Origin: Alphaproteobacteria bacterium
Lineage (GTDB): Bacteria; Pseudomonadota; Alphaproteobacteria; MPNO01; UBA2964
DNA length: 64,000 nucleotides
Assembly (NCBI GenBank): GCA_012103315.1
Contig: WLWZ01000001.1
Location: 1 to 64,000 of the forward strand
Reading direction: 5' to 3'
Shown: positions 1 to 64,000 of the stretch, piece after piece
Position numbering within the stretch: position 1 is the stretch's first letter
How the letters are laid out: the number at the start of each line of letters is the position of its first letter
Translations under genes and position numbers: made by a program
The notes under the pieces: model-generated
Told to the model about the DNA's origin: nothing
Seen by the model: only the letters and a program-made list of their open reading frames with translations
Databases searched by the model: none

Positions 1-960
1 ATCGGGCTAAGCGAGTATTCCAATATGCGCCACCTCGGTTGGGATCAAGGATTCGCCGTCGGCATTTCGGCAACGGCAGGCATTTGTAATTTGCTGGGGC
101 TGTCGCTGGAGCAGACCGCCAATGCCATTGGCATGACAGCCACCTCAACCGTGCCGCTGCGCGTGACCCGGTCTGGCGAGCTAACGCCGTGGAAGAATGT
201 CGCAACCGCCTTTGCCGCGCGCAACGGGGTATTCGCCGCGACCCTCGCATCAGAAGGAATGATCGGTCCCGGCAATGCGTTTGAGGGGCGGTGTGGCTTG
301 TTCGACAATGTGACGGGTCCGTTTGAGATGTCGGCATTTCCAACCCATGGCGGTGATTTCGATTTCCCGAAAGTGCTGGTGAAGTACTGGCCGTTGGAAA
401 CCAATGGCCAGTCGTTGGTTTGGGCGGCGCTTGATATGCGCGAGAAGATCGCGGCAGACGAGATTGATGCCATCGCGTCTATTGAGGTTTTCTGTGACGA
501 ATTTACCAAGCATGAGATTGGCAGCGAGCCGGAGAAGTGGGACCCGCAAACCCGCGAGACCGCCGATCACAGCCTGCCCTATATTTTCGCCCGAGCGTTG
601 CTCGATGGCCCGGTAACGGTTGCGTCTTTTGAGGAGGCACTGGTCCAGGACCCATCCATACGGCCCTTGCTCAACAAGATTGCGGTGACGGTTGATCCGG
701 CAATTGAAGCGCGCATGCCAGACACGATGATGGTGCGGGTGGTGGTCAAAATGGCGGATGGTACGACCCATGAGGTTGAAAACGTGAACCCGCCGGGCCA
801 CCCCGCCAACCCGATGTCAGATGACGATATCGCCACCAAGTTCCGGGCGCAGGGTGAACCGGTAATTGGTGCTGAGCGCTGTGGTGAGGTGATCGATGCC
901 TGGACAAACGTCGCCGAGGCGCCGGACATGCGGCCGCTCATTCACATGATGGATTTTTAA
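1..960 (+). CDS. MmgE/PrpD family protein, 3' part (5' end outside window)
   Basis: The frame is open from base 1 and ends with TAA at 958-960, so this is the C-terminal ~319 residues of a larger protein; the ATG at 25 is internal. The sequence has the look of the MmgE/PrpD family (2-methylcitrate dehydratase, cis-aconitate decarboxylase and relatives): a helical region with GISATAGICNLLGLSLEQ, the stretch TRSGELTPWKNVATAFAARNG, then a smaller alpha/beta domain ending near NVAEAPDMRPL. Full members are about 450-500 residues, so roughly a third is missing upstream. Members act on small tricarboxylic or related acids in the cytoplasm, but the substrate cannot be told from this fragment. The downstream GST gene lies on the opposite strand and converges with it. 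Confidence 0.85.
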   Translation: MGLSEYSNMRHLGWDQGFAVGISATAGICNLLGLSLEQTANAIGMTATSTVPLRVTRSGELTPWKNVATAFAARNGVFAATLASEGMIGPGNAFEGRCGLFDNVTGPFEMSAFPTHGGDFDFPKVLVKYWPLETNGQSLVWAALDMREKIAADEIDAIASIEVFCDEFTKHEIGSEPEKWDPQTRETADHSLPYIFARALLDGPVTVASFEEALVQDPSIRPLLNKIAVTVDPAIEARMPDTMMVRVVVKMADGTTHEVENVNPPGHPANPMSDDDIATKFRAQGEPVIGAERCGEVIDAWTNVAEAPDMRPLIHMMDF

Positions 961-967
961 GGCCGGG

Positions 968-1630
968 TTACTTCCAGTGCGGCGGGTAGGCGTTGGCGTA
1001 TCTGGGGAGCGCTTCGATCCGGTTAACCCAGCCGGCGAGGTTGGGAAAATGGTCCGCCAATGGATAGATGGCGAGCTGTAACGGTGCCGCATCGTCGCGT
1101 CCGGCAGCGCGCAGCAACTGCATGATAACCGGAAACACAATCAGATCCGCGGCGCTCAAAGAGTCCCCTGCTAGCCACCCATTGTCTTGCAGCATTGTTT
1201 CGTAAAGGCTCAGCTCGTCGCGAACAGTCTCAGCAGCGCCCGTGATCTGATCAATAAATTCATCTGCTTTGCCGCGAAATAATGGGCGGGAGATTTGCCC
1301 GACCGGTTCCCGCAAATTGCCGTCACAATCGCAAATGGATTGCCAGATTTTCGCTGTCTCGATTGGTGATGTGCCGAACAAAGGAGGCGCTGGTGTCGCC
1401 GCGTCCAGATAGGACAGGACCGCGAGCGTTTCGCATACCGTGATGTCGCCGTCGATCAGTACCGGCACCTGGCCTCGCGGATTGATGGCGAGATATTCTG
1501 GACTCTTTTGCTCGCGCTTGGCGTTATCGAGACGCCGCGGCGTATAGGCCAGGCCTTTGACCTCCAGTGCCAGCATAACCGACCAGCATGGCGGCGAGCC
1601 GGAAATGAAATAGAGCTCGCGGGCTGTCAT
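968..1630 (-). CDS. Glutathione S-transferase family protein
   Basis: The 220-residue protein has GST size and layout. An N-terminal thioredoxin-like domain (about residues 1-80) begins ELYFISGSPPCWSVMLALE and carries the cis-Pro segment NPRGQVPVLI and the glutathione gamma-Glu binding segment TVCETLAVLSYL. An all-helical C-terminal domain (about 95-220) contains SAADLIVFPVIMQLL. Family members conjugate glutathione to electrophiles, isomerise small molecules or reduce disulfides; the class and substrate are not clear here. It lies 12 bp downstream of a dihydroxyphthalate-decarboxylase-like gene on the same strand, so the two are probably co-transcribed. It converges with the MmgE/PrpD gene, only 7 bp from its stop. 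Confidence 0.85.
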   Translation of the reverse strand: MTARELYFISGSPPCWSVMLALEVKGLAYTPRRLDNAKREQKSPEYLAINPRGQVPVLIDGDITVCETLAVLSYLDAATPAPPLFGTSPIETAKIWQSICDCDGNLREPVGQISRPLFRGKADEFIDQITGAAETVRDELSLYETMLQDNGWLAGDSLSAADLIVFPVIMQLLRAAGRDDAAPLQLAIYPLADHFPNLAGWVNRIEALPRYANAYPPHWK

Positions 1631-1642
1631 AAAAGGTCTGCC

Positions 1643-2632
1643 TTAGACCACCACGTCAGTCATGATGCCTTGCGGGAAGATATCCTCTGGCGTCACATGT
1701 TTGTGGGCGATGCCCTGCTGATAGGTATAGAGCAGCATCTGTTCCCAGGTCGCGCGGTTTTCCTCGATCCCAAACGGGTAGGGGTCGTCGCCAAACATTG
1801 CTTGCATCTCGCGGGCATAGGTCGGCACCCAGGCCAGCGGATAGCGTGACACGGCGGGGTCGAGCAACCGTTCAAGGCTGTTATCCTTGGACTCGTTAAA
1901 CGCGTTGAGCAGGTTGCGGGCGACCCAGGGGTTTTCCTCGAGGACTTTGTTCTGCATCACCATGATATGCATGATCGGCCAGATCTTGTGCTCGGCATAA
2001 TAGTCCTTTTCCATATCAAGATAGTCGGGGAACAGCCGAACGACATCGGGATGGCCTTCGAGGAAGCAGGTCGGCGGGCGGGCGATAATCGCACAATCTA
2101 TTTCGCCGGCGGCCAGCAGCTCGGAGAGCGACTTGTCAGACACGCGGGTCAGCTTGACGCCTTTTGGCAGGGTCAGCTCAACCTTCTCAACCCGGCCCGG
2201 TGCGTTGGCGCCAGCCTGATACCAGTGCACGTCCTGCAATTTGACGCCGCAATCATTGTGCATCCAGCCACGCATATAGACGGCGGCGGAATGAGCCCAT
2301 TCGGGCGAGCCGATGCGCTTACCCTTGAGGTCCTCGACGGTTTTGATGCCGGAATTTTTGTTTACGTAGAATGAGGAAAATCGGAAAAGCCGAGAACACA
2401 CCACCGGCAGACCGATGATATCGGAATCTTCACGCGTGACCTGCGCCATAAACTTGGCAAAGCTTAGCTCGGCGACATCCCAGTCGCGACTGGCCGTAAA
2501 ACGCGCGAACACCTCATGATGGCGCAGGATGGACCAGGTGTGATCGATGCCTTGCGCCCGCACCTCGCCAGTGCGGAAATCGCGAAAATGATCGTAATCA
2601 GTGGATGCAATACTAAGCTTGAGCGGTGTCAT
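1643..2632 (-). CDS. 4,5-dihydroxyphthalate decarboxylase-like / periplasmic-binding-fold protein
   Basis: A 329-residue protein resembling the Pht5 (4,5-dihydroxyphthalate decarboxylase) group, which shares the type II periplasmic-binding fold. Visible signs are LKLSIASTDYDHFRDFRTGEV at the start, the segment WDVAELSFAKFM, a solute-binding-like stretch GIKTVEDLKGKRIGSPEW, and DCAIIARPPTCF. No signal peptide is seen, which favours a cytoplasmic enzyme over a transport receptor. I chose the ATG at 2632 because a GGGAG ribosome site lies about six bases upstream; a longer frame opens at 2677 but adds 15 poorly placed residues. Homologues are often annotated both as decarboxylases and as ABC binding proteins, so the exact reaction is uncertain. 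It is followed by the GST gene on the same strand. Confidence 0.7.
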   Translation of the reverse strand: MTPLKLSIASTDYDHFRDFRTGEVRAQGIDHTWSILRHHEVFARFTASRDWDVAELSFAKFMAQVTREDSDIIGLPVVCSRLFRFSSFYVNKNSGIKTVEDLKGKRIGSPEWAHSAAVYMRGWMHNDCGVKLQDVHWYQAGANAPGRVEKVELTLPKGVKLTRVSDKSLSELLAAGEIDCAIIARPPTCFLEGHPDVVRLFPDYLDMEKDYYAEHKIWPIMHIMVMQNKVLEENPWVARNLLNAFNESKDNSLERLLDPAVSRYPLAWVPTYAREMQAMFGDDPYPFGIEENRATWEQMLLYTYQQGIAHKHVTPEDIFPQGIMTDVVV

Positions 2633-2764
2633 GACGTCTCCCAAATTTTGTGCCTGCCGAACCGGCAATTGTTGCACAAGGCGTACCTAATTTTTTGGAG
2701 ACTGCCAAGCCCTAGAGCAAGACCTGACCGGAGGGTAGGGTGGCTGTTTTAGGTCGCGGGGTCG

Positions 2765-3427
2765 TTAGCGTCCGGGTTTATCGTCTCTTGCGATTCCGGG
2801 CTGAACGGATTGGACTGTGTAGTTGCGGAGAACGTCTCTGACCAGCTCGGTCCAGTAATCCTGGCCAAAGTCGGCGATGTTCCGCACGGCTGTTATGCGC
2901 AGGCAATGCTGTCCGCCATCGCCTTGTCGATCATAGAAGACCGTTTTGACGGAGATCTCTACCGGAAAGGCAGTGCCGTTTGCGCGCAGACAAACCGTTT
3001 GCAGGATGCCGGTTCTATCGACTGTTGATGCCCAGGTGGTGGCATCATGAAACTCCGGTGCCATGAGTTTTTGGGTCGACTGATTAATAAGGTCGTCTCT
3101 CGAATAACCGTAGAGCTCCAGCGTGATGTCATTGCAGTCGATGATCACTCTGTCGCGGGTCAGGAAAACCGCATCGAACGTAGCGTCGAGAAACTTCTGG
3201 TAAATCTCGACAAGGGCACTTTGCTCGCCGGCACCTTTTTCTTCCTGTTTAGGTGCTGCAGCTTGGCTTTTGGACCTGAGCCAGTGGATGAGATCTTCTT
3301 CGATAAAACGCCATTGGTTACCAATTTTTGCCCCTGGCAAAGAATCCCTGTCGACCAAGCTATAGAGCGTGTCGGTTTTAATTCTCAAAAAATTAGCGGC
3401 TTCTTGTGCGGTTAGAATATTGATCAT
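2765..3427 (-). CDS. Excisionase-type HTH and PAS domain regulator
   Basis: A 220-residue two-domain protein. Residues 1-52 form a MerR/excisionase-like winged helix-turn-helix (ILTAQEAANFLRIKTDTLYS, then LPGAKIGNQWRFIEEDLIHWL). After a charged linker, residues about 72-185 form a PAS domain (FLDATFDAVFLTRDRVIIDCN, ELYGYSRDDLINQSTQKLM, PVEISVKTVFYD). There is no kinase, GGDEF or output enzyme domain, so it looks like a one-component DNA-binding sensor. HTH_17-plus-PAS proteins occur in proteobacteria but are poorly characterised, and the ligand is unknown. It stands 132 bp upstream of the decarboxylase-like gene on the same strand, which makes local control of that gene a reasonable guess. 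Confidence 0.75.
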   Translation of the reverse strand: MINILTAQEAANFLRIKTDTLYSLVDRDSLPGAKIGNQWRFIEEDLIHWLRSKSQAAAPKQEEKGAGEQSALVEIYQKFLDATFDAVFLTRDRVIIDCNDITLELYGYSRDDLINQSTQKLMAPEFHDATTWASTVDRTGILQTVCLRANGTAFPVEISVKTVFYDRQGDGGQHCLRITAVRNIADFGQDYWTELVRDVLRNYTVQSVQPGIARDDKPGR

Positions 3428-3512
3428 GTACCTGCCTGATCGGAGAGTGGGGTCCTTGGGCTGGAATCTGGTCTATATCTGTTTACAGAGTGTTAACCAT
3501 AATGGCGCGAGG

Positions 3513-3550
3513 CAAAAAAAGCCCCGGAAAGGGTTATCCTCTCCGGAGCT
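3513..3550 (-). terminator. Rho-independent terminator of the secreted repeat protein gene
   Basis: On the minus strand an imperfect stem (GCTCCGGAGAGG pairing with CCTTTCCGGGGC, G-U pairs allowed) closes a short ATAAC-like loop and is followed by seven T. It lies about 30 bp after the stop codon at 3578 and ahead of the HTH-PAS gene, so it separates these two transcripts. Confidence 0.75.
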
Positions 3551-3577
3551 GAATTTGTTTAGTGTGGTAAGTTGGTG

Positions 3578-5053
3578 CTACAGCTTCCAGGCGTGGGCCG
3601 CGCCAAATGTCAGGTCTACGGGAGAGACCCCGGCACCCACGCCGACGCCAAAGCCAAAGCCCTGAACCTCTTTGAAATTCTCGTCAATAAAGACTGAGAC
3701 GCTGCCAGAGACCACTTTGGTCGGCGGGCCGGCAGAGACAGCGATGCCCCAACCCCACCCCGCAAAGCTGCCGGCATTAACCTTGGGATAAAACCCGAGA
3801 CCAAATCCGCCACCTGCAGCAACGTTGGTCACAACCTCAGGGCCGATCGAAAAGTAAGCACCGCCATTACCACGATAATCTGTGACGAAGCTTAGGCCCA
3901 ATGACACGCCAAGAACGGCCCCGGCTGAGACTGAGAAGTCATAGCTCATATAGAAATGTTCATCATTTGCATTTGCTGCATGGGCGTTCTTGATGAGCAG
4001 ACCGTCCAATATGTGGGCTTTCTTTTTAAGTTTGATGTTGGGCCGGGGAATAATCTTTGCAAAGGCCTGTTCGCGTTGCTTCTTGGAAGCTGTGCAAAAT
4101 CCCTCATCGGTGAACAGACGCCGCAACTTCTTCGCGGATTTGCTCATATTCGCAGCCGTCTTCTTTAGCTCCGGCACGACATGCTTGAAAGGCTCTATCG
4201 ATTTTGTGATATCGGTGAGCAGCTTGTCTTTTTGTTTCTTGTTCTTGTATTTGTTCTTGGCTTTGCTGACGCGTTTTTTGCCGTCGTTTTTTTTATTTTT
4301 CGAAGATGGGATTTGCAGGCCCAGTGCTTTGAAGGCGGTTTTGGCGGCTTTTTCCGTACCCTTTCCGATGGTGTCCAGGGCTTTGATCGTTCGGACCACG
4401 GTAAGGCAACCGGCAACACTCTGCTTGATGCATTTGTTGGCGATAAAGTCCTCCGCCAGTCCCTTGTTACAGGACGGTATGCGCTCCACGAGCTGGCAGG
4501 GGCGCTGCAAATTTTTACCGCAAGCGCCGCGCTTGTAGCATTTCTTGCCCATCGCAATATTACCCGAGTCACAAACATATTTTGGCGCAATCGTGCAGGC
4601 GGATTTGTGCGTTACCGGATTCAGATTGCGGATATAACCCCGAGGACAAGACCAGTATTCACCACCTTTACGGGGGTCAAAAAACGCCCCGCTGGGTTTT
4701 TTGTTTTTGGTCTTGCCCTTATATTCCGCCCGGCTAAGTTTTTCACCAAAAATGCGTTTTGTGGCGCAGGCCCGTTTGTCGGTAACAGCATAGGCCGTGC
4801 GGCGCGGGCGGTTGCTCGGGCACTTCCACCATTCGCCGCCTTTGCGCGGGTCAAAGAATGCACCCTTGGGCTTTGATTTATTGACCTTGCCACGATAGGT
4901 GGCTTTGGACGTCGAGCATTTATTCTGATTGACGCCACCGCAACTCTTGGTGATGTCCCCAGCGTTTGCCACAGATGGCAAGGTAACCGTGCCGAAGCCT
5001 GTCAGCACAAATACTCCAAACATAAATGTCGTTAGCCGTATTAATGATCGCAT
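3578..5053 (-). CDS. Secreted Cys/Lys-rich repeat protein of unknown function
   Basis: I do not recognise this 491-residue protein. Residues 1-31 form a signal peptide ending VANA before GD. Two diverged repeats follow, about Y53-C96 and Y111-C153, sharing an identical GAFFDPRKGGE block spaced 58 residues apart, each followed by a WxCP and a later Cys. More Cys lie up to residue ~220. Residues about 245-345 are very Lys-rich. From about residue 365 the sequence turns Gly-rich with alternating hydrophobic residues (VLGVSLGLSFVTDY, AAGGGFGLGFYP, FGFGVGVGAGVSP), as in small beta-barrels or lipid-associated beta proteins. It probably acts in the periplasm, outer membrane or outside the cell. It stands alone with its own terminator and a long upstream spacer. 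Confidence 0.7.
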   Translation of the reverse strand: MRSLIRLTTFMFGVFVLTGFGTVTLPSVANAGDITKSCGGVNQNKCSTSKATYRGKVNKSKPKGAFFDPRKGGEWWKCPSNRPRRTAYAVTDKRACATKRIFGEKLSRAEYKGKTKNKKPSGAFFDPRKGGEYWSCPRGYIRNLNPVTHKSACTIAPKYVCDSGNIAMGKKCYKRGACGKNLQRPCQLVERIPSCNKGLAEDFIANKCIKQSVAGCLTVVRTIKALDTIGKGTEKAAKTAFKALGLQIPSSKNKKNDGKKRVSKAKNKYKNKKQKDKLLTDITKSIEPFKHVVPELKKTAANMSKSAKKLRRLFTDEGFCTASKKQREQAFAKIIPRPNIKLKKKAHILDGLLIKNAHAANANDEHFYMSYDFSVSAGAVLGVSLGLSFVTDYRGNGGAYFSIGPEVVTNVAAGGGFGLGFYPKVNAGSFAGWGWGIAVSAGPPTKVVSGSVSVFIDENFKEVQGFGFGVGVGAGVSPVDLTFGAAHAWKL

Positions 5054-5223
5054 TGTTCCAACCCCTTTTGTTTCGCCAGCTTTTATCTCTGTGCCTGCCC
5101 ATCTACGTGAACCTGTGACACAGAATTATCATTCTGATTTGAAAACCCCGATTGATCTAGAGGGTATTAAGGTCAAATTGTGACAATTGTATGGTCAGTG
5201 AAATGGATGAAGCGACTAACCGT

Positions 5224-5304
5224 CAACCCGCATTTGATGCGGGATCCATAAGACTTGTCAGTGGCGTGGTGTTGGATATGGACCCCGGATCAGGTCCGGG
5301 GTGA
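5224..5304. repeat. Pair of REP-like palindromes
   Basis: Two perfect short hairpins sit in opposite halves of an inverted arrangement: CCCGCAT-TTG-ATGCGGG at 5227-5243 and CCCCGGA-TCAGG-TCCGGGG at 5283-5301, joined by about 40 bp that begin GGATCCATA and end TATGGAC. The second half matches the kind of dispersed palindrome (tggaccccggatcaggtccg type) that I know to be common in alphaproteobacterial genomes. Only one copy lies in this window. The stop codon of the EamA gene at 5290 falls in the loop of the second hairpin. Confidence 0.65.
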
Positions 5305-6213
5305 CACGTCGGACTTATCAGCGTTCTTCGCCAGCTCCGCTTTGCGCTCTTGCTGGGCGAGGTGGAGTGCTGCCGCAGCGATAACCGCGCCGCCAACCCA
5401 GATCCAAACCTCCGCGACTTCACCAAACATCAGATAGCCAACGATGGCGGCTAGGGGCAGGCGAGTATAATGCAACGCGAGCACGACAACGGTTTCACCC
5501 TGCACATAGGCACGGGCAAGGACCCGCTGATTGAGCATTTCCAGCAGGCCGATGGCTGCCATCCAGCCCAGCAGCTCAAGCGTTGGCGTTGTCCAGAAAA
5601 AGAATGCCGGAATCGCGGCCAGAGGCAGGACGACCAGCTGTGTCCAAACCGCGACGGTATCGGGATGTTCGCTTTGGGATAGCAGGCGACGATTGATCGG
5701 GTTCCAGGTTTGCACGCAAACGACCCCGAACACGAAAAAGATGCCGACGTTAAACTCGACCATGCCGGGCCGAATGATAATCGCCGCACCGATAAACCCG
5801 CCGATGATGGCGATGGCGCGTGCGCCCTTGATCGCTTCCTTCAGAACAATCGCGGCGAGGATCGCCGCAAAGATCGGACGCGAGAAATGGATCGCGGTGA
5901 TATCGGCGATCGGCATGTGTTTGGCAGCGAAATATAAGAACACGCCGGCAAGAAAAGCGAGGGAGCCGCAAAGGGTCATGATCCCCGGCCGGTTGGGGCG
6001 CAGCAGGACAGTCGGGTTGCTCATGATCAGTGGCGCAATAAACAGGCAGCTAAACAGAGCGCGGAAGAATACGATTTCAAAGATGCCAATATCGTTGGCA
6101 ATCAAGCGAACGATCCCAAGCTGTACGACCATCAACGTGCCCGAGATCAACACCCAGAAGGTGCATTGAATGACCGCTGGCCAGCTATCGATGGCTTGGG
6201 TCAGGCGGCTCAT
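5290..6213 (-). CDS. DMT-superfamily (EamA) transporter, first paralogue
   Basis: A 307-residue protein with about ten hydrophobic segments and the two-repeat EamA organisation of the drug/metabolite transporter superfamily. The first repeat includes YFAAKHMPIADITAIHFSRPIF and the second LALHYTRLPLAAIVGYLMFGEV. It sits in the inner membrane, and the substrate is unknown. Its start overlaps the stop of the upstream paralogue by four bases (ATGA), so the two are translationally coupled. The last few residues (about SDVSPRT) and the stop are encoded inside a REP-like palindrome, so the original C terminus may have been replaced or extended by the repeat. Confidence 0.85.
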   Translation of the reverse strand: MSRLTQAIDSWPAVIQCTFWVLISGTLMVVQLGIVRLIANDIGIFEIVFFRALFSCLFIAPLIMSNPTVLLRPNRPGIMTLCGSLAFLAGVFLYFAAKHMPIADITAIHFSRPIFAAILAAIVLKEAIKGARAIAIIGGFIGAAIIIRPGMVEFNVGIFFVFGVVCVQTWNPINRRLLSQSEHPDTVAVWTQLVVLPLAAIPAFFFWTTPTLELLGWMAAIGLLEMLNQRVLARAYVQGETVVVLALHYTRLPLAAIVGYLMFGEVAEVWIWVGGAVIAAAALHLAQQERKAELAKNADKSDVSPRT

Positions 6214-7127
6214 GCGGTGGCTTCAGTTTGTTTGGCGCGGGCCAGAACGGATTCGCGATGCGCGATGTAGGCTGACGATGCACAGATGACGCTGGCGCCG
6301 ATCCATACCCAAATTTCCGGAACTTCACCGAAGAAGGCAAAGCCGACAAAGGCGGCAATGGGTAGGCGAAGATAACTCATCGCCAGCACGAAGGAGGCAT
6401 CTGCGGCAACAAAGGCACGGGTCATGGCGCGCTGCGTCAGGATACCGGCGGCACCGATCACCGCAAGCCAACCCCACTGTTCCAGCGTTGGCGTCTGCCA
6501 GACATAGATTGCTGGGATGATCGAGAGCGGCAGAATGAATAGGGTGTGATAGAGGACGATGGTGTCGGGGTGCTCGGTTTTTGTCAGTGTTTTGACGATG
6601 ACGGTGTTGCAAGTCTGGAACATCACACCGCACAGGACAAGTAAGACCCCGAGGTTCACCTCGACAAAACCTGGCCGCACGATAATCAACATGCCGATAA
6701 ACCCGACGCCGATGGCTGACCAGCGCCGCGCTCCGGCGACTTCCTTGAGGAAGATGATGGCGGCAATGGTGCCGAGGATCGGGCGGGTAAAGGTGATGGA
6801 GGTGAGATCAGCGAGTGGGATTAATGCCGCAGCAGAGAAATAAAAATAGGTGACGAAATAGGCGCCTGAGCCTCGGATGGCGAACAGACCAAGCCGTTTG
6901 GTCTTGATCCCGGCGACGCCTTTTTTCAACAGCCATGGCACCATGAAGGCAATGCCGAACAGACTGCGGAACATCACGGATTCAAACACATGCATATCGA
7001 CGGATACTTTGCGCACCGCCGTCATTGAAACGGTAAAACAAAATCCGGCCATGGTGATCCAGAACGCTGCCCGCGCAGGCGCCGGAACGGCGTCGAATCT
7101 CGCGGACAGGTCAGCGTAAAGGGCCAT
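6210..7127 (-). CDS. DMT-superfamily (EamA) transporter, second paralogue
   Basis: A 305-residue, ten-segment membrane protein paralogous to the gene immediately downstream. Shared landmarks are the segment ALIPLADLTSITFTRPILGT, the IVRPGFVEVNLGVL stretch after the first repeat, and AMSYLRLPIAAFVGFAFFGEV in the second. It belongs to the EamA/RhaT-like exporter group, and no substrate can be assigned. It is the first gene of a two-gene unit, with a 4-base overlap to the next. Tandem EamA paralogues could form a heterodimer or reflect a recent duplication; the divergence between them suggests the duplication is old. Confidence 0.85.
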   Translation of the reverse strand: MALYADLSARFDAVPAPARAAFWITMAGFCFTVSMTAVRKVSVDMHVFESVMFRSLFGIAFMVPWLLKKGVAGIKTKRLGLFAIRGSGAYFVTYFYFSAAALIPLADLTSITFTRPILGTIAAIIFLKEVAGARRWSAIGVGFIGMLIIVRPGFVEVNLGVLLVLCGVMFQTCNTVIVKTLTKTEHPDTIVLYHTLFILPLSIIPAIYVWQTPTLEQWGWLAVIGAAGILTQRAMTRAFVAADASFVLAMSYLRLPIAAFVGFAFFGEVPEIWVWIGASVICASSAYIAHRESVLARAKQTEATA

Positions 7128-7244
7128 CGATATTTCTACTCTGTTGATGCTGACCGTCGCTGTGCAACCGGACAGGGGATACCAGTACTAAACCAAGCGA
7201 TGGGCTGTGTCTAAGGCAGGGAGGAGCGAATGAGCGCTGGTAGG

Positions 7245-8309
7245 CTAGGCGTCGTGTTGTTTGGGGAAGATGAAGGTTTGGGCCTGATCGATATTCAATT
7301 GTATGTGGTCACCGACCGCCGATTGGAACGGGCCCGGATGTCGGGCCTGAATATGGGGAACGGGTTCTGGCCCGTCACTGAGAGCGAGTCGAATATGGCT
7401 CGTCCCACCAGCGTAATCGACAGCGCACACCCTGACTTCTTGCGATAAAGCTTTGTCAAAGGCTGCCGATCCTAACGTCACCGCCTCGGGACGGATCAGG
7501 ACATCGACTTCCATGCCATCGGGATGGTTTTGGTTGGGAATGAGGCCGGCATTGGTTTTGATCCAGTCACCTTCGACGACGCCGTCGAGATGATTTACCT
7601 CGCAAAAGAACTCGGCTGTGAAGGCATCGACAGGATTTGTGTATAGCTCTTCCGGTGTTCCTGTCTGTACAACCCGTCCATCGCGCATCAAAACGATGCG
7701 GTCAGCCATCAACATGGCTTCTTCGGGGTCATGGGTGACTATGATGGCGGTAACGCCACGGTCTTTGAGAACGTCGCGGGTTTCCCGGCGCAGCTTGGCT
7801 CGTAGCGATGTATCGAGACCGGAAAATGGCTCGTCCAACAACAGCAAGCTTGGCCGCGGCGCGCGGGCTCGGGCGAGAGCAACGCGTTGTTGCTCGCCGC
7901 CAGAAAGCTCGTGCGGGTACTTGTCGGCGTGATTCAGCATGCGGATTTGGCGCAGCATTTCCCATGTGCGTTCTTTGACTTGCTGGCGTGTCCGGTCGGA
8001 CAATCCATAGGCAATATTTTCTGCCACTGTCAGGTGAGGGAATAGTGCGTAATCCTGAAACAGAAACCCGACGTCGCGTTTTTGCGGCGCGACGGCTTGA
8101 CCCGCTGTAGAGACGATCTGATCGCCGATCGTGATCGTGCCGCTTTCGGGTCGCTCAAATCCGGCGATTAATCGTAGGGTTGTCGTCTTGCCGCAACCGC
8201 TCGGTCCCAGTAGGCAAACCAACTCGCCATCGGCAACGTCAAAGGAAACGTCGCGGATGACCGGCTGGTCATCAAATCGAAGAGTTAGGTTTTCGAGTTT
8301 AAGCGTCAC
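7245..8309 (-). CDS. fbpC: Ferric iron ABC transporter ATP-binding protein
   Basis: A 354-residue ABC ATPase of the iron/spermidine/sulfate import class. Walker A GPSGCGKTT is at about 35-43, the signature LSGGEQQRVALARA and Walker B LLLLDEPFSGLD follow, then the switch His in IIVTHDPEEAM. The last ~110 residues form the regulatory TOBE-like region typical of FbpC/PotA. The start is GTG at 8309. It is transcribed away from the binding-protein and permease genes across a shared iron-type control region; that arrangement and the FbpA-like partner favour Fe3+ as substrate. Assignment to iron rather than thiamine or sulfate rests on these neighbours. Confidence 0.85.
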   Translation of the reverse strand: MTLKLENLTLRFDDQPVIRDVSFDVADGELVCLLGPSGCGKTTTLRLIAGFERPESGTITIGDQIVSTAGQAVAPQKRDVGFLFQDYALFPHLTVAENIAYGLSDRTRQQVKERTWEMLRQIRMLNHADKYPHELSGGEQQRVALARARAPRPSLLLLDEPFSGLDTSLRAKLRRETRDVLKDRGVTAIIVTHDPEEAMLMADRIVLMRDGRVVQTGTPEELYTNPVDAFTAEFFCEVNHLDGVVEGDWIKTNAGLIPNQNHPDGMEVDVLIRPEAVTLGSAAFDKALSQEVRVCAVDYAGGTSHIRLALSDGPEPVPHIQARHPGPFQSAVGDHIQLNIDQAQTFIFPKQHDA

Positions 8310-8639
8310 TGTTTATCCAAACTTCTCATTCGCCAGCTTTATTCGTCGGCGAGTGCCGCATTTTAGAATTGCCGAAGACAATTAGGCTGCTATTGCAAAT
8401 CATTCGCATCTTATGTCGGGTTTGAGGCATTGTAAATAAGCCTTGTTGATGACGGAATTATCAATAAGTCCCGGTTTTCCGACATTTATGATTAATAATG
8501 ATTATTATTATCGATGATACTAATAATCATTCGCAATTCAGTTGACATTGATAATCATTCTTATTAAGAAACTAGCAACCCCGCAGCCAGCTGGGTCCAT
8601 GCGCCTAGAAATCAAATTTGTGACAAGGAAGTTCAAACT
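8310..8639. promoter_or_regulatory. Divergent iron-control region with Fur-box-like elements
   Basis: This 330-bp gap between fbpC and fbpA holds a dense AT-rich block at about 8488-8570 with repeated TGATAATCATT/AATGATTATTA units resembling the classical Fur box: about 8492-8510, 8515-8533 and 8546-8564. The last overlaps a likely promoter for fbpA, TTGACA at 8542-8547 with TAAGAA 17 bp further. A weaker GCAAATCATTCGC unit at about 8395-8408 could serve the fbpC side. Such boxes bind Fur with iron to repress uptake genes. No gene is seen in the gap. Confidence 0.7.
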
Positions 8640-9677
8640 ATGTCGATGATCAAGCGTTTTAAGTTCGGACTGAGGGCTATTGCCCTAACCACTGGATTGA
8701 TGGCCGGTGCCGTTTCTAGCCCTGCTCTGTCCAATGAACTGAATATTTATTCACACCGTCAGGCGTTTTTGCTCAATCCGTTGTTAGAAGATTTCAAAAA
8801 ACAGACGGGGACCAAAATCAATATTGTCTTCGCCTCTAAAGGCCTGATCCAGCGCTTGATCGCCGAGGGTCCCCGCAGCCCGGCAGATATAATCCTCACT
8901 GTCGATATTGCGCGGCTGCAGCAATATGCAAACAAGGATTTATTCGCCGCCGTATCAACCCCCGTCCTCAAGGCGAATATTCCAGCTCATCTGCGCGACC
9001 CCAAAGGCCTGTGGTATGGGCTTTCCAAACGTGTGCGGGTGGTCGCAGTTTCCAAAGCCAGGGTGCGCCCCGGAGAGATCAAGCGTATCGAAGATCTCGC
9101 TGACCCAAAATGGAAGGGCCGCATTTGTACCCGCAAGGGCAGCCACGTTTATAACCGGGCCTTACTGGCTTCCTTGATTGCGGCTCATGGTAACGCGGCG
9201 GCGGAAAAATGGGCCAAAGGTCTCGTCGCAAACTTGGCGCGCAAACCCCAGGGTAATGATCGGGCGCAGGCCAAGGCGATTTCGCAGGGCATCTGCGATG
9301 TCGCGATCATGAACCACTACTACTACTTCAAAATGAAAAAGAATAAGAATCCGGCGCAGCATAAATGGGCTAAAGCGATCAGAATTCTTTTTACCAATCA
9401 GGGTGATCGCGGTAATCATGTCAATATATCCGGTATCGGATTGGCAAAGCATTCCAAGAACAAAAAACTGGCAATCAAACTCATGGAGTATCTCAGTTCT
9501 AAACACGCTCAGTCTCTCTATGCCGAGGTGAATTACGAATACCCCGCCAACACAGCAGTGCATGCCAGCCAGGAAGTTAAAGTTCTTGGTCAGTTTAAAG
9601 CGGATAAATTGCCCATCGCGACGATTGCCGAGCTGGCCCCAACCGCTCAACGCATTATCAACCGCGTGGGTTGGTAA
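8640..9677 (+). CDS. fbpA: Ferric iron ABC transporter substrate-binding protein
   Basis: A 345-residue periplasmic binding protein of the FbpA/FutA type. Residues 1-31 form a signal peptide ending SSPALS before NELNIYSHR, which is the usual mature start of this family. The segment DVAIMNHYYYFKM at about 220-232 carries the cluster of Tyr residues used to hold Fe3+. Other family signs are RIEDLADPKWKGRICTRKGS and the C-terminal NYEYPANTAVH. The ATG at 8640 follows an AAGGAAG ribosome site. It is followed 11 bp later by the permease gene, and is likely iron-repressed through the Fur-like boxes just upstream. Confidence 0.9.
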   Translation: MSMIKRFKFGLRAIALTTGLMAGAVSSPALSNELNIYSHRQAFLLNPLLEDFKKQTGTKINIVFASKGLIQRLIAEGPRSPADIILTVDIARLQQYANKDLFAAVSTPVLKANIPAHLRDPKGLWYGLSKRVRVVAVSKARVRPGEIKRIEDLADPKWKGRICTRKGSHVYNRALLASLIAAHGNAAAEKWAKGLVANLARKPQGNDRAQAKAISQGICDVAIMNHYYYFKMKKNKNPAQHKWAKAIRILFTNQGDRGNHVNISGIGLAKHSKNKKLAIKLMEYLSSKHAQSLYAEVNYEYPANTAVHASQEVKVLGQFKADKLPIATIAELAPTAQRIINRVGW

Positions 9678-9688
9678 TCACCTGATGA

Positions 9689-11332
9689 TTGATCCCTGTG
9701 TTAGCTGATGTCCTCAAACGTGGTCGATTAACGCGAGACCCTGTTGATAGCTGGTCATCGGCAACACTGATCCTCGGCTGCCTGCTGATCGGCCCGTTTG
9801 TAGCGATCATCTATACCGCATCAGGCGATAGCGGCGGACTGTGGTCGCATCTCATGGACACTGTGTTCCCACGCTATGTCGCAAATACGCTGTGGCTTAT
9901 GTTGGGGGTGGGCGTCCTTAGCCTGCTGTTCGGGATTACCACCGCGTGGGTCGTCGCCCGCTTCACCTTTCCCGGTGCGAAAATTCTCGAATGGGCTCTG
10001 CTGCTTCCGGCAACCGTTCCGGCCTACATCATCGCGTACACCTATACCGACTTCTTGGAATATGCCGGGCCGGTGCAGGGGATGCTGCGGGATCTGTTTG
10101 GCTGGACCAGTGCCAGAGATTACTGGTTCCCTGAAATTCGTTCGATGGGCGGTGCCATTCTGGTGATGGCCTCGGTGCTCTATCCGTATATTTATCTCAT
10201 GGCGCGTACCGCCTTTCGACTGACCCCGGCGTCTTATTTTGAGGTTGCGCGCCTCAATAACAGAAACATCCCTTTCACCGTCGACTTGCCCTTGGCGCGA
10301 CCGGCCATCATTGCTGGGCTGGCGCTGGTTCTGATGGAAGTCTTGTCGGACTTTGGCACGGTCGAGTTCTTCGCCGTTGAAACCCTGACCTTGGGTATCT
10401 TCAATGTTTGGCTTGGAATGAACAATTTGACCGCCGCCGCTCAGATCGCTGGCATGGCGTTTATCTTTATTCTGGCGTTGGTGGTCATCGAGCGTCGCGC
10501 CCGGCGACGTCAACGTTTCGATGATACCAGTGGTCGCTCGACCACCTTATCGGCTGTTAAGGTCACCGGTGGCAAGGCGGCTCTCTGTTTTGCTCTATGC
10601 CTGATCCCCATCGTGCTGGGTTTTGTCATTCCGGTGGGTGTGTTGTTGAGTTTCGTTATCAAAGGACTCGCGATCACCAATATAGAGGCGCTTTTATCAG
10701 CGACGTTCAATTCTCTGACAATTGCGCTGATAGCAGCCCTCGCCGTCATGGCGATTGCGACCGTCATGATCCTCGCCACGACCTATCAAAAACATCCCGT
10801 TTTGAAAGCCCTCACAACTATTTCGGCCTTGGGCTATGCCTTTCCCGGTGCCATCCTGGCAATCGGCGTGGTGTCGTTTGCGGGTGGCGTTGATCGTATC
10901 GCCGCAATGCTGGGGGCATCGAACGGTATTTTGATCGGCGGGGTTGGGTTGTTGGTTCTTGCCTATGTCGTACGGTTCCAGGCGGTCGGGCATGGCGCAA
11001 TCACATCCGGGGCCAATCGGCTATCGCCCAACATCATGAGTGCGAGTTTTGTCCTGGGTCGAAGTTTTACCGGCAGCATGGCACATCTGGCACCACCCCT
11101 CCTGCGGAAATCAATGATGGCGGGTGGTATCCTAGTGTTTGTTGACGTCATGAAAGAGTTGCCGATGACGCTGCTGTTGCGCCCCTTCAACTATGAAACC
11201 TTGTCGACCTATGTCTATCAGTTCGCCAAGGATGAATTGCTCGAAGAATCGGCGCTGGCGGCTCTCACAATTATCATCGCCGGGCTTGGTCCAGTGATTC
11301 TGATAAATGCTTCCCAGCGTAACAAAACTTAA
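9689..11332 (+). CDS. fbpB: Ferric iron ABC transporter permease
   Basis: A 547-residue fused-repeat permease with about twelve membrane segments, as in FbpB/SfuB. Each half has the cytoplasmic coupling loop that contacts the ATPase: YFEVARLNNRNIPFTVDLPLARPAI in the first (about 190-215), and SFVLGRSFTGSMAHLAPPLL in the second. The start is not certain: TTG at 9689, 11 bp after fbpA, or GTG at 9698 in the same frame; no ATG is available in frame nearby. It works with FbpA (periplasm) and FbpC (ATPase, encoded divergently). A bidirectional hairpin at 11360-11384 ends the unit. Confidence 0.88.
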   Translation: MIPVLADVLKRGRLTRDPVDSWSSATLILGCLLIGPFVAIIYTASGDSGGLWSHLMDTVFPRYVANTLWLMLGVGVLSLLFGITTAWVVARFTFPGAKILEWALLLPATVPAYIIAYTYTDFLEYAGPVQGMLRDLFGWTSARDYWFPEIRSMGGAILVMASVLYPYIYLMARTAFRLTPASYFEVARLNNRNIPFTVDLPLARPAIIAGLALVLMEVLSDFGTVEFFAVETLTLGIFNVWLGMNNLTAAAQIAGMAFIFILALVVIERRARRRQRFDDTSGRSTTLSAVKVTGGKAALCFALCLIPIVLGFVIPVGVLLSFVIKGLAITNIEALLSATFNSLTIALIAALAVMAIATVMILATTYQKHPVLKALTTISALGYAFPGAILAIGVVSFAGGVDRIAAMLGASNGILIGGVGLLVLAYVVRFQAVGHGAITSGANRLSPNIMSASFVLGRSFTGSMAHLAPPLLRKSMMAGGILVFVDVMKELPMTLLLRPFNYETLSTYVYQFAKDELLEESALAALTIIIAGLGPVILINASQRNKT

Positions 11333-11352
11333 TGCTCAGCTAGAAAGTTTAG

Positions 11353-11384
11353 CAAAAAAATAGGCGGGAAAAACACCCGCCTAT
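11353..11384 (-). terminator. Terminator between fbpB and pckA
   Basis: A perfect 9-bp stem, ATAGGCGGG with CCCGCCTAT, is followed on the minus strand by seven T after the stem, making a good rho-independent terminator for pckA. On the plus strand the stem is followed by CTTCTTAAATTT, so it may also stop fbpAB transcripts coming the other way. Confidence 0.8.
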
Positions 11385-11409
11385 CTTCTTAAATTTGTCT
11401 CGGTCTTGA

Positions 11410-13020
11410 TTAAGCTGCGGCGTGGATTCCCGCCTTGTTGACGTCGTCACCAACGTCCGCTTCGAACTGTTTAAAGTTCTCTTCGAACTGCTTCGCGAGA
11501 TGCTGGGCGGTGTTGTCATATTCGCCCTTGTCGCTCCACGTATTGCGCGGGGCGAGGACTTCGCTCGGAACATCAGGACAGCCTTCAGGCACGAGGAGAC
11601 CGAAGTTCGGATCTTCGGCGACGCCGGTTGTTGCCAGCTTGCCATCAAGGGCAGCGCGCACCATGGCACGGGTGTGAGAGATTTTCATCCGTTCGCCAAC
11701 GCCGTAGGCACCACCGCTCCAGCCGGTATTGACCAGCCAGCAATTGGATTTGTGCTTGGCAATCCGCTCGCCGAGGATCTTGGCATAGACCGTTGGATGA
11801 CGTGGTAGGAAGGGAGCGCCAAAGCAGGTTGAGAAGGTCGCCTCCGCACCAGATGTCATACCGCGCTCGGTACCAGCGACCTTGGCGGTGTAACCCGACA
11901 GGAAGTGATACATCGCCTGCTCAGCTGTCATCTTACTGATTGGCGGCAGAACGCCAAACGCATCAGCGGTCAACATTACGATGTTGTCGGGATGGCCACC
12001 CATGCCGGTGTCGCTGACATTATCGAGGAAATCGATCGGATAGGACGACCGGGCATTTTCGGCCAACGAGCCATCGTCGAAGTCAGGCATCCGTGTTACC
12101 GGGTCCAAGACCACGTTCTCCAGAACCGTGCCAAAGCGACGCGATGCGGCGTAGATTTCGGGCTCGGCTTCAGCGGACAGGTTAATCGTCTTGGCGTAGC
12201 AGCCGCCTTCAAAGTTGAAGACGCCATTATCGGACCAGCCATGCTCGTCATCGCCGATCATCATCCGGGTGGAGTCTGAAGACAGCGTTGTTTTGCCGGT
12301 GCCGGAAAGGCCGAAGAAAATCGCGACATCGCCCTTAGCGCCAACATTGGCGGAGCAATGCATCGTCATGACGCCGAGCGCCGGCAGGATCCAATTCATA
12401 ACACCGAAAATGCTCTTCTTGATCTCACCGGTGTAGTGGCTGCCGCCGACCAAGACAGTCTTGGACGGGATATTGACCAGGATGCAGACTTCACTACTGG
12501 TGCCGTCGGTCTCTGGGTTTGAGTGGAAGTCAGGAGCCTGAATGACGGTCCATTCTGGCTGGAAGCCGGCCAGTTCTTCATTGGCGGGCTGGATAAACAT
12601 GTTACGGGCAAACAGGCTGTGCCAGGCATTCTCGGTGATAATCCGGACGGGCAAGCGATAAGCCGGGTCGGCACCGCAATAGCAATCTTGAACAAAGACT
12701 TCTTTGTCTTTCAGATAATCCATCATGCGGGCATGTACCGCTGTAAACTTGTCGGCACCGAGTGGCTGATTGACAGGGCCCCACCAGACATCGTCCTGGA
12801 TCGAAGGATCCTCAATCATGAACTTATCTTTGGGCGACCGTCCGGTATATTCACCCGTCTCAGTGACAAACGCACCATCAATGGACAGGACACCTTCTTT
12901 GCGTCGTAGACCAGATTCATAGAGCTGCGGTGCAGTCTGATTCCAATGAACTGATGAGTTTCCCGTCAGTCCCTGATTATTGACGCCGAAGTTGCTTATA
13001 TAAGGTCCAATATCCGCCAC
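11410..13020 (-). CDS. pckA: Phosphoenolpyruvate carboxykinase (ATP)
   Basis: A 536-residue ATP-type PEP carboxykinase, which converts oxaloacetate and ATP to PEP, CO2 and ADP at the start of gluconeogenesis. The kinase P-loop FGLSGTGKTTLSSD is at about 236-249, the PEPCK signature region LIGDDEHGW-like (MMIGDDEHGWSDNGVFNFEGGCYAK) follows, and the metal/substrate residues in VLVGGSHYTGEIKKS and TGRSPKDKF are present. Length is normal. The GTG start at 13020 follows GGAGAG. A 7-bp leader hairpin (ATCGCCG with CGGCGAT) lies just upstream of the ribosome site. In rhizobia pckA sits near chvI and is affected by ChvI, and the same neighbourhood is kept here. Confidence 0.97.
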   Translation of the reverse strand: MADIGPYISNFGVNNQGLTGNSSVHWNQTAPQLYESGLRRKEGVLSIDGAFVTETGEYTGRSPKDKFMIEDPSIQDDVWWGPVNQPLGADKFTAVHARMMDYLKDKEVFVQDCYCGADPAYRLPVRIITENAWHSLFARNMFIQPANEELAGFQPEWTVIQAPDFHSNPETDGTSSEVCILVNIPSKTVLVGGSHYTGEIKKSIFGVMNWILPALGVMTMHCSANVGAKGDVAIFFGLSGTGKTTLSSDSTRMMIGDDEHGWSDNGVFNFEGGCYAKTINLSAEAEPEIYAASRRFGTVLENVVLDPVTRMPDFDDGSLAENARSSYPIDFLDNVSDTGMGGHPDNIVMLTADAFGVLPPISKMTAEQAMYHFLSGYTAKVAGTERGMTSGAEATFSTCFGAPFLPRHPTVYAKILGERIAKHKSNCWLVNTGWSGGAYGVGERMKISHTRAMVRAALDGKLATTGVAEDPNFGLLVPEGCPDVPSEVLAPRNTWSDKGEYDNTAQHLAKQFEENFKQFEADVGDDVNKAGIHAAA

Positions 13021-13165
13021 GTTACTCTCCTGAAACTGTTATCGCCGACATGACTTGCCGGCGATTTTTGACTAGATTTGCGCGTCTATAGCGCAATCCC
13101 ATCGTCGTATCAAACATAACCTTATAAAGAGGCTACTACAACTGTGGACAAAGCGTGGATAAGAC

Positions 13166-13921
13166 TCAGGTTTTCGCTGATTTCCGGGCTTTTTTGACGA
13201 GTTTGACGAGTTCGGTGCGGGCCTGTTCTGCATCGCTAACGATTCGATCAAAATTGATGCGGGCGACAGTACCGCCGGCGCGTAAGTCACATCCCTCTGG
13301 ATCGACACCCGTCAGACGCCAATCGCCTGATTGTCGATCAAGAAGACTGGTCGCATAGAGGGCAACCGCGTCACCATGATCGTCATTCATATGGCTAACG
13401 ATGTCGGCTTCCGCTTCGGCCAGTGCGGTCGCAGCGTCGGCGTTAAAACTGAAATACCTACCGTCAATCCAGTGAATTTCTCCAAAGCCTGCCACCATAT
13501 GGACCCGGTCAACGGCCATTTGGTATAGCGCGAAATCGGCGAACCCCGCATAGACTTCTGCGTCGGTATGGCGTCTGATATAGCGGTGTAAAGCGTCTGG
13601 GTTCTCTGATTTTTGTAGGGTTCCGGTGAGCGTAATACGGGAGCCGGTCAACGGTGTGTCGAGACCGACTGTGCCGTCTATGAGCAGTCCGCAGCGTTGG
13701 TCCTTGAGAATGTTTTGTGTGTGTTCGGCAAGCTCGGAAATCAGGAGAAGTGGACTGCCGTCATAGCTCGTCGCCGTCATTACCAACGAGGCATATGGCC
13801 CTTGGTTATCTTGCATGACCGTTGCGAGAGACCCGCGGTCGATAGAACGGGTCAGCAATCTCGCCTGGCTGCCCAGTTCAACTTCGGTCTTTTGGTCTTT
13901 TTGAGGCATAACTCTATCCAA
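13166..13921 (-). CDS. HugZ-like heme-utilisation / PNPOx-fold protein with DUF2470
   Basis: A 251-residue protein with an N-terminal split-barrel flavin/heme-binding domain of the pyridoxamine-phosphate-oxidase superfamily (about 20-165: GSLATVMQDNQGPYASLVM, GSPLLLISELAEHTQNIL) and a C-terminal DUF2470 domain (about 170-250: EADIVSHMNDDHGDAVALYA). This pairing is typical of HugZ-type heme oxygenases and related proteins; the His in SHMNDDH is conserved in the family. The function here could be heme degradation or an unassigned oxidoreductase. Start choice: GTG/ATG at 13921, or the internal Met at 13909. It is divergent from chvI and lies upstream of pckA on the same strand. Confidence 0.75.
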   Translation of the reverse strand: MDRVMPQKDQKTEVELGSQARLLTRSIDRGSLATVMQDNQGPYASLVMTATSYDGSPLLLISELAEHTQNILKDQRCGLLIDGTVGLDTPLTGSRITLTGTLQKSENPDALHRYIRRHTDAEVYAGFADFALYQMAVDRVHMVAGFGEIHWIDGRYFSFNADAATALAEAEADIVSHMNDDHGDAVALYATSLLDRQSGDWRLTGVDPEGCDLRAGGTVARINFDRIVSDAEQARTELVKLVKKARKSAKT

Positions 13922-13960
13922 CGGTCTTATAGCGAGACCGCATTATAGCGCTTTAAAATT

Positions 13961-14049
13961 GCCTAATTGTTGAGGAATTGGCCTAATAGAGGCACGGTCG
14001 TGAAAAATGACCGTTTTATGGCCTTTTTGCTGCCTCATTTCCGCCTAAT
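13961..14049 (+). repeat. Three GCCTAAT direct repeats upstream of chvI
   Basis: The heptamer GCCTAAT occurs at 13961, 13981 and 14043 in the 172-bp gap before chvI, the first two exactly 20 bp apart (two helical turns), with a related GCCTCAT at 14032. A 6-bp hairpin ACGGTC/GACCGT lies between them at about 13994-14014. The pattern suggests protein-binding sites, possibly for autoregulation by the response regulator. Confidence 0.45.
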
Positions 14050-14093
14050 TTCGTCGATATCTCGCAGTATCGCTGAAATTTGGGAGCTAGAAA

Positions 14094-14837
14094 ATGGATA
14101 CGCTAGAAAGACCAATTAATATCGGAGGGTTACCCGTGGGGCACACAATTGCATTGGTTGATGATGATCGGAATATTCTGACATCGGTGACAATGGCGTT
14201 GGAAGCTGAAGGATTTGATGTTCAAAGCTTTACCGATGGTGATGCCGCGCTGCGCGGATTAAGCGCTCGACCGGTCGATCTTGCAATCCTTGATATCAAA
14301 ATGCCGCGGATGGATGGTATGGAGCTTCTCCAGCGTCTTCGCAAACAGAGCGACTTGCCGGTTATCTTTCTGACATCAAAAGATGACGAGGTTGATGAAA
14401 TTCTAGGTCTCCGGATGGGGGCTGATGATTATGTCAAAAAGCCGTTCTCGCAGCGTCTCCTTCTGGAACGTATTCAGGCTTTACTACGCCGCCGGGACCG
14501 GATGGATTCCATTGGTGACGATGATGATTCTGAGCCACCAATCGTGCGTGGCGATCTCATTCTCGACACGTCACGTCACCTTTGCACCTGGCGGACGGAA
14601 CCCGTTAATCTTACGGTGACCGAATTTCTTATTGTAAAAGTGCTGGCCGCGCGTCCCGGGCTCGTTAAAAATCGAGATCAACTAATGGACGCGGCCTATG
14701 GGGAACACATTTATGTCGACGATCGAACAATCGATAGCCACATCAAACGGCTTCGCAAGAAGTTCAAAGCTGTCGATGATGATTTCGATTATATCGAAAC
14801 CCTCTATGGGATCGGTTACCGCTACCGAGACGCGTGA
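14094..14837 (+). CDS. chvI: Response regulator ChvI
   Basis: An OmpR-class response regulator. The receiver domain opens [21 protein letters not shown], has the phospho-acceptor Asp67 in [13 protein letters not shown] and the conserved Lys in [17 protein letters not shown]. The C-terminal winged helix (about 150-247) ends [18 protein letters not shown]. This closely matches rhizobial ChvI. Two starts are plausible: ATG 14094 (GGGAG eight bases before) or GTG 14136 (GGAGGG nine bases before); the latter fits the usual family start before HTIALVDDD. ChvI is phosphorylated by ChvG, encoded next, and controls envelope, exopolysaccharide and acid-response genes in relatives. The stop is 6 bp before chvG. 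Confidence 0.93.
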
Positions 14838-14843
14838 TCCCCC

Positions 14844-16529
14844 TTGGCGCTGAGACTTAATCTCAGCGCGGAGGACAGGGGGCGTCAATCGACAGTTGCT
14901 GGCGATGCCGATCCGGGGCTGGCGGAGTCTGCCCGGGTTGGGCGCCGTGGGTTCTTGTCGCCTCTTACCCGCCGCATTCTTGTAGTCAATGTTCTCGCTT
15001 TGGCGATCCTTTTAGCGGGGTTGCTCTATCTCGGTCGCTATGAGCAAAACCTGATTGCGTCAGAGATCGCGGCGCTCCGCACCCAGGGCGAGATTTTTGC
15101 AGAAGCATTGGCGGAAGGCGCCTACGGCACGCGTGCTGATGGCACAACTGAGCTTCAAGGTGCTATCGCCTCGACGATGTTGCGTCGTTTGGTGACGCCG
15201 ACCAAAAATCGAACGAGGCTATTCGATCAGGATGGGTTATTGGTCGCCGACAGCCGTACACTCTTGGGCCCCCAGGGTGCTTCGATCTCTGTGAGCGAGC
15301 TTCCGCCACCAGATGCGGACTCTTCAATAGGCGATGTGTTTGATCAGACTTATAAAGAGATCATTGAGTGGTTACCAGGCCGTGGCCTGCCGCTCTATGA
15401 AGAACGTCCTGACCAACGTGCTGCAGATTATGAAGAGGTGGCGCGCGCGTTAGAAGGCGGGCCGGCATCGGCCCTGCGGGTCGATGATGCGGATCAGCTG
15501 GTGATCGGTGTCGCTATCCCGGTTAAGCGCTTCAAGCAAGTTATTGGTGCGGTGTTTGTTGTTCGTGATGGGGCGACGATTGAGGAAGCTGTCCGGTCGG
15601 TCCGGATCGATATCCTAACAATTTTTGCGGCGGCGCTATTTGTGACGGTTCTGCTGTCGGTCTATCTCGGTAGTACAATTGTGCGCCCGCTGCGGCGGTT
15701 GGCTGCCGCTGCTGATGAGATCAGGAGCGCCCCCGGTAAGGTACGGTCTATACCGGAATTCAGAGGCCGCAATGACGAAATCGGAGATCTGGCCGCGGAC
15801 TTGAACGCCATGACTGACGCTCTTTCGCAACGTCTTGATGCCATCGAGAGTTTTGCGGCTGATGTTGCTCATGAGCTAAAGAACCCGTTGACGTCGCTCC
15901 GCAGCGCGGTGGAGACAGCAGCACGTCTTAAAGACCATGATCAGCAAAGTAAGTTGATGGAGATAATTCAGGATGATGTGACTCGTCTGGATCGTCTTAT
16001 ATCGGATATCTCAGATGCCTCGCGGTTGGATGCCGAGTTATCGCGTGACGAGACAGACAAGATTGACCTCAATCGGCTCTTGGCCGCTTTGGTTGAAGTG
16101 CATCGTACTTCTGGCAGTCATGGTGATCGGCAGATTGCTTTCGAAGAAACATCTAAAGGGCCCTTTTCTATAATGGGAAATGAAGGACGTGTTGCCCAGG
16201 TCCTGCAAAACTTAATCACCAATGCATTTTCCTTTAGCCCGCCCCAGGGTCTTGTCATGGTTCGGATCGGACGTGATCGGGACTGGATTGTTGCGACAAT
16301 CGAAGATGAAGGCCCTGGCATTCCGCACGCTAGTTTGGAAAAAATCTTTGACCGGTTTTACAGCGAACGCCCCGACTCTGAGCAGTTTGGAACACATTCT
16401 GGGTTGGGGCTGAGTATTTCACGTCAGATCGTAGCGGCACATCAAGGAAAGATAGAAGCCGAAAATCGAACAGATCTGCATGATAAGGTGCTTGGGGCCC
16501 GCTTTATTGTCAGACTGCCGGTCTCGTGA
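14844..16529 (+). CDS. chvG: Sensor histidine kinase ChvG
   Basis: A 561-residue membrane sensor kinase. A first membrane segment at about 43-62 (ILVVNVLALAILLAGLLYLG) is followed by a periplasmic region of ~190 residues, a second segment at about 255-275, HAMP (about 275-330: STIVRPLRRLAAAADEI), then HisKA with His343 in FAADVAHELKNPLTSLRSA and a HATPase domain with VLQNLITNAFSFSP, EDEGPGIP and GLGLSISRQI. In relatives, periplasmic ExoR inhibits this kinase; no exoR gene is in the window. The start is TTG at 14844, since no ATG is available near the membrane segment. Its stop overlaps the hprK start by four bases, which couples the envelope sensor to the PTS genes. Confidence 0.92.
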   Translation: MALRLNLSAEDRGRQSTVAGDADPGLAESARVGRRGFLSPLTRRILVVNVLALAILLAGLLYLGRYEQNLIASEIAALRTQGEIFAEALAEGAYGTRADGTTELQGAIASTMLRRLVTPTKNRTRLFDQDGLLVADSRTLLGPQGASISVSELPPPDADSSIGDVFDQTYKEIIEWLPGRGLPLYEERPDQRAADYEEVARALEGGPASALRVDDADQLVIGVAIPVKRFKQVIGAVFVVRDGATIEEAVRSVRIDILTIFAAALFVTVLLSVYLGSTIVRPLRRLAAAADEIRSAPGKVRSIPEFRGRNDEIGDLAADLNAMTDALSQRLDAIESFAADVAHELKNPLTSLRSAVETAARLKDHDQQSKLMEIIQDDVTRLDRLISDISDASRLDAELSRDETDKIDLNRLLAALVEVHRTSGSHGDRQIAFEETSKGPFSIMGNEGRVAQVLQNLITNAFSFSPPQGLVMVRIGRDRDWIVATIEDEGPGIPHASLEKIFDRFYSERPDSEQFGTHSGLGLSISRQIVAAHQGKIEAENRTDLHDKVLGARFIVRLPVS

Positions 16530-16954
16530 CCGGTGAGAAGGAAATGCTCGTCCATGCAACTTGCGTCGCAATAGGTGACGTGGGGGTTTTGCTTCGCGGT
16601 TCCCCAGGGAGTGGAAAATCTGACTTAGCTCTGCGCTTGATAGATGGCGGCGCTAAGCTCGTGGCTGATGACCAGGTTTCTATCGTTGCTGTGTCAGGAT
16701 TGCTGCAGGCCAGTGCGCCAGAAGTTCTTCGTGGTAAAATCGAAGTGCGGGGATGCGGTATTCTTGAAATTCCCTTTCAAGAAATAGTCTCGTTGCGGTT
16801 GGCAATAGACCTCGTTGCGCGCGCAGATGTACCCCGTCTACCGGAAGATTCTATCTGCGATATCGGGGGGCTGGTGCTGTCCCTGTATCGATTGCACGTC
16901 TTCGACCCATCCTGTCCGGCAAAGGTGCGATCAATCGCAACGCGGTTGGATTGA
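16526..16954 (+). CDS. hprK: Short HPr kinase/phosphorylase
   Basis: A 142-residue HprK C-terminal-type kinase, as found in alphaproteobacteria, without the N-terminal domain of the Gram-positive enzyme (~310 residues). The P-loop GSPGSGKSDLAL is at 25-36, a Walker B-like LVADDQV at about 48-54, and the HprK signature region KIEVRGCGILEIPF at about 72-85. It phosphorylates HPr on a Ser, here Ser46 of the PtsH encoded 1.5 kb downstream. The GTG start overlaps the chvG stop (GTGA). The chvI-chvG-hprK-rapZ-EIIA-ptsH order is a known alphaproteobacterial arrangement that links envelope sensing to carbon/nitrogen phosphorelay control. Confidence 0.93.
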   Translation: MTGEKEMLVHATCVAIGDVGVLLRGSPGSGKSDLALRLIDGGAKLVADDQVSIVAVSGLLQASAPEVLRGKIEVRGCGILEIPFQEIVSLRLAIDLVARADVPRLPEDSICDIGGLVLSLYRLHVFDPSCPAKVRSIATRLD

Positions 16955-17024
16955 AAATGATGATTGGCGGTATTGTTAGATCGCTTGCCGTTCGGAATAC
17001 AAAGCGCAATAGTAACGCCCGAAT

Positions 17025-17966
17025 ATGACCATGGCCGCAAAAAACAACTCAGGTCTCGGCAGCGACGCCGCCCTTGGGGACGCCACCGACCGGACACCGG
17101 TTCTTCTGGTGACCGGGATCTCCGGTGCCGGGCGTTCAACGACGCTAAAAATCCTTGAAGACTTAGGATATGAGGCCGTTGATAATTTGCCGCTTACCCT
17201 GTTGCCGAGTCTTGTAGTTCCTGCGCTCGGAACCCGTCGACCCCTAGCCATCGGCATCGATGTTCGAACCCGGGATTTCGGTGTTGAACAGTTTTTGCAC
17301 GAAATCGACACTCTCATCGCCCGCGCCGATCTAGAGGCCCGGATGGTTTTTCTGGATTGTGATGATGAGGTGTTGCAACGCCGGTTTACAGAAACGCGGC
17401 GGCGACATCCGCTGGCGGCAGACCGGCCGGTGATGGACGGTATTCAACATGAAAGACGGTCGGTCGTACCGCTTCGTGATCGGGCCGATTTGGTCGTCGA
17501 CACGTCGCAACTCTCTCTGAACGATTTGCGACGACTCCTTAAGGGCCATTTTACGCTTGAAATTGAAGCATCTTTTGCCGTTTCTGTAATGTCGTTTTCC
17601 TATCGGAATGGCATTCCGCGAGAGGCGGATTTAGTCTTTGATGCACGTTTTCTAGCTAATCCTCATTATGAGGAAACCTTAAAACCTCTGACCGGACAGG
17701 ACGCACGTGTTGCTAAATTTGTATCGGATGATCCAGGCTTCCACGACTTTTTCCAGTCCCTAACCGGATTGTTGCAACCGCTTCTGCCGCGCTTTCAGAA
17801 TGAAGGCAAAAGCTATCTTACGATCGCTATCGGCTGTACCGGGGGGCAACATCGTTCAGTCTTCGTCGCTGAAGAACTAGTGGCATGGCTCAATAAAAAC
17901 GGCCAACATGCCGGTGTAATGCATCGGGAGCTGCGCGATGTTGAAACCCATATCGAAAAGAAATGA
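17025..17966 (+). CDS. rapZ: RapZ-family nucleotide-binding protein (RNase adapter)
   Basis: A 313-residue YvcJ/RapZ family P-loop protein. The Walker A GISGAGRST is at 31-39 followed by LKILEDLGYEAVDNLPLTLL, and the C-terminal domain carries the family signature YLTIAIGCTGGQHRSVFVAEEL. In enterobacteria RapZ binds the sRNA GlmZ and guides its cleavage by RNase E, controlling glucosamine-6-phosphate synthase. In alphaproteobacteria the target is not known, although the gene stays with hprK and PTS genes. The ATG at 17025 is preceded by another ATG two codons downstream. The EIIA gene starts 7 bp after its stop. Confidence 0.92.
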   Translation: MTMAAKNNSGLGSDAALGDATDRTPVLLVTGISGAGRSTTLKILEDLGYEAVDNLPLTLLPSLVVPALGTRRPLAIGIDVRTRDFGVEQFLHEIDTLIARADLEARMVFLDCDDEVLQRRFTETRRRHPLAADRPVMDGIQHERRSVVPLRDRADLVVDTSQLSLNDLRRLLKGHFTLEIEASFAVSVMSFSYRNGIPREADLVFDARFLANPHYEETLKPLTGQDARVAKFVSDDPGFHDFFQSLTGLLQPLLPRFQNEGKSYLTIAIGCTGGQHRSVFVAEELVAWLNKNGQHAGVMHRELRDVETHIEKK

Positions 17967-17973
17967 ACGCCGT

Positions 17974-18387
17974 ATGATTGGAATAGTACTCGTAACCCAT
18001 GGACAGCTCGCTGATGAATTTCTCAGTGCAATGGTTCATATCGTCGGCGAACAGGAGAATACCGCGACAATCTGTATTCAGCCTGATGATGATATGGAAA
18101 AACGCCGGTCCGATATTCTCGACGCTGTAAAAAATGTGGAGAATGGCGAGGGCGTAATACTTCTAACGGATATGTTTGGAGGTACACCCTCTAATCTAGC
18201 GATTTCGGTAATGGGGGAAGGGGAAGGCAAAGTCGAGGTGATTGCCGGTGTAAATTTGCCGATGCTGATTCAGTTGGCACGGACGCGCCAAACGCAATCT
18301 CTTGAGGATGCTGTGACTGATGCTCAGGAAGCTGGAAAAAAGTATATCAGTGTTGCATCCAAACTTCTCGCTGATCGCAAAGGCTAG
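17974..18387 (+). CDS. PTS mannose/fructose-type EIIA protein
   Basis: A 137-residue EIIA of the mannose family. The phosphorylated His9 lies in the N-terminal MIGIVLVTHGQLADEF, and the conserved LLTDMFGGTPSNLAI follows at about 67-81. I chose the ATG at 17974; the frame extends upstream to 17938 but those codons lie inside rapZ. It receives phosphate from HPr. There is no EIIB, EIIC or EIID gene nearby, so this is a regulatory rather than sugar-transporting PTS. It is 7 bp after rapZ and 50 bp before ptsH. In rhizobia the equivalent (ManX/EIIA-Man) affects carbon metabolism. Confidence 0.92.
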   Translation: MIGIVLVTHGQLADEFLSAMVHIVGEQENTATICIQPDDDMEKRRSDILDAVKNVENGEGVILLTDMFGGTPSNLAISVMGEGEGKVEVIAGVNLPMLIQLARTRQTQSLEDAVTDAQEAGKKYISVASKLLADRKG

Positions 18388-18437
18388 GCATCCTTTCTAC
18401 CAATCAGCCCAACGACAATTAAATAATCGGGAATTGA

Positions 18438-18704
18438 GTGTTTCAGAAAAAAGTGACGATCGTAAATCAGCGCGGCCTCCATGCTCGGGCCGCGGCAAAG
18501 TTTGCCAAGCTTGCAGAGCAGTTTGACGCTGATATCAACGTTGAAGCATCGGGTCTCAAAGTATCGGCCCTGTCGATTATGGGCCTCATGATGCTGGCCG
18601 CAGGACCAAGTACAGAGATTTTAATTTCGGCGGATGGCGAAGCGGCGGAAGCAGGCCTTACGGCACTTGTCGGGTTGGTCGAGAGTCGGTTTGACGAAGA
18701 GTAG
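18438..18704 (+). CDS. ptsH: Phosphocarrier protein HPr
   Basis: An 88-residue HPr. The catalytic His15 sits in NQRGLHARAAAKFAKLA and the HprK-target Ser46 in SALSIMGLMML. It passes phosphate from EI (PtsP-type, not in the window) to the EIIA just upstream and to PtsN, whose gene lies at 48.6 kb. The start is GTG at 18438; no ATG is available. It ends the chvI-to-ptsH group; no clear terminator follows before ahcY, which starts 135 bp later. The intervening sequence shows no riboswitch that I can recognise. Confidence 0.95.
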   Translation: MFQKKVTIVNQRGLHARAAAKFAKLAEQFDADINVEASGLKVSALSIMGLMMLAAGPSTEILISADGEAAEAGLTALVGLVESRFDEE

Positions 18705-18812
18705 AGCCTCAATTTGCTAAAACCCTTGCAATTTAGCGCATTTGACTGCTATACGGCGCGCGTTTCCACTGTGTCAGGCATATTCGTATATTTCCCGCGC
18801 GAAAGTGCATAA

Positions 18813-20135
<1,323 letters not shown>

Positions 20136-20141
20136 CGTGTT

Positions 20142-20171
20142 GGGACTCTGGCATGTTGGTGCCGGAGTCCC
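20142..20171 (+). terminator. Strong hairpin between ahcY and divL-like gene
   Basis: A 12-bp stem, GGGACTCTGGCA with TGCCGGAGTCCC (one G-U pair) closing a 6-base TGTTGG loop, begins 6 bp after the ahcY stop. No T run follows (TCATCGC comes next), so it may be a 3'-end-stabilising element or partial terminator rather than a full rho-independent one. Confidence 0.55.
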
Positions 20172-20203
20172 TCATCGCGATCACCTGAAGGGGGTTACAG
20201 GGG

Positions 20204-22654
20204 ATGCGAGTACAGCGCTTTTGCCGAATTATCTTCGGTGCTTGTTTGATGCTTGGTTGTGGCGTAAGCCCGGCGCTGGCACAAACCAACCCCACATCCT
20301 TGGTCCCTGGCCCCCTGGTGGCGATCTTTGCCATTGCCTTTATCGCGGCCGCGGCCACGGCTCTATTCTATTCCTCTAAGGTACGCCGTTTAACGGCGCA
20401 AAACGCAGCATTAGATTCTGAGCTGGGCATGCGGGATGCAATGTCCTTGTTGCGTCAGGAACAGGCTATCCTGTGGCCTTTTGATAAAGATATCGAAATT
20501 GTATCGGCGGGGTTTGCGTCGTCTCTCGATATTGAGGGTTCAGACGACAATCAGTTTTCTGTTTTTTTGGACCAGCTGAAGCCCGAGGATGCCGAAGCGC
20601 TCCAAGCTGCTGTTCATACATTACGACATGATCGTCAGCCATTTTTGTTGACGGTGGCTACAGCAGATATGACACGAACTTTTTTAGTGCGTGGTGATAG
20701 CGTCGTTGCGGATGCGTCCGGTGCGGCCATTATGTTGGTCTCGGATCGCACGATAGAGGCGGCGCGCGTTGAACGATTATCGACGGATGCCGCACAGATG
20801 CATGAGCTTCTTGATGCGCTGCCGATTCCTGTGTGGCTTCGGGATGACCAGCAACGGCTTCAATATGTCAATCAGGCTTACCGCGAAGCCGTCGAGGTTG
20901 GGGAAAGTCTGGTCACGGATCAGTTGCCTGAAATTTCTGCTGGTACCGGGTCGCAGAGCGCCAAAGCACTTGCTGAGCGGACTGTTTTAGAAAATGCGCC
21001 ACAAAGCGATCGGCAGCATGTCGTTATGGGTGGCGCCCGTCACTATGTTGAATTGATCGAGATCCCGATGGCACCGACCGGCGGCACCGCCGGGTTTGCG
21101 CTCGACCTTACCCAGCTTGAAGAGGTGCAGGCCGAGCTGTCACGCCATGTTGCAGGTCAGGAGGTAATTTTACAAAATCTGGGTACTGCGATCGCAATCT
21201 ATGATGCGGATCAGTCCCTACAATTCTTCAATAATGCGTTTCTTCAGCTATGGGGGCTCGACGAAGCATTGCTAAGGGGAACACCGCGGATGGGTGAAGT
21301 TCTCGAACAGCTACGTGAGAACAGGCGGCTTCCTGAATATGCCGATTTTCCGGCATTTAAGAATGAACAGCTGCGCCTTTTCACGACGCTGATTGAGCCG
21401 GTCGAGGAGATGGTTCATTTGCCGGATGGCACGACTCTTCGATCTGTTGCAATTCCGCATCCTTTCGGAGGTCTGCTACTGCTTTGGGAGGATGTTACCG
21501 ACACATTGGCCTTAGAGCGCAATTACAACACTTTGATCGCTGTGCAGAGAGAGACTCTCGATAATCTGTTCGAGGGTGTCGCTGTGATCGGTGCGAATGG
21601 CCGGTTGCGGCTTTCCAATCCTGCGTTTGGTAGCATGTGGCAAATTCCCCCCCATGAGCTGGCGAATGAGCCGCATATTTCTGAAATTGCCAATCATATT
21701 TCCGACCTAATCGGTGAAATGGATGAATTGCATACTGGCCAGCAACAGCTCATTGGTATTCTCACAGACCGCGATTCCCATAGTGGCAGAATGGAACGTG
21801 TTGACGGTAGTGTTCTTGACTATGCCACCGTGCCGCTGCCCGATGGCGCAGTACTACTGAGTTTTCTTGATGTGTCAGCGGCGATCAACATGGAACGAGC
21901 CCTGCGCGAACGCAACGAGGCCCTGGAAACAGCGGATCAACTCAAGTCTGAATTTATTGCCAACGTTTCTTATGAGCTTCGAACGCCACTGAACACAATT
22001 ATTGGATTTACCGAAATTCTAGGCGGTGAATATTTTGGTGATCTCAATGATCGGCAGACGGAATATACTGGCGGAATTTTGGAGTCTTCCAATCGATTGC
22101 TGCTGCTCATCAACGATATTCTCGATCTGGCGACAATCGAAGCCGGACATATGAGTCTTGAGCTCGACTCAATAGACATCAACGCCTTCCTGAATAGCGC
22201 TCTGGGGCTGGTGCATGAAAGGGCGCGGCAGAAAAAATTGACGATAGAGTGTGATTGCCCTCCCGATATCGGTGCCATGGTCGCTGATGAACGACGGCTC
22301 AAACAGGCGATCTTTAATATCTTGTCGAATGCCGTCAAATTTACGCCGGATAATGGCAATATTGTTGTTTCAGCCCGTCGGCAGGGCGACGAAATCGTCT
22401 TAACGACGAGTGATAGTGGAATCGGCATTACCCCCGCTGATCGCGACCGTGTTTTTGCAAAATTCGAGCGTGGTTCGAGCACTGAGGCCCGTCGATCCGG
22501 GGCTGGATTAGGTCTCTCACTGGTGAAAAGTTTTGTCGAAATGCATGGCGGAAAGGTCGCGCTGGAATCCGGACCTGAGGATGGTACGCGTGTCATTTGT
22601 ACCTTGCCATCCCGCGCTGCGCCGTTGATGCTTCCCCCCGACGTGCCGGTATAG
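20204..22654 (+). CDS. divL: DivL-like PAS sensor kinase with Tyr at the phospho-acceptor site
   Basis: An 816-residue membrane-anchored kinase-like protein. N-terminal hydrophobic segments (about 8-25 and 37-57) are followed by three PAS-like regions (about 195-310, 325-440, 450-560), a HisKA dimerisation domain and a complete HATPase domain (NILSNAVKFTP, DSGIGITP, GAGLGLSLVKSF). The H-box reads ANVSYELRTPLN: Tyr590 stands where histidine kinases have His. That substitution is the hallmark of Caulobacter DivL, which binds DivK and controls the CckA-CtrA cell-cycle pathway. The position between ahcY and tsaE also fits. The intact ATP-binding boxes suggest that nucleotide binding is kept. cckA, divK and ctrA are not in the window. 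Confidence 0.85.
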   Translation: MRVQRFCRIIFGACLMLGCGVSPALAQTNPTSLVPGPLVAIFAIAFIAAAATALFYSSKVRRLTAQNAALDSELGMRDAMSLLRQEQAILWPFDKDIEIVSAGFASSLDIEGSDDNQFSVFLDQLKPEDAEALQAAVHTLRHDRQPFLLTVATADMTRTFLVRGDSVVADASGAAIMLVSDRTIEAARVERLSTDAAQMHELLDALPIPVWLRDDQQRLQYVNQAYREAVEVGESLVTDQLPEISAGTGSQSAKALAERTVLENAPQSDRQHVVMGGARHYVELIEIPMAPTGGTAGFALDLTQLEEVQAELSRHVAGQEVILQNLGTAIAIYDADQSLQFFNNAFLQLWGLDEALLRGTPRMGEVLEQLRENRRLPEYADFPAFKNEQLRLFTTLIEPVEEMVHLPDGTTLRSVAIPHPFGGLLLLWEDVTDTLALERNYNTLIAVQRETLDNLFEGVAVIGANGRLRLSNPAFGSMWQIPPHELANEPHISEIANHISDLIGEMDELHTGQQQLIGILTDRDSHSGRMERVDGSVLDYATVPLPDGAVLLSFLDVSAAINMERALRERNEALETADQLKSEFIANVSYELRTPLNTIIGFTEILGGEYFGDLNDRQTEYTGGILESSNRLLLLINDILDLATIEAGHMSLELDSIDINAFLNSALGLVHERARQKKLTIECDCPPDIGAMVADERRLKQAIFNILSNAVKFTPDNGNIVVSARRQGDEIVLTTSDSGIGITPADRDRVFAKFERGSSTEARRSGAGLGLSLVKSFVEMHGGKVALESGPEDGTRVICTLPSRAAPLMLPPDVPV

Positions 22655-22716
22655 ACGCTGTTCCCTGGCCCCTTGTTGCGGGATTCGGTCTCCACCGGTA
22701 CAAGCAAGCCATAGAT

Positions 22717-23214
22717 ATGGCCATTGACCACACATCTAGCACTACTATGACACTTGCCGATATCTCGGCAACGGAGCGTTTGGCCGGTCGTCTGGCATCG
22801 ATCCTTAAACCTGGCGACGTCGTGGCCTTATCTGGTGATCTCGGAACCGGCAAGACAGTTCTCGCACGGGCAGTTATCCGGACGCTGGCAATGGCAAATA
22901 ACGTGGATGTTGACGATATTCCGAGCCCGACCTTTACACTGGTCCAGCAATATGAATTTCCTGAGTTTGCATTGTTCCATATTGATCTTTATCGGATTGA
23001 TCGATCATCCGACGTGCTTGAACTCGGCATTGAGGACTTCTTTGCTGACGGTGTCTCTCTAATCGAATGGCCGGAACGGCTAGAGGGCTATTTACCAACG
23101 GACCGATTGCATTTGACCCTGCTCCCTGGTGATCATGAAGCCGCCCGAATGCTGCAAATTGAAAAAAGTGGCAGTTGGTTGAAAAGAGATTTGGAGCTCA
23201 CAAAAGATGGCTGA
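22717..23214 (+). CDS. tsaE: tRNA threonylcarbamoyladenosine biosynthesis ATPase TsaE
   Basis: A 165-residue P-loop ATPase of the TsaE/YjeE family, which works with TsaB, TsaC and TsaD to make t6A37 in tRNAs that read ANN codons. Walker A is in ALSGDLGTGKTVLARAVIR; the family segments IPSPTFTLVQQYEF, LFHIDLYRID and DGVSLIEWPERLEGYLP follow in order. I chose the ATG at 22717; the frame opens at 22597, inside the end of the kinase gene, with unsupported residues. Its 3' end overlaps the amgK start by 8 bp. This begins the tsaE-amgK-murU-addB-addA run of overlapping genes. Confidence 0.93.
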   Translation: MAIDHTSSTTMTLADISATERLAGRLASILKPGDVVALSGDLGTGKTVLARAVIRTLAMANNVDVDDIPSPTFTLVQQYEFPEFALFHIDLYRIDRSSDVLELGIEDFFADGVSLIEWPERLEGYLPTDRLHLTLLPGDHEAARMLQIEKSGSWLKRDLELTKDG

Positions 23215-24220
23215 TCGGCAGGCACTCATCGAAAGCTTTCTCGGTCAGGAAGGGTGGGGCAATGCTCGACGGACGGCGCTGACAGGTGATGCGTCGTTCA
23301 GACGCTATCACCGGCTCGACGAAAACGGCAGGTACGCCATGTTGATGGATGCGCCGCCGCCGCAAGAAGACATCGGTCCCTTCCTTGCCATTGCACGCCA
23401 CCTCACAGGATTAGGCTACAGCGCGCCACAAATACTCGCTGAGGATCACGAAGCGGGATTTATTCTGCTCGAGGATTTTGGCGATTCAACGTTCACCCGC
23501 TTGCTAGCGGCGGGCGAGGATGAAACCGCACTGTATTTGCTGGCCACCGATGTGTTGATCGACTTGCATAAAAAACCTGCGGCCAAAGCAATTCCGGAGA
23601 ACTTGCCGCAATACGATTCTGGCAAACTCTTAACGGAATCAGCCTTACTGACAGACTGGTTCGTACCTGCTGCGACGGGCAAAGAATTATCGGGTCCTGC
23701 CGCGGAGGAATATCAAAATCGGTGGCGCGATGCCCTTGCCCGCTCTACTGGGGTCCCTGACTCGTTGGTATTGCGCGACTACCATGTCGACAATCTAATG
23801 CGGCTTGATGGGCGCGATGGCATTGCCGCGTGTGGTTTGCTGGATTTTCAGGATGCTCTGGTGGGGCCTGTGACGTATGACTTGGTGTCATTGATTGAAG
23901 ATGCCAGGCGGGATGTGTCCCCGGAGACTGCGGCAGCAGTGACAGCCCGCTACCTCGCAGCCTTTCCTGATCTTGATCCGGACGATTTTACAAGTTCGAT
24001 GACAGTCTTTGGTGCCCAACGCCATGCCAAGGTCATTGGAATTTTCACGCGGCTTTGTGTACGTGATGGCAAGCCAATTTATCTTGATCATATTCCGCGG
24101 GTCTGGCGGTTGTTGGAGACCGCTTGCCAGCATCCAGACCTTGCCCCGATTAGAGAATGGCTCGACGATCATATTCCGGTCGGCCTGCGCTGTATTCCTG
24201 AAGGGTTGCGGACGTCATGA
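23207..24220 (+). CDS. amgK: Sugar kinase AmgK (N-acetylmuramate/N-acetylglucosamine 1-kinase)
   Basis: A 337-residue aminoglycoside-phosphotransferase-fold kinase. The N-lobe has GDASFRRYHRL and AMLMDAPPPQED. The catalytic loop VLRDYHVDNLMRL has the HxDN form, and the metal-binding Asp is in GLLDFQDALVGPVTYDLVSLI. This sequence type followed directly by a MurU-like nucleotidyltransferase is the anomeric recycling pair, which phosphorylates MurNAc (and GlcNAc) at C1 so that MurU can make UDP-MurNAc while bypassing the fosfomycin-sensitive route. Start and stop overlap tsaE by 8 bp and murU by 4 bp. Older annotations call such proteins simply aminoglycoside phosphotransferases. Confidence 0.88.
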   Translation: MADRQALIESFLGQEGWGNARRTALTGDASFRRYHRLDENGRYAMLMDAPPPQEDIGPFLAIARHLTGLGYSAPQILAEDHEAGFILLEDFGDSTFTRLLAAGEDETALYLLATDVLIDLHKKPAAKAIPENLPQYDSGKLLTESALLTDWFVPAATGKELSGPAAEEYQNRWRDALARSTGVPDSLVLRDYHVDNLMRLDGRDGIAACGLLDFQDALVGPVTYDLVSLIEDARRDVSPETAAAVTARYLAAFPDLDPDDFTSSMTVFGAQRHAKVIGIFTRLCVRDGKPIYLDHIPRVWRLLETACQHPDLAPIREWLDDHIPVGLRCIPEGLRTS

Positions 24221-24945
24221 TCGAATTACCGACACATGGGATGGTTTTAGCCGCTGGTCTCGGGTTGCGGATGCGACCCATAACAGAAAACCTGCCGAAA
24301 CCCCTTGTGCCGTTAGCCGGCAGGACGTTGCTGGATCGGGCTCTAGATCATCTCCAGGCGGTGGAGGTTACTTCGGCAACGGTCAACCTGCATTATCTCG
24401 GTCAGATGATTGAAGATAATTTGGCGACCCGTGAGAAACCGAAGATTACCTATTCCTGGGAATCTGACCTTTTGTTGGAAACCGGTGGTGGCGTTTCTGC
24501 TGCGTTGCCGACGCTGGGGAAGAATCCATTTTATGTCGTGAACGCTGATATTGCTTGGGAGGATGGTTCCAATCCGGCGCTCAGTCGGCTTGCAGATTTT
24601 TGGCGTGATGATGCAATGGATGCCCTTTTGTTATTGCACCCAGTAGCGCAGGCGACGGGGTATGATGGCGTTGGTGATTATCGCTGTGACAGTGAAGGCC
24701 TGCTGACGCGTCGTCGGGATGCCCCATCGGCCCCCTTCGTGTTTACCGGCGTTCAGTTGTTGCATCCGCGTTTGTTTACAGGAGCACCTGGGGGCCCGTT
24801 TTCTCTCACGCAGCTATATGATGAGGCTGAAGCGGCGGGCCGACTGTGTGGCGTTGTTCACGACGGTGCCTGGCACCATATCGGTACCCCCGCAGGTCTG
24901 GTGGAAGCTGAAAAGCTGTTTGGTTCCTCACAGGCAGTTGATTAA
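24217..24945 (+). CDS. murU: N-acetylmuramate-1-phosphate uridylyltransferase MurU
   Basis: A 242-residue sugar-phosphate nucleotidyltransferase. The N-terminal signature GMVLAAGLGLRMRPITENLP continues into KPLVPLAGRTLLDRAL, which is the GxGxRxxPxTxxxPKP motif of the family. YVVNADIAWEDG holds a metal-binding Asp, and VVHDGAWHHIGTPAGLVEAE is the usual end. Coupled to amgK by a 4-base overlap, it most likely converts MurNAc-1-phosphate and UTP to UDP-MurNAc in cell-wall recycling. The addB gene starts 7 bp later. Confidence 0.88.
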   Translation: MIELPTHGMVLAAGLGLRMRPITENLPKPLVPLAGRTLLDRALDHLQAVEVTSATVNLHYLGQMIEDNLATREKPKITYSWESDLLLETGGGVSAALPTLGKNPFYVVNADIAWEDGSNPALSRLADFWRDDAMDALLLLHPVAQATGYDGVGDYRCDSEGLLTRRRDAPSAPFVFTGVQLLHPRLFTGAPGGPFSLTQLYDEAEAAGRLCGVVHDGAWHHIGTPAGLVEAEKLFGSSQAVD

Positions 24946-24952
24946 AAGTCAA

Positions 24953-27900
24953 ATGCCCGATGCGCCAAACGTATATTCCATAGCGCCAGATGTTCCATTT
25001 CTGGATTCTTTGGCGGCAGGTCTGCTTGAACGTCACAATGATGATGCGTTTGCGCTTAGCGATGTTCAGGTTTTTCTGCCAACCCGTCGTGCTTGCCGGG
25101 CGCTGACCGAAGCGTTTCTTCGTCAGAGCGGCGACAAGGCATTGCTCTTGCCACAGCTCACACCGCTTGGTGAGGCTGAACAATCTGACGAAAGCCTGCT
25201 CTCGGAGGATGAACCTCTGGCTGACGCGGCATTACAAATCCCGCCAGCCGTTCCTGATCTACAGCGGCAATTTTCGCTGAGCCGGTTGATTTTGGAGGCT
25301 GAACGGCAACGTCTTGGTGAGGCACCGAGTCCGGCGAATGCCGCGCGGCTCGCCGCCGCTTTGGTTTCATTGTTGGATCAGGTCGAGACCGAGCAATTGA
25401 ATTTTGAGGGGCTATCTGAGCTTGTTGATGCGGATTACGCCTCCCACTGGCAAGTGACGCTTGATTTTCTGCGTATCGTGACCGAGCAATGGCCCGGTGT
25501 CCTGGCGGTGTTGGGATGTGAAGACCCTGCGATCCGGCGTAATCTGTTGAGCGAAGCGCAAATAAATAAATGGCAAGCCGCTCCGCCTGCTGGTCCGGTT
25601 TACGCTGCCGGGTCAACGGGCAGTATTCCGGCGACGGCGGCGATGCTGGAGATGATTGCGCGGCTGCCGCAGGGTGCCGTCATTTTGCCGGGGTTCGATC
25701 CTACTTTCGACGCCGATGGTCCGGTTGATTTACCGGCGACCCATCCACAAAATGGCATGCTGCGTTTGATACGCCGCATCGGTCTCGAAAGTGACGAGGT
25801 TGGGCAATGGCTCACTACTGTTCCGTCTCGCTGTTCTAATGACCGGGTTAAATTGATCAGGGCAGCGACGGCACCGCCTGATGCCGCCATGGACAGTATA
25901 GAGATTGATTTCTCAAATGCTTTGACGCAGGTCAGTTTTGTAACCTGCCCAACTTCCCAAGAGGAAGCCGGTGTCATTGCCTTAGCGTTGCGCGAGGCGT
26001 TGGAAACAACCGACCGGACCGCTGCCTTGATTACACCCGACCGGACACTGGCCCGGCGCGTCGCAGCAGAGCTCCGGCGCTGGGGGATTGAAATAGATGA
26101 CTCTGCGGGTCAGCCGCTATCCTCCGCGCCCGCTGGAACCTATCTACAGCTGTTGGCAACCTGTTTTGCTGATCAGCTGGCCCCGACGCAGCTCTTGTCT
26201 CTTTTGAAACATCCGCTGGCGGCTGGCGGAATGGAAACCGCCGCTTTTCGATCGAGGGTCCGGTTGCTGGAACGGCTGGTCCTGCGCGGCCCGCGTCCCG
26301 GACCGGGGTTTGAAGGTATTGCCACGGTGCTGGAAAGCCTGTGCGCTGAGGGCTCGCCTTATCGTGATGATGCGCAACAGTTACAGGATTGGGTCGCGGG
26401 TATTCAATCTAAGGCCGAGACCTTTGAAGCGTTGATGGTCTCTGGCGAAAGCGTTCCGCTCGTTGACTTAATCGACGCCCATATTCAGTGCGCCGAGTCG
26501 CTCGCGGCGACCGGTGAAGTTTCAGGTCCTGATCGCTTGTGGGCAGGCGATGACGGTGAGGCCGCTGCCTCATTTATCTCAGAGCTACGGGAGTCGAGTG
26601 AAACATTTCCGGCAGTTCCTGGTTATGACTATCCGGCATTGTTGGACGTTCTTATGGCGACCCGGATTGTCCGACCGCGCTTTGGGCCTCATCCGCGTCT
26701 TTATATTTGGGGTTTGCTTGAAGCGCGAATGCAAAGCGCAGATGTGATCTGTCTTGGTGGGTTGAATGAAACGGTGTGGCCGCGTGAACCGGTGGCGGAC
26801 CCCTGGATGAGCCGTCCGATGCGTGACGCTTTCGGATTGCCGCCGGCAGAGCGCCGCATTGGCCTCAGTGCTCATGACTTTGTTCAGGCTTTTTGCGCAG
26901 AACAAGTCATGGTCACGCGGGCCGAACGGGTGGAAGGGACACCGACAGTGCCGGCACGCTGGTTGTTGCGGTTGGATAATGTCCTGGAAGGCGGTGGCGC
27001 GGCGGGACGCGCGGCGCGACATCAGGCGACCGACAATGCCCGTTGGCTTGGTTGGCAGGCTACGCTCGATGTACCGGAGAAAGTTCAGCCGGGGGACGCG
27101 CCTGCGCCGAAGCCGCCAGTTAGCGCCCGACCACGTCAACTTTCTGTCACGCAGGTCGAAACCTGGATGCGTGACCCCTATGCGGTTTATGCGCGGCACA
27201 TCTTGCGGTTACGACCGCTCGACGTCATTGACGCCGACCCGGGTGCAGCTGAACGCGGTACCATGATCCATGATGCGCTGGACAGGTTTGTTCGTGAACA
27301 CCCCGAGCATATGCCGGCGAATGTTGTTCAGGTGCTCCGAGATACAGGAATCACAGCGTTTGGTGAAGCTCTTGCACTGCCAGGCGTGTGGGCATTTTGG
27401 TGGCCACGCTTTGAACGCATCACCGAATGGTTTGCTCAGATGGAGGGGCATTACCGCCAGCAGGTGAAAAAGACCCATACTGAAGTAATTGGCAAACTCA
27501 AGATTGGCACAGGTGATCAAGAATTTACATTAATCGCCAAAGCGGATCGCGTTGACGAGCTGCATGATGGGACAATTAGCATCATCGATTACAAAACCGG
27601 TGGGCCGCCGAGCGGGACCGACATCTCTCTCGGTTTTGCTCCTCAGCTGCCGTTGGAAGCGGCGATTGCTCAGGCGGGTGGGTTCGCGGGAACCGTAGCG
27701 GCACAAGTGTCGCTGCTGGAATTTTGGCGGTTGAGCGGTGGAGATCCGGCGGGTGAACGCAAGCCAGCTGGCAAGGATATTGATGCTTTGGCGCAGGCCG
27801 CATTGCTCGGTCTCACCGAACTTGTCACCCGGTATGACGATCCCGACACCCCTTATTTATCGCAACCCGATCCATCCCATGCGCCGTCATGGTCCGACTA

Positions 27901-27955
27901 CACCCATCTTGCGCGTGTGTTGGAATGGTCGTCGATCGAAGGCGGTGGCGAATGA
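24953..27955 (+). CDS. addB: Double-strand break repair protein AddB, alphaproteobacterial type
   Basis: A 1000-residue AddB. The N-terminal inactive-helicase part includes DVQVFLPTRRACRALTEAFL. The C-terminal PD-(D/E)XK nuclease (about 790-890) shows ERGTMIHDALDRF, AKADRVDEL and IIDYKTGGPPS with Asp879 and Lys881. The Cys set that holds the Fe-S cluster in Bacillus AddB is not visible; the end, DYTHLARVLEWSS, is the alphaproteobacterial form. I placed the start at ATG 24953, because the open frame from 24719 runs inside murU. With AddA it forms the helicase-nuclease that processes DNA ends for RecA loading. Its stop overlaps the addA start (ATGA). Confidence 0.93.
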   Translation: MPDAPNVYSIAPDVPFLDSLAAGLLERHNDDAFALSDVQVFLPTRRACRALTEAFLRQSGDKALLLPQLTPLGEAEQSDESLLSEDEPLADAALQIPPAVPDLQRQFSLSRLILEAERQRLGEAPSPANAARLAAALVSLLDQVETEQLNFEGLSELVDADYASHWQVTLDFLRIVTEQWPGVLAVLGCEDPAIRRNLLSEAQINKWQAAPPAGPVYAAGSTGSIPATAAMLEMIARLPQGAVILPGFDPTFDADGPVDLPATHPQNGMLRLIRRIGLESDEVGQWLTTVPSRCSNDRVKLIRAATAPPDAAMDSIEIDFSNALTQVSFVTCPTSQEEAGVIALALREALETTDRTAALITPDRTLARRVAAELRRWGIEIDDSAGQPLSSAPAGTYLQLLATCFADQLAPTQLLSLLKHPLAAGGMETAAFRSRVRLLERLVLRGPRPGPGFEGIATVLESLCAEGSPYRDDAQQLQDWVAGIQSKAETFEALMVSGESVPLVDLIDAHIQCAESLAATGEVSGPDRLWAGDDGEAAASFISELRESSETFPAVPGYDYPALLDVLMATRIVRPRFGPHPRLYIWGLLEARMQSADVICLGGLNETVWPREPVADPWMSRPMRDAFGLPPAERRIGLSAHDFVQAFCAEQVMVTRAERVEGTPTVPARWLLRLDNVLEGGGAAGRAARHQATDNARWLGWQATLDVPEKVQPGDAPAPKPPVSARPRQLSVTQVETWMRDPYAVYARHILRLRPLDVIDADPGAAERGTMIHDALDRFVREHPEHMPANVVQVLRDTGITAFGEALALPGVWAFWWPRFERITEWFAQMEGHYRQQVKKTHTEVIGKLKIGTGDQEFTLIAKADRVDELHDGTISIIDYKTGGPPSGTDISLGFAPQLPLEAAIAQAGGFAGTVAAQVSLLEFWRLSGGDPAGERKPAGKDIDALAQAALLGLTELVTRYDDPDTPYLSQPDPSHAPSWSDYTHLARVLEWSSIEGGGE

Positions 27956-30900
27956 TCAGCCACACACTCCCAGATCCCGGAACGGCTCAACGACGGGCGG
28001 CCGATCCATCACGATCTGTTTGGGTTTCTGCTTCTGCTGGGACGGGGAAGACCAAAGTCCTGACGGATCGAGTGTTGGCGTTACTACTCGCAGGGACGCC
28101 GCCGCACCGAATTCTGTGTCTGACCTTTACCAGGGCTGCTGCGGCCGAGATGGCCAACCGGATCAACCGTTCCCTTGCGGCATGGGCCATTGCAAACAAT
28201 AAAAGCCTGCAGGCTGAAATTGCTGAGTTAACGGGACAGCCCGCCGATGATGCGGCTTTACGCCGGGCGAAGACTTTATTTGCTCAGGTGCTAGAGGTCC
28301 CAGGCGGCATGAAAATTCAGACCGTCCATGCGTTCTGTGAATCTCTGTTGGGTCGGTTTCCTCTGGAAGCAGGGCTTGCACCGCATTTTCAGGTAATGGA
28401 TGAGCGTGAAGCCAGTGAGATTCAGCATGAAGCTCAAGCGCGCGTTCTTACCAGGGCACGCTATTCAGAGACATCGCCCCTCGCTCGTGCTTTGGCTGAG
28501 GTGACCAGCTTTGTCCATGAAGATGAGTTTCTCGATCTTTTTAAGGATTTGTTTTCTGAACGTGGTCGTCTGTATCGACTTATCTCTCGCTATGGTGGTT
28601 TGGAGGCTCTAACTGACGCGGTCTTTAAGACGCTTGACGTTTCTCGAGATCAATCAGAGCAAACCATCCGCGATGCGGCCAGTGAGGATGACCAATTTGA
28701 TGCGGGGTCACTGCGCGCTGCAGCGACAGCGATGCTGCAAGGCAGTAAGACAGACAAAGAACGCGGGGCGATCATGGCGGAGTGGCTCGCCGCCGAACGA
28801 GCAGACCGTGCGCAGAAATTGATGTCCTATGTGTCTGTTTTCTTTACCCAAAAGGGTCCTCGTCGTGCAAAACTCATAAACAAGGATGCCGCTGCGTTAG
28901 AGCCTGATGCGCCTGATACGCTAGCGATTGAGGCGGAACGGCTGGAAGCGGTGTTATTGAAAATTCGGAGCGTTGTGACTGCCCGAGCGACCTCGGCGAT
29001 GCTGCTATTGGTCCAGTCTTTGTTGACCGCCTATGAACGATGCAAGCGCGAACGCGGTCGGCTTGATTATGATGATCTGATTTTGGAGGCGCGTGCCTTG
29101 CTTGAGGCCGAGGGCGGTGCATCCTGGGTGATGTTTAAGCTTGATGGTGGCATTGATCATATTCTGATCGATGAGGCGCAGGATACCAATCCGGAGCAGT
29201 GGGAAATTATCGCTGCCCTTGCGGAAGAGTTTTTTGCTGGTGAAGGTGCCCACGATGCGGAACGCACCTTGTTTGCGGTCGGTGATCCCAAGCAATCAAT
29301 CTATAGTTTTCAGCGTGCGGACCCTGAGGCGTTTGAGCGAATGCGGAGTTATTTCCGGGGACGGGCGACAGAGATCGGTAAGCTTTGGGAAGATGTCTCT
29401 CTCGATATTTCCTTCCGGTCGGCGGCTTCGGTCCTTCAAATGGTCGATACGGTCTTTTCCCAAGAAGAAGCACGTCCCGGTGTGGTGGAGCCCGAGAGTA
29501 TTTTGCATCATGAAGCTTTTCGGATTGGTCAGGCGGGGATTGTCGAGTTATGGCCACCCGTGGTTCCGGAAGAGGTGGAGGAGTTGCAACCCTGGTCGCC
29601 GCCGGTGGTGGCGAGGTGGGGCAAGGACCCGCAAACGCGTCTTGCAGATGGTATCGCCGCGCAAATCCGCACTTGGATCGACCAAGGCGAGATACTAAAA
29701 AGCAAAAACCGTCCCCTGCGGCCTGGTGATATCATGGTGCTGGTCCGTCGCCGCGGTGCCTTTGTTGAGAAACTGGTTCGAGCGCTTAAAAGAAACAACA
29801 TTCCTGTTGCCGGCGTCGACAGGATGGTGCTGAGCGAGCAGCTGGCGGTTCGTGATCTCATCGCGCTCGGTGAATTTTTGTTATTGCCGGAAGACGAGTT
29901 GAATTTGGCGACTGTTCTCAAGGGACCCATGATCGGTTTCTCTGAAGATGAATTATTCGACCTTGCTTATGACCGGGGCGATGAAAATTTGTGGTCAGTC
30001 CTTCGGCGACGGCAAGATGAGAAGCCAATTTACACCCAGGCAATGGACGAACTCTCTACGCTTTTGGCGAGGACAGATTTTACACCACCCTTTGAACTCT
30101 TTGCCGATATTCTGGGAAATCGCGGTGGACGCGAAAAGTTGTTGGGTCGCCTCGGGGCGGATGCCAATGACCCGATAGATGAATTTCTGTCACTGGCATT
30201 TGATTACGAACGCAATCAGGTGCCGTCTCTTCAAGGGTTTCTACGGTGGCTCGATACGGGTGATGTTGAGGTTAAACGCGACCTTGAACAGGCGACCCGC
30301 GATGAAGTGCGGGTTATGACCGTCCACGGCTCGAAGGGATTGCAGGCCCCTGTCGTCTTTTTGCCTGATAGTTTGCAGGTGCCAAGTCAGGCGCCACGGC
30401 TTCTCTGGAATGCTGATGGCATGTTCTTGTGGCCACCGCGTCGCCGCTTTGCCGAGACGCAATGTGAAGCCGCCCTGGCCGCCGCTTCAGAGACGCGGGA
30501 TCGTGAGTACCGGCGATTGCTTTATGTGGCCATGACGCGGGCCGAAGACCGGCTGTATGTCTGTGGCTGGCACACCAGGCGCAGCGCCGCTAAAGGCAAT
30601 TGGTATGAGTTAATCGAATCTGCGATGGAAAATGCTGGCGATGCGTTTGATTTCGATCTGACTGGCATTGCACCACAAGGCTGGCCGGGCACCGGGTGGC
30701 GGCTCGATAATCCTCAAACGGCTCCAGTTGACCAGGATGCTGAAATCGCGCCGATTGCAATTTCTGCCGGTGTCCTGCCGGATTGGGTAAAACGACTGCC
30801 ACCGCCGGAACGAATTCCACCACGGCCTTTGGCGCCATCGCGGCCGGATGATCACGAGCCAGCAACGCGGTCGCCAGTCGGGGTTGGGAAAGAGGATTCT

Positions 30901-31401
30901 TTTCGCCGCGGTCTCATAATCCATCATCTGCTGCAACGCTTGCCGGAATTGCCTGTGAGTGATCGCGCTGTTGCGGCACAACGCTATTTGGCACGACCGA
31001 TTCATGACCTGTCAGGAGATGATCAACAATCCTATGCCGAAGAGGTCCTCGCTGTGCTCTCCGATGCTGAGTTCGCCGACCTGTTCGGCCCGGGGTCACG
31101 TGCAGAAGTTCCGATTACCGGCAATCTTGGCATCCATGTCGTGGCTGGTCAGGTCGATAGATTGATCGTTCAAGATGATCGGGTTCAGGTGATTGATTAC
31201 AAGTCGAACCGACCGCCACCAGGCGACGCAGTAGACGTATCACCAGTCTATTTGCGACAGATGGCGGCTTACCGTGCGGTTTTATTAGAGGCCTTCCCCG
31301 GCCGAACAATCGACTGTGCTTTGCTCTGGACCGATGCCCCGCACCTCATGAAATTACCTGCAGAATTGCTCGACGGGTATTTCGTTGATCAGGGCGCTTG
31401 A
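27952..31401 (+). CDS. addA: Double-strand break repair helicase AddA, alphaproteobacterial type
   Basis: A 1149-residue UvrD-like helicase with nuclease domain. Walker A SASAGTGKTKVLTDRV is at about 26-41, motif Ia LTFTRAAAAEM follows, Walker B ILIDEAQDTNPEQW is near 404-417, then FAVGDPKQSIYSFQRADPEAF (motif III), VRVMTVHGSKGLQAPVVFLP (motif V) and LLYVAMTRAEDRLYV (motif VI). The C-terminal nuclease has VIDYKSNRPPP near 1080-1090. It unwinds and cuts DNA from double-strand ends with AddB. The start overlaps the addB stop by four bases; the frame is open further upstream but only within addB. trxA follows after 73 bp. Confidence 0.95.
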   Translation: MISHTLPDPGTAQRRAADPSRSVWVSASAGTGKTKVLTDRVLALLLAGTPPHRILCLTFTRAAAAEMANRINRSLAAWAIANNKSLQAEIAELTGQPADDAALRRAKTLFAQVLEVPGGMKIQTVHAFCESLLGRFPLEAGLAPHFQVMDEREASEIQHEAQARVLTRARYSETSPLARALAEVTSFVHEDEFLDLFKDLFSERGRLYRLISRYGGLEALTDAVFKTLDVSRDQSEQTIRDAASEDDQFDAGSLRAAATAMLQGSKTDKERGAIMAEWLAAERADRAQKLMSYVSVFFTQKGPRRAKLINKDAAALEPDAPDTLAIEAERLEAVLLKIRSVVTARATSAMLLLVQSLLTAYERCKRERGRLDYDDLILEARALLEAEGGASWVMFKLDGGIDHILIDEAQDTNPEQWEIIAALAEEFFAGEGAHDAERTLFAVGDPKQSIYSFQRADPEAFERMRSYFRGRATEIGKLWEDVSLDISFRSAASVLQMVDTVFSQEEARPGVVEPESILHHEAFRIGQAGIVELWPPVVPEEVEELQPWSPPVVARWGKDPQTRLADGIAAQIRTWIDQGEILKSKNRPLRPGDIMVLVRRRGAFVEKLVRALKRNNIPVAGVDRMVLSEQLAVRDLIALGEFLLLPEDELNLATVLKGPMIGFSEDELFDLAYDRGDENLWSVLRRRQDEKPIYTQAMDELSTLLARTDFTPPFELFADILGNRGGREKLLGRLGADANDPIDEFLSLAFDYERNQVPSLQGFLRWLDTGDVEVKRDLEQATRDEVRVMTVHGSKGLQAPVVFLPDSLQVPSQAPRLLWNADGMFLWPPRRRFAETQCEAALAAASETRDREYRRLLYVAMTRAEDRLYVCGWHTRRSAAKGNWYELIESAMENAGDAFDFDLTGIAPQGWPGTGWRLDNPQTAPVDQDAEIAPIAISAGVLPDWVKRLPPPERIPPRPLAPSRPDDHEPATRSPVGVGKEDSFRRGLIIHHLLQRLPELPVSDRAVAAQRYLARPIHDLSGDDQQSYAEEVLAVLSDAEFADLFGPGSRAEVPITGNLGIHVVAGQVDRLIVQDDRVQVIDYKSNRPPPGDAVDVSPVYLRQMAAYRAVLLEAFPGRTIDCALLWTDAPHLMKLPAELLDGYFVDQGA

Positions 31402-31474
31402 CGGTTTCCATTTCGCTTCCTAATTTGATGGCAAGTGGGTAAACCGCAACTTTTGAAGTCTGAAAGGAAACCAA

Positions 31475-31795
31475 ATGACTACTAAACCGATCTCGGATGA
31501 TTCATTCGATTCTGACGTTCTGAAGGCCGATGGACCGGTTCTTGTTGATTTCTGGGCTGAATGGTGCGGTCCCTGCAAGCAAATCGGCCCGTCACTGGAA
31601 GAGATTGCGGCAGAGATGGATGGTCAACTGACTATCGCGAAAATCAACATCGACGAAAATCCGGAAACACCAACCAAGCTGGGTGTGCGCGGGATTCCGA
31701 CATTGATGATTTTCAAGGATGGCGAAGTTGCGGCGACCAAAGTAGGCGCCCTGCCTAAAAGCAAATTGGTTGAGTGGATCAACGAGTCGATCTAA
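31475..31795 (+). CDS. trxA: Thioredoxin
   Basis: A 106-residue classical thioredoxin with the redox pair Cys31 and Cys34 in WCGPCK, the cis-Pro in [13 protein letters not shown] and no signal peptide, so it is cytoplasmic. It reduces protein disulfides using electrons from thioredoxin reductase. An AAGGAAACCAA stretch before the ATG gives a ribosome site. It ends the plus-strand run starting at ahcY, and converges with folC, whose stop lies 25 bp away. Confidence 0.97.
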
Positions 31796-31820
31796 TCACG
31801 CCTAAATATTGCGAGAGAAT

Positions 31821-33122
31821 TTATGAGGCCCCGTCTTTTGGCGGGGCTTCTTCGTAGGCGAGTACCGCCCCGGCGAGATACAGCGAGCCGCAAATGAGAA
31901 TACGCCCGGGCTTGTCGGCCTGAGCGACGACCCGCTGGAGTGCCTCTACAAAACCCTCCGATTCGCTGGTGACAATGCCATGTTGTCTGGCGGCTTCTGC
32001 CGTATTTGATGCGGAAAGACTCGCCTCTTCCCCGGGAATAGGAATCGCCTGCAGCGTATCAATGTGGCGAGCGAGGGGACTGAGAAATTCCTTCGGGTCG
32101 CGGCTATTTAGAAAACCGAAGATCAGATGCAATGGTTGGTCGTTCCATTGTTTGGCTACAGAGGCGAGGGCGTCGGATGCCGCAGCATTGTGACCACCAT
32201 CGAGCCATAGCGACCAACCAGATGGTAAGAGATTTGCCAATGCGCCGTTGAGGCATTGCAGTCTGCCCGGCCAATGTGCGGTTTGGATGCCGTCGCGAAT
32301 GGCATCGTCAGAGATGTCCAAGCGAGTAAGTTGTTTTGCCGCGATAGCGGCCGTAGCAGCATTGGTGATCTGATGTGCTCCTGCTAGTGAGGGTCGCGGT
32401 AATTCTAGTTCTGTCTCGCCCCGCTTGAGTAAAAACCCGCTGGCAGTATCAGAAAAAGACCAATCCTTTCCGTATGTTATGGTTGAAACACCCATTTCAT
32501 TCGCACGGTCATGGATCACTTTTGAGGCGGCTTCTTGTTGCGGACCGATCACCGCGGCGACGCCAGGTTTGAGAATACCGGCTTTTTCAAAAGCGATTTC
32601 GGCAAGCGTGTCGCCAAGCCAGCTCATGTGATCCATCGAGACCGGTGTTATAATATTGAGGGTCGGTTTGTTGAAGATATTGGTGGAATCGAAGCGGCCT
32701 CCGAGTCCGGTCTCGATCAACGTGACGTCGGCGGGTTGTCGTGAGAAGGCAAGGAAGGCAGCGACCGTCGTAATCTCGAAAAGGGTAATTGGTTTTCCCG
32801 CATTGGCGGTTTCGCATTCTTCCAGAACGCCGAGCAGCGTTTCCTCATCGATGTCTTTTCCAGAAATCGATATGCGTTCGGCAAATCGGATGAGATGAGG
32901 TGATGTGTAGCAATTCACCGTCAGCCCAGCCGCTTCACAAATTGCTTTTAAGAAGGCGAGGGTGGATCCTTTGCCATTGGTGCCGGCAATGTGCACAACA
33001 TTGGCCAGGGATTTTTCGGGATTGCCGAGAGTCGCTAGCAACGCCTCCGTTCGACCGAGAGAAAGATCTATCGCTTTGGGATGGAGCGCGCTCAGCCGAT
33101 CGAGGACGACGTCACTCCGCAG
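31821..33122 (-). CDS. folC: Folylpolyglutamate/dihydrofolate synthase, apparent CTG start
   Basis: FolC joins Glu to dihydropteroate and to folates. The P-loop VVHIAGTNGKGSTLAFLKAI and the downstream MDHMSWLGDTLAEIAFEKAGI and LDGGHNAAAS segments identify it. The first ordinary start (TTG at 33041) would give 406 residues and drop a conserved N-terminal helix. Reading upstream in frame gives VVLDRLSALHPKAIDLSLGR, a typical FolC beginning, but with no ATG, GTG or TTG before the in-frame stop in accD. The CTG at 33120-33122, three codons before the Asp, would give 433 residues, the usual length, with GAAGAG upstream; it overlaps the accD stop. Start position is inferred; the gene itself is certain. 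Confidence 0.85.
   Translation of the reverse strand: MRSDVVLDRLSALHPKAIDLSLGRTEALLATLGNPEKSLANVVHIAGTNGKGSTLAFLKAICEAAGLTVNCYTSPHLIRFAERISISGKDIDEETLLGVLEECETANAGKPITLFEITTVAAFLAFSRQPADVTLIETGLGGRFDSTNIFNKPTLNIITPVSMDHMSWLGDTLAEIAFEKAGILKPGVAAVIGPQQEAASKVIHDRANEMGVSTITYGKDWSFSDTASGFLLKRGETELELPRPSLAGAHQITNAATAAIAAKQLTRLDISDDAIRDGIQTAHWPGRLQCLNGALANLLPSGWSLWLDGGHNAAASDALASVAKQWNDQPLHLIFGFLNSRDPKEFLSPLARHIDTLQAIPIPGEEASLSASNTAEAARQHGIVTSESEGFVEALQRVVAQADKPGRILICGSLYLAGAVLAYEEAPPKDGAS
31826..31849 (+). terminator. trxA terminator hairpin inside the folC 3' end
   Basis: GCCCCG and CGGGGC (8 bp including flanking A-T and G-T pairs) enclose TCTTTTGG and are followed by TTCTTCG. The hairpin lies 30-55 bp after the trxA stop but inside the last codons of convergent folC, so the sequence serves both as coding DNA and probable terminator. 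The T run is short. Confidence 0.5.
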
Positions 33123-34071
33123 CGGGGCGCTCTTCGGTGGAATTTTTGTCGTTACTGGCTTCTGGCGTATCGGATTTCTTCTTATTAGAAGCGGTTTTTA
33201 GCGGCACGACGTCGGCTGCCTCTCGGCTATCCAGCAATAGGTTTGAAATGCGGATCAACTCATCGCGTAGTTGGCGACGATGAACGACGCGATCAATCAT
33301 GCCGTGTTCGAGAAGATATTCCGCGCGCTGGAAGCCCTCGGGCAGTTTTTCGCGGATAGTTTCTTCGATCACCCGCGCGCCAGCAAAACCGATTACTGCA
33401 CCTGGTTCGGCAATGGCAATATCACCCAGCATCGCAAAGGATGCCGTTACACCACCGGTCGTGGGATCGGTAAGCACGGTTATATAAGGCAGCTTCGCTT
33501 CTTTAACTTCATCAACGGCAATGATTGTCCGCGGCATTTGCATCAGCGAGAGAATGCCTTCCTGCATGCGGGCACCGCCCGATGAGGTGAAGCAGATCAA
33601 AGGAGCCTCCTGCAGAACGGCGAGCCGGGCAGCAATAAGCAGGGACTTACCGAGAGCGAGCCCCATAGAACCGCCCATAAAGGCGAAATTCATGATGGCA
33701 ACGACTACATTGCGTCCACCCATCTCGCCATGCGCGACGATCATTGCGTCTTCTTCGCCGGTTTTGCCGCGCGACTCTTTGAGGCGGTCGGTATAGCGCT
33801 TGAGGTCTTTGAACTTTAGGGGGTCGCCATTTAATTTGGGTAGTTCAACCCGCTGATACTCGCCGTTATCAAAAAGCAGGTCCAAGCGTTCGGTGGCCGG
33901 CAACCGCATGTGATGGCCACAATGGCTACAAACCCGCAAGGAGGCCTCAAGCTCGCGATGAAAGATCATCTGCTCACAGCTTGGGCATTGATGCCAAAGA
34001 TTATCGGGAACGTCTTTCTTCTCGACGAGAGCCCGAATTTTAGGACGAACGTAATTTGTAAGCCAATTCAT
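33112..34071 (-). CDS. accD: Acetyl-CoA carboxylase carboxyltransferase subunit beta
   Basis: A 319-residue AccD. The N-terminal zinc ribbon uses Cys29, Cys32, Cys48 and Cys51 (CPSC and CSHC). The carboxyltransferase core has [19 protein letters not shown] and [18 protein letters not shown]. It transfers carboxyl from biotin to acetyl-CoA with AccA, the first step of fatty acid synthesis; accA is not in this window. The last ~30 residues are charged and low in complexity (ending ERPAAE), and the stop overlaps the beginning of folC. Its start overlaps the trpA stop by four bases, so trpB-trpA-accD-folC form a tight unit. Confidence 0.96.
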
Positions 34072-34910
34072 GACCGTGCGGTCCTCACACCTTGCGCAAG
34101 TTCACTAACGAATCTTAGCACGGAATTTACCAAATCGGGAGAGCCCTTTGTTTTGTCGCCTTTTTCGGCATTTTCCGCGATTACCTGAACAATTGCTGAG
34201 CCTACAACGGCAGCGTCGGCGACCCTGGCAATTTTCGCTGCTTGTTGCGGTGTTTTGATGCCAAATCCCACAGCAATCGGCAAATCGCTAAATTTTCGAA
34301 TCCGGGTGACCGCGTCAGCAACGTTGCTGGTAGCGGCCGACTTGGTCCCGGTAATTCCAGCAATGGAGACATAATAGATAAATCCACTGGCGCCTCCCAT
34401 CAGGGCGGGCAGCCGTTGTTCATCGCTGGTAGGTGTGGTTAGGCGGACAAAATCGATCCCGGCTTTATTGGCAGGGTCGCGCAGCTCGGCATCTTCCTCC
34501 GGCGGAACATCGACGATAATGAGCCCATCGACACCCGCATCAGCGGCGTCCTCGGAGAACTGCTCAACGCCATAGATATAGATCGGATTGTAGTAGCCCA
34601 TGAGAACGATAGGTGTGTCGTCATCCTTTTCGCGAAATGACCGAACCATCGCCAGCGTTGCCTTCATATCTTGCCCGGCTTCCAGGGCTCGAAGGGACGA
34701 GGCCTGAATCGCGGGGCCGTCAGCCATTGGGTCGGTAAACGGCATGCCGAGCTCGATGATGTCAGCGCCGGCTCCCGGCAAACCTTCTATAATAGCGCTT
34801 GAGACTTCACGGTTGGGATCACCCGCGGTGATAAAGGTGACCAGACCGGCACGGCCTTCCGCGGCGAGGTGCTCAAATCGTGCCTTGAGCCGGGCTTCCT
34901 TGCGGCTCAT
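34068..34910 (-). CDS. trpA: Tryptophan synthase alpha subunit
   Basis: A 280-residue TIM-barrel enzyme that splits indole-3-glycerol phosphate to indole and glyceraldehyde-3-phosphate and channels indole to TrpB. Catalytic Glu53 lies in [12 protein letters not shown] and Asp64 in MADGPAIQ. The phosphate-binding segment [15 protein letters not shown] follows. Length is normal. Both ends overlap neighbours by four bases (trpB upstream, accD downstream), so it is translationally coupled. No leader peptide or trp attenuator is seen, because the gene is internal in a long minus-strand unit. Confidence 0.97.
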
Positions 34911-36133
34911 AGCGTTACCCCGAGGGCCTCGGCGACGGTAAAGACGTCTTTATCGCCGCGTCCGCACATATTCATCACCAGCAAATGATCCTTGGGCAAA
35001 GTCGGTGCTATCTTACTGACATGAGCGAGGGCGTGGGATGGCTCGAGTGCGGGAATTATGCCTTCAAGTTTCGTGCAAAGCTGAAATGCTTCCAACGCTT
35101 CGTCATCTGTTATCGGGACATAGTTGACGCGCCCGGCATCGTGCAGCCATGAATGCTCAGGGCCAATGCCCGGATAGTCGAGTCCGGCAGAAATTGAATG
35201 TGCTTCGGTGATCTGACCATCTTCATCTTGCAGTAAGTAAGTACGGTTGCCATGCAGTACACCAGGCTCACCAGCGCTTAGCGACGCCGCGTGTTCACCG
35301 GTCTCGATGCCTTTGCCCGCAGCTTCAACGGCATAAATTGTGACCTCCTCCTCATCAAGGAAATCATAAAACAGACCGATTGCATTCGACCCGCCACCTA
35401 TACAGGCGACAAGAGAATCTGGCAGCCGTCCTTCGGCTTCCATCATCTGCTGGCGGACTTCCTCGCCGATAATTTTCTGAAAATTCCTGACCATGGCGGG
35501 GTAGGGGTGCGGGCCCGCAACGGTACCAATGATATAGTAGGTATCGTCGACGTTTGAGACCCAATCACGTAATGCCTCGTTCATCGCGTCTTTGAGGGTT
35601 GCTGACCCAGACGTGACCGGAACAACCTCAGCGCCTAGCAATTTCATACGAAATACATTCGGAGCCTGTCGGGCAATATCTGTTTCGCCCATATAGACAA
35701 CGCATCGCATCCCGAACAAGGCGCAGACAGTGGCGGTTGCGACACCGTGCTGTCCCGCACCGGTCTCGGCGATGATCCGCTCTTTGCCCATACGGCGCGC
35801 CAAAAGGATCTGGCCCATCGTATTGTTGATTTTATGCGCACCGGTATGGTTAAGCTCGTCGCGCTTAAAATAAATCTTGGCACCACCCAAATGCTCACTT
35901 AACCGGCTCGCGTGATATAGAGGGCTGGGACGACCAACATAATGTTTCAGATATTCATCAAGCTCTGCCTGAAAGGTCGGATCAGCTTGAGCCTCTTCAT
36001 AGGCTTTTTCGACCGATAGGATCAGCGGCATCAACGTTTCGGCGACATACCGTCCGCCATATATACCAAAATGGCCGTCACTATCCGGTAGCGCCTTGAA
36101 GCTATTGGGTTTTTCGTCAGAACTTGTCGTCAT
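34907..36133 (-). CDS. trpB: Tryptophan synthase beta subunit
   Basis: A 408-residue PLP enzyme that makes tryptophan from indole and serine. The PLP Lys is Lys101 in [10 protein letters not shown], followed by [15 protein letters not shown]. The Gly-rich phosphate loop [15 protein letters not shown] and the monovalent-cation region are present. It is a TrpB1-type sequence of normal length, 64 bp after trpF. Together with trpF and trpA it gives the last three steps of tryptophan synthesis; trpE, trpG, trpD and trpC are elsewhere. Confidence 0.98.
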
Positions 36134-36197
36134 AATTGGGCCAGAGTCTAGCAGAGTGATTTATCGCGTGACAGCGTTACCGGGTTATACCTTGCGA

Positions 36198-36848
36198 TTA
36201 CGGCAAGGCAAGAACGGTTTCTAAGAACGCGCCGATCAGCTTGGTGTCTTTTTTACCCGGAGCAGACTCAACACCTGAGGAAACATCGACCGCCTGTGCA
36301 CCGCTAATACGCACTGCTTCGGCAACGTTGTCCGCATTTAACCCCCCTGACAGCATCCAGTTATCCTGCCAGGGATGATCCGCAAACAGGCTCCAGTCGA
36401 AGGAAATGGCGTTACCGCCAGGCAGGGCATTCTCCAAATTCTTTGGAGCTTTGGCATCAAAAAGGATCTGATCAGCGACGTCGCTATAGCGGCCGATGTT
36501 CTCAAAGTCTTCAGCCGTCTCTATATGAATAGCCTTCATAACCGGTAAGCCCGTTGCATTTTTAATCGCCGCGACGCGTTCAGGCGTTTCCTTACCATGG
36601 AGTTGGAGCACCTCTAGTGGGGTTTGCTTCAGGATGTTGGCCAATTGGTCGTCATCAATATCAACAAACAGCCCAACCTTTTTGATGGATTGCGGAACCA
36701 TGGCTGCCAAAACTGCAGCCTCAACATTGGTTACGGCACGCGGTGACGGCGGGTAAAACACCAAGCCGATATAGGATGTGTCACCGTCAATTGCTGCTTG
36801 CATGGCATCCGACGTATTGATGCCACAGATTTTTGCCTGAACTGTCAT
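36198..36848 (-). CDS. trpF: Phosphoribosylanthranilate isomerase
   Basis: A 216-residue TIM-barrel enzyme of tryptophan synthesis. The start MTVQAKICGINTSDAM contains the catalytic Cys of the KICG motif, and VLQLHGKETPERV with the later ILFDAKAPKN and DVSSGVESAPGKKDT (phosphate-binding end) are typical. I chose the ATG at 36848; the frame opens at 36980, but those residues lie within the end of pyrF. It starts 19 bp after pyrF. Confidence 0.95.
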   Translation of the reverse strand: MTVQAKICGINTSDAMQAAIDGDTSYIGLVFYPPSPRAVTNVEAAVLAAMVPQSIKKVGLFVDIDDDQLANILKQTPLEVLQLHGKETPERVAAIKNATGLPVMKAIHIETAEDFENIGRYSDVADQILFDAKAPKNLENALPGGNAISFDWSLFADHPWQDNWMLSGGLNADNVAEAVRISGAQAVDVSSGVESAPGKKDTKLIGAFLETVLALP

Positions 36849-36867
36849 CGTATTTTGCGCAATCGCC

Positions 36868-37578
36868 TTAAAGGGCGGCAGTAATTTCGCCTGCAATTCG
36901 GTCAGCGGCGTTTCTGGGGTCGTCTGATTGTGTGATTGGCCGTCCAATAACCAGGAAATCTGCACCAGCCTTAACCGCATCGGCCGGCGTCATGATGCGT
37001 TTTTGATCATCGGTTGATGCCCAGGCTGGGCGGATACCGGGGACAACCAAGAGACAATCTGGTCCAAGCTCTTTCCGCAATGCGGCTACTTCTTGTGGGG
37101 AAGCGACCAAACCATCAGCCCCACTGTCACGCGCTAGTTTGCCAAGCCGTAGAACCTGATCAGCGACGGGCGGTTTCTGACCCATCTGAACAAGATCATC
37201 TGCTGCAAGAGATGTCAGGATTGTCACAGCGAGAATACGAGGGGGTTCCTCCTGCCCTTTTGCCTCAACCGCGGCGCGAACCATGGCTGAGCCTCCTGAT
37301 GCATGGATGGTCAACATGTAACAATTCAGGCTTTTGGCAGCATTGATTGCGCCAGCAACAGTATTGGGAATGTCATGATATTTTAGATCAAGGAATATAC
37401 GTTGCCCGAGCTCTGAAATTCGGGCCACGCCATCCGGCCCATTGGCGGTAAAAAATTCCTTGCCGAGTTTAAATCCACCGACAGCACCCTTCAGAGCTTC
37501 AGCCAACTCAACCGCCTGACCAAGATCAGTGGTATCGATGGCACAAAAAATTCGTTCAGCGGGTGTTAGAGATTCCAT
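36868..37578 (-). CDS. pyrF: Orotidine 5'-phosphate decarboxylase
   Basis: A 236-residue OMP decarboxylase that makes UMP in the last step of pyrimidine synthesis. The catalytic charge network Asp64-Lys66-Asp69 is in FLDLKYHDIPNTV. The N-terminal CAIDTTDLGQAVELAEAL and the closing loop region LVVPGIRPAWAS and DFLVIGRPIT complete the barrel. It lies between lapA and trpF on the same strand, an order common in alphaproteobacteria. Confidence 0.96.
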   Translation of the reverse strand: MESLTPAERIFCAIDTTDLGQAVELAEALKGAVGGFKLGKEFFTANGPDGVARISELGQRIFLDLKYHDIPNTVAGAINAAKSLNCYMLTIHASGGSAMVRAAVEAKGQEEPPRILAVTILTSLAADDLVQMGQKPPVADQVLRLGKLARDSGADGLVASPQEVAALRKELGPDCLLVVPGIRPAWASTDDQKRIMTPADAVKAGADFLVIGRPITQSDDPRNAADRIAGEITAAL

Positions 37579-37652
37579 GGCTCAATCTTTATCGGCGTAA
37601 GGTATTTTCCGGCATTATACAAGCATCCGCTGACCGTCCGGCAACGGGCCTC

Positions 37653-38006
37653 TTATAAGTCTTCGTTTAAAACCAAACGGCGTCCAGAGTTAGCCGTCTC
37701 TGCTTGCGGGATTTGGGTTGGCGCAGGCCTATCTTCAGCTGCTTTTTCAAGGGCATCTGCCCGTTTCCGTTGGGTTCGCGCCTGCCATTTTAGTTTTTGC
37801 CGGGCAAATGATGATAGCCCGGCGCCAATTATCAGCCCAAGAGCCATGGCGCCAAGGATGACGACAAAGAGTGGTGGTTCGGGGGCAAAGGGCAGGGGTG
37901 AAAGGTCAATTTTCGTTGGCGCCCGATTGGCGACCGCAAAAACCGCCACAATTCCGATGACTATTGCGAGAAATAAACGGGTGATTATGCGAAACGCTGA
38001 GCGCAT
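37653..38006 (-). CDS. LapA-domain (DUF1049) inner-membrane protein
   Basis: A 117-residue protein with two hydrophobic segments, about 8-28 (RLFLAIVIGIVAVFAVANR) and 46-66 (LFVVILGAMALGLIIGAGLS), joined by the family hallmark ANRAPTKIDLSPLPF. The C-terminal ~45 residues are charged (KLKWQARTQRKRADALEKA), probably a short coiled coil in the cytoplasm. Relatives (LapA/YciS) work with LapB in control of LPS synthesis in enterobacteria. No lapB is adjacent here. It sits between ihfB and pyrF. Confidence 0.85.
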   Translation of the reverse strand: MRSAFRIITRLFLAIVIGIVAVFAVANRAPTKIDLSPLPFAPEPPLFVVILGAMALGLIIGAGLSSFARQKLKWQARTQRKRADALEKAAEDRPAPTQIPQAETANSGRRLVLNEDL

Positions 38007-38054
38007 TAAATTTCCCGTAGATTAAAGGTCACGTCGCTGCCGACGATCAGACAA

Positions 38055-38342
38055 TCAGCCCTGTGGCGTGTTGAGCCAAATCCGTAGATCTTTACCTACC
38101 TTGAAAAACGGTACGGATTTACGTGCGACAAATACTGTTTCGCCGGTACGGGGGTTTCGCCCGGTACGTGAATCACGGTTTTTAACAGAAAAAGCCCCAA
38201 AACCCCGTAATTCGACGCGGTCACCCCGCGACAACGCTGTAGAGACTTCATCAAAAACGGTCGACACAATGCGTTCGACGTCACGCTGATACAAATGCGG
38301 ATTTTTTTCCGCTAACCGTATAATCAATTCTGACTTGGTCAT
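38055..38342 (-). CDS. ihfB: Integration host factor subunit beta
   Basis: A 95-residue HU/IHF-family DNA-bending protein. The family signature [21 protein letters not shown] is present, with the intercalating Pro in RNPRTGE. The start [21 protein letters not shown] and the place after rpsA and sppA identify it as IhfB rather than HU. It pairs with IhfA (elsewhere) to bend DNA at sigma54 promoters and recombination sites; rpoN is in this window at 50-51 kb. Confidence 0.95.
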
Positions 38343-38402
38343 TACACCCCGCCTCCGGATTGCCAGAAACAGCGACCCCCCCGGTGCTGTTTGATGGAAC
38401 CA

Positions 38403-39308
38403 TTACTGCAACCAAGGGTGCCAGACGGAAACCAGCCCGTCAAGGATAAGTCTTTCTGAAATCGAGGTTTTTTGAATTAGCGAGGTGGCATATTCGAGCC
38501 AGTCTTCGACCTCACGGCGGATACGAATATCGCGTATAGGCAGTGATTTGGTGATCTTCTTCTCTTTGACGAGCCAGCTCTTGGCGTGTCGTTCGCCGCC
38601 AATAGCGTCGATGAGTCCGTTCTTGAGTGCCATCCGACCGGTATAGACGCGACCGTCCGCGAGATTACGGACTTTTTCGAGTTTCATGTCGCGGCCTTTG
38701 GCCACCATATCGACAAACATTGCATACATGTCGTCGACGAGCAGTTTCGTGGCGGCTCGAACTTTGGGGGTAATTTTGGAAAATGGTGATGGTTCGGCCT
38801 TTAGAGGCGCGCTCTTGATGGCCTCAAATTTGATGCCGAGCTTGTTAAGGAGATCAGTTACTTCGGCGGTTTGAAATAGCACGCCGATTGATCCGGTGAC
38901 TGTTCCCTCGCGGGCAATAATGCGATCTGCCGCGACCGCGATCATATAGCCGGCGGAGGTAGCAAGCTCATCCATAACCGCGATAACAGGCTTTTCTTTA
39001 CGGACACGATTGAGCGCCTGGTAAAGCGCCTCACCGCCAACAACGGTGCCGCCAGGTGAATTGATACGAACAATGAGAGCTTTTATGTCATCATCCTTAC
39101 GAACTCTTTCGATTGCGGCGAGCCGCTTGAGATCATTGTGGATGACGTTCTTGATGGTCAACCGAGCGATATAGTCGCCGGATTCAACACCGGAATATTT
39201 GTAGATACCGGCGGTAACGGCTGCCACTATCGCGAAAATGGCAGCCGTTCGCCAGAAGGTTATCCGTCGCTTTAAGCGACGACGGTCAATAAGATAATCA
39301 GCGTCCAT
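38403..39308 (-). CDS. sppA: Signal peptide peptidase SppA (short form)
   Basis: A 301-residue membrane-anchored serine protease of the short SppA type. One membrane segment (about 19-38) precedes the S49 domain. The nucleophile is Ser118 in ELATSAGYMIA and the general-base Lys is likely Lys170 in KSAPLKAEPSPF, at the spacing known for Bacillus SppA. INSPGGTVVGGEALYQ forms the oxyanion-region loop and VTGSIGVLFQ follows. It degrades cleaved signal peptides in the inner membrane. It lies between rpsA and ihfB, as in many alphaproteobacteria. Confidence 0.93.
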   Translation of the reverse strand: MDADYLIDRRRLKRRITFWRTAAIFAIVAAVTAGIYKYSGVESGDYIARLTIKNVIHNDLKRLAAIERVRKDDDIKALIVRINSPGGTVVGGEALYQALNRVRKEKPVIAVMDELATSAGYMIAVAADRIIAREGTVTGSIGVLFQTAEVTDLLNKLGIKFEAIKSAPLKAEPSPFSKITPKVRAATKLLVDDMYAMFVDMVAKGRDMKLEKVRNLADGRVYTGRMALKNGLIDAIGGERHAKSWLVKEKKITKSLPIRDIRIRREVEDWLEYATSLIQKTSISERLILDGLVSVWHPWLQ

Positions 39309-39362
39309 GGCTAATTCCTGGGCTAAGTCCTGTTCGCCCTACTGATTATCGAGAAGAATTTC

Positions 39363-41249
39363 TTAGTCCTTCTTCTCGGTTTCTTCGTTGTCTTCAGAAG
39401 CAGGTTCCTCTGCGGGAGCTTCTTCAGATTCTGCTTCCGCTTCGGGTGCTGCCTCTTCAGCGGGCTGTTCTTCGGCAGGCTCATCGGCCGCCGTCTCTGC
39501 AACAGGTTCTGCGTCAGCTTCGGCCGTGTCGTCGTCGTCGGCACCGGCCTTTTTCATCGCAGCGCCAAGAATGTCACCAAGGCTCGCTCCGGAATCCGAA
39601 GACCCGTAATGTGCCATAGCTTCTTTCTCTTCTTTGATCTCATGCGCCTTAACCGAGAGGCTCAGCTTGTGCTCACGACGGTCGATATTGGTGACCTGAG
39701 CGTCGATACGGTCGCCAACGGCGAAGCGGTCAGGACGCTGTTCACTACGTTCGCGTGATAGATCAGCCCGGCGGATAAAGCCCTGCAGACCACCGGAAAC
39801 CGTAACTTCCAGGCCACCATCGGTGACACCACTTACTGTACAAGTTACAACCGCGCCTTTCTTAAGGTCACCGGTAGCTGATTCAAACGGATCGTCGGTC
39901 ATCTGTTTGATGCCGAGTGAGATACGCTCTTTTTCGATATCGATGTCGAGGACCTTGGCTTTCACCATGTCGCCCTTGGTATAATCAACAACTGCCTCTT
40001 CGCCGGATTTCTCCCACGACAGGTCCGATAGATGGATCATGCCATCGATTTCGCCAGGCAGGCCGACAAACAGGCCAAACTCGGTGATGTTTTTGATCTC
40101 GCCTTCGATCTCGGTTCCGACCGTGAAGCTTGATTCGAAGTCCGTCCACGGATTTTCCTGAGTCTGCTTAATGCCCAGTGAAATGCGCCGCTTACTTTGA
40201 TCGACGTCAAGAACCATGACTTCGACTTCCTGGCTGGTCGAGATGATCTTGCCAGGATGGACGTTTTTCTTGGTCCAGCTCATTTCCGAAACGTGGACAA
40301 GGCCTTCGACGCCCGGTTCAAGCTCAACAAATGCACCATAATCAGTAATGTTGCTGACCCGACCGGTGAAGACGCCTTCAATAGGATACTTAGTTTCAAT
40401 GCTGTCCCAAGGATCAGCTTCGAGCTGTTTCATGCCCAGTGAAATACGCTGGGTTTCGGCATTGAAGCGAATAACCTGGACGTTCACCGTCTGGCCGACC
40501 GTCAAAACCTCGCTCGGATGATTGATCCGGCGCCATGCCATATCGGTGACATGCAACAGACCATCTACGCCGCCAAGATCGACAAACGCACCATAATCGG
40601 TGAGGTTCTTGACGATACCTTCGATGACCTGGCCTTCAGTAAGACCAGCCAGCAGTTCGTTACGCTGTTCGGCGCGGGATTCTTCCAGAACGGCACGACG
40701 TGAGACAACAATATTGCCGCGACGGCGGTCCATTTTGAGAATCTGGAATGGCTGTGGTGTACCCATTAGCGGGTTAATATCGCGGACCGGCCGGACATCA
40801 ACCTGACTGCCGGGGAGGAAGGCAATTGCGCCTGAAAGATCGACGGTAAATCCGCCTTTGACGCGACCGAAGATTGATCCCGTAACGCGTTCCTGATCGT
40901 TGAAAGCTTTTTCCAAAAGGGTCCAGGCTTCCTCGCGGCGCGCTTTTTCGCGCGACAGCATGGCCTCGCCCTGACTGTCTTCCATTCTTTCAAGATAAAC
41001 ATCGACGATATCGCCGGATGTAATTTCCGGTGCGGCACCAGGCACACCAAATTCCCGAAGGGCTACGCGGCCTTCAGATTTCAAACCAACATCGATTAGA
41101 ACGGAGTCGCCTTCAATGGCAATAACCGTACCTTTAACGACCGTACCTTCAGAGTTCTCGCCTTCTCCAAAGGTTTCCTCAAGCATGCCAGCAAAATCTT
41201 CATCGGACATTACGACATCTGCGTCGGGATTCCCTAACTCAATAGCCAT
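39363..41249 (-). CDS. rpsA: 30S ribosomal protein S1 with long acidic tail
   Basis: A 628-residue S1 with six S1 RNA-binding repeats, several showing the family core (VDGLLHVTDMAWRRINHPSE, YGAFVELEPGVEGLVHVSEM). It binds mRNA on the 30S subunit. I took the ATG at 41249 (MAIELGNPDADVVM); the frame opens at 41312 but through an untranslated leader hairpin. The last 59 residues carry 27 Asp/Glu and only two Lys and replace the shorter tail of E. coli S1 (557 residues in all). The first-repeat region (about 40-110) is the ribosome-anchoring part. It lies downstream of cmk, as is usual. Confidence 0.96.
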   Translation of the reverse strand: MAIELGNPDADVVMSDEDFAGMLEETFGEGENSEGTVVKGTVIAIEGDSVLIDVGLKSEGRVALREFGVPGAAPEITSGDIVDVYLERMEDSQGEAMLSREKARREEAWTLLEKAFNDQERVTGSIFGRVKGGFTVDLSGAIAFLPGSQVDVRPVRDINPLMGTPQPFQILKMDRRRGNIVVSRRAVLEESRAEQRNELLAGLTEGQVIEGIVKNLTDYGAFVDLGGVDGLLHVTDMAWRRINHPSEVLTVGQTVNVQVIRFNAETQRISLGMKQLEADPWDSIETKYPIEGVFTGRVSNITDYGAFVELEPGVEGLVHVSEMSWTKKNVHPGKIISTSQEVEVMVLDVDQSKRRISLGIKQTQENPWTDFESSFTVGTEIEGEIKNITEFGLFVGLPGEIDGMIHLSDLSWEKSGEEAVVDYTKGDMVKAKVLDIDIEKERISLGIKQMTDDPFESATGDLKKGAVVTCTVSGVTDGGLEVTVSGGLQGFIRRADLSRERSEQRPDRFAVGDRIDAQVTNIDRREHKLSLSVKAHEIKEEKEAMAHYGSSDSGASLGDILGAAMKKAGADDDDTAEADAEPVAETAADEPAEEQPAEEAAPEAEAESEEAPAEEPASEDNEETEKKD

Positions 41250-41277
41250 TCGTATTATAAACCGTTTCCTTCCATCA

Positions 41278-41293
41278 GCCCTGTGATCAGGGC
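41278..41293 (-). promoter_or_regulatory. Leader hairpin before rpsA
   Basis: A perfect 6-bp stem GCCCTG/CAGGGC with a TGAT loop lies 29-44 bp upstream of the rpsA ATG. The stem plus nearby TGGTCC/GGACCA-like pairing at about 41313-41327 gives a structured leader, the kind of element through which S1 limits its own translation in enterobacteria. Function here is inferred. Confidence 0.4.
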
Positions 41294-41355
41294 CTGTTCC
41301 AAGGTCGCACACGGGTTGGTCCCCATTGGACCGCTTCCCTACCCTTGCGCTCTTG

Positions 41356-42015
41356 TTACGCCTTGGACTGGTTCCGCTTACTGATAAACTCTAATGCGGT
41401 CGTAAACGCGGCATCCGCATCCATCTTGGTGGTATCCATGATGAAGGCATCGTCAGCCGCTACCAATGGCGCGACACTTCGGGAACTATCCCGGGCGTCT
41501 CGCTCCCGCATATCTTGCAGAACGCGCGCATGTATAGCCTCATCGCCCCGTTCTAGCAACTCTTTAACCCGCCTGGTTGCTCGCACCTCAACATCGGCAT
41601 CTACATAAATTTTATGGTCAGCATCAGGGCAGATGACAGTACCGATATCCCGACCATCGAGAACAGCCCCGGCGGCACTCTCCGGTGGGTTTTTGGCGAA
41701 ATTCCGTTGTTGTTCTATTAACGCCGTTCGCACCGCTGGCATCGCGGCAACCTTGCTGGCGCGCTGGGTCACCTCTTCGTCGCGGAGCGCCGAGTTCTCC
41801 ATCGTAGCGGCAGTTATCGCGTTAACCGCAGTAATGGCCATTTCTTCGGTGATCTCGTCTGTGTCGGGATAGAGCGACAAGGTCATAAAGCCAGTTGCCC
41901 GATATAGCAGGCCGGTGTCGAGATAGGCATAGCCAAGCTGTCGGGCGAGGCGGCGGGCTAAGGTGCCTTTACCGCTGGCAGCGGTGCCATCAATAGCGAT
42001 AACAGGTGTTGTCAC
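41356..42015 (-). CDS. cmk: Cytidylate kinase
   Basis: A 219-residue (d)CMP kinase. The P-loop DGTAASGKGTLARRLARQL is at about 8-26, followed by AYLDTGLLYRA, which binds the nucleotide monophosphate, and VLDGRDIGTVICPDAD. The lid region carries RERDARDSSRSVAPL. Length and motif order are normal for the bacterial enzyme. Its start overlaps the aroA stop by four bases, and rpsA follows about 106 bp later, the standard aroA-cmk-rpsA order. Confidence 0.97.
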   Translation of the reverse strand: MTTPVIAIDGTAASGKGTLARRLARQLGYAYLDTGLLYRATGFMTLSLYPDTDEITEEMAITAVNAITAATMENSALRDEEVTQRASKVAAMPAVRTALIEQQRNFAKNPPESAAGAVLDGRDIGTVICPDADHKIYVDADVEVRATRRVKELLERGDEAIHARVLQDMRERDARDSSRSVAPLVAADDAFIMDTTKMDADAAFTTALEFISKRNQSKA

Positions 42016-43340
42016 ATGTGTTCCCCGATTTTGGCGCCGAGCCCGTTCATAAGTGCAATAAAAGACGGGAAACTTGTAGCGATATGGTCTGCGTCGTCGA
42101 TGGCAATGGGGTCCTTTGAGATCATTCCAAGTACCATAAATGACATGGCGATCCGATGATCCATGCGGGATTCTATTTCAGCACCGCCAGGAATATTGCC
42201 GGGCGACCCTGTAACGATTAGGTCATCACCATCAATTTCTACAGTAATCCCACAGGCGTTGAGCCCGTCGGCAATTGCTGCGAGGCGATCACTTTCCTTA
42301 ACCCGTAATTCTGCGAGACCCTGCATCCGTGTGACGCCATTTGCTGCTGCTGCAGCAACAGCCAGGATCGGATATTCATCAATCATTGAAGGGGCGCGTT
42401 CCGGTGGTACGACAACACCAGTTAAAGAACTTGTTTTTACAACCAGGTCAGCGACCGGTTCACCCGCTTGATCACGAGCGTTGGCAATGTCGATAGCCGC
42501 CCCCATCTCACACAACGTATCGATTAAGCCAATCCGCAACGGGTTGAGGCCGATGTTTTTAATGGTGACTTCTGCGTCTGGTGTGATCAGCGCTGCAACA
42601 AGAGGAAATGCAGCCGAGGATGGGTCGCCTGGTACAACGACCTCTTTGCTTTCAAGCTCAGGCTGCCCGGTCAGTGTAATAACCCGTCGGTCGGTTGCTT
42701 CGTCCGTTACGGTCACGGTGGCGCCAAAGTGACGCAACATCAGTTCTGTATGATCGCGGCTCGGGCGGGTCTCGATGACGCTCGTTTCGCCCGGTGTGTT
42801 TAGCCCAGCGAGCAGAACGGCGGATTTGATCTGTGCGGATGGCACCGGCAATGCGTACGTAATCGGCATGGCCATTCGGGCACCGATGACGGTCAATGGC
42901 ATTTTGTCACCATCGCGGGCAATGACTTGTGTCCCCATCTGGCTCAGCGGTGTGGCGATCCGCCCCATGGGTCTGGTGCGAAGTGAATCGTCACCAGTGA
43001 ACTGAACCTGGATCGGATGTGTTGCGACGAGCCCCATGAGCAAGCGGGCCCCGGTTCCGGAGTTTCCGAGATCGAGGACATTGTCTGGTTCTCGCAACCC
43101 GCCGACACCGACACCATGTACGCGCCACAAATCATCTGTCTCACGCTCGATGGTGACACCCATGGCTTCGAGGGCGGCGGCCGTGCATAGAACATCGTCA
43201 CCGAGCAGCAAGCCACGGATCACTGTTTCGCCGACCGCCATGCTGCCGATCATCAACGCCCGGTGCGAGATCGACTTGTCGCCGGTGACGATAACGTCGC
43301 CCTTAAGACCGCTTACCGGTGCGGAGACCAGCCCCGTCAT
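42012..43340 (-). CDS. aroA: 5-enolpyruvylshikimate-3-phosphate synthase
   Basis: A 442-residue EPSP synthase of the shikimate pathway, joining shikimate-3-phosphate and PEP. The substrate residues lie in TGDKSISHRALMIGSMAVGE (Lys22, Ser23) and LGNSGTGARLLMGLVATH. Catalytic Asp and Lys regions are in MIDEYPILAVAAAAA and RVKESDRLAAIADGL. The sequence around LGNSGTGAR with Ala in place of the second Gly of the usual NAGTAMRPL motif resembles class II enzymes such as that of Agrobacterium. It is the first gene of the minus-strand unit and divergent from the TIGR02300 gene. Confidence 0.95.
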   Translation of the reverse strand: MTGLVSAPVSGLKGDVIVTGDKSISHRALMIGSMAVGETVIRGLLLGDDVLCTAAALEAMGVTIERETDDLWRVHGVGVGGLREPDNVLDLGNSGTGARLLMGLVATHPIQVQFTGDDSLRTRPMGRIATPLSQMGTQVIARDGDKMPLTVIGARMAMPITYALPVPSAQIKSAVLLAGLNTPGETSVIETRPSRDHTELMLRHFGATVTVTDEATDRRVITLTGQPELESKEVVVPGDPSSAAFPLVAALITPDAEVTIKNIGLNPLRIGLIDTLCEMGAAIDIANARDQAGEPVADLVVKTSSLTGVVVPPERAPSMIDEYPILAVAAAAANGVTRMQGLAELRVKESDRLAAIADGLNACGITVEIDGDDLIVTGSPGNIPGGAEIESRMDHRIAMSFMVLGMISKDPIAIDDADHIATSFPSFIALMNGLGAKIGEHM

Positions 43341-43529
43341 GCCCTAATCCTTTCTTAGCAATTGGCCAGATATCACTGTCTGGCCAGCTACTATTTATTC
43401 GACGGGCAGTCTGTAGCACATCAAACACCCATCACAATAGATTAAGCAGGGTGCAATTTTGCTTTTGACAGGCTATGCGGATCGTGGCATTGGCAATTCA
43501 TAATTTATTTCTGTTCCACGGAGGTTGAT

Positions 43530-43904
43530 TTGGCGAAGCCCGAATGGGGTGAAAAACGGACCTGTCTGGACTGCGGCGCAAAGTTCTATGATATGCAGCG
43601 CAGCCCAATCGTTTGCCCGACATGTGATACTGAATTTGTTCCTGTTGTTACGGGGCGCAGTTCGCGCGCTAAGGCGCCTGCACCGGCGCCCAAGCCGGAG
43701 CCCAAGAAGCCAGCAGTGGCGGATGAAGATGCCGCTCTGGTTACTGACGACGACGATGAGGAAGATCTGCCGGACGATCCCGCGTTGGATATCCTCGATG
43801 ATGACGCTCTGATCGAAGATGCGTCGGATCTTGGTGGTGCCGATGATGTGCTCGACGGGATCGAAGGCGGACCGGAAAAACCGGACGATCCTGCAAGTTC
43901 GTAA
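43530..43904 (+). CDS. TIGR02300 family zinc-ribbon protein with acidic tail
   Basis: A 124-residue protein. Residues 1-45 (KPEWGEKRTCLDCGAKFYDM then SPIVCPTC) hold a four-Cys zinc ribbon at about Cys12, Cys15, Cys29 and Cys32, which identifies the alphaproteobacterial TIGR02300 family of unknown function. A short Ala/Pro/Lys linker leads to a C-terminal half that is almost entirely Asp/Glu. The start is TTG at 43530 after a GGAGG site. It is divergent from aroA and upstream of tRNA-Ala, a conserved position. The role could be in transcription or RNA contact, but nothing here decides it. Confidence 0.85.
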   Translation: MAKPEWGEKRTCLDCGAKFYDMQRSPIVCPTCDTEFVPVVTGRSSRAKAPAPAPKPEPKKPAVADEDAALVTDDDDEEDLPDDPALDILDDDALIEDASDLGGADDVLDGIEGGPEKPDDPASS

Positions 43905-44036
43905 GCGGAACTGATCTTAGCGGACCTATTCGATAATTAGGTCTTGCCTCTGGGACCTCAGTTTCAGTAGGTTCCGCGTCAACGCCGCACCGGTGGCGGC
44001 TAAACGGGTCTCTTGTGGCTCGCCGGTACAGAATTT

Positions 44037-44112
<76 letters not shown>

Positions 44113-44117
44113 AATTG

Positions 44118-44152
44118 AAAAGGGTCCTGCTGTTATGGCAGGGCCCTTTTTG
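44118..44152 (+). terminator. tRNA-Ala terminator
   Basis: AAGGGTCCTGC and GCAGGGCCCTT (11 bp, one G-U) enclose TGTTATG-like loop bases and are followed by TTTT. A canonical rho-independent terminator 6 bp after the tRNA. Confidence 0.85.
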
Positions 44153-44239
44153 GTTGACCCGACGTCTGTTCATTGGACGTTGATCCCGATAGCCGGGTAG
44201 ACTGGCGGCAGTCTTGTAGAGGAAAAATCACGGCGCCTG

Positions 44240-45517
44240 ATGCTCAACCAACCCCCTCGTGAATCTGTCTGGCTATCTTGTGTCTACGTTGTTTTATGCG
44301 CGGTGGCGATCTTTGCCACAGTGCCGCTGGCGCGTGCCATTACCGAATTTCTGGACCAGTATGTCGACGACACTATTTTTCTTGTTCTGGTATTTGTCGT
44401 TTTTGCGGGTGCGGCTTTTTGCGTTGTCCGAAGTCTGATTCGGCAGTCAGGAACAAGTATCTCGTCCTATTTGTGGCTTGGCGGTGTCGCGGTCGTCTTT
44501 GGGACCTATACTTATAGCCTGCGAGATAATGCTGTCGAGGCGTTGCACTTTATTGAATATGGTCTCCTCAGCCTGCTGATTTATCGCGCGCTGAGCCACC
44601 GGGTGCGGGATAACAGCATCTATCTGATTGCTCTCTGTCTCGGCTTTATTGTCGGTGCACTGGATGAGGCGATCCAGTGGTTAACGCCGCACCGCGTATG
44701 GGACATGCGTGACATCCTCCTGAATAGTGTTGCCGTGGGGCTCATGCTGATCGCTATCGGTTTGGGATTAAAACCGGCGATCATAGGGCCCGGATTTGGG
44801 GTCAGAGGTGTTGTTCTTTTCCACCGAGCTCTCGCACTGGCAATTTTTTTATTTGGCGTGTGCTTATTGAATACGCCGCCGGTGATCGATCTTTATATCG
44901 ATAAGATTCCTGGCATGTCACATGTACGTGGCAAGTCGAGCCAGATGGCTGAGTATGGCTATCTGCACCATGATCCCGAAATCGGCAGCTTTCGGTCACG
45001 CTTTACGATTGAAGGTTTAAAGAAACAAGACGCGTCTCAGGCCAAGCGGGCGGCGCAGGTTCTCGATCAATACCCTGATGTGCCGCTCTATCCTGACTTT
45101 TTCAAAAAATACACCGTCATCAATGATCGGTTTATTCATGAGGCAGGCGTTCATCTGTTCCGGCGTGAGAAATATCTCAACCGGTTTCTTGATTACGATG
45201 GAAGGGTTTCTCAAAGCAAGCGATACAAAAGAGCTGTTCTAATTGCCTGGCGCGAGACAAAGATTTTGGAAAAATATTATACTAAAACACTGTCCCTATC
45301 CTGGTATCAAATTTCGCCGAAAAAGCGGGCCTTGCTAAACGCCGCCCATAATTCCGAAACAACTTATGAAAGCCCAGTGAGTAAATCTTTGATTACAAAG
45401 GTGACATATCAGCAAGTGGCGTGGGGTGTCGCCGGGTCTATCATCTTGCTGCTGGGTGGGAGTGTTCTTTACAGCCGGCGCAGAAATGACAAAGCTACAA
45501 ACCTTGGTGAAGTGTAG
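44240..45517 (+). CDS. VanZ-like membrane protein with extra C-terminal domain
   Basis: A 425-residue protein. Residues about 10-185 hold five or so membrane segments of the VanZ-like family, with the family hallmark GALDEAIQWLTPHRVWDMRDILLNS near 140-165. A further segment at about 195-215 leads to a hydrophilic region of about 180 residues (about 220-395) rich in charged and aromatic residues (YPDVPLYPDFFKKY, HLFRREKYLNRFLDYDGRV), then a final membrane segment (about 398-418) and a short basic tail. Topology suggests that the extra domain is periplasmic. VanZ proteins affect lipid II-targeting antibiotic tolerance, but the role of this long form is unknown. The next gene, an exported phosphoesterase, starts 5 bp later. 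Confidence 0.75.
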   Translation: MLNQPPRESVWLSCVYVVLCAVAIFATVPLARAITEFLDQYVDDTIFLVLVFVVFAGAAFCVVRSLIRQSGTSISSYLWLGGVAVVFGTYTYSLRDNAVEALHFIEYGLLSLLIYRALSHRVRDNSIYLIALCLGFIVGALDEAIQWLTPHRVWDMRDILLNSVAVGLMLIAIGLGLKPAIIGPGFGVRGVVLFHRALALAIFLFGVCLLNTPPVIDLYIDKIPGMSHVRGKSSQMAEYGYLHHDPEIGSFRSRFTIEGLKKQDASQAKRAAQVLDQYPDVPLYPDFFKKYTVINDRFIHEAGVHLFRREKYLNRFLDYDGRVSQSKRYKRAVLIAWRETKILEKYYTKTLSLSWYQISPKKRALLNAAHNSETTYESPVSKSLITKVTYQQVAWGVAGSIILLLGGSVLYSRRRNDKATNLGEV

Positions 45518-45522
45518 CGGGA

Positions 45523-46458
45523 GTGCGGGCAGTGATTAACCGTCGAACGATATTAGGAGGCCTCGGCGCAGGTGCGGTGACGCTGGCGACGTCTTGGCCG
45601 CGCCGATTGAGTTGGGCGGCAGAGGGTGCCAAACAAGGACAGCTACGCTTTGCATTCTTTACCGACGTGCATGCCCGGACCGAATTGGGAACGCCGGTGG
45701 CCATGGCCAAGGCGGCGCGAACAATTAATGCACAAAAACCTGATTTGGTTATCGCCGGCGGTGATTTGATTACCGATGGGTTTACCTCGTTGCCGGAGCA
45801 GGTCGCGCCGCGTTGGGATGTCTATATGAAAATGCACAATGCTATCGGCGGTGATGTGCACGCAACCATCGGCAATCACGATTTGGTTGCAGCCAATCCA
45901 GCAGATGGATCGAAACCAAGCGCTGATCCGCGTGCTGAATTTCGCAAACGTCTAAAACTGGACCAGACCTACTACACCTTTGATGCCATGGGGTACCGGG
46001 TGTTTATCCTGGACTCGATCAATGTCATCCGTGGCAAATTGCATTATCAGGGGCTGATCGATCTGCCGCAAATGGAATGGCTGCGTGAAGAGCTGGCGAA
46101 GACACCCAAGGATATGCCGATCGTTATGGTCAGCCATATCCCACTTCTGACCGCGTTCTATGGTGCGACACGTGGAGCGCTTGAAGGCGGTAAACCCAAT
46201 CGCGTCATGGTCAATAGTCGCGGCGTCCTCGATCTGTTTCGCGACCATAATCTGTTGCTGGTGCTGCAGGGTCATTTGCATGCCCAGGAAATAATCCGCT
46301 GGCGTAAAACGACATTCATTACCGGTGGGGCTGTCTGCGCCAAATGGTGGCGCGGCTCCTGGTACGGCACCGAAGAGGGCTTCAATGTCATCACCCTCAA
46401 GGAAAACCATGTCGATTGGGAATATGTCGATTATGGCTGGGAAGCCCAGAGACCTTGA
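45523..46458 (+). CDS. Tat-exported metallophosphoesterase
   Basis: A 311-residue calcineurin-like phosphoesterase. The N terminus INRRTILGGLGAGAVTLATS is a twin-arginine signal (Arg7-Arg8). Metal-binding motifs are all present in order: FFTDVHARTE, VIAGGDLITDG, ATIGNHDLV, VMVSHIPLL and VLQGHLHAQE. A GTG at 45523 or the next GTG at 45532 may be the start; both keep the signal. It is probably a periplasmic phosphomonoesterase or diesterase. The 5-bp gap to the VanZ-like gene suggests that the two work together, perhaps on a phosphorylated envelope lipid or polymer (inference). Confidence 0.85.
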   Translation: MRAVINRRTILGGLGAGAVTLATSWPRRLSWAAEGAKQGQLRFAFFTDVHARTELGTPVAMAKAARTINAQKPDLVIAGGDLITDGFTSLPEQVAPRWDVYMKMHNAIGGDVHATIGNHDLVAANPADGSKPSADPRAEFRKRLKLDQTYYTFDAMGYRVFILDSINVIRGKLHYQGLIDLPQMEWLREELAKTPKDMPIVMVSHIPLLTAFYGATRGALEGGKPNRVMVNSRGVLDLFRDHNLLLVLQGHLHAQEIIRWRKTTFITGGAVCAKWWRGSWYGTEEGFNVITLKENHVDWEYVDYGWEAQRP

Positions 46459-46497
46459 TCTAAAGACCCTGATTTCTGAGAAACCCCAGCTTAGAAG

Positions 46498-47862
46498 TTA
46501 CTCTGCGGCGAGCGCTGTTTCGGTTTGATTTTTTTGACCGACGAGATCGGCAATCGTTTTGCCGTCTAATGTGTTCTGTTGGGTGCTATCGAGAGACGTT
46601 AAGATAGCTTCCAGCGACGGCGGCGTTTTGACGCTGTCTGGGGATAACGTACCGGCCTCGCCTTCCGCACGAAGAATATTCAGAACATCCGAGATTTTGA
46701 TGGATGCGGGCGCGCGTGTTGGTAGCCATTGTGGGGGATTATCTCCTGTGGCAACGATAAAATTTTCCTCAGTAAGGAGCTGGATTAAGTCGCTGACGGT
46801 TTCGTTTCGCAGGCCGATTCGTTGCGCGAGCTGTGTGGTCGTTGGACGATCACGTTCGGTGAAATAGTCGGCTGCTATTTCCGTCATTATGATTAACCCT
46901 GAACGTTCTCTCATTCGGGGGCTCAGGATGAGATTGCTGCGCTCTAAGGTAACGCGGTCAGGATTCTGGTGATAAAAGGCGACACTTGCCCCGACCAAAA
47001 GAACCAGCCAAGCGATATAGAGCCACAACATGAAAAAGATCAGGGCAGCGAAGGCAGAGTAGATCGCAGTGTATTGGGCTGAAGAGACAACAAAGGCGGT
47101 AAAAGCCCAGCCCGCGACATGCCAGAGAACACTGGCGATAGCGGCGCCGGTCACCGCGGATAATACCCGCACCCTTGTGTTGGGCATAAACACGTAAATA
47201 AATGTGAAGGCAGCGATCACCAGTAAGACGGGGACCAGGGAGCCAGCGATATTGATGACCGCGCCGATCGGCTCGACCGATGACAGAGATGTAACGATCC
47301 GGTGGTTCATGAGCGAGGCACTAATGCCCAGAGAGGTAAAGACCAGGACCGGTCCGATAATGATGACAGTCAGATATCCTGAAAAACGTTGTGCCAATGG
47401 CCGAATTTGCGGGACATGCCAGATATAATTGAAAGCGTCTTCTATTTTTTGCATCAATGAAATTACGGTGTAGAGCAGCAAGGCGAGACCAAGGGACCCC
47501 AGTACACCGGCTTTAACGTTGCCAACGATCTCGATGATCTTCTCGCCGACCGCCATGCCTTCGGCGCCGAAATTTAGCAGCGACCGCATCATGGCCGTTT
47601 CGAGCTGCTCATGAACGCCGAAGCCCTTGAGGACCGAGAAGCTTACGGCCAGCAACGGAACTATGGACAGAATTGTCGTATAGACGAGGCTCATGGCGCG
47701 AAGATTGAGATCGCCCCGGCTGATATCAGAGATAACGACCCAACAGGTTCGCGCACTGTGTAGACCGACATTTGGCCAGTAATTCAGTGAGTTGATCTCA
47801 GGCTTCCAGACCCAAGATCGGACTAGTTGTGGCAGCAGCCAAAAATCTTTCATCTCATTCAC
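46498..47862 (-). CDS. YihY/BrkB family membrane protein with C-terminal winged helix
   Basis: A 454-residue protein. An N-terminal part leads into about six membrane segments (about 75-320) of the YihY/BrkB family (RAMSLVYTTILSIVPLLAVSF, FNYIWHVPQIRPL, WLYIAWLVLLVGASVAFYHQ). The last ~110 residues look like a winged-helix domain (TTQLAQRIGLRNETVSDLIQLLTEE) followed by a low-complexity end. Despite the old name ribonuclease BN, the family are not nucleases; they are predicted transporters or virulence-associated membrane proteins. It is convergent with the phosphoesterase gene and divergent from hsp20. The initial Met may be at 47862 or one of several in-frame positions shortly downstream. 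Confidence 0.85.
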   Translation of the reverse strand: MNEMKDFWLLPQLVRSWVWKPEINSLNYWPNVGLHSARTCWVVISDISRGDLNLRAMSLVYTTILSIVPLLAVSFSVLKGFGVHEQLETAMMRSLLNFGAEGMAVGEKIIEIVGNVKAGVLGSLGLALLLYTVISLMQKIEDAFNYIWHVPQIRPLAQRFSGYLTVIIIGPVLVFTSLGISASLMNHRIVTSLSSVEPIGAVINIAGSLVPVLLVIAAFTFIYVFMPNTRVRVLSAVTGAAIASVLWHVAGWAFTAFVVSSAQYTAIYSAFAALIFFMLWLYIAWLVLLVGASVAFYHQNPDRVTLERSNLILSPRMRERSGLIIMTEIAADYFTERDRPTTTQLAQRIGLRNETVSDLIQLLTEENFIVATGDNPPQWLPTRAPASIKISDVLNILRAEGEAGTLSPDSVKTPPSLEAILTSLDSTQQNTLDGKTIADLVGQKNQTETALAAE

Positions 47863-47943
47863 TCGATTGCGAAGGGTGGTTCTTAGACGACACCACCGAG
47901 TTTGAATTATGGGCTAAAAGTTGGCGTTTGGCGCCGACTTTAT

Positions 47944-47973
47944 CTTGTTCTTTTTGCAGCGGATCCCCATATA
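47944..47973 (+). promoter_or_regulatory. Sigma32-type heat-shock promoter of hsp20
   Basis: CTTGTT at 47944-47949 and CCCCATATA at 47965-47973 with a 15-bp spacer match the RpoH consensus (CTTGAA and CCCCATNTA). Transcription would start near 47980, leaving a leader of about 90 bases before the hsp20 ATG. Confidence 0.75.
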
Positions 47974-47979
47974 AAAGGC

Positions 47980-48071
47980 CGCATGGTGCCCGAATGGGGC
48001 CAAAAGGGCATTTCGTTAGGGACCAAACTTACGGAATGTCAGACCATAACCTGCTCATTTGGAGAGGTGCA
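47980..48071 (+). ncRNA. ROSE-like RNA thermometer in the hsp20 leader
   Basis: The leader can fold into three hairpins: 47984-48002 (TGGTGCCC with GGGGCCA), 48009-48038 (8 bp, CATTTCGT with ACGGAATG) and 48050-48067. In the last, CCT-G-CTC pairs with GAG-AGG, covering the ribosome site GGAGAGG, with one unpaired G (48053) opposite it. That bulged G within a YUGCU-like segment next to the Shine-Dalgarno is the hallmark of ROSE thermometers, which open on heating to allow small-Hsp translation. Confidence 0.7.
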
Positions 48072-48545
48072 ATGACCCGTATGTCGCTTTTTAACAGCCC
48101 GTTTCTTCTTGGCTTTGATGAACTTGAAAATTTGTTGGACCGGACCGCGAAGGCGTCATCTGACGGATATCCACCTTACAATATTGAACAAGTGGCTGAA
48201 GATGGTTTGCGAATTAGTCTCGCCGTCGCCGGCTTCAGCGATGAAGAGTTGAGTATTGTCGTTGAGGATCGGCAGCTCGTTATCAAAGGGAAACAAAGCG
48301 ACGACGCGCAGCGAATTTATCTGCATCGTGGGATTGCTGCCCGGCAGTTCCAAAGGTCTTTCGTGCTCGCTGAAGGCATAAAAATTACCGGCGCTTCGCT
48401 TAATAGCGGCCTGCTCCATATCGATTTAGTGCGGCCGAAAGTCGAAGTACGAAAAAAGGTTATAAAAATTAATTCCGAGGCAAGCACATCGCGTGCCTCG
48501 GATGATCAGACCATTGATGTCGAGACCAAGAACGCGGTTTTATAG
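48072..48545 (+). CDS. Small heat shock protein (Hsp20/IbpA type)
   Basis: A 157-residue alpha-crystallin-domain chaperone. The N terminus MTRMSLFNSPFLLGFDELEN matches the IbpA/Hsp class A start, the crystallin domain spans about 35-130 (YNIEQVAEDGLRISLAVAGF, ELSIVVEDRQLVIKGKQ, FQRSFVLAEGIKITGASLNSG), and the tail is polar. The I-x-I/V anchor could be VRKKVIKI. I chose the ATG at 48072, three bases after a GGAGAGG site sequestered in the thermometer; the open frame runs 81 codons further upstream with no support. It holds unfolding proteins for DnaK/ClpB during heat stress and is controlled by heat at both transcription and translation. Confidence 0.92.
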   Translation: MTRMSLFNSPFLLGFDELENLLDRTAKASSDGYPPYNIEQVAEDGLRISLAVAGFSDEELSIVVEDRQLVIKGKQSDDAQRIYLHRGIAARQFQRSFVLAEGIKITGASLNSGLLHIDLVRPKVEVRKKVIKINSEASTSRASDDQTIDVETKNAVL

Positions 48546-48566
48546 AATTAGGTTTTAAGGCTTGGC

Positions 48567-49031
48567 TTAGGCTGCGTTGGCCTGGGTTTTGTTCAGTAGC
48601 AATTTGCGAAGTCCGCCATCGTCTTTTGCCGCCCGTAGTTTTTTGCACATATCCGGGTCGCGAAACATGCGCGAAATACGCGCCAGGGCCTTTAGGTGAT
48701 CAGCGCCAGCATTCTCTGGCGCTAGTAACAGAAAGACCATATCAACTTCTTGGTCGTCGACAGCTTCAAAATCGACAGGTTGCTCAAATTTAGCGAATAC
48801 ACCGTACAAGCGATTGAGATCGGGGTGTTTGCCATGCGGGATTGCCACGCCCCGCCCGATTCCAGTGGTGCCCAATCGTTCCCGTTCGAGCAGAACGTCA
48901 AATATCGCACGGTCGCTCAGCCCGCTAACTTTGGAAGCCTGTGCTGCGAGTTCTTGAAGCGCCTGTTTCTTGCTTGTCGCGCGAACCGTCGACAAAACAC
49001 TCTCGGGCGTGAGTAAATCGCAAATTTCCAT
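48567..49031 (-). CDS. ptsN: PTS-Ntr regulatory protein EIIA-Ntr
   Basis: A 154-residue EIIA of the nitrogen PTS. The phosphorylated His66 lies in GIGRGVAIPHGKHPDLNRLYG, and the start EICDLLTPESVLSTVRATSK is typical. It receives phosphate from an HPr (likely NPr or the PtsH at 18.4 kb) and modulates sigma54-linked, potassium and stress functions. It is the last gene of the tRNA-Leu-to-ptsN minus-strand run and follows raiA by 32 bp, the standard rpoN-raiA-ptsN arrangement. It is convergent with hsp20. Confidence 0.95.
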   Translation of the reverse strand: MEICDLLTPESVLSTVRATSKKQALQELAAQASKVSGLSDRAIFDVLLERERLGTTGIGRGVAIPHGKHPDLNRLYGVFAKFEQPVDFEAVDDQEVDMVFLLLAPENAGADHLKALARISRMFRDPDMCKKLRAAKDDGGLRKLLLNKTQANAA

Positions 49032-49063
49032 TATATTTTTGTCCTTGGCGCCTTGGGTGTCAG

Positions 49064-49654
49064 CTATGATTTAGTATTGGCGGTCGGGGTTGGGTCAACC
49101 CAGCCGATATTGCCGTCAGCACGTCTGTATACAACGTTGATGCCGCCATGGGCTTTATTCTGAAAGACCAAAGCCGAGCTGTTATTGACGTCCATATGCA
49201 TGACCGCTTCGCTGACAGTTAGGTCTAAAATCGTCGTCGACATCTCGGCGACGATTACAGGGGCGCCATCGTCACTACTGGTTTCATCTTCGTCAGGATT
49301 ATTCTCAATGACGTATTTCTGGGCTTCGAAAGCAGCTAAATCCGGCGCCCTGCTGCGATGGTCGTTGAGCCGTCTTTTATACCGGCGCAACTGTTTGGCG
49401 ATCCGCTCGAGAGCGGTTTCAAAGGACGCATAGGGTTCTTCCGTGGTCGCCCTGCCATGCATTTTAATGTTGCGGCCGATATGGACAACGATATCTGTCC
49501 GAAACTGCTTTCCGTTACCTTCTTTGGTCAGAACAACGTTGGCATCCAGCGCATGATCGAAATATTTTTCGACGGACTCCGTTAGTCGCGTGTCGATATG
49601 CTGCGTCAGGGCTTCGCCAATATCGAGTTGCTTGCCTTTGATAGATAATTCCAT
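49064..49654 (-). CDS. raiA: Ribosome hibernation promoting factor, long form
   Basis: A 196-residue long HPF/RaiA. The N-terminal S30AE domain (about 1-105) begins MELSIKGKQLDIGEALTQHID and has the KYFDHALDANVVLTKEGNG region. A short acidic linker (about 120-130) leads to the C-terminal dimerisation domain VRTKHF-type fold (about 140-196, here SEAVMHMDVNNSSALVFQNK). Long HPF joins two 70S ribosomes into silent 100S particles in stationary phase. It sits between rpoN and ptsN, as in most proteobacteria. Confidence 0.95.
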   Translation of the reverse strand: MELSIKGKQLDIGEALTQHIDTRLTESVEKYFDHALDANVVLTKEGNGKQFRTDIVVHIGRNIKMHGRATTEEPYASFETALERIAKQLRRYKRRLNDHRSRAPDLAAFEAQKYVIENNPDEDETSSDDGAPVIVAEMSTTILDLTVSEAVMHMDVNNSSALVFQNKAHGGINVVYRRADGNIGWVDPTPTANTKS

Positions 49655-49801
49655 TGGGAACCTTTGGGTACCGGTATGTTGTTTAGGGCCGTATCAACTC
49701 TGAACTTAAACCAAGCATAATTCCGGAGTATTGTCGGCGGCGGAAAATAGAGCCGCGCGCCTATAAAAGTCAACAAATAGCTTTGGTCGTTTTTTAACTT
49801 A

Positions 49802-51412
49802 CTACGCGTGCAGCGTTTTCTCTCGTCGACGCTGTACCGAAGACGGGATATGCATCGCTTCGCGATATTTAGCGACAGTACGCCGCGCGATGTCGACACC
49901 TTCATTTCGCAAAATGCTGACAATTTTGTCGTCTGAAAGGACATTATCCAGAGATTCTGCGTCGATCAGATTTTTGATCTGGAAGCGGACAGCTTCAGCC
50001 GACGCAGCCTCGCCCTCAGAATTTTCACCCAGTGCAAAGGTGAAGAAGTATTTCAGCTCATATATGCCACGAGGTGTTGCGATATATTTGTTGTTGGTTA
50101 CGCGGCTGACCGTGCTCTCGTGAATATCCAGCGCTTCACTGATCTCGCGCAGGACCAGGGGTTTTAAATATTGAACGCCTTTTTCAAGAAACGCCTCTTG
50201 GTGGCGTACGATCTCTGCCGCGACCTTCATGATGGTTTGCGCCCGCTGGTGCAGGGCTTTGACGAGCCAGTTGGCTGACTGATAGCACTCGGCGATATAA
50301 ACCTTATCTTTTTCTCGCAGGGACTGGCTGCTGATCTCCGTATGATACCGGTTATTGACTAAGACGCGCGGAAGCGTGTCGCTGTTCACCTCGATAAACC
50401 AACTGCCGTCTTTGCTACGGCGTACTGACACATCTGGAGTAACCGCTTGCGCAACAGAATGGTCGAACGTCATTGCGGGTTTTGGATTGAGCGCTTGGAT
50501 CTCTTTGACCATCTCAGCAATGTCTTCATTGTCGACGCCGCATAAACGCCGCAATGTTTTGAAATCCCGTTTGGCCAGGACGTCGAGATTTTCAACGAGA
50601 GCCTGCATTGCGGGATCATAACGATCTAGCTCCCGCAGCTGGAGCGCTATGCACTCTGACAGATCCCGGGCAAATGCACCGGCAGGATCAAACCGTTGGA
50701 CGGATTGCAGCGTGCGTTCGACACGGTCTAGCGGCGACCCTAGCATTGACGCAATATCTTCTGTTGTTACCGTGAGGTAACCAGCATCGTCGAGTGAATC
50801 GACCATATAGACCGCGATCATTCGATCGGCGGGATCGAGCAAATCGACGTTAATTTGTTCGAGTAGGTGATCGCGCAAGGAAATTTCTTCGGCCGGCGCA
50901 TTCTCAAGGGCTGGATTGTCGGAATCAAAACCGCCCGCACCGCGCACCTGCCAGTTGAGTGTATCAGTCTCCATAGCGGGCGTGGCATCGGCTCCAGAAT
51001 CGCCGGACCACACATTTTCGTAATCGGCGTCTAGCCCTGCGTCATGTTCAAGCGCGATAGACTCGTTATCGACGAGCTCGCGCGAGTCGGGTTCCGCCGG
51101 CGCATCGCCGAAAGTACTGTCACTATCGAATGTATCGCCTGTCGCGACATCAGTCGCGTCGCCACCAGCATCGGTATCGTCGGTGGCGGTATCGGATTCA
51201 GATCCCGTGTTTCGATCTTCCTGGGGTTCTGCACCGTCATTATGCCCGTCGGTATCTTCGCGCTCGAGAAGTGGATTCTGCTCCAACTCCCGTTCCACAT
51301 AATCCGACAGTTCGAGGTTGGACAATTGCAGCAGCTTAATTGCCTGCTGCAATTGTGGCGTCATGACCAGAGACTGGACCTGACGCAGATCCAACCGGGG
51401 GACCAAGGCCAT
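49802..51412 (-). CDS. rpoN: RNA polymerase sigma-54 factor
   Basis: A 536-residue sigma54. Region I (about 1-50) is LDLRQVQSLVMTPQLQQAIKLL with the Gln-rich activator-contact sequence. Region II (about 50-175) is a long acidic linker. The core-binding and helix-turn-helix regions follow, and the RpoN box RRTVAKYREA that reads the -24 element lies near the end (about 518-527). Together with EIIA-Ntr downstream and lptB upstream this is the conserved proteobacterial arrangement. Promoters that need it (GG-N10-GC type) were not found near other genes of this window. Confidence 0.97.
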   Translation of the reverse strand: MALVPRLDLRQVQSLVMTPQLQQAIKLLQLSNLELSDYVERELEQNPLLEREDTDGHNDGAEPQEDRNTGSESDTATDDTDAGGDATDVATGDTFDSDSTFGDAPAEPDSRELVDNESIALEHDAGLDADYENVWSGDSGADATPAMETDTLNWQVRGAGGFDSDNPALENAPAEEISLRDHLLEQINVDLLDPADRMIAVYMVDSLDDAGYLTVTTEDIASMLGSPLDRVERTLQSVQRFDPAGAFARDLSECIALQLRELDRYDPAMQALVENLDVLAKRDFKTLRRLCGVDNEDIAEMVKEIQALNPKPAMTFDHSVAQAVTPDVSVRRSKDGSWFIEVNSDTLPRVLVNNRYHTEISSQSLREKDKVYIAECYQSANWLVKALHQRAQTIMKVAAEIVRHQEAFLEKGVQYLKPLVLREISEALDIHESTVSRVTNNKYIATPRGIYELKYFFTFALGENSEGEAASAEAVRFQIKNLIDAESLDNVLSDDKIVSILRNEGVDIARRTVAKYREAMHIPSSVQRRREKTLHA

Positions 51413-51453
51413 AATCGTTACCTTACATACACTTAGTCGTGTTCATAACCGTC

Positions 51454-52260
51454 TTACAGGCTGAACCTTTCGCCAAGGTAAACACGCCTAACGTCTTTGT
51501 GCGTAACAATCTCGTCAGGCGCGCCTTCCATTAGAACTCTACCATCGTGAAGAATATAGGCCCGGTCGACGATGTCCAGAGTCTCGCGAACGTTATGATC
51601 GGTGATCAGGACACCAATACTGCGGTCTTTCAGGTGCGACACGAGGTCCCGAATATCATTGACGGCAATCGGGTCGATGCCAGCGAGAGGCTCATCGAGA
51701 AGAATGAAGCTGGGATCAGCGGCGAGGGCACGGGCAATCTCTACCCGGCGTCTTTCGCCACCTGATAGGGCTAATGCGGGCGTGCGGCGAAGATGTGAAA
51801 TCGAAAACTCGGCTAATAGATCTTCGAGCCGGGTTTCACGTTGATCAGCGTGATCAACCGCTACCTCCAGAATTGCCCGAATATTATTTTCTACTGATAA
51901 ACCCCGGAAAATAGAGGCTTCCTGTGGCAGGTAGCCTATTCCGAGCCGCGCCCGACGATACATAGGCAGGCCAGTTATATCGTTTCCATCAAGCGTGATC
52001 GTTCCATAATCCGGCGCAATGAGGCCGGTGACGATATAAAATGACGTTGTCTTGCCGGCCCCGTTTGGGCCGAGTAGCCCGACGACCTCGCCGCGTTGAA
52101 CTGATAGAGAGACCTCACGCAAGACGGGCCGTTGTTTGTAGGATTTGCCGAAATTGTGGGCAACAAGTCCGCGATTATCCGCAACGAGCTGCGGTGTCGT
52201 CGTGTTGTCTCCGCTATTTGCGATACCAGGGGGTGTATACTCTGACGTCATATTACTCAC
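51454..52260 (-). CDS. lptB: LPS export ABC transporter ATP-binding protein
   Basis: A 268-residue ABC ATPase. Walker [10 protein letters not shown] is at about 64-72, the signature [16 protein letters not shown] and Walker [17 protein letters not shown] follow, and the switch His is in [14 protein letters not shown]. An N-terminal extension of about 30 residues precedes the domain compared with E. coli LptB (241 residues). It drives LptB2FG to extract LPS from the inner membrane. The partner genes lptA and lptC lie just upstream on the same strand; lptF and lptG are elsewhere. Confidence 0.95.
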
Positions 52261-52300
52261 ACTAAACGCTTTGCTTTGCCGTGACTATTAACGAATTTAG

Positions 52301-53131
52301 TTAACGGTTTTGTTTCAGCTCTTTCGACTTCGGTCTTAAGTTCTTAGGTCCAAAAACGCCTCGCACCCGTCCCGGCCCACTACTCAACAAACGGCTGACC
52401 CCTGTATTCAAATCAATTTCAGCTGCATCGCCATTCAACTGGTCGGGCCCCCGAGTGATTTTAACACTGCCGCGCAGGACGACGATACCAGTCCTTGTAT
52501 TGTACACCCCACGCTTGCCCCGGATGATTTCTTTGGGCGATGACACCAGGACGTTCTCATAGGCGTCAACACGCGTGACCTCATTCTTCCCCGCTTTGGT
52601 TTTCTTGAAATGGGCCGTCAGGATGTCAGCCCGCAATCGTTTATCATCTTTGATGGCGACCGCGTCACCGCGCGCGACGGCGATGGATTTTTTCTCCCAA
52701 AATTCCAAGCTACGGCGGGCAGAAATGTTTTCAGTGTCGGTTATTAGCCGCGGGTTACCGGTAAGAACGAAAATTCCTTTGGCGACGTCATAGACACCCT
52801 TGGTTCCATATGCGGTCTGACGTGGTGAGACGATACGAACATTGCCATCCGCATCAAGTCGCCAAATCTGAGTGCCGCCATCTTTTAGTTTCTCGTAATA
52901 GGCGGTCAATTGATCGGCATGGACAACCGTATCACCTTGTCTGGCTTTAGCATTACCCCGGGCGATGTATGCTTGAGCTTCTTGCTGCCACTCAATGCCG
53001 TTGTCAGCATCGATCTCGATTGGCGTATTTCGCGCTTGATTGGGGAGCCCGAGCCCTCCCTGCGCCAAGGCCGTATTATGCATCAAGCAAAATGTTGCGG
53101 CGAGGAGAATGATTTTGGCGTTATGGGTCAT
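52301..53131 (-). CDS. lptA: LPS export periplasmic protein LptA
   Basis: A 276-residue periplasmic protein with a signal peptide (about 1-24, ending NTALA before QG). The OstA/LptA-type beta-jellyroll strands are visible as repeated segments: ARGNAKARQGDTVVHADQLTAYY, YENVLVSSPKEIIRGKRGVYN. It bridges LptC in the inner membrane to LptD in the outer membrane. It is longer than E. coli LptA (185 residues), with an extra repeat, as in other alphaproteobacteria. The start overlaps the lptC stop by four bases. Confidence 0.9.
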   Translation of the reverse strand: MTHNAKIILLAATFCLMHNTALAQGGLGLPNQARNTPIEIDADNGIEWQQEAQAYIARGNAKARQGDTVVHADQLTAYYEKLKDGGTQIWRLDADGNVRIVSPRQTAYGTKGVYDVAKGIFVLTGNPRLITDTENISARRSLEFWEKKSIAVARGDAVAIKDDKRLRADILTAHFKKTKAGKNEVTRVDAYENVLVSSPKEIIRGKRGVYNTRTGIVVLRGSVKITRGPDQLNGDAAEIDLNTGVSRLLSSGPGRVRGVFGPKNLRPKSKELKQNR

Positions 53132-53832
53132 TTGCCCCGCCTTAGATTTAGCTGTTTTGACGTTGGATACAGGACCATTCTGCTTTTACCTGTGAAGATC
53201 ATCGTCTTGCCGCGCTCGAGAACTCTGAAGCCTGAACCCTTAACGGTGCCGCCCGGCCCATGACCCGAAATAGGAACGTCACCAGTCGCCGTCCCCGCCG
53301 CCAAATTGATTTGGGCGACAGTTGTTTTTAGCTCGTATCCCGAATCGTGAAACAGGCTAACGGCCCCCTTAAGATCCAAAACTTCAGATTGCCGATTAAA
53401 CTTACCGGTTTCCGCTGACAATGCCATCCAAGTTCCTGATTGCGCGGTTAAGTCTGCCTTTGGAAAAGCGAGGTCTACAAGGTTCGGGTCATCTTTCTGT
53501 TGAAACGCATTATCAGCGGTAAGATTAAATGGTCGCTGGTTAGAATCTGTACTGGAGAAACGTGGATTGACGATTTGTTGTCCGCCTGTGTCATGGATCG
53601 TGACTTTTGAGATGCCGAGCCGGAACCCCTTTGGTTTTTCCATGAGTTGGGGCCAGGCAATGACCAGCGTGACGATGGCGGCTGCCATCAAGGGAAGGCC
53701 GATCTTCATGAAGACGACAAATCGTGAATAGTTGCTGCTCGAACCGTCGAAGCTGCCGCTTGCAGGCGATGAACCTACGATGCGGGTGTCGTTCGATTTT
53801 GCATCGTGAGGTTGGGTCACCGATGTGTTCAT
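53128..53832 (-). CDS. lptC: LPS export protein LptC
   Basis: A 234-residue single-span inner-membrane protein. After a hydrophilic N-terminal region of about 45 residues there is one membrane segment (about 43-62, MKIGLPLMAAAIVTLVIAWP), then a periplasmic OstA-like domain (about 75-225: ISKVTIHDTGGQQIVNPRFS, GPGGTVKGSGFRVLERGKTMIF). It passes LPS from LptBFG to LptA. The stop overlaps lptA; kdsD precedes it by 12 bp. Identity is supported by domain order and by the kdsD-lptC-lptA-lptB arrangement. Confidence 0.9.
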   Translation of the reverse strand: MNTSVTQPHDAKSNDTRIVGSSPASGSFDGSSSNYSRFVVFMKIGLPLMAAAIVTLVIAWPQLMEKPKGFRLGISKVTIHDTGGQQIVNPRFSSTDSNQRPFNLTADNAFQQKDDPNLVDLAFPKADLTAQSGTWMALSAETGKFNRQSEVLDLKGAVSLFHDSGYELKTTVAQINLAAGTATGDVPISGHGPGGTVKGSGFRVLERGKTMIFTGKSRMVLYPTSKQLNLRRGK

Positions 53833-53844
53833 GAAGCCGGGTCT

Positions 53845-54831
53845 TTAAACGATACCGGCGCGAAGCAGGTCGTGAATATGTAGGATTCCGGCCGGCTTCC
53901 CATCCGCTACGACAAAAAGGGCCGTTACCGGTCGTTCGTCTTGGTTCATCAATTTGAGCGCAGCCGCTGCGAGTTCATCCGGTTCCACCGTCTTGGGAGC
54001 GCCGGTCATGACGTCGCCTGCCAATTGATCAAGCAGCCCCTTATCCATGTGCCGCCGTAAATCACCGTCGGTAATGATACCCGCTAAATCCCCAGCATCG
54101 TCAACAATACCGACACAACCAAAACTTTTCTGGGTCATGATGAGTAGGGTATCTGCCATCGGCGTTGTGGTATCGACAATGGGGACCGCGTCGCCGCGAT
54201 GCATGACGTCTGACACTTTTACAAAACGGCGACCCAACTGTCCGCCAGGGTGGAGAGCGTTGAAGTTCTCCGGTGAAAAACCTTGCCGTTCGAGTAAAGC
54301 GACGGCGAGGGCATCGCCGATGGCCAACATAACGGTGGTTGACGTTGTTGGTGCTAAATTTAGCGGACACGCTTCTTTGACGTTGGGCAGTACTAATGAC
54401 ACGTCGCCAGCGTTGTCCAACGAGCTGCCAGCGTGGCCGGTTATCGAGATGAGCGGAATTTCATTGATCTTTGTATGGGCGACCATATCTGAAAGTTCAG
54501 GTGTTTCCCCTGAATTTGATAGCGCCAGCAATACGTCTTGTTTGGTGATCATGCCGAGATCGCCGTGGCTCGCTTCACCAGCATTCACGTATTGAGCAGG
54601 GGTCCCGGTAGAAGCCAGTGTCGCAGCGATTTTGTTTGCGATATGGCCGCTTTTACCCATTCCGCTGACAATTACCCGCCCCGTAGCAGACGCCATAATG
54701 TCGAGGGCTTTGATAAAGGAATCATCCAAAACGTCAGCAAATTGGATTAACCCGGCTGCTTCGTCTTGAAAGACGTTTCTGGCGACCTCTAAATCAGAGA
54801 GTGTAGTATTTTCTTTTAAATCCGACGCCAT
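53845..54831 (-). CDS. kdsD: Arabinose-5-phosphate isomerase (KpsF/GutQ)
   Basis: A 328-residue protein. A SIS sugar-isomerase domain (about 40-180) has VSGMGKSGHIANKIAATLASTG and EASHGDLGMITKQDVLLALS; two CBS domains (about 210-328) have DTLLIMTQKSFGCVGIVDD and IITDGDLRRHMDKG. It converts ribulose-5-phosphate to arabinose-5-phosphate, the first dedicated step to Kdo, a core LPS sugar. The neighbouring lpt genes fit. The CBS pair may bind a nucleotide to control activity. Confidence 0.95.
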   Translation of the reverse strand: MASDLKENTTLSDLEVARNVFQDEAAGLIQFADVLDDSFIKALDIMASATGRVIVSGMGKSGHIANKIAATLASTGTPAQYVNAGEASHGDLGMITKQDVLLALSNSGETPELSDMVAHTKINEIPLISITGHAGSSLDNAGDVSLVLPNVKEACPLNLAPTTSTTVMLAIGDALAVALLERQGFSPENFNALHPGGQLGRRFVKVSDVMHRGDAVPIVDTTTPMADTLLIMTQKSFGCVGIVDDAGDLAGIITDGDLRRHMDKGLLDQLAGDVMTGAPKTVEPDELAAAALKLMNQDERPVTALFVVADGKPAGILHIHDLLRAGIV

Positions 54832-54980
54832 TACCTTTGAACTTTCTAGACTCTTGGTGTGTGCTTTCGGAACACGAGATGTTCGGCTACCAGTCTACCT
54901 CTAAAATTGAATCGGCGGATAGCATCTTAGTGCCTTCTTAGGCAAATATAGCAGTGTCCGCCCAGACTCGCCGTTCAATC

Positions 54981-55592
54981 TTAATGAGCAAATATGTCTA
55001 TTTCTGGCCAGCCCGCCAGATCGAGTTTGGCGCGATCTGTCAAAAACCCAAAACAGGCTGTCGCCAGATCTGTCCGTCCTTCGCGGGCCAGCATGCCATC
55101 GAGCTTCTCACGTAGCTGATGCAGGTACAGTACATCTGCTGCCGCATAGCTTAGTTGCGCCTCGCTTAAACTGTCGGCGCCCCAATCTGAAGATTGCTGC
55201 TCCTTGGATATTGAGATGTCGAGCAATTCTCGACACAGGTCTTTCAAACCATGCCTGTCGGTATAGGTTCGTGCCAGTTTGGATGCGATTTTAGTGCAGT
55301 AAACCGGCGCACAGGCGATCCCAAGATATTGCTGAATGACAGCAATATCGAAACGACCGAAATGAAACAGTTTTGTGACAGAAGGATCACTGATCAAGGC
55401 TTTGAGATTTGGCGCATCATACTGGTCTTTTGTGAAGCGGACGAGATGCGCATTTCCATCACCGGCTGATAATTGCATCAGGCAGAGTCGATCACGGTCC
55501 GGGTGTAAACCCATCGTTTCTGTATCAATTGCGACGCAATCGCCGAGATCGAGGTCGTCGGGTAGGTCGCCTTCGTAAAGATCAATCGTCAT
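54981..55592 (-). CDS. rnd: Short ribonuclease D (3'-5' exonuclease)
   Basis: A 203-residue DEDD-family exonuclease. Motif Exo I is CVAIDTETMGL (Asp23, Glu25), Exo II lies in FHFGRFDIAVIQQYLG, and Exo III in YAAADVLYLHQL. The HRDC domains of E. coli RNase D (375 residues) are absent, as in other alphaproteobacterial short forms. It trims tRNA 3' ends. I placed the start at ATG 55592; the frame is open back to 55763, but that part is tRNA-Leu. It begins 42 bp after the tRNA on the same strand, so the two may share a transcript. Confidence 0.9.
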   Translation of the reverse strand: MTIDLYEGDLPDDLDLGDCVAIDTETMGLHPDRDRLCLMQLSAGDGNAHLVRFTKDQYDAPNLKALISDPSVTKLFHFGRFDIAVIQQYLGIACAPVYCTKIASKLARTYTDRHGLKDLCRELLDISISKEQQSSDWGADSLSEAQLSYAAADVLYLHQLREKLDGMLAREGRTDLATACFGFLTDRAKLDLAGWPEIDIFAH

Positions 55593-55634
55593 GACTACCA
55601 GATCACCCCTATAATCAGTGGCGGTTGGGATAAA

Positions 55635-55721
55635 TGGTGCCCAGGAGAAGACTCGAACTTCCACGGCCTTGCGGCCACAGGTACCTGAAACCTGCGCGTC
55701 TACCAGTTCCGCCACCTGGGC
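55635..55721 (-). tRNA. tRNA-Leu (CAG)
   Basis: An 87-base tRNA read on the minus strand. The acceptor stem GCCCAGG pairs with CCTGGGC, the anticodon loop TTCAGGT in stem CAGGT/ACCTG gives anticodon CAG, a long class II variable arm (TGGCCGCAAGGCCGT) follows, then T arm GAAGTTCGAGTCTTC, and CCA is encoded. It reads the CUG Leu codon. Confidence 0.95.
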
Positions 55722-55894
55722 ACCGACGAGGAGTGGGTATTCCATAGGGGAAGGCAATGTCAACAGGTTTAAGCCTTCCGTTACGTCTTCACGATAAGAC
55801 TTTGGTATGGCGCGTGGTGGGCTATATAGTGCCCCACACGATATCAGCCTTATGGGGCATAGTTAGGTTTGCGGTTTAGCCCGCGGAGGAGATC

Positions 55895-56863
55895 ATGAAA
55901 CATAACGTTGTAACGGTTTTTGGCGGTGCAGGCTTTGTCGGTCGCTATGTTGTGCGGGCGTTGGCGCAGCAGGGTGTACAGGTTCGCGTTGCGTGCCGTC
56001 GGCCCGAGGAGGCAATGCGTTGCAAGCCGATGGGTGACGTCGGGCAGATCGTTCCCGTCGCTGCCAATATTCGCAACACCGAGTCCGTCGCCGCCGCTGT
56101 TGCGGGGGCGGATGCCGTAATCAACCTGGTCGGTGTTCTCTACAAGCGGGGTCCGCAGAACTTTGATACGCTGCACGTTGATGGTGCCGATACCGTTGCT
56201 GCTGCGGCTAAGGCTGCTGGTGTGAAGCGGCTTATTTATGTGTCTGCAATTGGCGCAAATGTGGAATCAGAATCAGATTACGCACGTAGCAAGGCGCTGG
56301 GTGAGAAAGCCGTTGGCGAGGCATTCGAGGGTGCAACTATCCTTCGGCCTTCTATCGTATTTGGTCCTGAAGACGACTTCTTTAACCGGTTCGCGGCACT
56401 TGCCCGGCTGTCACCAGCGCTGCCGGTGATAGGCCCAAAGACAAAGTTCCAGCCCGTCTATGTTGGCGATGTGGCACAAGCTGTGTCGGCATGCTTGGCC
56501 GAGAAGGCGACTTCTGGACAGTGCTACGAGCTTGGTGGCCCGTCAGTACATACGTTTAATGAGTTAATGGAGATGATGCTGTCGGAGATTGGTCGGGACC
56601 GATTTCTGATTCCGGCGCCGTTCTGGGCGGCGTCAGCGAAGGCATTTTTTCTGGAACATCTTCGGGTTCCATTTTTTGTGCCTCAGCCCCTGCTGACTCG
56701 CGATCAGGTTCGGACTTTGAAATACGATAACGTCGTCGCTGAGGGTGCTCTTAACGCGCAGGATTTAGGAATTACGTCAACATCGCTCAACGCGGTATTA
56801 CCGACCTACCTGCATCGGTATCGGCGAGCCAAAGATAAAGGCCGCGCTGCCCAGGCCGTTTAA
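55895..56863 (+). CDS. NDUFA9-like NAD(P)-binding epimerase/reductase
   Basis: A 322-residue atypical short-chain dehydrogenase of the complex I NDUFA9 family. The Rossmann motif VFGGAGFVGRYVVRAL is at about 8-23. Later segments are GADAVINLVGVLYKRGPQ, GVKRLIYVSAIGAN and ATILRPSIVFGPEDDFFNRFA. The usual catalytic YxxxK is present in modified form as DYARSKALGE. In mitochondria NDUFA9 is an accessory complex I subunit; bacterial relatives are common beside core genes, but their own role is not fixed. The stop overlaps the convergent uppP stop. Confidence 0.85.
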   Translation: MKHNVVTVFGGAGFVGRYVVRALAQQGVQVRVACRRPEEAMRCKPMGDVGQIVPVAANIRNTESVAAAVAGADAVINLVGVLYKRGPQNFDTLHVDGADTVAAAAKAAGVKRLIYVSAIGANVESESDYARSKALGEKAVGEAFEGATILRPSIVFGPEDDFFNRFAALARLSPALPVIGPKTKFQPVYVGDVAQAVSACLAEKATSGQCYELGGPSVHTFNELMEMMLSEIGRDRFLIPAPFWAASAKAFFLEHLRVPFFVPQPLLTRDQVRTLKYDNVVAEGALNAQDLGITSTSLNAVLPTYLHRYRRAKDKGRAAQAV

Positions 56864-57654
56864 GCAGCTAACCACAAGATTACGATACCAAGGGCGATCC
56901 TGTACCATACAAAGGGCGTAAAACTCTGCCGCTGCAGCCAGCTCATCATGATGACGATGGCGAACAGGGCGGTAATGAAGGCCAATCCAGCGGCAATCAA
57001 GACATTGGCTTGAAACGCGGCGTCGCCGCTTTGTGCAACTTCCATTCCTTGCAGAAGTCCTGCCCCCGCGATTGCCGGTATAGATAGCAACATGGAAAAC
57101 CGGGCGGCGTCGCGTCTCTCAAATCCGAGCAGGCGCGCCATCGTAATTGTTGTGCCGGCCCGACTGGAGCCTGGGATAACGGCCAGTGCCTGGGAGAGGC
57201 CGATCAGCAAGGCGTTGCCGATTGTGATATGTGACATGCGTTTTATGGTGAGCCCGAAACGGTCGCCGAGATACAGTAGAATGCCGCCGATTATAAAGGC
57301 CCAGCCGATGACCAGCGGTATTCGGAGCCCTTCGCCAAAATAAGCTTTGACGGCCAACCCGGCGATGACGACCGGGATACTTGCAATGACAACCAGCCCA
57401 GCGAGTTTTGCTCCTTCGTCGATTTTCCCGGTGGTTAGCCTTCCGAGGCCGCACACCATCATCCAGACTTCGCGCCATAAATAAACGATGACGGCGCCCA
57501 GCGTACCGACATGCACGGCGACATCAATCGTTAGACCCTGATCCTGCCACCCCAGCAGGACCGGGGTTAGTGCCAGATGTCCCGATGAGCTAACTGGTAG
57601 AAATTCGGTGATGCCTTGGATGATCGCAAGGACAGTAATTTGAAAGAGAGTCAC
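56860..57654 (-). CDS. uppP: Undecaprenyl-diphosphatase
   Basis: A 264-residue polytopic membrane protein of the BacA/UppP family. Catalytic motifs are GITEFLPVSSSGHLAL near the N terminus (Glu-rich) and VIPGSSRAGTTITMARL in the middle. It dephosphorylates undecaprenyl diphosphate on the periplasmic side so that the lipid carrier for peptidoglycan and LPS can be reused, and confers bacitracin tolerance. I prefer the GTG at 57654, nine bases after an AAGGG site; a TTG three codons earlier is too close to it. It is convergent with the NDUFA9-like gene, with overlapping stops. Confidence 0.93.
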   Translation of the reverse strand: MTLFQITVLAIIQGITEFLPVSSSGHLALTPVLLGWQDQGLTIDVAVHVGTLGAVIVYLWREVWMMVCGLGRLTTGKIDEGAKLAGLVVIASIPVVIAGLAVKAYFGEGLRIPLVIGWAFIIGGILLYLGDRFGLTIKRMSHITIGNALLIGLSQALAVIPGSSRAGTTITMARLLGFERRDAARFSMLLSIPAIAGAGLLQGMEVAQSGDAAFQANVLIAAGLAFITALFAIVIMMSWLQRQSFTPFVWYRIALGIVILWLAA

Positions 57655-57663
57655 TATAGCCAA

Positions 57664-57990
57664 CCCTTAATTAATTAAGGTGCAGCATATACAGAGTTAC
57701 AGAGTCGAGGGAATACGAAGAAGTAGTCCTATATCGGACCTAAAATACGAAATTTTATGCAAACGTTTGAATTGTTGGATTCTTGTGATCGGTTGATGCC
57801 TCTCAACTAGTTAACATATGTTGACCTATATAGTATTTTTTACTCGCCAACCGCTAAAATTTACCTTATATAGGCCGTCCTCCTTCGGAGGGCCCGGGGG
57901 ATTTCGATCAGAATTCGAATACGTCCTTTCGCATTTGCGAGGGCAGATTTTTGGTGGGTAAACCGGCATTTACCCTGAAATGGCGAGAAA
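57664..57990. promoter_or_regulatory. AT-rich intergenic region before gltD
   Basis: This 327-bp gap separates divergent uppP and gltD and holds no gene. It contains TTAATTAATTAA near uppP (57668-57679), a near-palindrome GTTAACATATGTTGAC at 57810-57825 that could be an operator, several A/T-rich blocks up to about 57870, and a 7-bp hairpin GTCCTCC-TTC-GGAGGGC at 57877-57893 in what would be the gltD leader. I found no sigma54 -24/-12 element or known riboswitch. Confidence 0.45.
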
Positions 57991-59433
57991 TTGGACCATA
58001 AAATGCTCAGATTTGTTGATATAGAGCGAAAAACACCTGAAAAACGTCCTTCAGAGGAGCGTAGTACTGATTTCAGCGAAATTTATCGCCGTTTTAACGA
58101 GGAACAGGCTGAAGAACAGTCCAGTAGGTGCTCCCAATGCGGTATTCCGTTCTGTCAGGTCCATTGTCCGCTGCACAATAATATTCCCGACTGGTTGATG
58201 CTCACGGCTGAAGATCGTGTCCAGGAAGCCTATGAACTTTCTTCAGCGACCAACACGTTTCCCGAAATTTGTGGCCGAATTTGTCCGCAAGACCGGCTCT
58301 GCGAAGGGAATTGTGTTATCGAACAGGCTGGTCATGGCACGGTTACCATCGGTGCCGTCGAAAGCTATATTACCGAAACCGCCTTTGAAAATGGTTGGGT
58401 CAAGCCGCCCAAGCCGGTTCGCGAAATTGAACAGTCGGTTGGAATCATCGGGGCGGGTCCCGCTGCCCTTGCCGCTGCCGATGTCTTACGCCGTAAAGGG
58501 TATCAGGTACATGTATATGACCGTTATGATCGGGCCGGTGGATTGCTCGTATATGGCATTCCCAATTTCAAACTCGATAAATCAATCGTCACCCGCCGAA
58601 TTGAGCTTCTCGAAGAAGCCGGTATCAAGATGCATTATAATGTTGATATTGGTCAGGATATTAGCTTTCAAGAATTACGCGACCGTCATGACGCGATCCT
58701 GGTAGCTACTGGTGTCTATAAGGCTCGTGATCTTCAGGCGCCGGGCGTCGGTCTTGGCAATATTGTTCCAGCTCTCGATTTCCTGATTGCGTCCAACCGC
58801 AAAGGTCTTGGCGATACGGTGTCAAAATTTGACGACGGCTTGTTAAACGCCGCCAACAAAAAAATTGTCGTCCTTGGCGCGGGTGACACCGCAATGGACT
58901 GCGTTCGGACGGCCGTACGTCAGGGTGCAGAATCGGTGGTTTGCCTCTATCGGCGTGATATGGCCAACATGCCTGGGTCGCGGCGCGAAGTTCAATATGC
59001 GGAAGAAGAAGGGGTTCAATTCACCCTACGCGCCCAACCGGAAGCCTTCCTTGGCGATGAGGTTGTGTCTGCCGTGCGGGCCGCCCGCATTCATCTTGGC
59101 GTCGCAGATGCCTCTGGACGCCAGACGCCTGAAGTTATCGAAGGCTCCAGCTTCAATGTTGAGGGCGATCTGGTCATTAAGGCATTGGGCTTTGACCCAG
59201 AAGACCTGCCTAAGATGTTTGATGTACCGGAATTGGGCGTCACGCGTTGGGGCACTCTTAAGATTAATTTTCGTAACAAGATGACCAATCTCGATGGCGT
59301 CTTTGCGGCGGGTGATATTGTCCGCGGTGCCTCATTGGTGGTCTGGGCAATTCGCGATGGACGAGATGCTGCCGCAGCAATGGATAGTTATATCAAGGCG
59401 CGCCGCCCCATAAGTGAAGAGGCTGCGGCATGA
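57991..59433 (+). CDS. gltD: Glutamate synthase small subunit
   Basis: A 480-residue GltD. The N-terminal Fe-S region has CSQCGIPFCQVHCPLHNNIPDW and CGRICPQDRLCEGNC, which hold two [4Fe-4S] clusters. The FAD motif VGIIGAGPAALAAADVLRRK and the NADPH motif VVLGAGDTAMDCVRTAVRQG follow, and GVFAAGDIVRGASLVVWAI closes the FAD site. It feeds electrons from NADPH to GltB. I kept the TTG start at 57991: its four-residue lead (MDHK) before MLRFV parallels the lead before MLGFV in the Azospirillum enzyme as I recall it. The stop overlaps gltB by four bases. Confidence 0.95.
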   Translation: MDHKMLRFVDIERKTPEKRPSEERSTDFSEIYRRFNEEQAEEQSSRCSQCGIPFCQVHCPLHNNIPDWLMLTAEDRVQEAYELSSATNTFPEICGRICPQDRLCEGNCVIEQAGHGTVTIGAVESYITETAFENGWVKPPKPVREIEQSVGIIGAGPAALAAADVLRRKGYQVHVYDRYDRAGGLLVYGIPNFKLDKSIVTRRIELLEEAGIKMHYNVDIGQDISFQELRDRHDAILVATGVYKARDLQAPGVGLGNIVPALDFLIASNRKGLGDTVSKFDDGLLNAANKKIVVLGAGDTAMDCVRTAVRQGAESVVCLYRRDMANMPGSRREVQYAEEEGVQFTLRAQPEAFLGDEVVSAVRAARIHLGVADASGRQTPEVIEGSSFNVEGDLVIKALGFDPEDLPKMFDVPELGVTRWGTLKINFRNKMTNLDGVFAAGDIVRGASLVVWAIRDGRDAAAAMDSYIKARRPISEEAAA

Positions 59434-62400
59434 ATAAAAACGGACTTAATAAAGGCGAAGCGCAAATCGCCGCCTGGCGTCAAAATGCCGAACGTTTAGA
59501 GAGTGAGGGTCTTTATGACCCCGCCGATGAGCATGATGCATGCGGAGTTGGCATGGTCGTTTCCATCGATGGCAAGCGCCGCCGCGAGGTCGTAGAAGCC
59601 GGCATTGCCGCACTCAAAGCATTGTGGCATCGCGGTGCCGTTGATGCCGATGGCAAGACCGGTGATGGGGCGGGCATCCACATCGAAATCCCGCAAGACT
59701 TTTTCCACGAGCACACCATTCGCACGGGTCATACACCGGCCCCTGGACCGATCGCCGTTGGCATGATCTTCCTGCCGCGCACGGATCTGGCTGGTCAGGA
59801 ACGTTGCCGCAGTATCGTCGAAGCGCAAATCTTGCAGTTTGGCTATTCGATTTATGGCTGGCGCCAAGTACCGCTAAATGTCGACATCATTGGGGAAAAG
59901 GCAAACGCGACGCGACCGGAAATTGAACAGATTATGATTGCCGGGCAATCTGGTAAATCAGATGAAGATTTTGAACGCGACCTTTATGTCATTCGACGCC
60001 GAATCGAGAACCAGGTAATCGAAGAGAACATTCCTGATTTCTATATCTGTTCTCTGAGTTGCCGGTCGATCATCTATAAAGGCATGTTCCTCGCCGAACA
60101 GGTTACGGAATTTTATCCTGATCTTCTCGATGAGCGATTTGAATCTCGGTTTGCGATTTATCATCAGCGTTATTCGACCAACACATTCCCAACTTGGAAG
60201 CTGGCGCAGCCATTCCGCATGCTCGCTCATAACGGCGAGATCAACACCCTGTCCGGAAACGTCAACTGGATGAAGAGCCATGAAACACGGCTCGAATCAG
60301 ATCTTTTTGGTGAATCGATTGAGGATATCAAGCCGATCATTCAGGCCGGGAGTTCAGACTCCGCTGCACTTGATGCGGCCTATGAATTGTTGGCACGTGG
60401 TGGCCGGTCGGCGCCTTTGGTCAAGATGATGGTGATCCCCGACGCATGGTCGGCGAAGCCTAACGTGCCTGAGCATCACGCGGCATTCTTTAGCTATTGC
60501 AACTGCGTCATTGAACCCTGGGATGGCCCGGCGGCAATTTGCGCGACTGATGGCAGTTGGGTTGTCGCGGGGATGGATCGCAATGGATTACGTCCGTTGC
60601 GCTATTCGATTCGTGAAGATGGGCTGCTGGTGGTTGGGTCGGAGACCGGCATGGTCACCATGGATGAAGCGCGGATTGTTGAAAAAGGCCGGGTCGGTCC
60701 AGGTCAGACCATTGCCGTGCAGCTGGATGAGGGTCGGTTCTATCACGACGGAGAGCTGCGTGAATTGATGGCGGGTGAAGCGCCGTTTGCTGAATGGGCC
60801 GCCAATATTACCCAAATGGATAGCTTGATCCGGACTGAGACCGATGAGCAGGCCGAGTTTGATCGCGATGAATTACGGCGTCGTCAGCTCTGCTCGGGCC
60901 ATACGTTGGAAGAGTTGGAACTCCTTGTTCAGCCCATGGTCGAAGACGCCAAGGAAGCGGTTGGTTCGATGGGCGATGACACGCCAATCGCGGTCTTGTC
61001 CGAGCATTATCGTGGCCTGCATCATTTCTTCCGGCAGTCCTTTAGTCAGGTAACCAATCCGCCGATAGACAGTCTGCGTGAATATCGCGTCATGACCTTG
61101 AACACCCGTCTTGGCAATCTTGGCAACATCCTCGCGATGGATGAAAGCCAGACACGATTGCTGCAACTGAGTTCTCCGGTCCTCGCAAATGCGGAGTTTG
61201 ACGCGCTGCGGGCCCATATGGGGGATACTGCCTTTGAGATCGATTGTACGTTTGATGCCAATGGTGGCGAGAACGCCCTGCGCGAAGCGATGGATCGGAT
61301 TCGGACCGAAGCAGAAAATGCCGTCCGTGGTGGCGCGGTACATGTCATCTTGTCTGATAAGAATATCAATCCCGACAAAGCCCCTATTCCCATGATCCTG
61401 GCGACCAGCGGTGTGCATAGCCACCTGGTGCGGGAGTCCCTGCGCACCTTTACATCGATCAATGTGCGCTCCGCTGAATGCCTCGACACACATTACTTTG
61501 CTGTGTTGATCGGCGCCGGCGCGACGACTGTTAATGCCTATCTGACACAAGAAGCGATTGCGGACCGGCATCGTCGCGGTTTGTTTGGCGATCTATCGCT
61601 GGCTGAATGTGTCCAGCGTTATTGTCAGGCTGTTAATCAAGGTCTGTTGAAAATTATGTCCAAGATGGGGATTTCAGTGATCTCGCCTTATCGTGGTGCC
61701 TATAAATTTGAGGCCGTTGGGCTGAGTCGCACGCTGGTCTCGGAATTCTTCCCCGGTATGACTTCGCGGATTTCTGGCATCGGGCTCTCTGGTATCCAAC
61801 ACAATTCAATACGTCTGCATCGCCAAGCTTTTTCGGAGGATGTTACGACGCTGCCTATTGGTGGCCTTTATCGTTATCGCCGCAGCGGTGAGGCACATTC
61901 TTTCCAAGGCGAAATGATCCATATGCTGCAGCATGCTTGCGATACGGATTCCTATACTGGCTATAAAAAATATTCTGAAGCTGTTCAGCGCCAGGCACCG
62001 GTGAGTTTACGCGATTTAATGGAATTCTCGCCGAGCGGTGAAGGTGTGGAGCTTGAAGGCGTTGAGTCTATCACCGAGCTACGCAAGCGGCTGGTGGCGC
62101 CTGGAATTTCACTTGGCGCGCTCGGCCCAGAAGCCCACGAGACGCTCTCGATTGCGATGAATCGCATCGGCGCAAAGTCTGATTCCGGTGAAGGGGGCGA
62201 GGACCCCGCTCGGTTCAAACCGAAACCGAATGGCGACAACGCGTCGTCAGCGATCAAGCAGGTTGCTTCGGGGCGCTTTGGCGTGACGGCGCAATATCTG
62301 AATAACTGTCGTGAAATCGAGATCAAAATTGCGCAGGGGGCAAAACCCGGCGAAGGCGGACAGCTACCAGGGATGAAAGTCTCTGAAATGATTGCCCGTC

Positions 62401-63980
62401 TCCGGCATTCGACACCGGGCGTCACATTGATTTCGCCGCCACCCCATCACGATATCTATTCCATCGAAGATTTGTCCCAGCTCATCTATGACCTGAAACA
62501 GATCAATCCAGAAGCCAAGGTTTGTGTGAAGCTGGTTGCACAATCAGGGATCGGCACGATCGCTGCTGGTGTTGCCAAAGCGAAAGCTGATGTCATTTTG
62601 GTGTCCGGTCATTCTGGTGGTACGGGTGCCAGTCCGCAAACGTCAATCAAATATGCTGGCTTACCGTGGGAGATGGGCCTCGCTGAAGTACATCAGGTTC
62701 TGACGCTCAACGGTCTACGGGATAACGTCCTGCTGCGGACTGATGGTGGGCTTAAAACGGGTCGGGATGTTGTCATCGCGGCACTGTTGGGGGCTGACGA
62801 ATACGGCATCGGGACGACGTCGCTGGTGGCGATGGGCTGTATCATGGTGCGTCAGTGTCATTCCAACACTTGTCCTGTGGGTGTCTGCACGCAGGACGAC
62901 GCATTGCGGGAGAAATTTACCGGGACGCCAGAAAAAGTCGTCAATCTATTTAGCTTTGTCGCTGAAGAGGTTCGCGAGATTCTTGCCTTCCTCGGTGTGC
63001 GCACGCTCGATGAGATTATCGGCCGCACTGATCTTTTGATGCAGGTTAGGCGTGGTAACCCGCATCTTGATGATCTCGATCTTAACCCACTTCTGGTCCA
63101 GGCTGATCCAGGTGGTGAGAACCGGTCTGAAAATCGTGGCAAACGAAATGAGGTGCCGGACTCACTTGATGCCCAGATGATAAAGGATGCTGCACCGGCG
63201 CTGGAAGGCGGCGAAAAAATGCAGCTTGCCTACAATAACCGCAATACGCAGCGCGCCATTGGTACCCGAATTTCATCGGCGATCACGAGGCGCTTTGGTA
63301 TGGACGGGCTGCAACCCGGTCATATCACCGTGCGATTGCGGGGTTCGGGTGGCCAGTCGTTGGGCGCCTTTGCCGTACAAGGGCTGAAGCTCCAGGTGCT
63401 CGGCGATGCTAATGATTATGTTGGCAAAGGCCTGTCGGGTGGCACGATCGTTGTACGACCGGTCACGGCGAGCCCTCTCAGTACTAACGAGAACGCCATC
63501 ATTGGTAACACGGTTCTGTATGGCGCCACTGCCGGGCGGTTATTTGCTGCTGGTCAAGCTGGTGAACGGTTTGCGGTTCGCAATTCAGGATCGGATGCGG
63601 TGGTCGAAGGCTGCGGTGCGAATGGTTGTGAATATATGACTGGCGGCACAGTCGCTATTCTGGGTCCAGTTGGCGATAACTTTGGTGCCGGTATGACGGG
63701 CGGCATGGCCTTTGTCTATGACACGGATGCTAGCTTGGTCAGCAATATTAATCCCGATAATGTCGTTTATCACCGAATGCAGTCGCCACATTGGGAACAG
63801 GTCCTGCGCGACCTTGTCACCGAGCATTGGCGCGAAACGCAGTCCCGTTTTGCGGAGCGTCTATTGGTTGATTGGGATCGTGAATTGCGGCGTTTCTGGC
63901 ATGTTGTTCCAAAAGAGATGATGGACAAGCTGGAACATCCGGTGCTGGTCCAGGCTGATGGTGAGGAGAAATCCGCCTGA
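59430..63980 (+). CDS. gltB: Glutamate synthase large subunit
   Basis: A 1516-residue GltB. A short propeptide is followed by catalytic Cys38 of the class II glutaminase in DEHDACGVGMVVSI; it is probably removed so that the Cys is N-terminal. The central and FMN-binding parts have VSGHSGGTGASPQTSIKYAG, and the [3Fe-4S] Cys set is Cys1137, Cys1143 and Cys1148 in GCIMVRQCHSNTCPVG. The C-terminal beta-helix has GGTIVVRP and MTGGMAFVYD. It makes two glutamates from glutamine and 2-oxoglutarate with GltD. The gene ends 20 bp before the window end. Confidence 0.97.
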   Translation: MNKNGLNKGEAQIAAWRQNAERLESEGLYDPADEHDACGVGMVVSIDGKRRREVVEAGIAALKALWHRGAVDADGKTGDGAGIHIEIPQDFFHEHTIRTGHTPAPGPIAVGMIFLPRTDLAGQERCRSIVEAQILQFGYSIYGWRQVPLNVDIIGEKANATRPEIEQIMIAGQSGKSDEDFERDLYVIRRRIENQVIEENIPDFYICSLSCRSIIYKGMFLAEQVTEFYPDLLDERFESRFAIYHQRYSTNTFPTWKLAQPFRMLAHNGEINTLSGNVNWMKSHETRLESDLFGESIEDIKPIIQAGSSDSAALDAAYELLARGGRSAPLVKMMVIPDAWSAKPNVPEHHAAFFSYCNCVIEPWDGPAAICATDGSWVVAGMDRNGLRPLRYSIREDGLLVVGSETGMVTMDEARIVEKGRVGPGQTIAVQLDEGRFYHDGELRELMAGEAPFAEWAANITQMDSLIRTETDEQAEFDRDELRRRQLCSGHTLEELELLVQPMVEDAKEAVGSMGDDTPIAVLSEHYRGLHHFFRQSFSQVTNPPIDSLREYRVMTLNTRLGNLGNILAMDESQTRLLQLSSPVLANAEFDALRAHMGDTAFEIDCTFDANGGENALREAMDRIRTEAENAVRGGAVHVILSDKNINPDKAPIPMILATSGVHSHLVRESLRTFTSINVRSAECLDTHYFAVLIGAGATTVNAYLTQEAIADRHRRGLFGDLSLAECVQRYCQAVNQGLLKIMSKMGISVISPYRGAYKFEAVGLSRTLVSEFFPGMTSRISGIGLSGIQHNSIRLHRQAFSEDVTTLPIGGLYRYRRSGEAHSFQGEMIHMLQHACDTDSYTGYKKYSEAVQRQAPVSLRDLMEFSPSGEGVELEGVESITELRKRLVAPGISLGALGPEAHETLSIAMNRIGAKSDSGEGGEDPARFKPKPNGDNASSAIKQVASGRFGVTAQYLNNCREIEIKIAQGAKPGEGGQLPGMKVSEMIARLRHSTPGVTLISPPPHHDIYSIEDLSQLIYDLKQINPEAKVCVKLVAQSGIGTIAAGVAKAKADVILVSGHSGGTGASPQTSIKYAGLPWEMGLAEVHQVLTLNGLRDNVLLRTDGGLKTGRDVVIAALLGADEYGIGTTSLVAMGCIMVRQCHSNTCPVGVCTQDDALREKFTGTPEKVVNLFSFVAEEVREILAFLGVRTLDEIIGRTDLLMQVRRGNPHLDDLDLNPLLVQADPGGENRSENRGKRNEVPDSLDAQMIKDAAPALEGGEKMQLAYNNRNTQRAIGTRISSAITRRFGMDGLQPGHITVRLRGSGGQSLGAFAVQGLKLQVLGDANDYVGKGLSGGTIVVRPVTASPLSTNENAIIGNTVLYGATAGRLFAAGQAGERFAVRNSGSDAVVEGCGANGCEYMTGGTVAILGPVGDNFGAGMTGGMAFVYDTDASLVSNINPDNVVYHRMQSPHWEQVLRDLVTEHWRETQSRFAERLLVDWDRELRRFWHVVPKEMMDKLEHPVLVQADGEEKSA

Positions 63981-64000
63981 GCCCGTCTCGCGCGCGGCGT

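Follow-up and report, generated by a model that had tools for sequence, protein, structure and literature searches.

The protein encoded at positions 20204 to 22654 of the analysed stretch of alphaproteobacterial DNA (64,000 nucleotides, referred to below as the window) is a DivL orthologue that is ordinary for its class, as judged from its sequence, its position in a kinase tree, its fold and its gene neighbourhood. DivL is related to signalling kinases but is itself 'dead'; it takes part in timing the bacterial cell cycle and is the textbook case of a histidine kinase that has become a sensor for another response regulator. The overall explanation, in which we have high confidence, is that the window protein is a membrane-anchored pseudokinase with four PAS folds that most likely docks DivK and thereby tunes CckA. 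The usual output of this system, CtrA, is doubtful in this organism, since the assembly shows its sole ctrA reading frame broken and relatives exist that have divL but no ctrA. The window DivL adds one more member to the family, and its surroundings matter more than the gene: a better lead than DivL itself is a DivK-DivL-CckA module that is kept while CtrA is lost.

Gene, neighbours and domain layout

The open reading frame lies on the + strand, starts with ATG and encodes a product of 816 amino acid residues. The features of the gene and its neighbours are as follows:

18837..20135, + strand: ahcY, adenosylhomocysteinase, syntenic neighbour directly upstream of divL (656.8 bits to TIGR00936)
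20204..22654, + strand: divL, membrane-anchored, PAS-rich pseudo-histidine kinase of 816 residues (sequence, Pfam, tree, model, fold match)
20219..20284, + strand: hydrophobic segment 1, residues 6-27, possible signal peptide or first transmembrane helix (hydropathy)
20300..20377, + strand: hydrophobic segment 2, residues about 33-58, transmembrane helix (hydropathy; model helix 36-82)
20450..20749, + strand: PAS-like fold 1, residues about 83-182, no Pfam match (secondary structure of the model)
20816..21109, + strand: PAS-like fold 2, residues about 205-302 (Pfam PAS_4 203-305; model)
21176..21496, + strand: PAS-like fold 3, residues about 325-431 (Pfam PAS_8 321-374; model)
21560..21874, + strand: PAS-like fold 4, residues about 453-557 (Pfam PAS_7 452-564; model)
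21875..22147, + strand: DHp (HisKA) hairpin, residues 558-648, predicted DivK docking surface (Pfam; model helices 558-607 and 616-648; alignment to 4q20)
21971..21973, + strand: Tyr590 codon TAT, in place of the phospho-His and equivalent to Caulobacter Tyr550 (sequence; alignment to Caulobacter DivL)
22166..22612, + strand: CA (HATPase_c) domain, residues about 655-803, with intact N, G1 and G2 boxes (sequence, Pfam, model)
22717..23214, + strand: tsaE, syntenic neighbour directly downstream of divL, with a start codon of our choice (99 bits to TIGR00150)
23207..24220, + strand: AmgK/APH-type sugar kinase, third conserved gene of the divL cluster (profile match; gene order in relatives)

The H-box, ANVSYELRTPLN, begins at residue 586 and has Tyr590 inside it; the N-box region, NILSNAVKFTPDNG, was found at 705, DSGIGI at 737 and GAGLGL at 766. 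Pfam recognised HisKA at residues 581-648 (71.6 bits, cut-off 26.9) and HATPase_c at 695-803 (100.4 bits), together with PAS_7, PAS_8 and PAS_4. The genome from which the window was taken (G000, 4.11 Mb) contains 27 HisKA matches, and only DivL has Tyr in the box, the other 26 all having His, indicating that Tyr590 is not there by chance. The predicted structure comprises four PAS-like folds, the DHp hairpin and the CA domain (mean pLDDT 80.3, pTM 0.40); it was built from a 48-row alignment, and the relative placement of its domains is unreliable. The first hydrophobic segment may be a signal peptide.

Upstream of ahcY (14094-18387), the window encodes a response regulator and a ChvG-like kinase, followed by RapZ and a PTS EIIA-man protein. 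The RapZ-EIIA-ahcY-divL order is also present in one relative (G210) and in three records from metagenome-assembled genomes (L219, L220 and L221).

Assignment to DivL

The closest sequence match in the PDB was Caulobacter DivL (4q20, E 1.9e-46; runner-up, E 6.1e-36), with 94 of the 244 residues aligned to its core identical (39%). The same structure topped the second-look list in the fold comparison of the model, a search that took in mainly residues 568-806 (Z 23.6 over 223 residues; next, Z 22.9). A tree of 159 kinase cores, calculated with FastTree only and with support below 80 at some deep forks, placed the window protein among the Tyr-bearing DivLs, with Caulobacter DivL nested within them. 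Fourteen HisKA-type kinases of the same genome formed a separate group, joined by L205 from another genome, and six further kinases were found on the outgroup side. The order ahcY-divL-tsaE-amgK was kept in relatives, with rapZ and the EIIA gene preceding it where the locus extends far enough. Across the class, ahcY upstream and/or tsaE downstream of divL was found at 103 of 148 loci (both at 47), some of which have short flanks. The features that characterise DivL are present: Tyr for the phospho-His, multiple PAS folds and a DHp-CA core behind an N-terminal anchor, and DivK and CckA encoded in the same genome.

We considered whether the protein could instead be a sensor kinase of the DivJ/PleC/PdhS type that has lost its His by chance. 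Its NCBIfam matches do include DivJ (177.6 bits) and PdhS (155.4 bits), and a DivL family model was not among the 25 matches listed for it, but both scores are far below the respective cut-offs of 1000 and 2000, and Tyr590 stands where these families have His. Conservation of the Tyr throughout the class, the tree and the synteny all place the protein as DivL, and we regard the alternative as extremely improbable.

A first-pass annotation, made from the letters of the window, had described a DivL-type pseudokinase with Tyr590 for the phospho-His, intact ATP-binding boxes and the same Tyr change in Caulobacter DivL, encoded between ahcY and tsaE. All of this agrees with the present results: the NVSYELRTPL box is identical in 4q20, and the flanking genes were identified by their TIGRFAM matches. 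Its two N-terminal membrane segments correspond to the two hydrophobic peaks, whereas its count of three PAS-like regions has to be raised to four according to the predicted model. It had also proposed to look for Tyr at this column in the clade and for grouping with DivL in a HisKA tree. Each of the 10 order-level relatives that have a DivL carries Tyr there, and the window protein grouped with Caulobacter DivL, apart from the kinases of its own genome.

The tyrosine, DivK docking and kinase activity

To place Tyr590 in context, a class sample of 289 genomes was analysed, which gave 150 DivL loci, or 148 from 147 genomes after removal of L212 and L218 as repeats of L039 and L061. The residue in the Tyr column was Tyr in 118 loci, His in five and another residue in 21; three loci had no kinase core and one was unassigned. 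The available text of earlier reports describes Tyr in all DivLs except one in Magnetospirillum, which has Ala, and a core that is lost in the absence of DivK (PMC4211667, PMC2877005, PMC9430884); compared with that text, exceptions to Tyr are more numerous in our sample. The divergent loci, at first suspected of being mis-hits, stayed in place in a tree made from the PAS region only, and all were kept but L205 (genome G051), which was set aside because its kinase part groups with ordinary kinases. The apparent Tyr in L207 was spurious, this locus having no kinase box.

The five His-bearing proteins represent at least three separate changes in the PAS-region tree (L061 with L182, L135 with L137, and L154) and look like reversions, since they fall among Tyr-bearing ones. 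L135 and L137 are flanked by ahcY and tsaE and retain all the ATP boxes, and L061 also retains the boxes; judging from their sequences, the kinase may be active again in L135 and L137. The Arg equivalent to Caulobacter R553 was present in all 118 Tyr loci versus six of the 21 with other residues. A DivK orthologue (at least 60% identity) accompanied 35 of 38 Tyr loci, five of six His loci (L205 included), five of 21 with another residue and two of three without a core, in 70 genomes that were picked to include non-Tyr ones and are therefore not a random sample (three of them had no DivL locus). By independent pairs, of which only three lay on well-supported branches, the association with DivK was not significant. 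The class-wide table amounts to a natural test of the purpose of the Tyr: it accompanies the docking Arg and, in most cases, DivK, and there have been three or more reversions to His. Such a pattern fits a kinase core that is retained for reading DivK.

Several loci in this table deserve separate mention. Those with other residues (L131, L173, L176, L179, L181, L187-L190, L192, L194, L196, L197, L202 and more) often have eroded G1 and G2 boxes, and mostly occur without a DivK orthologue. L206 and L207 (G194 and G287) are coreless despite a DivK of 72-73% identity, which departs from the rule, as far as the available text of the published work states it, that the core is lost together with DivK. 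Genome G184 has two divL copies, L044 and L099, each with ahcY and tsaE as neighbours; its contamination is about 5%, and mixing is possible.

Comparison with Caulobacter vibrioides DivL (4q20; Childers et al. 2014, PMC4211667) revealed the same NVSYELRTPL Tyr, the same HisKA-HATPase_c core fold and a PAS-rich N-terminus. The docking Arg is also shared (R553, Arg593 in the window DivL), as is A601 (A643). In contrast, T557, Y562 and H579 are replaced by N597, F602 and Y621. In Caulobacter, weaker DivK~P binding resulted from mutation of any of four residues, which include these three, and T557N was itself among the weakening mutations in the part of that paper available (PMC4211667). The residues of the window DivL are those of the family majority: among the 118 Tyr-DivLs, N was found in 92, F in 111 and Y in 111. 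Further differences from Caulobacter are the four PAS folds of the model and the broken ctrA in the assembly.

Full-length DivLs of the Rhodospirillales-like group (e.g. Kiloniella, Nitrospirillum and Pelagibius) have the same length, architecture and Tyr. Their identity to the window DivL is mostly about 42-51%, the closest records being metagenome-assembled (82, 63 and 61%). Tyr was present in 70 of the 70 Rhodospirillales-like loci in which the box pattern was found (10 of 80 were without it), although the pattern ended in SY, which nearly forces this outcome. The short DivL of Rhodobacterales and DvlL of Anaplasmataceae share the PAS-rich N-terminal family with the window DivL; according to the available text of the reports (PMC9430884, PMC2877005, PMC4426382) they have no kinase core and DivK is absent, whereas the window DivL keeps its core and its genome has DivK.

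The observed part of our explanation comprises the sequence, fold, synteny, conservation of the Tyr, tree position and the presence of divK, cckA, chpT and cpdR in the genome. For the mechanism we rely on analogy with the work on Caulobacter DivL, in the part of the paper available (PMC4211667), according to which the window DivL would lack autokinase activity, read DivK~P and control CckA. We propose that the histidine-kinase core would no longer phosphorylate because Tyr590 replaces the acceptor His. The DHp face would instead dock DivK, most likely preferring DivK~P with the help of the PAS domains, and docking could alter the contact between DivL and CckA, thereby shifting the balance between the kinase and phosphatase activities of CckA.

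A working enzyme, in which Tyr590 or another residue is phosphorylated by the intact ATP-binding domain as in a tyrosine kinase, is very unlikely. The N, G1 and G2 boxes of the window DivL would permit it, and the PDB title of 4q20 still says 'tyrosine kinase', but neither kinase nor phosphatase activity was seen for Caulobacter DivL in the available text of the study (PMC4211667). Moreover, the lineages L143, L150, L151, L157, L159, L184 and L185 have eroded ATP boxes and still keep the Tyr, indicating that it is not kept for the use of ATP. The pseudokinase is under purifying selection within the genus: comparison of divL with its 82% identical relative L219 gave a dN of 0.113 and a dS of about 2 (near saturation), with dN lowest in the DHp (0.037) and PAS fold 3 (0.04) and reaching its maximum, 0.18-0.19, in PAS folds 1 and 2.

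Circuit partners and the loss of ctrA

The first-pass annotation had pointed to a CtrA-type circuit, a reading that is only partly borne out, and suggested a search of the genome for divK, cckA, chpT and ctrA. The first three were found in G000. DivK (C17:93450-93809) adjoins PleD; CckA (C24:88934-91468) scored 745 bits to NF046020, under the cut-off of 1000; ChpT (C15:81136-81486) gave 58.8 bits to PF10090, a search that among 14 control genomes matched Caulobacter only. CpdR was also present (170 bits versus a cut-off of 180). The fourth partner fits the claim less well: the sole ctrA (L078:1495-2230; C15:74184 onwards) is divided between two frames. The first frame covers the receiver and part of the DNA-binding domain before it stops after 169 codons; what remains of that domain is read in another frame, and the break is in a CT-rich run. 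NF045991 matched positions 1-165 with 282.6 bits and positions 161-224, in the other frame, with 129.5 bits. Both halves are still highly identical to the intact CtrA of the relative G296 (89% over the first 165 residues and 97% over the downstream 63), so the break must be very recent if it is a real mutation, and is otherwise an artefact of assembly.

The circuit claim was further weakened by the relatives, as ctrA was undetected in 19 of the 20 searched; only G296 had a CtrA above paralogue scores (428 bits, others at most about 180). DivL was found in ten of them (G210, G289, G290, G291, G292, G296, G297, G301, G303 and G305), and was not found in the other ten, some of which are incomplete genomes. 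CckA was present in G210, G290, G291 (as a fragment), G292, G296, G297 and G301, and ChpT in G290, G291 and G296; G305 has a ChpT fragment, and elsewhere the matches were scraps below threshold. DivL without CtrA thus occurs in nine relatives, five of them at least 90% complete, although absence of CtrA or ChpT from draft genomes can reflect missing sequence. G210, a congener (98% complete), has DivL, DivK (98%), CckA (79%) and CpdR (98%), with neither ChpT nor CtrA detectable. G301 (99% complete) has DivL, CckA and CpdR (72%), and ChpT and CtrA were both not found in it.

The ctrA locus has the order fliI-ctrA-cheR-cheB-cheY-cheW-(cheW/REC protein)-cheA-chpT in G000 and G296, where the names of the flagellar and chemotaxis genes follow our own interpretation of the sequences. 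G290, a congener whose genome is a single contig (L394:10231-12149, compared with L393:4639-9866 of G000), has lost ctrA, cheR, cheB and cheY in a clean deletion: fliI ends at L394:11472 and cheW starts at 11686, and the flanking genes are mostly 76-94% identical to those of G000. In G291 (L395), the chemotaxis cluster stops in a partial cheB, and ctrA is gone from the equivalent locus. The divL genes of G290 and G291 are fragmented. We rejected decay as the cause in favour of likely long-read error, because cckA (in both) and flhA and cheW (in G290) are also split between frames; such error cannot account for the absent ctrA block.

Whether DivL still feeds into CtrA here depends on how the break is read. 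Sequencing or assembly error would leave a complete DivL-CckA-ChpT-CtrA circuit, with DivL acting exactly as in Caulobacter, and we give this an even chance; it concerns the output alone, the identity of DivL being common to both readings. The position of the break in a CT-rich run speaks for error, as do the undecayed downstream frame and the fact that ctrA is the best conserved gene of its cluster between G000 and G296. On the other side, the neighbouring frames read through along the 19-kb stretch, of the 21 genomes G000 and G296 alone gave an NF045991 score above those of paralogues, and the congeners are without ctrA: fliI abuts cheW in G290, and only part of cheB is left in G291. We tentatively propose, as a possibility somewhat short of probable, that this genus has uncoupled its DivK-DivL-CckA switch from CtrA. 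The congeners would have lost ctrA by deletion and G000 only just by the frameshift, while purifying selection still acts on DivL, whose Tyr, docking Arg and ATP domain are all preserved. CckA would then use another output, for which the retained CpdR is the obvious candidate, reached in G210 without a recognisable ChpT.

In this lineage, where DivL persists as CtrA disappears, a CtrA circuit should not be taken for granted from the presence of DivL. If true, a genus that loses ctrA but keeps DivK, DivL, CckA and CpdR would make the question of Brilli et al. testable. A literature search, which covered few subscription papers, returned no published report of DivL kept with ctrA deleted inside one genus. 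At a threshold of E 1e-60, CtrA was absent from 14 of the 147 DivL-bearing genomes in the class sample; every one of the 14 has the Tyr, and nine are at least 93% complete. This state is therefore not unique to the order.

Follow-up and report, generated by a model that had tools for sequence, protein, structure and literature searches.

A probable lineage-specific ROSE-type RNA thermometer in the hsp20 leader of an alphaproteobacterium

Background

The hsp20 gene in the window (the whole 64,000-nucleotide stretch of DNA analysed here) raises the question of whether a small heat-shock protein is controlled by heat twice, through an RpoH-dependent promoter and through an RNA thermometer that covers the Shine-Dalgarno (SD) sequence. 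An earlier note on this DNA had proposed such dual control and had called it little described outside the Rhizobiales, a view contradicted by Pseudomonas ibpA, for which dual RpoH and ROSE control is experimentally established, with mRNA made under many stresses and protein only after heat (PMC3669281), and by the more than 40 ROSE-type candidates predicted in 2005 in alpha- and gammaproteobacteria, as recounted in PMC4166951. RNA thermometers are hard to recognise, being lost by sequence models. Here we conclude, with a probability of roughly 0.83, that the leader is a lineage-specific ROSE-type thermometer behind an RpoH-dependent promoter. This reading rests on conservation and covariation, and the opening of the leader on heating is inferred.

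Sequences compared

Conservation within the genus was assessed in five genomes. The class-wide set comprised 104 distinct alphaproteobacterial hsp20 leaders from relatives and named genomes (Azospirillum, Magnetospirillum, Rhodopila, Belnapia, Thalassospira, Jannaschia and others), with 179 other SD-bearing ORFs from the same loci as controls. Covariation in the SD hairpin was scored on an ungapped subset of 28 sequences with four-nucleotide loops (loop-4); it replaced a MAFFT alignment in which loops of differing length had put the SD arms out of register. A covariance model of this hairpin was built from the loop-4 leaders, with the window, its paralogues and the Rfam ROSE sequences excluded.

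Locus and promoter

Direct reading of 47944-48071 gives, in order, CTTGTT, 15 nt, CCCCATATA, a leader of about 90 bases and the ATG of hsp20 (Table 1). As in ROSE-like elements, this leader is the 5' UTR of a small heat-shock gene, the product carrying an HSP20 domain. The start codon is secure because the N-terminus (MTRxSLFNSPFLLGFD) can be aligned in relatives, despite a reading frame that is open upstream as far as 47829. Hsp20 homologues at 36-43% identity also occur on IMG/VR viral contigs (L033-L056).

Table 1. Features of the hsp20 locus, in window coordinates
Feature	Position	Strand	Basis
-35 element CTTGTT, sigma32 (RpoH)-type	47944..47949	+	direct reading; genus conservation; consensus match 4/6
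-10 element CCCCATATA	47965..47973	+	direct reading; 95% genus identity
Hairpin I, GGU-G-CCC GAAU GGG-GCC, bulged G47988	47985..48001	+	genus conservation, covariation
Linker without conserved sequence	48002..48049	+	low genus identity
Hairpin II, CCU-G-CUC AUUUG GAG-AGG, bulged G48053, sequesters SD	48050..48067	+	99% genus identity, class-wide covariation
SD GAGAGG	48062..48067	+	spacing to ATG 48072
hsp20, small heat-shock protein, 157 aa	48072..48545	+	Pfam HSP20 57.9 bits, E 1.2e-15

The promoter read in the earlier note, CTTGTT-15-CCCCATATA, was recovered and is conserved in the genus, the CTTG of the -35 element being identical in all five genomes. Measured against the sigma32 consensus CTTGAA-N(13-18)-CNCCATAT (PMC3669281), CTTGTT-15-CCCCATAT is mismatched solely at the last two -35 positions, and the CCATAT form of the -10 element recurs before hsp20 and clpB throughout the class. 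Promoters of the RpoH type precede 51 of the 104 hsp20 leaders (49%), compared with 4.5% of control ORFs. Within the source genome the pattern CTTG-N17-20-CCCATAT was at chance level, with four occurrences against five for the reversed pattern. RpoH itself is encoded in the genome (356.7 bits). Four RpoH-like sigma factor matches were seen in all (G000:C2:664715, C19:147446, C2:649064 and C15:275098), one of them above the curated cut-off. Transcription probably starts at about 47979-47981, and the sequence points to its being RpoH-dependent. Directly before the -35 element, between divergent genes, lies an 11-pair inverted repeat, AAAGTTGGCG...CGCCGACTTT (47917-47941); a scan found no excess of this terminator-like repeat over shuffles.

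Leader structure within the genus

The last hairpin of the earlier note, CCT-G-CTC (48050-48056) against GAG-AGG (48062-48067) with one bulged G48053, formed in nearly all leader folds between 25 and 50 C, leaving the SD 94-99% paired. When folded in a 214-nt context, the SD was about 30% free. Of 500 dinucleotide shuffles, however, 39% closed the SD equally well by SD opening energy and 16% matched the total fold energy in stability, and the single-sequence fold is therefore no evidence. Upstream of the SD hairpin the folds vary with the chosen ends and the temperature; the three hairpins originally described were thus not robust, and comparison supports two, 47985-48001 and 48050-48067, within the two to four that characterise ROSE-like elements.

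Identity among the five genomes was concentrated in the promoter elements and the stems: 100% in the -35 element, 95% in the -10 element, 97 and 100% in the two stem arms of hairpin I and 99% in hairpin II. The promoter spacer (55%), the hairpin I loop (45%) and the linker (54% over 48002-48048) have drifted; within the leader, only that loop is less conserved than the linker. Nearly invariant stems around a free loop in hairpin I point to an RNA structure. Its outer pairs covary over 74 leaders (for example, 82% paired, compared with a shuffled mean of 47% and maximum of 62%), and its shape is that of hairpin I in Rfam ROSE_3 and ROSE. Hairpin I had not been singled out in the earlier note.

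Comparison across the class

Of the 104 hsp20 leaders, 78 have the strict anti-SD motif U(U/C)GCU ahead of the SD, compared with 3.4% of control ORFs; for a relaxed form of the motif the figures are 98 of 104 and 10.6%. When the final 52 nt were folded without constraints, the motif G was bulged in 52 of the 104. Pairs that had no part in the choice of register covary as well: u1-n3, for example, is paired in 91 of 97 leaders (shuffled maximum, 84%) and occurs as C-G, U-G, G-C, A-U and U-A. In the loop-4 subset, seven of nine hairpin II pairs have changed on both sides. Covariation scored 0.360, compared with 0.201 when shuffled (0/500 as high) and 0.12-0.174 in slid registers; such counts are inflated by relatedness, but the slid registers, which keep the same relatedness, score less than half as high. 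Every sequence in this alignment has the bulged G, although its presence was a requirement of the motif search by which the rows were chosen. At least two hairpins with a bulged G, in the pattern Y-G(bulge)-C, are found in 78 of the 104 leaders, compared with 4.1 in shuffles. As is typical of ROSE-like elements, the hsp20 SD in the window is imperfectly paired, one G of the anti-SD strand (G48053) bulging out between the helices CCU-AGG and CUC-GAG. Judged by sequence comparison, the evidence for a predicted bulged-G hairpin at the SD is far beyond chance, and this putative leader design is widespread in Alphaproteobacteria and not peculiar to the source genome.

Relation to Rfam ROSE families

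No match to Rfam ROSE was obtained even at E<=10, whether the window, the 1-kb region or the bare leader was searched, so the search proposed in the earlier note came back empty and the leader scores below the gathering thresholds of RF00435 and RF02523. RF00435 likewise found nothing in the source genome, but control genomes were equally silent, which makes this negative uninformative. By comparison, five loci referred to here as Rfam-ROSE-like match Rfam ROSE end to end at 37-42 bits (threshold 45), and our hairpin II model, built without them, locates their SD hairpins at 13.1-17.9 bits. The same model locates the SD hairpin of the genome's second hsp20 at 18.4 bits; the Rfam ROSE alignment of this leader (L001 1282-1381, G000:C14) covers all 94 positions, with a sub-threshold score of 28.8 bits. 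On the window the model gave 10.5 bits (E 1.7 in 64 kb). The window leader is thus unmatched by Rfam ROSE and low in the hairpin model because its letters differ.

The anti-SD of the second hsp20 is the canonical UUGCUC, and the gene has a CTTGAA...CCTATAT promoter of its own. Other matches of the hairpin model in the source genome had no convincing placement before genes. One of them, at L159 (G000:C14:107263-107289, minus strand; 16.6 bits), is a ROSE-like hairpin, UUGCUC-AAUU-GAGGAG, just before a 385-aa frame resembling a decarboxylase, and could be a chance occurrence.

In the class the typical pairing is UCGCU/GAGGAG and in the window's genus it is CUGCU/GAGAGG: the SD change from GAGGAG to GAGAGG accompanies the anti-SD change from UCGCU to CUGCU, so that, in the two pairs adjacent to the bulge, C-G has become U-A and U-A has become C-G. 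Within the set of 104, only the window's family of genomes carries CUGCU. ROSE-like elements are defined by U(U/C)GCU opposite the SD in their 3' hairpin (PMC3669281), a motif that the window leader lacks. ROSE-G, published in 2025 from leaders of ABC transporter genes, has CUGCU as its hallmark and, facing the first bulged G, another one in the SD strand (PMC12857270); the window carries the hallmark (48051-48055), but its GAG-AGG leaves no base between the helices. It therefore fits neither published motif exactly. The core of the earlier reading, an RpoH promoter and a ROSE-type leader with a bulged-G SD hairpin, is well supported by conservation and covariation, with the corrections that the anti-SD is CUGCU and that Rfam ROSE gives no match.

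Predicted melting and alternative readings

In the MiniROSE thermometer, weak pairs open on heating, U79-U97 and then G83-G94 (PMC8346122). The window helix has neither a U-G wobble nor a G opposite the bulge, which are the weak points reported for ROSE-like, ROSE-G and MiniROSE hairpins. A slipped register, in which G48053 faces A48065 and a U-G wobble forms, is possible, and we infer that it might supply the missing weakness. Alternatively, the helix could be too stable for a thermometer, acting as a constant brake on hsp20 translation and leaving heat control to RpoH-dependent transcription only. The genus swap to pairs with no wobble and no G opposite G favours such a brake, as does nearest-neighbour folding, in which the SD is 1.2% free at 25 C, 2.8% at 37 C and 3.7% at 42 C. 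The loss of the terminal stem at 42 C anticipated in the earlier note is thus not predicted, with the SD still 96% paired, but neither is it for the five Rfam-ROSE-like loci (4-31% free at 25 C, 9-36% at 37 C and 12-40% at 42 C). The window lies below these loci at every temperature, but in proportion its SD is predicted to open no less between 25 and 42 C, about 3-fold compared with 1.2- to 2.7-fold. Because the Rfam-ROSE-like loci too are predicted not to melt, folding is unable to decide on a thermometer, and folding at 25-60 C was dropped as a discriminator of melting, these loci faring no better. A simple brake, moreover, would not need the bulged G, which is invariant in the model alignment, albeit one whose row selection required it. 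Weighing these points, we regard a constant brake as unlikely.

More improbable still is that the conserved sequence is recognised by a protein or a small RNA that represses or activates the hsp20 mRNA, and is not a self-sufficient sensor. Two hairpins sharing a bulged-G motif could form a tandem protein site, and the conserved nucleotides of ROSE were, according to PMC4166951, initially taken for a transcription-factor site; but here the loop sequences vary freely while the stems covary, hairpin II overlaps the SD, and the homologous ROSE design acts by melting (PMC8346122). A fortuitous complement to a conserved SD, without regulatory meaning, would suit the unremarkable single-sequence fold and the lack of promoter enrichment in the genome, but is contradicted by the comparison from genus to class and by the covariation counts, and we give it almost no weight.

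The preferred reading, in which an RpoH promoter precedes a thermometer of the ROSE type, would operate as follows. At growth temperature hairpin II would hold GAGAGG, the SD, paired to CCU(G)CUC, the anti-SD, and keep ribosomes from binding. The bulged G48053 would keep this helix weak, so that it would open on heat shock and allow translation of hsp20, the transcription of which would additionally be raised through RpoH. Hairpin I would be a conserved companion, its role probably lying in the folding or stability of the leader.

clpB leaders and wider implications

The clpB gene of the source genome is preceded by an Rfam ROSE_3 element above threshold (43.9 bits; L153 1501-1570, G000:C2:309781-309850). 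This element is conserved in the genus (also L167, L168, L169 and L154) and stands directly behind a CTTG...CCATAT promoter. In four genus genomes it precedes the ATG of a short frame, MSLKGVARYG(V), with synonymous differences between genomes, and in three of the four this frame ends across the clpB start; judging from this arrangement, translation of clpB may be coupled to a heat-controlled short frame. Class-wide, at least two bulged-G hairpins occur in 18 of 30 clpB leaders (L170-L199), compared with 1.4 in shuffles. In these clpB leaders the second hairpin is frequently found not at the SD but about 35-50 nt before the clpB start codon.

A 2014 review tied ROSE always to small heat-shock genes (PMC4166951); the clpB element suggests that in this group ROSE-type control extends past small heat-shock proteins. 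We propose tentatively, at somewhat less than even odds, that the tandem two-hairpin bulged-G module is a class-wide heat-shock leader common to hsp20 and clpB, the SD hairpin of which can drift between ROSE-like and ROSE-G-like forms by compensatory changes, with the genus (CUGCU, one bulge) as an intermediate. If true, this intermediate would link ROSE-like and ROSE-G elements as one evolving family.

The curated Rfam models miss the window leader and nearly all of the related class-wide set, and it is base-pair covariation that identifies the leader. With the joint swap of anti-SD and SD in the genus, the letters of the putative thermometer change and its bulged-G shape is kept. The genus variant offers a natural test of whether a bulge suffices for heat sensing without a wobble or an opposing G.

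Comparison with known thermometers

The closest known systems are the ROSE and ROSE-like elements (RF00435 ROSE and RF02523 ROSE_3; Bradyrhizobium hspA, and ibpA of Pseudomonas and E. coli), with which the window shares a small heat-shock gene, several hairpins, an RpoH-type promoter, the shape of hairpin I, and a 3' hairpin that sets the SD against a CUC-type anti-SD with one bulged G. It differs from them in having CUGCU and not U(U/C)GCU, an SD of GAGAGG in place of GAGGA, neither a wobble nor a G across from the bulged one, a long unconserved linker between the hairpins, and no Rfam match. Like ROSE-G, it has a CUGCU anti-SD, a bulged G and no U-G wobble; unlike ROSE-G, it has nothing opposite the bulged G, and the gene is hsp20 and not one for an ABC transporter. 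With fourU thermometers it shares an SD sequestered in a hairpin, but no run of four U residues faces that SD.
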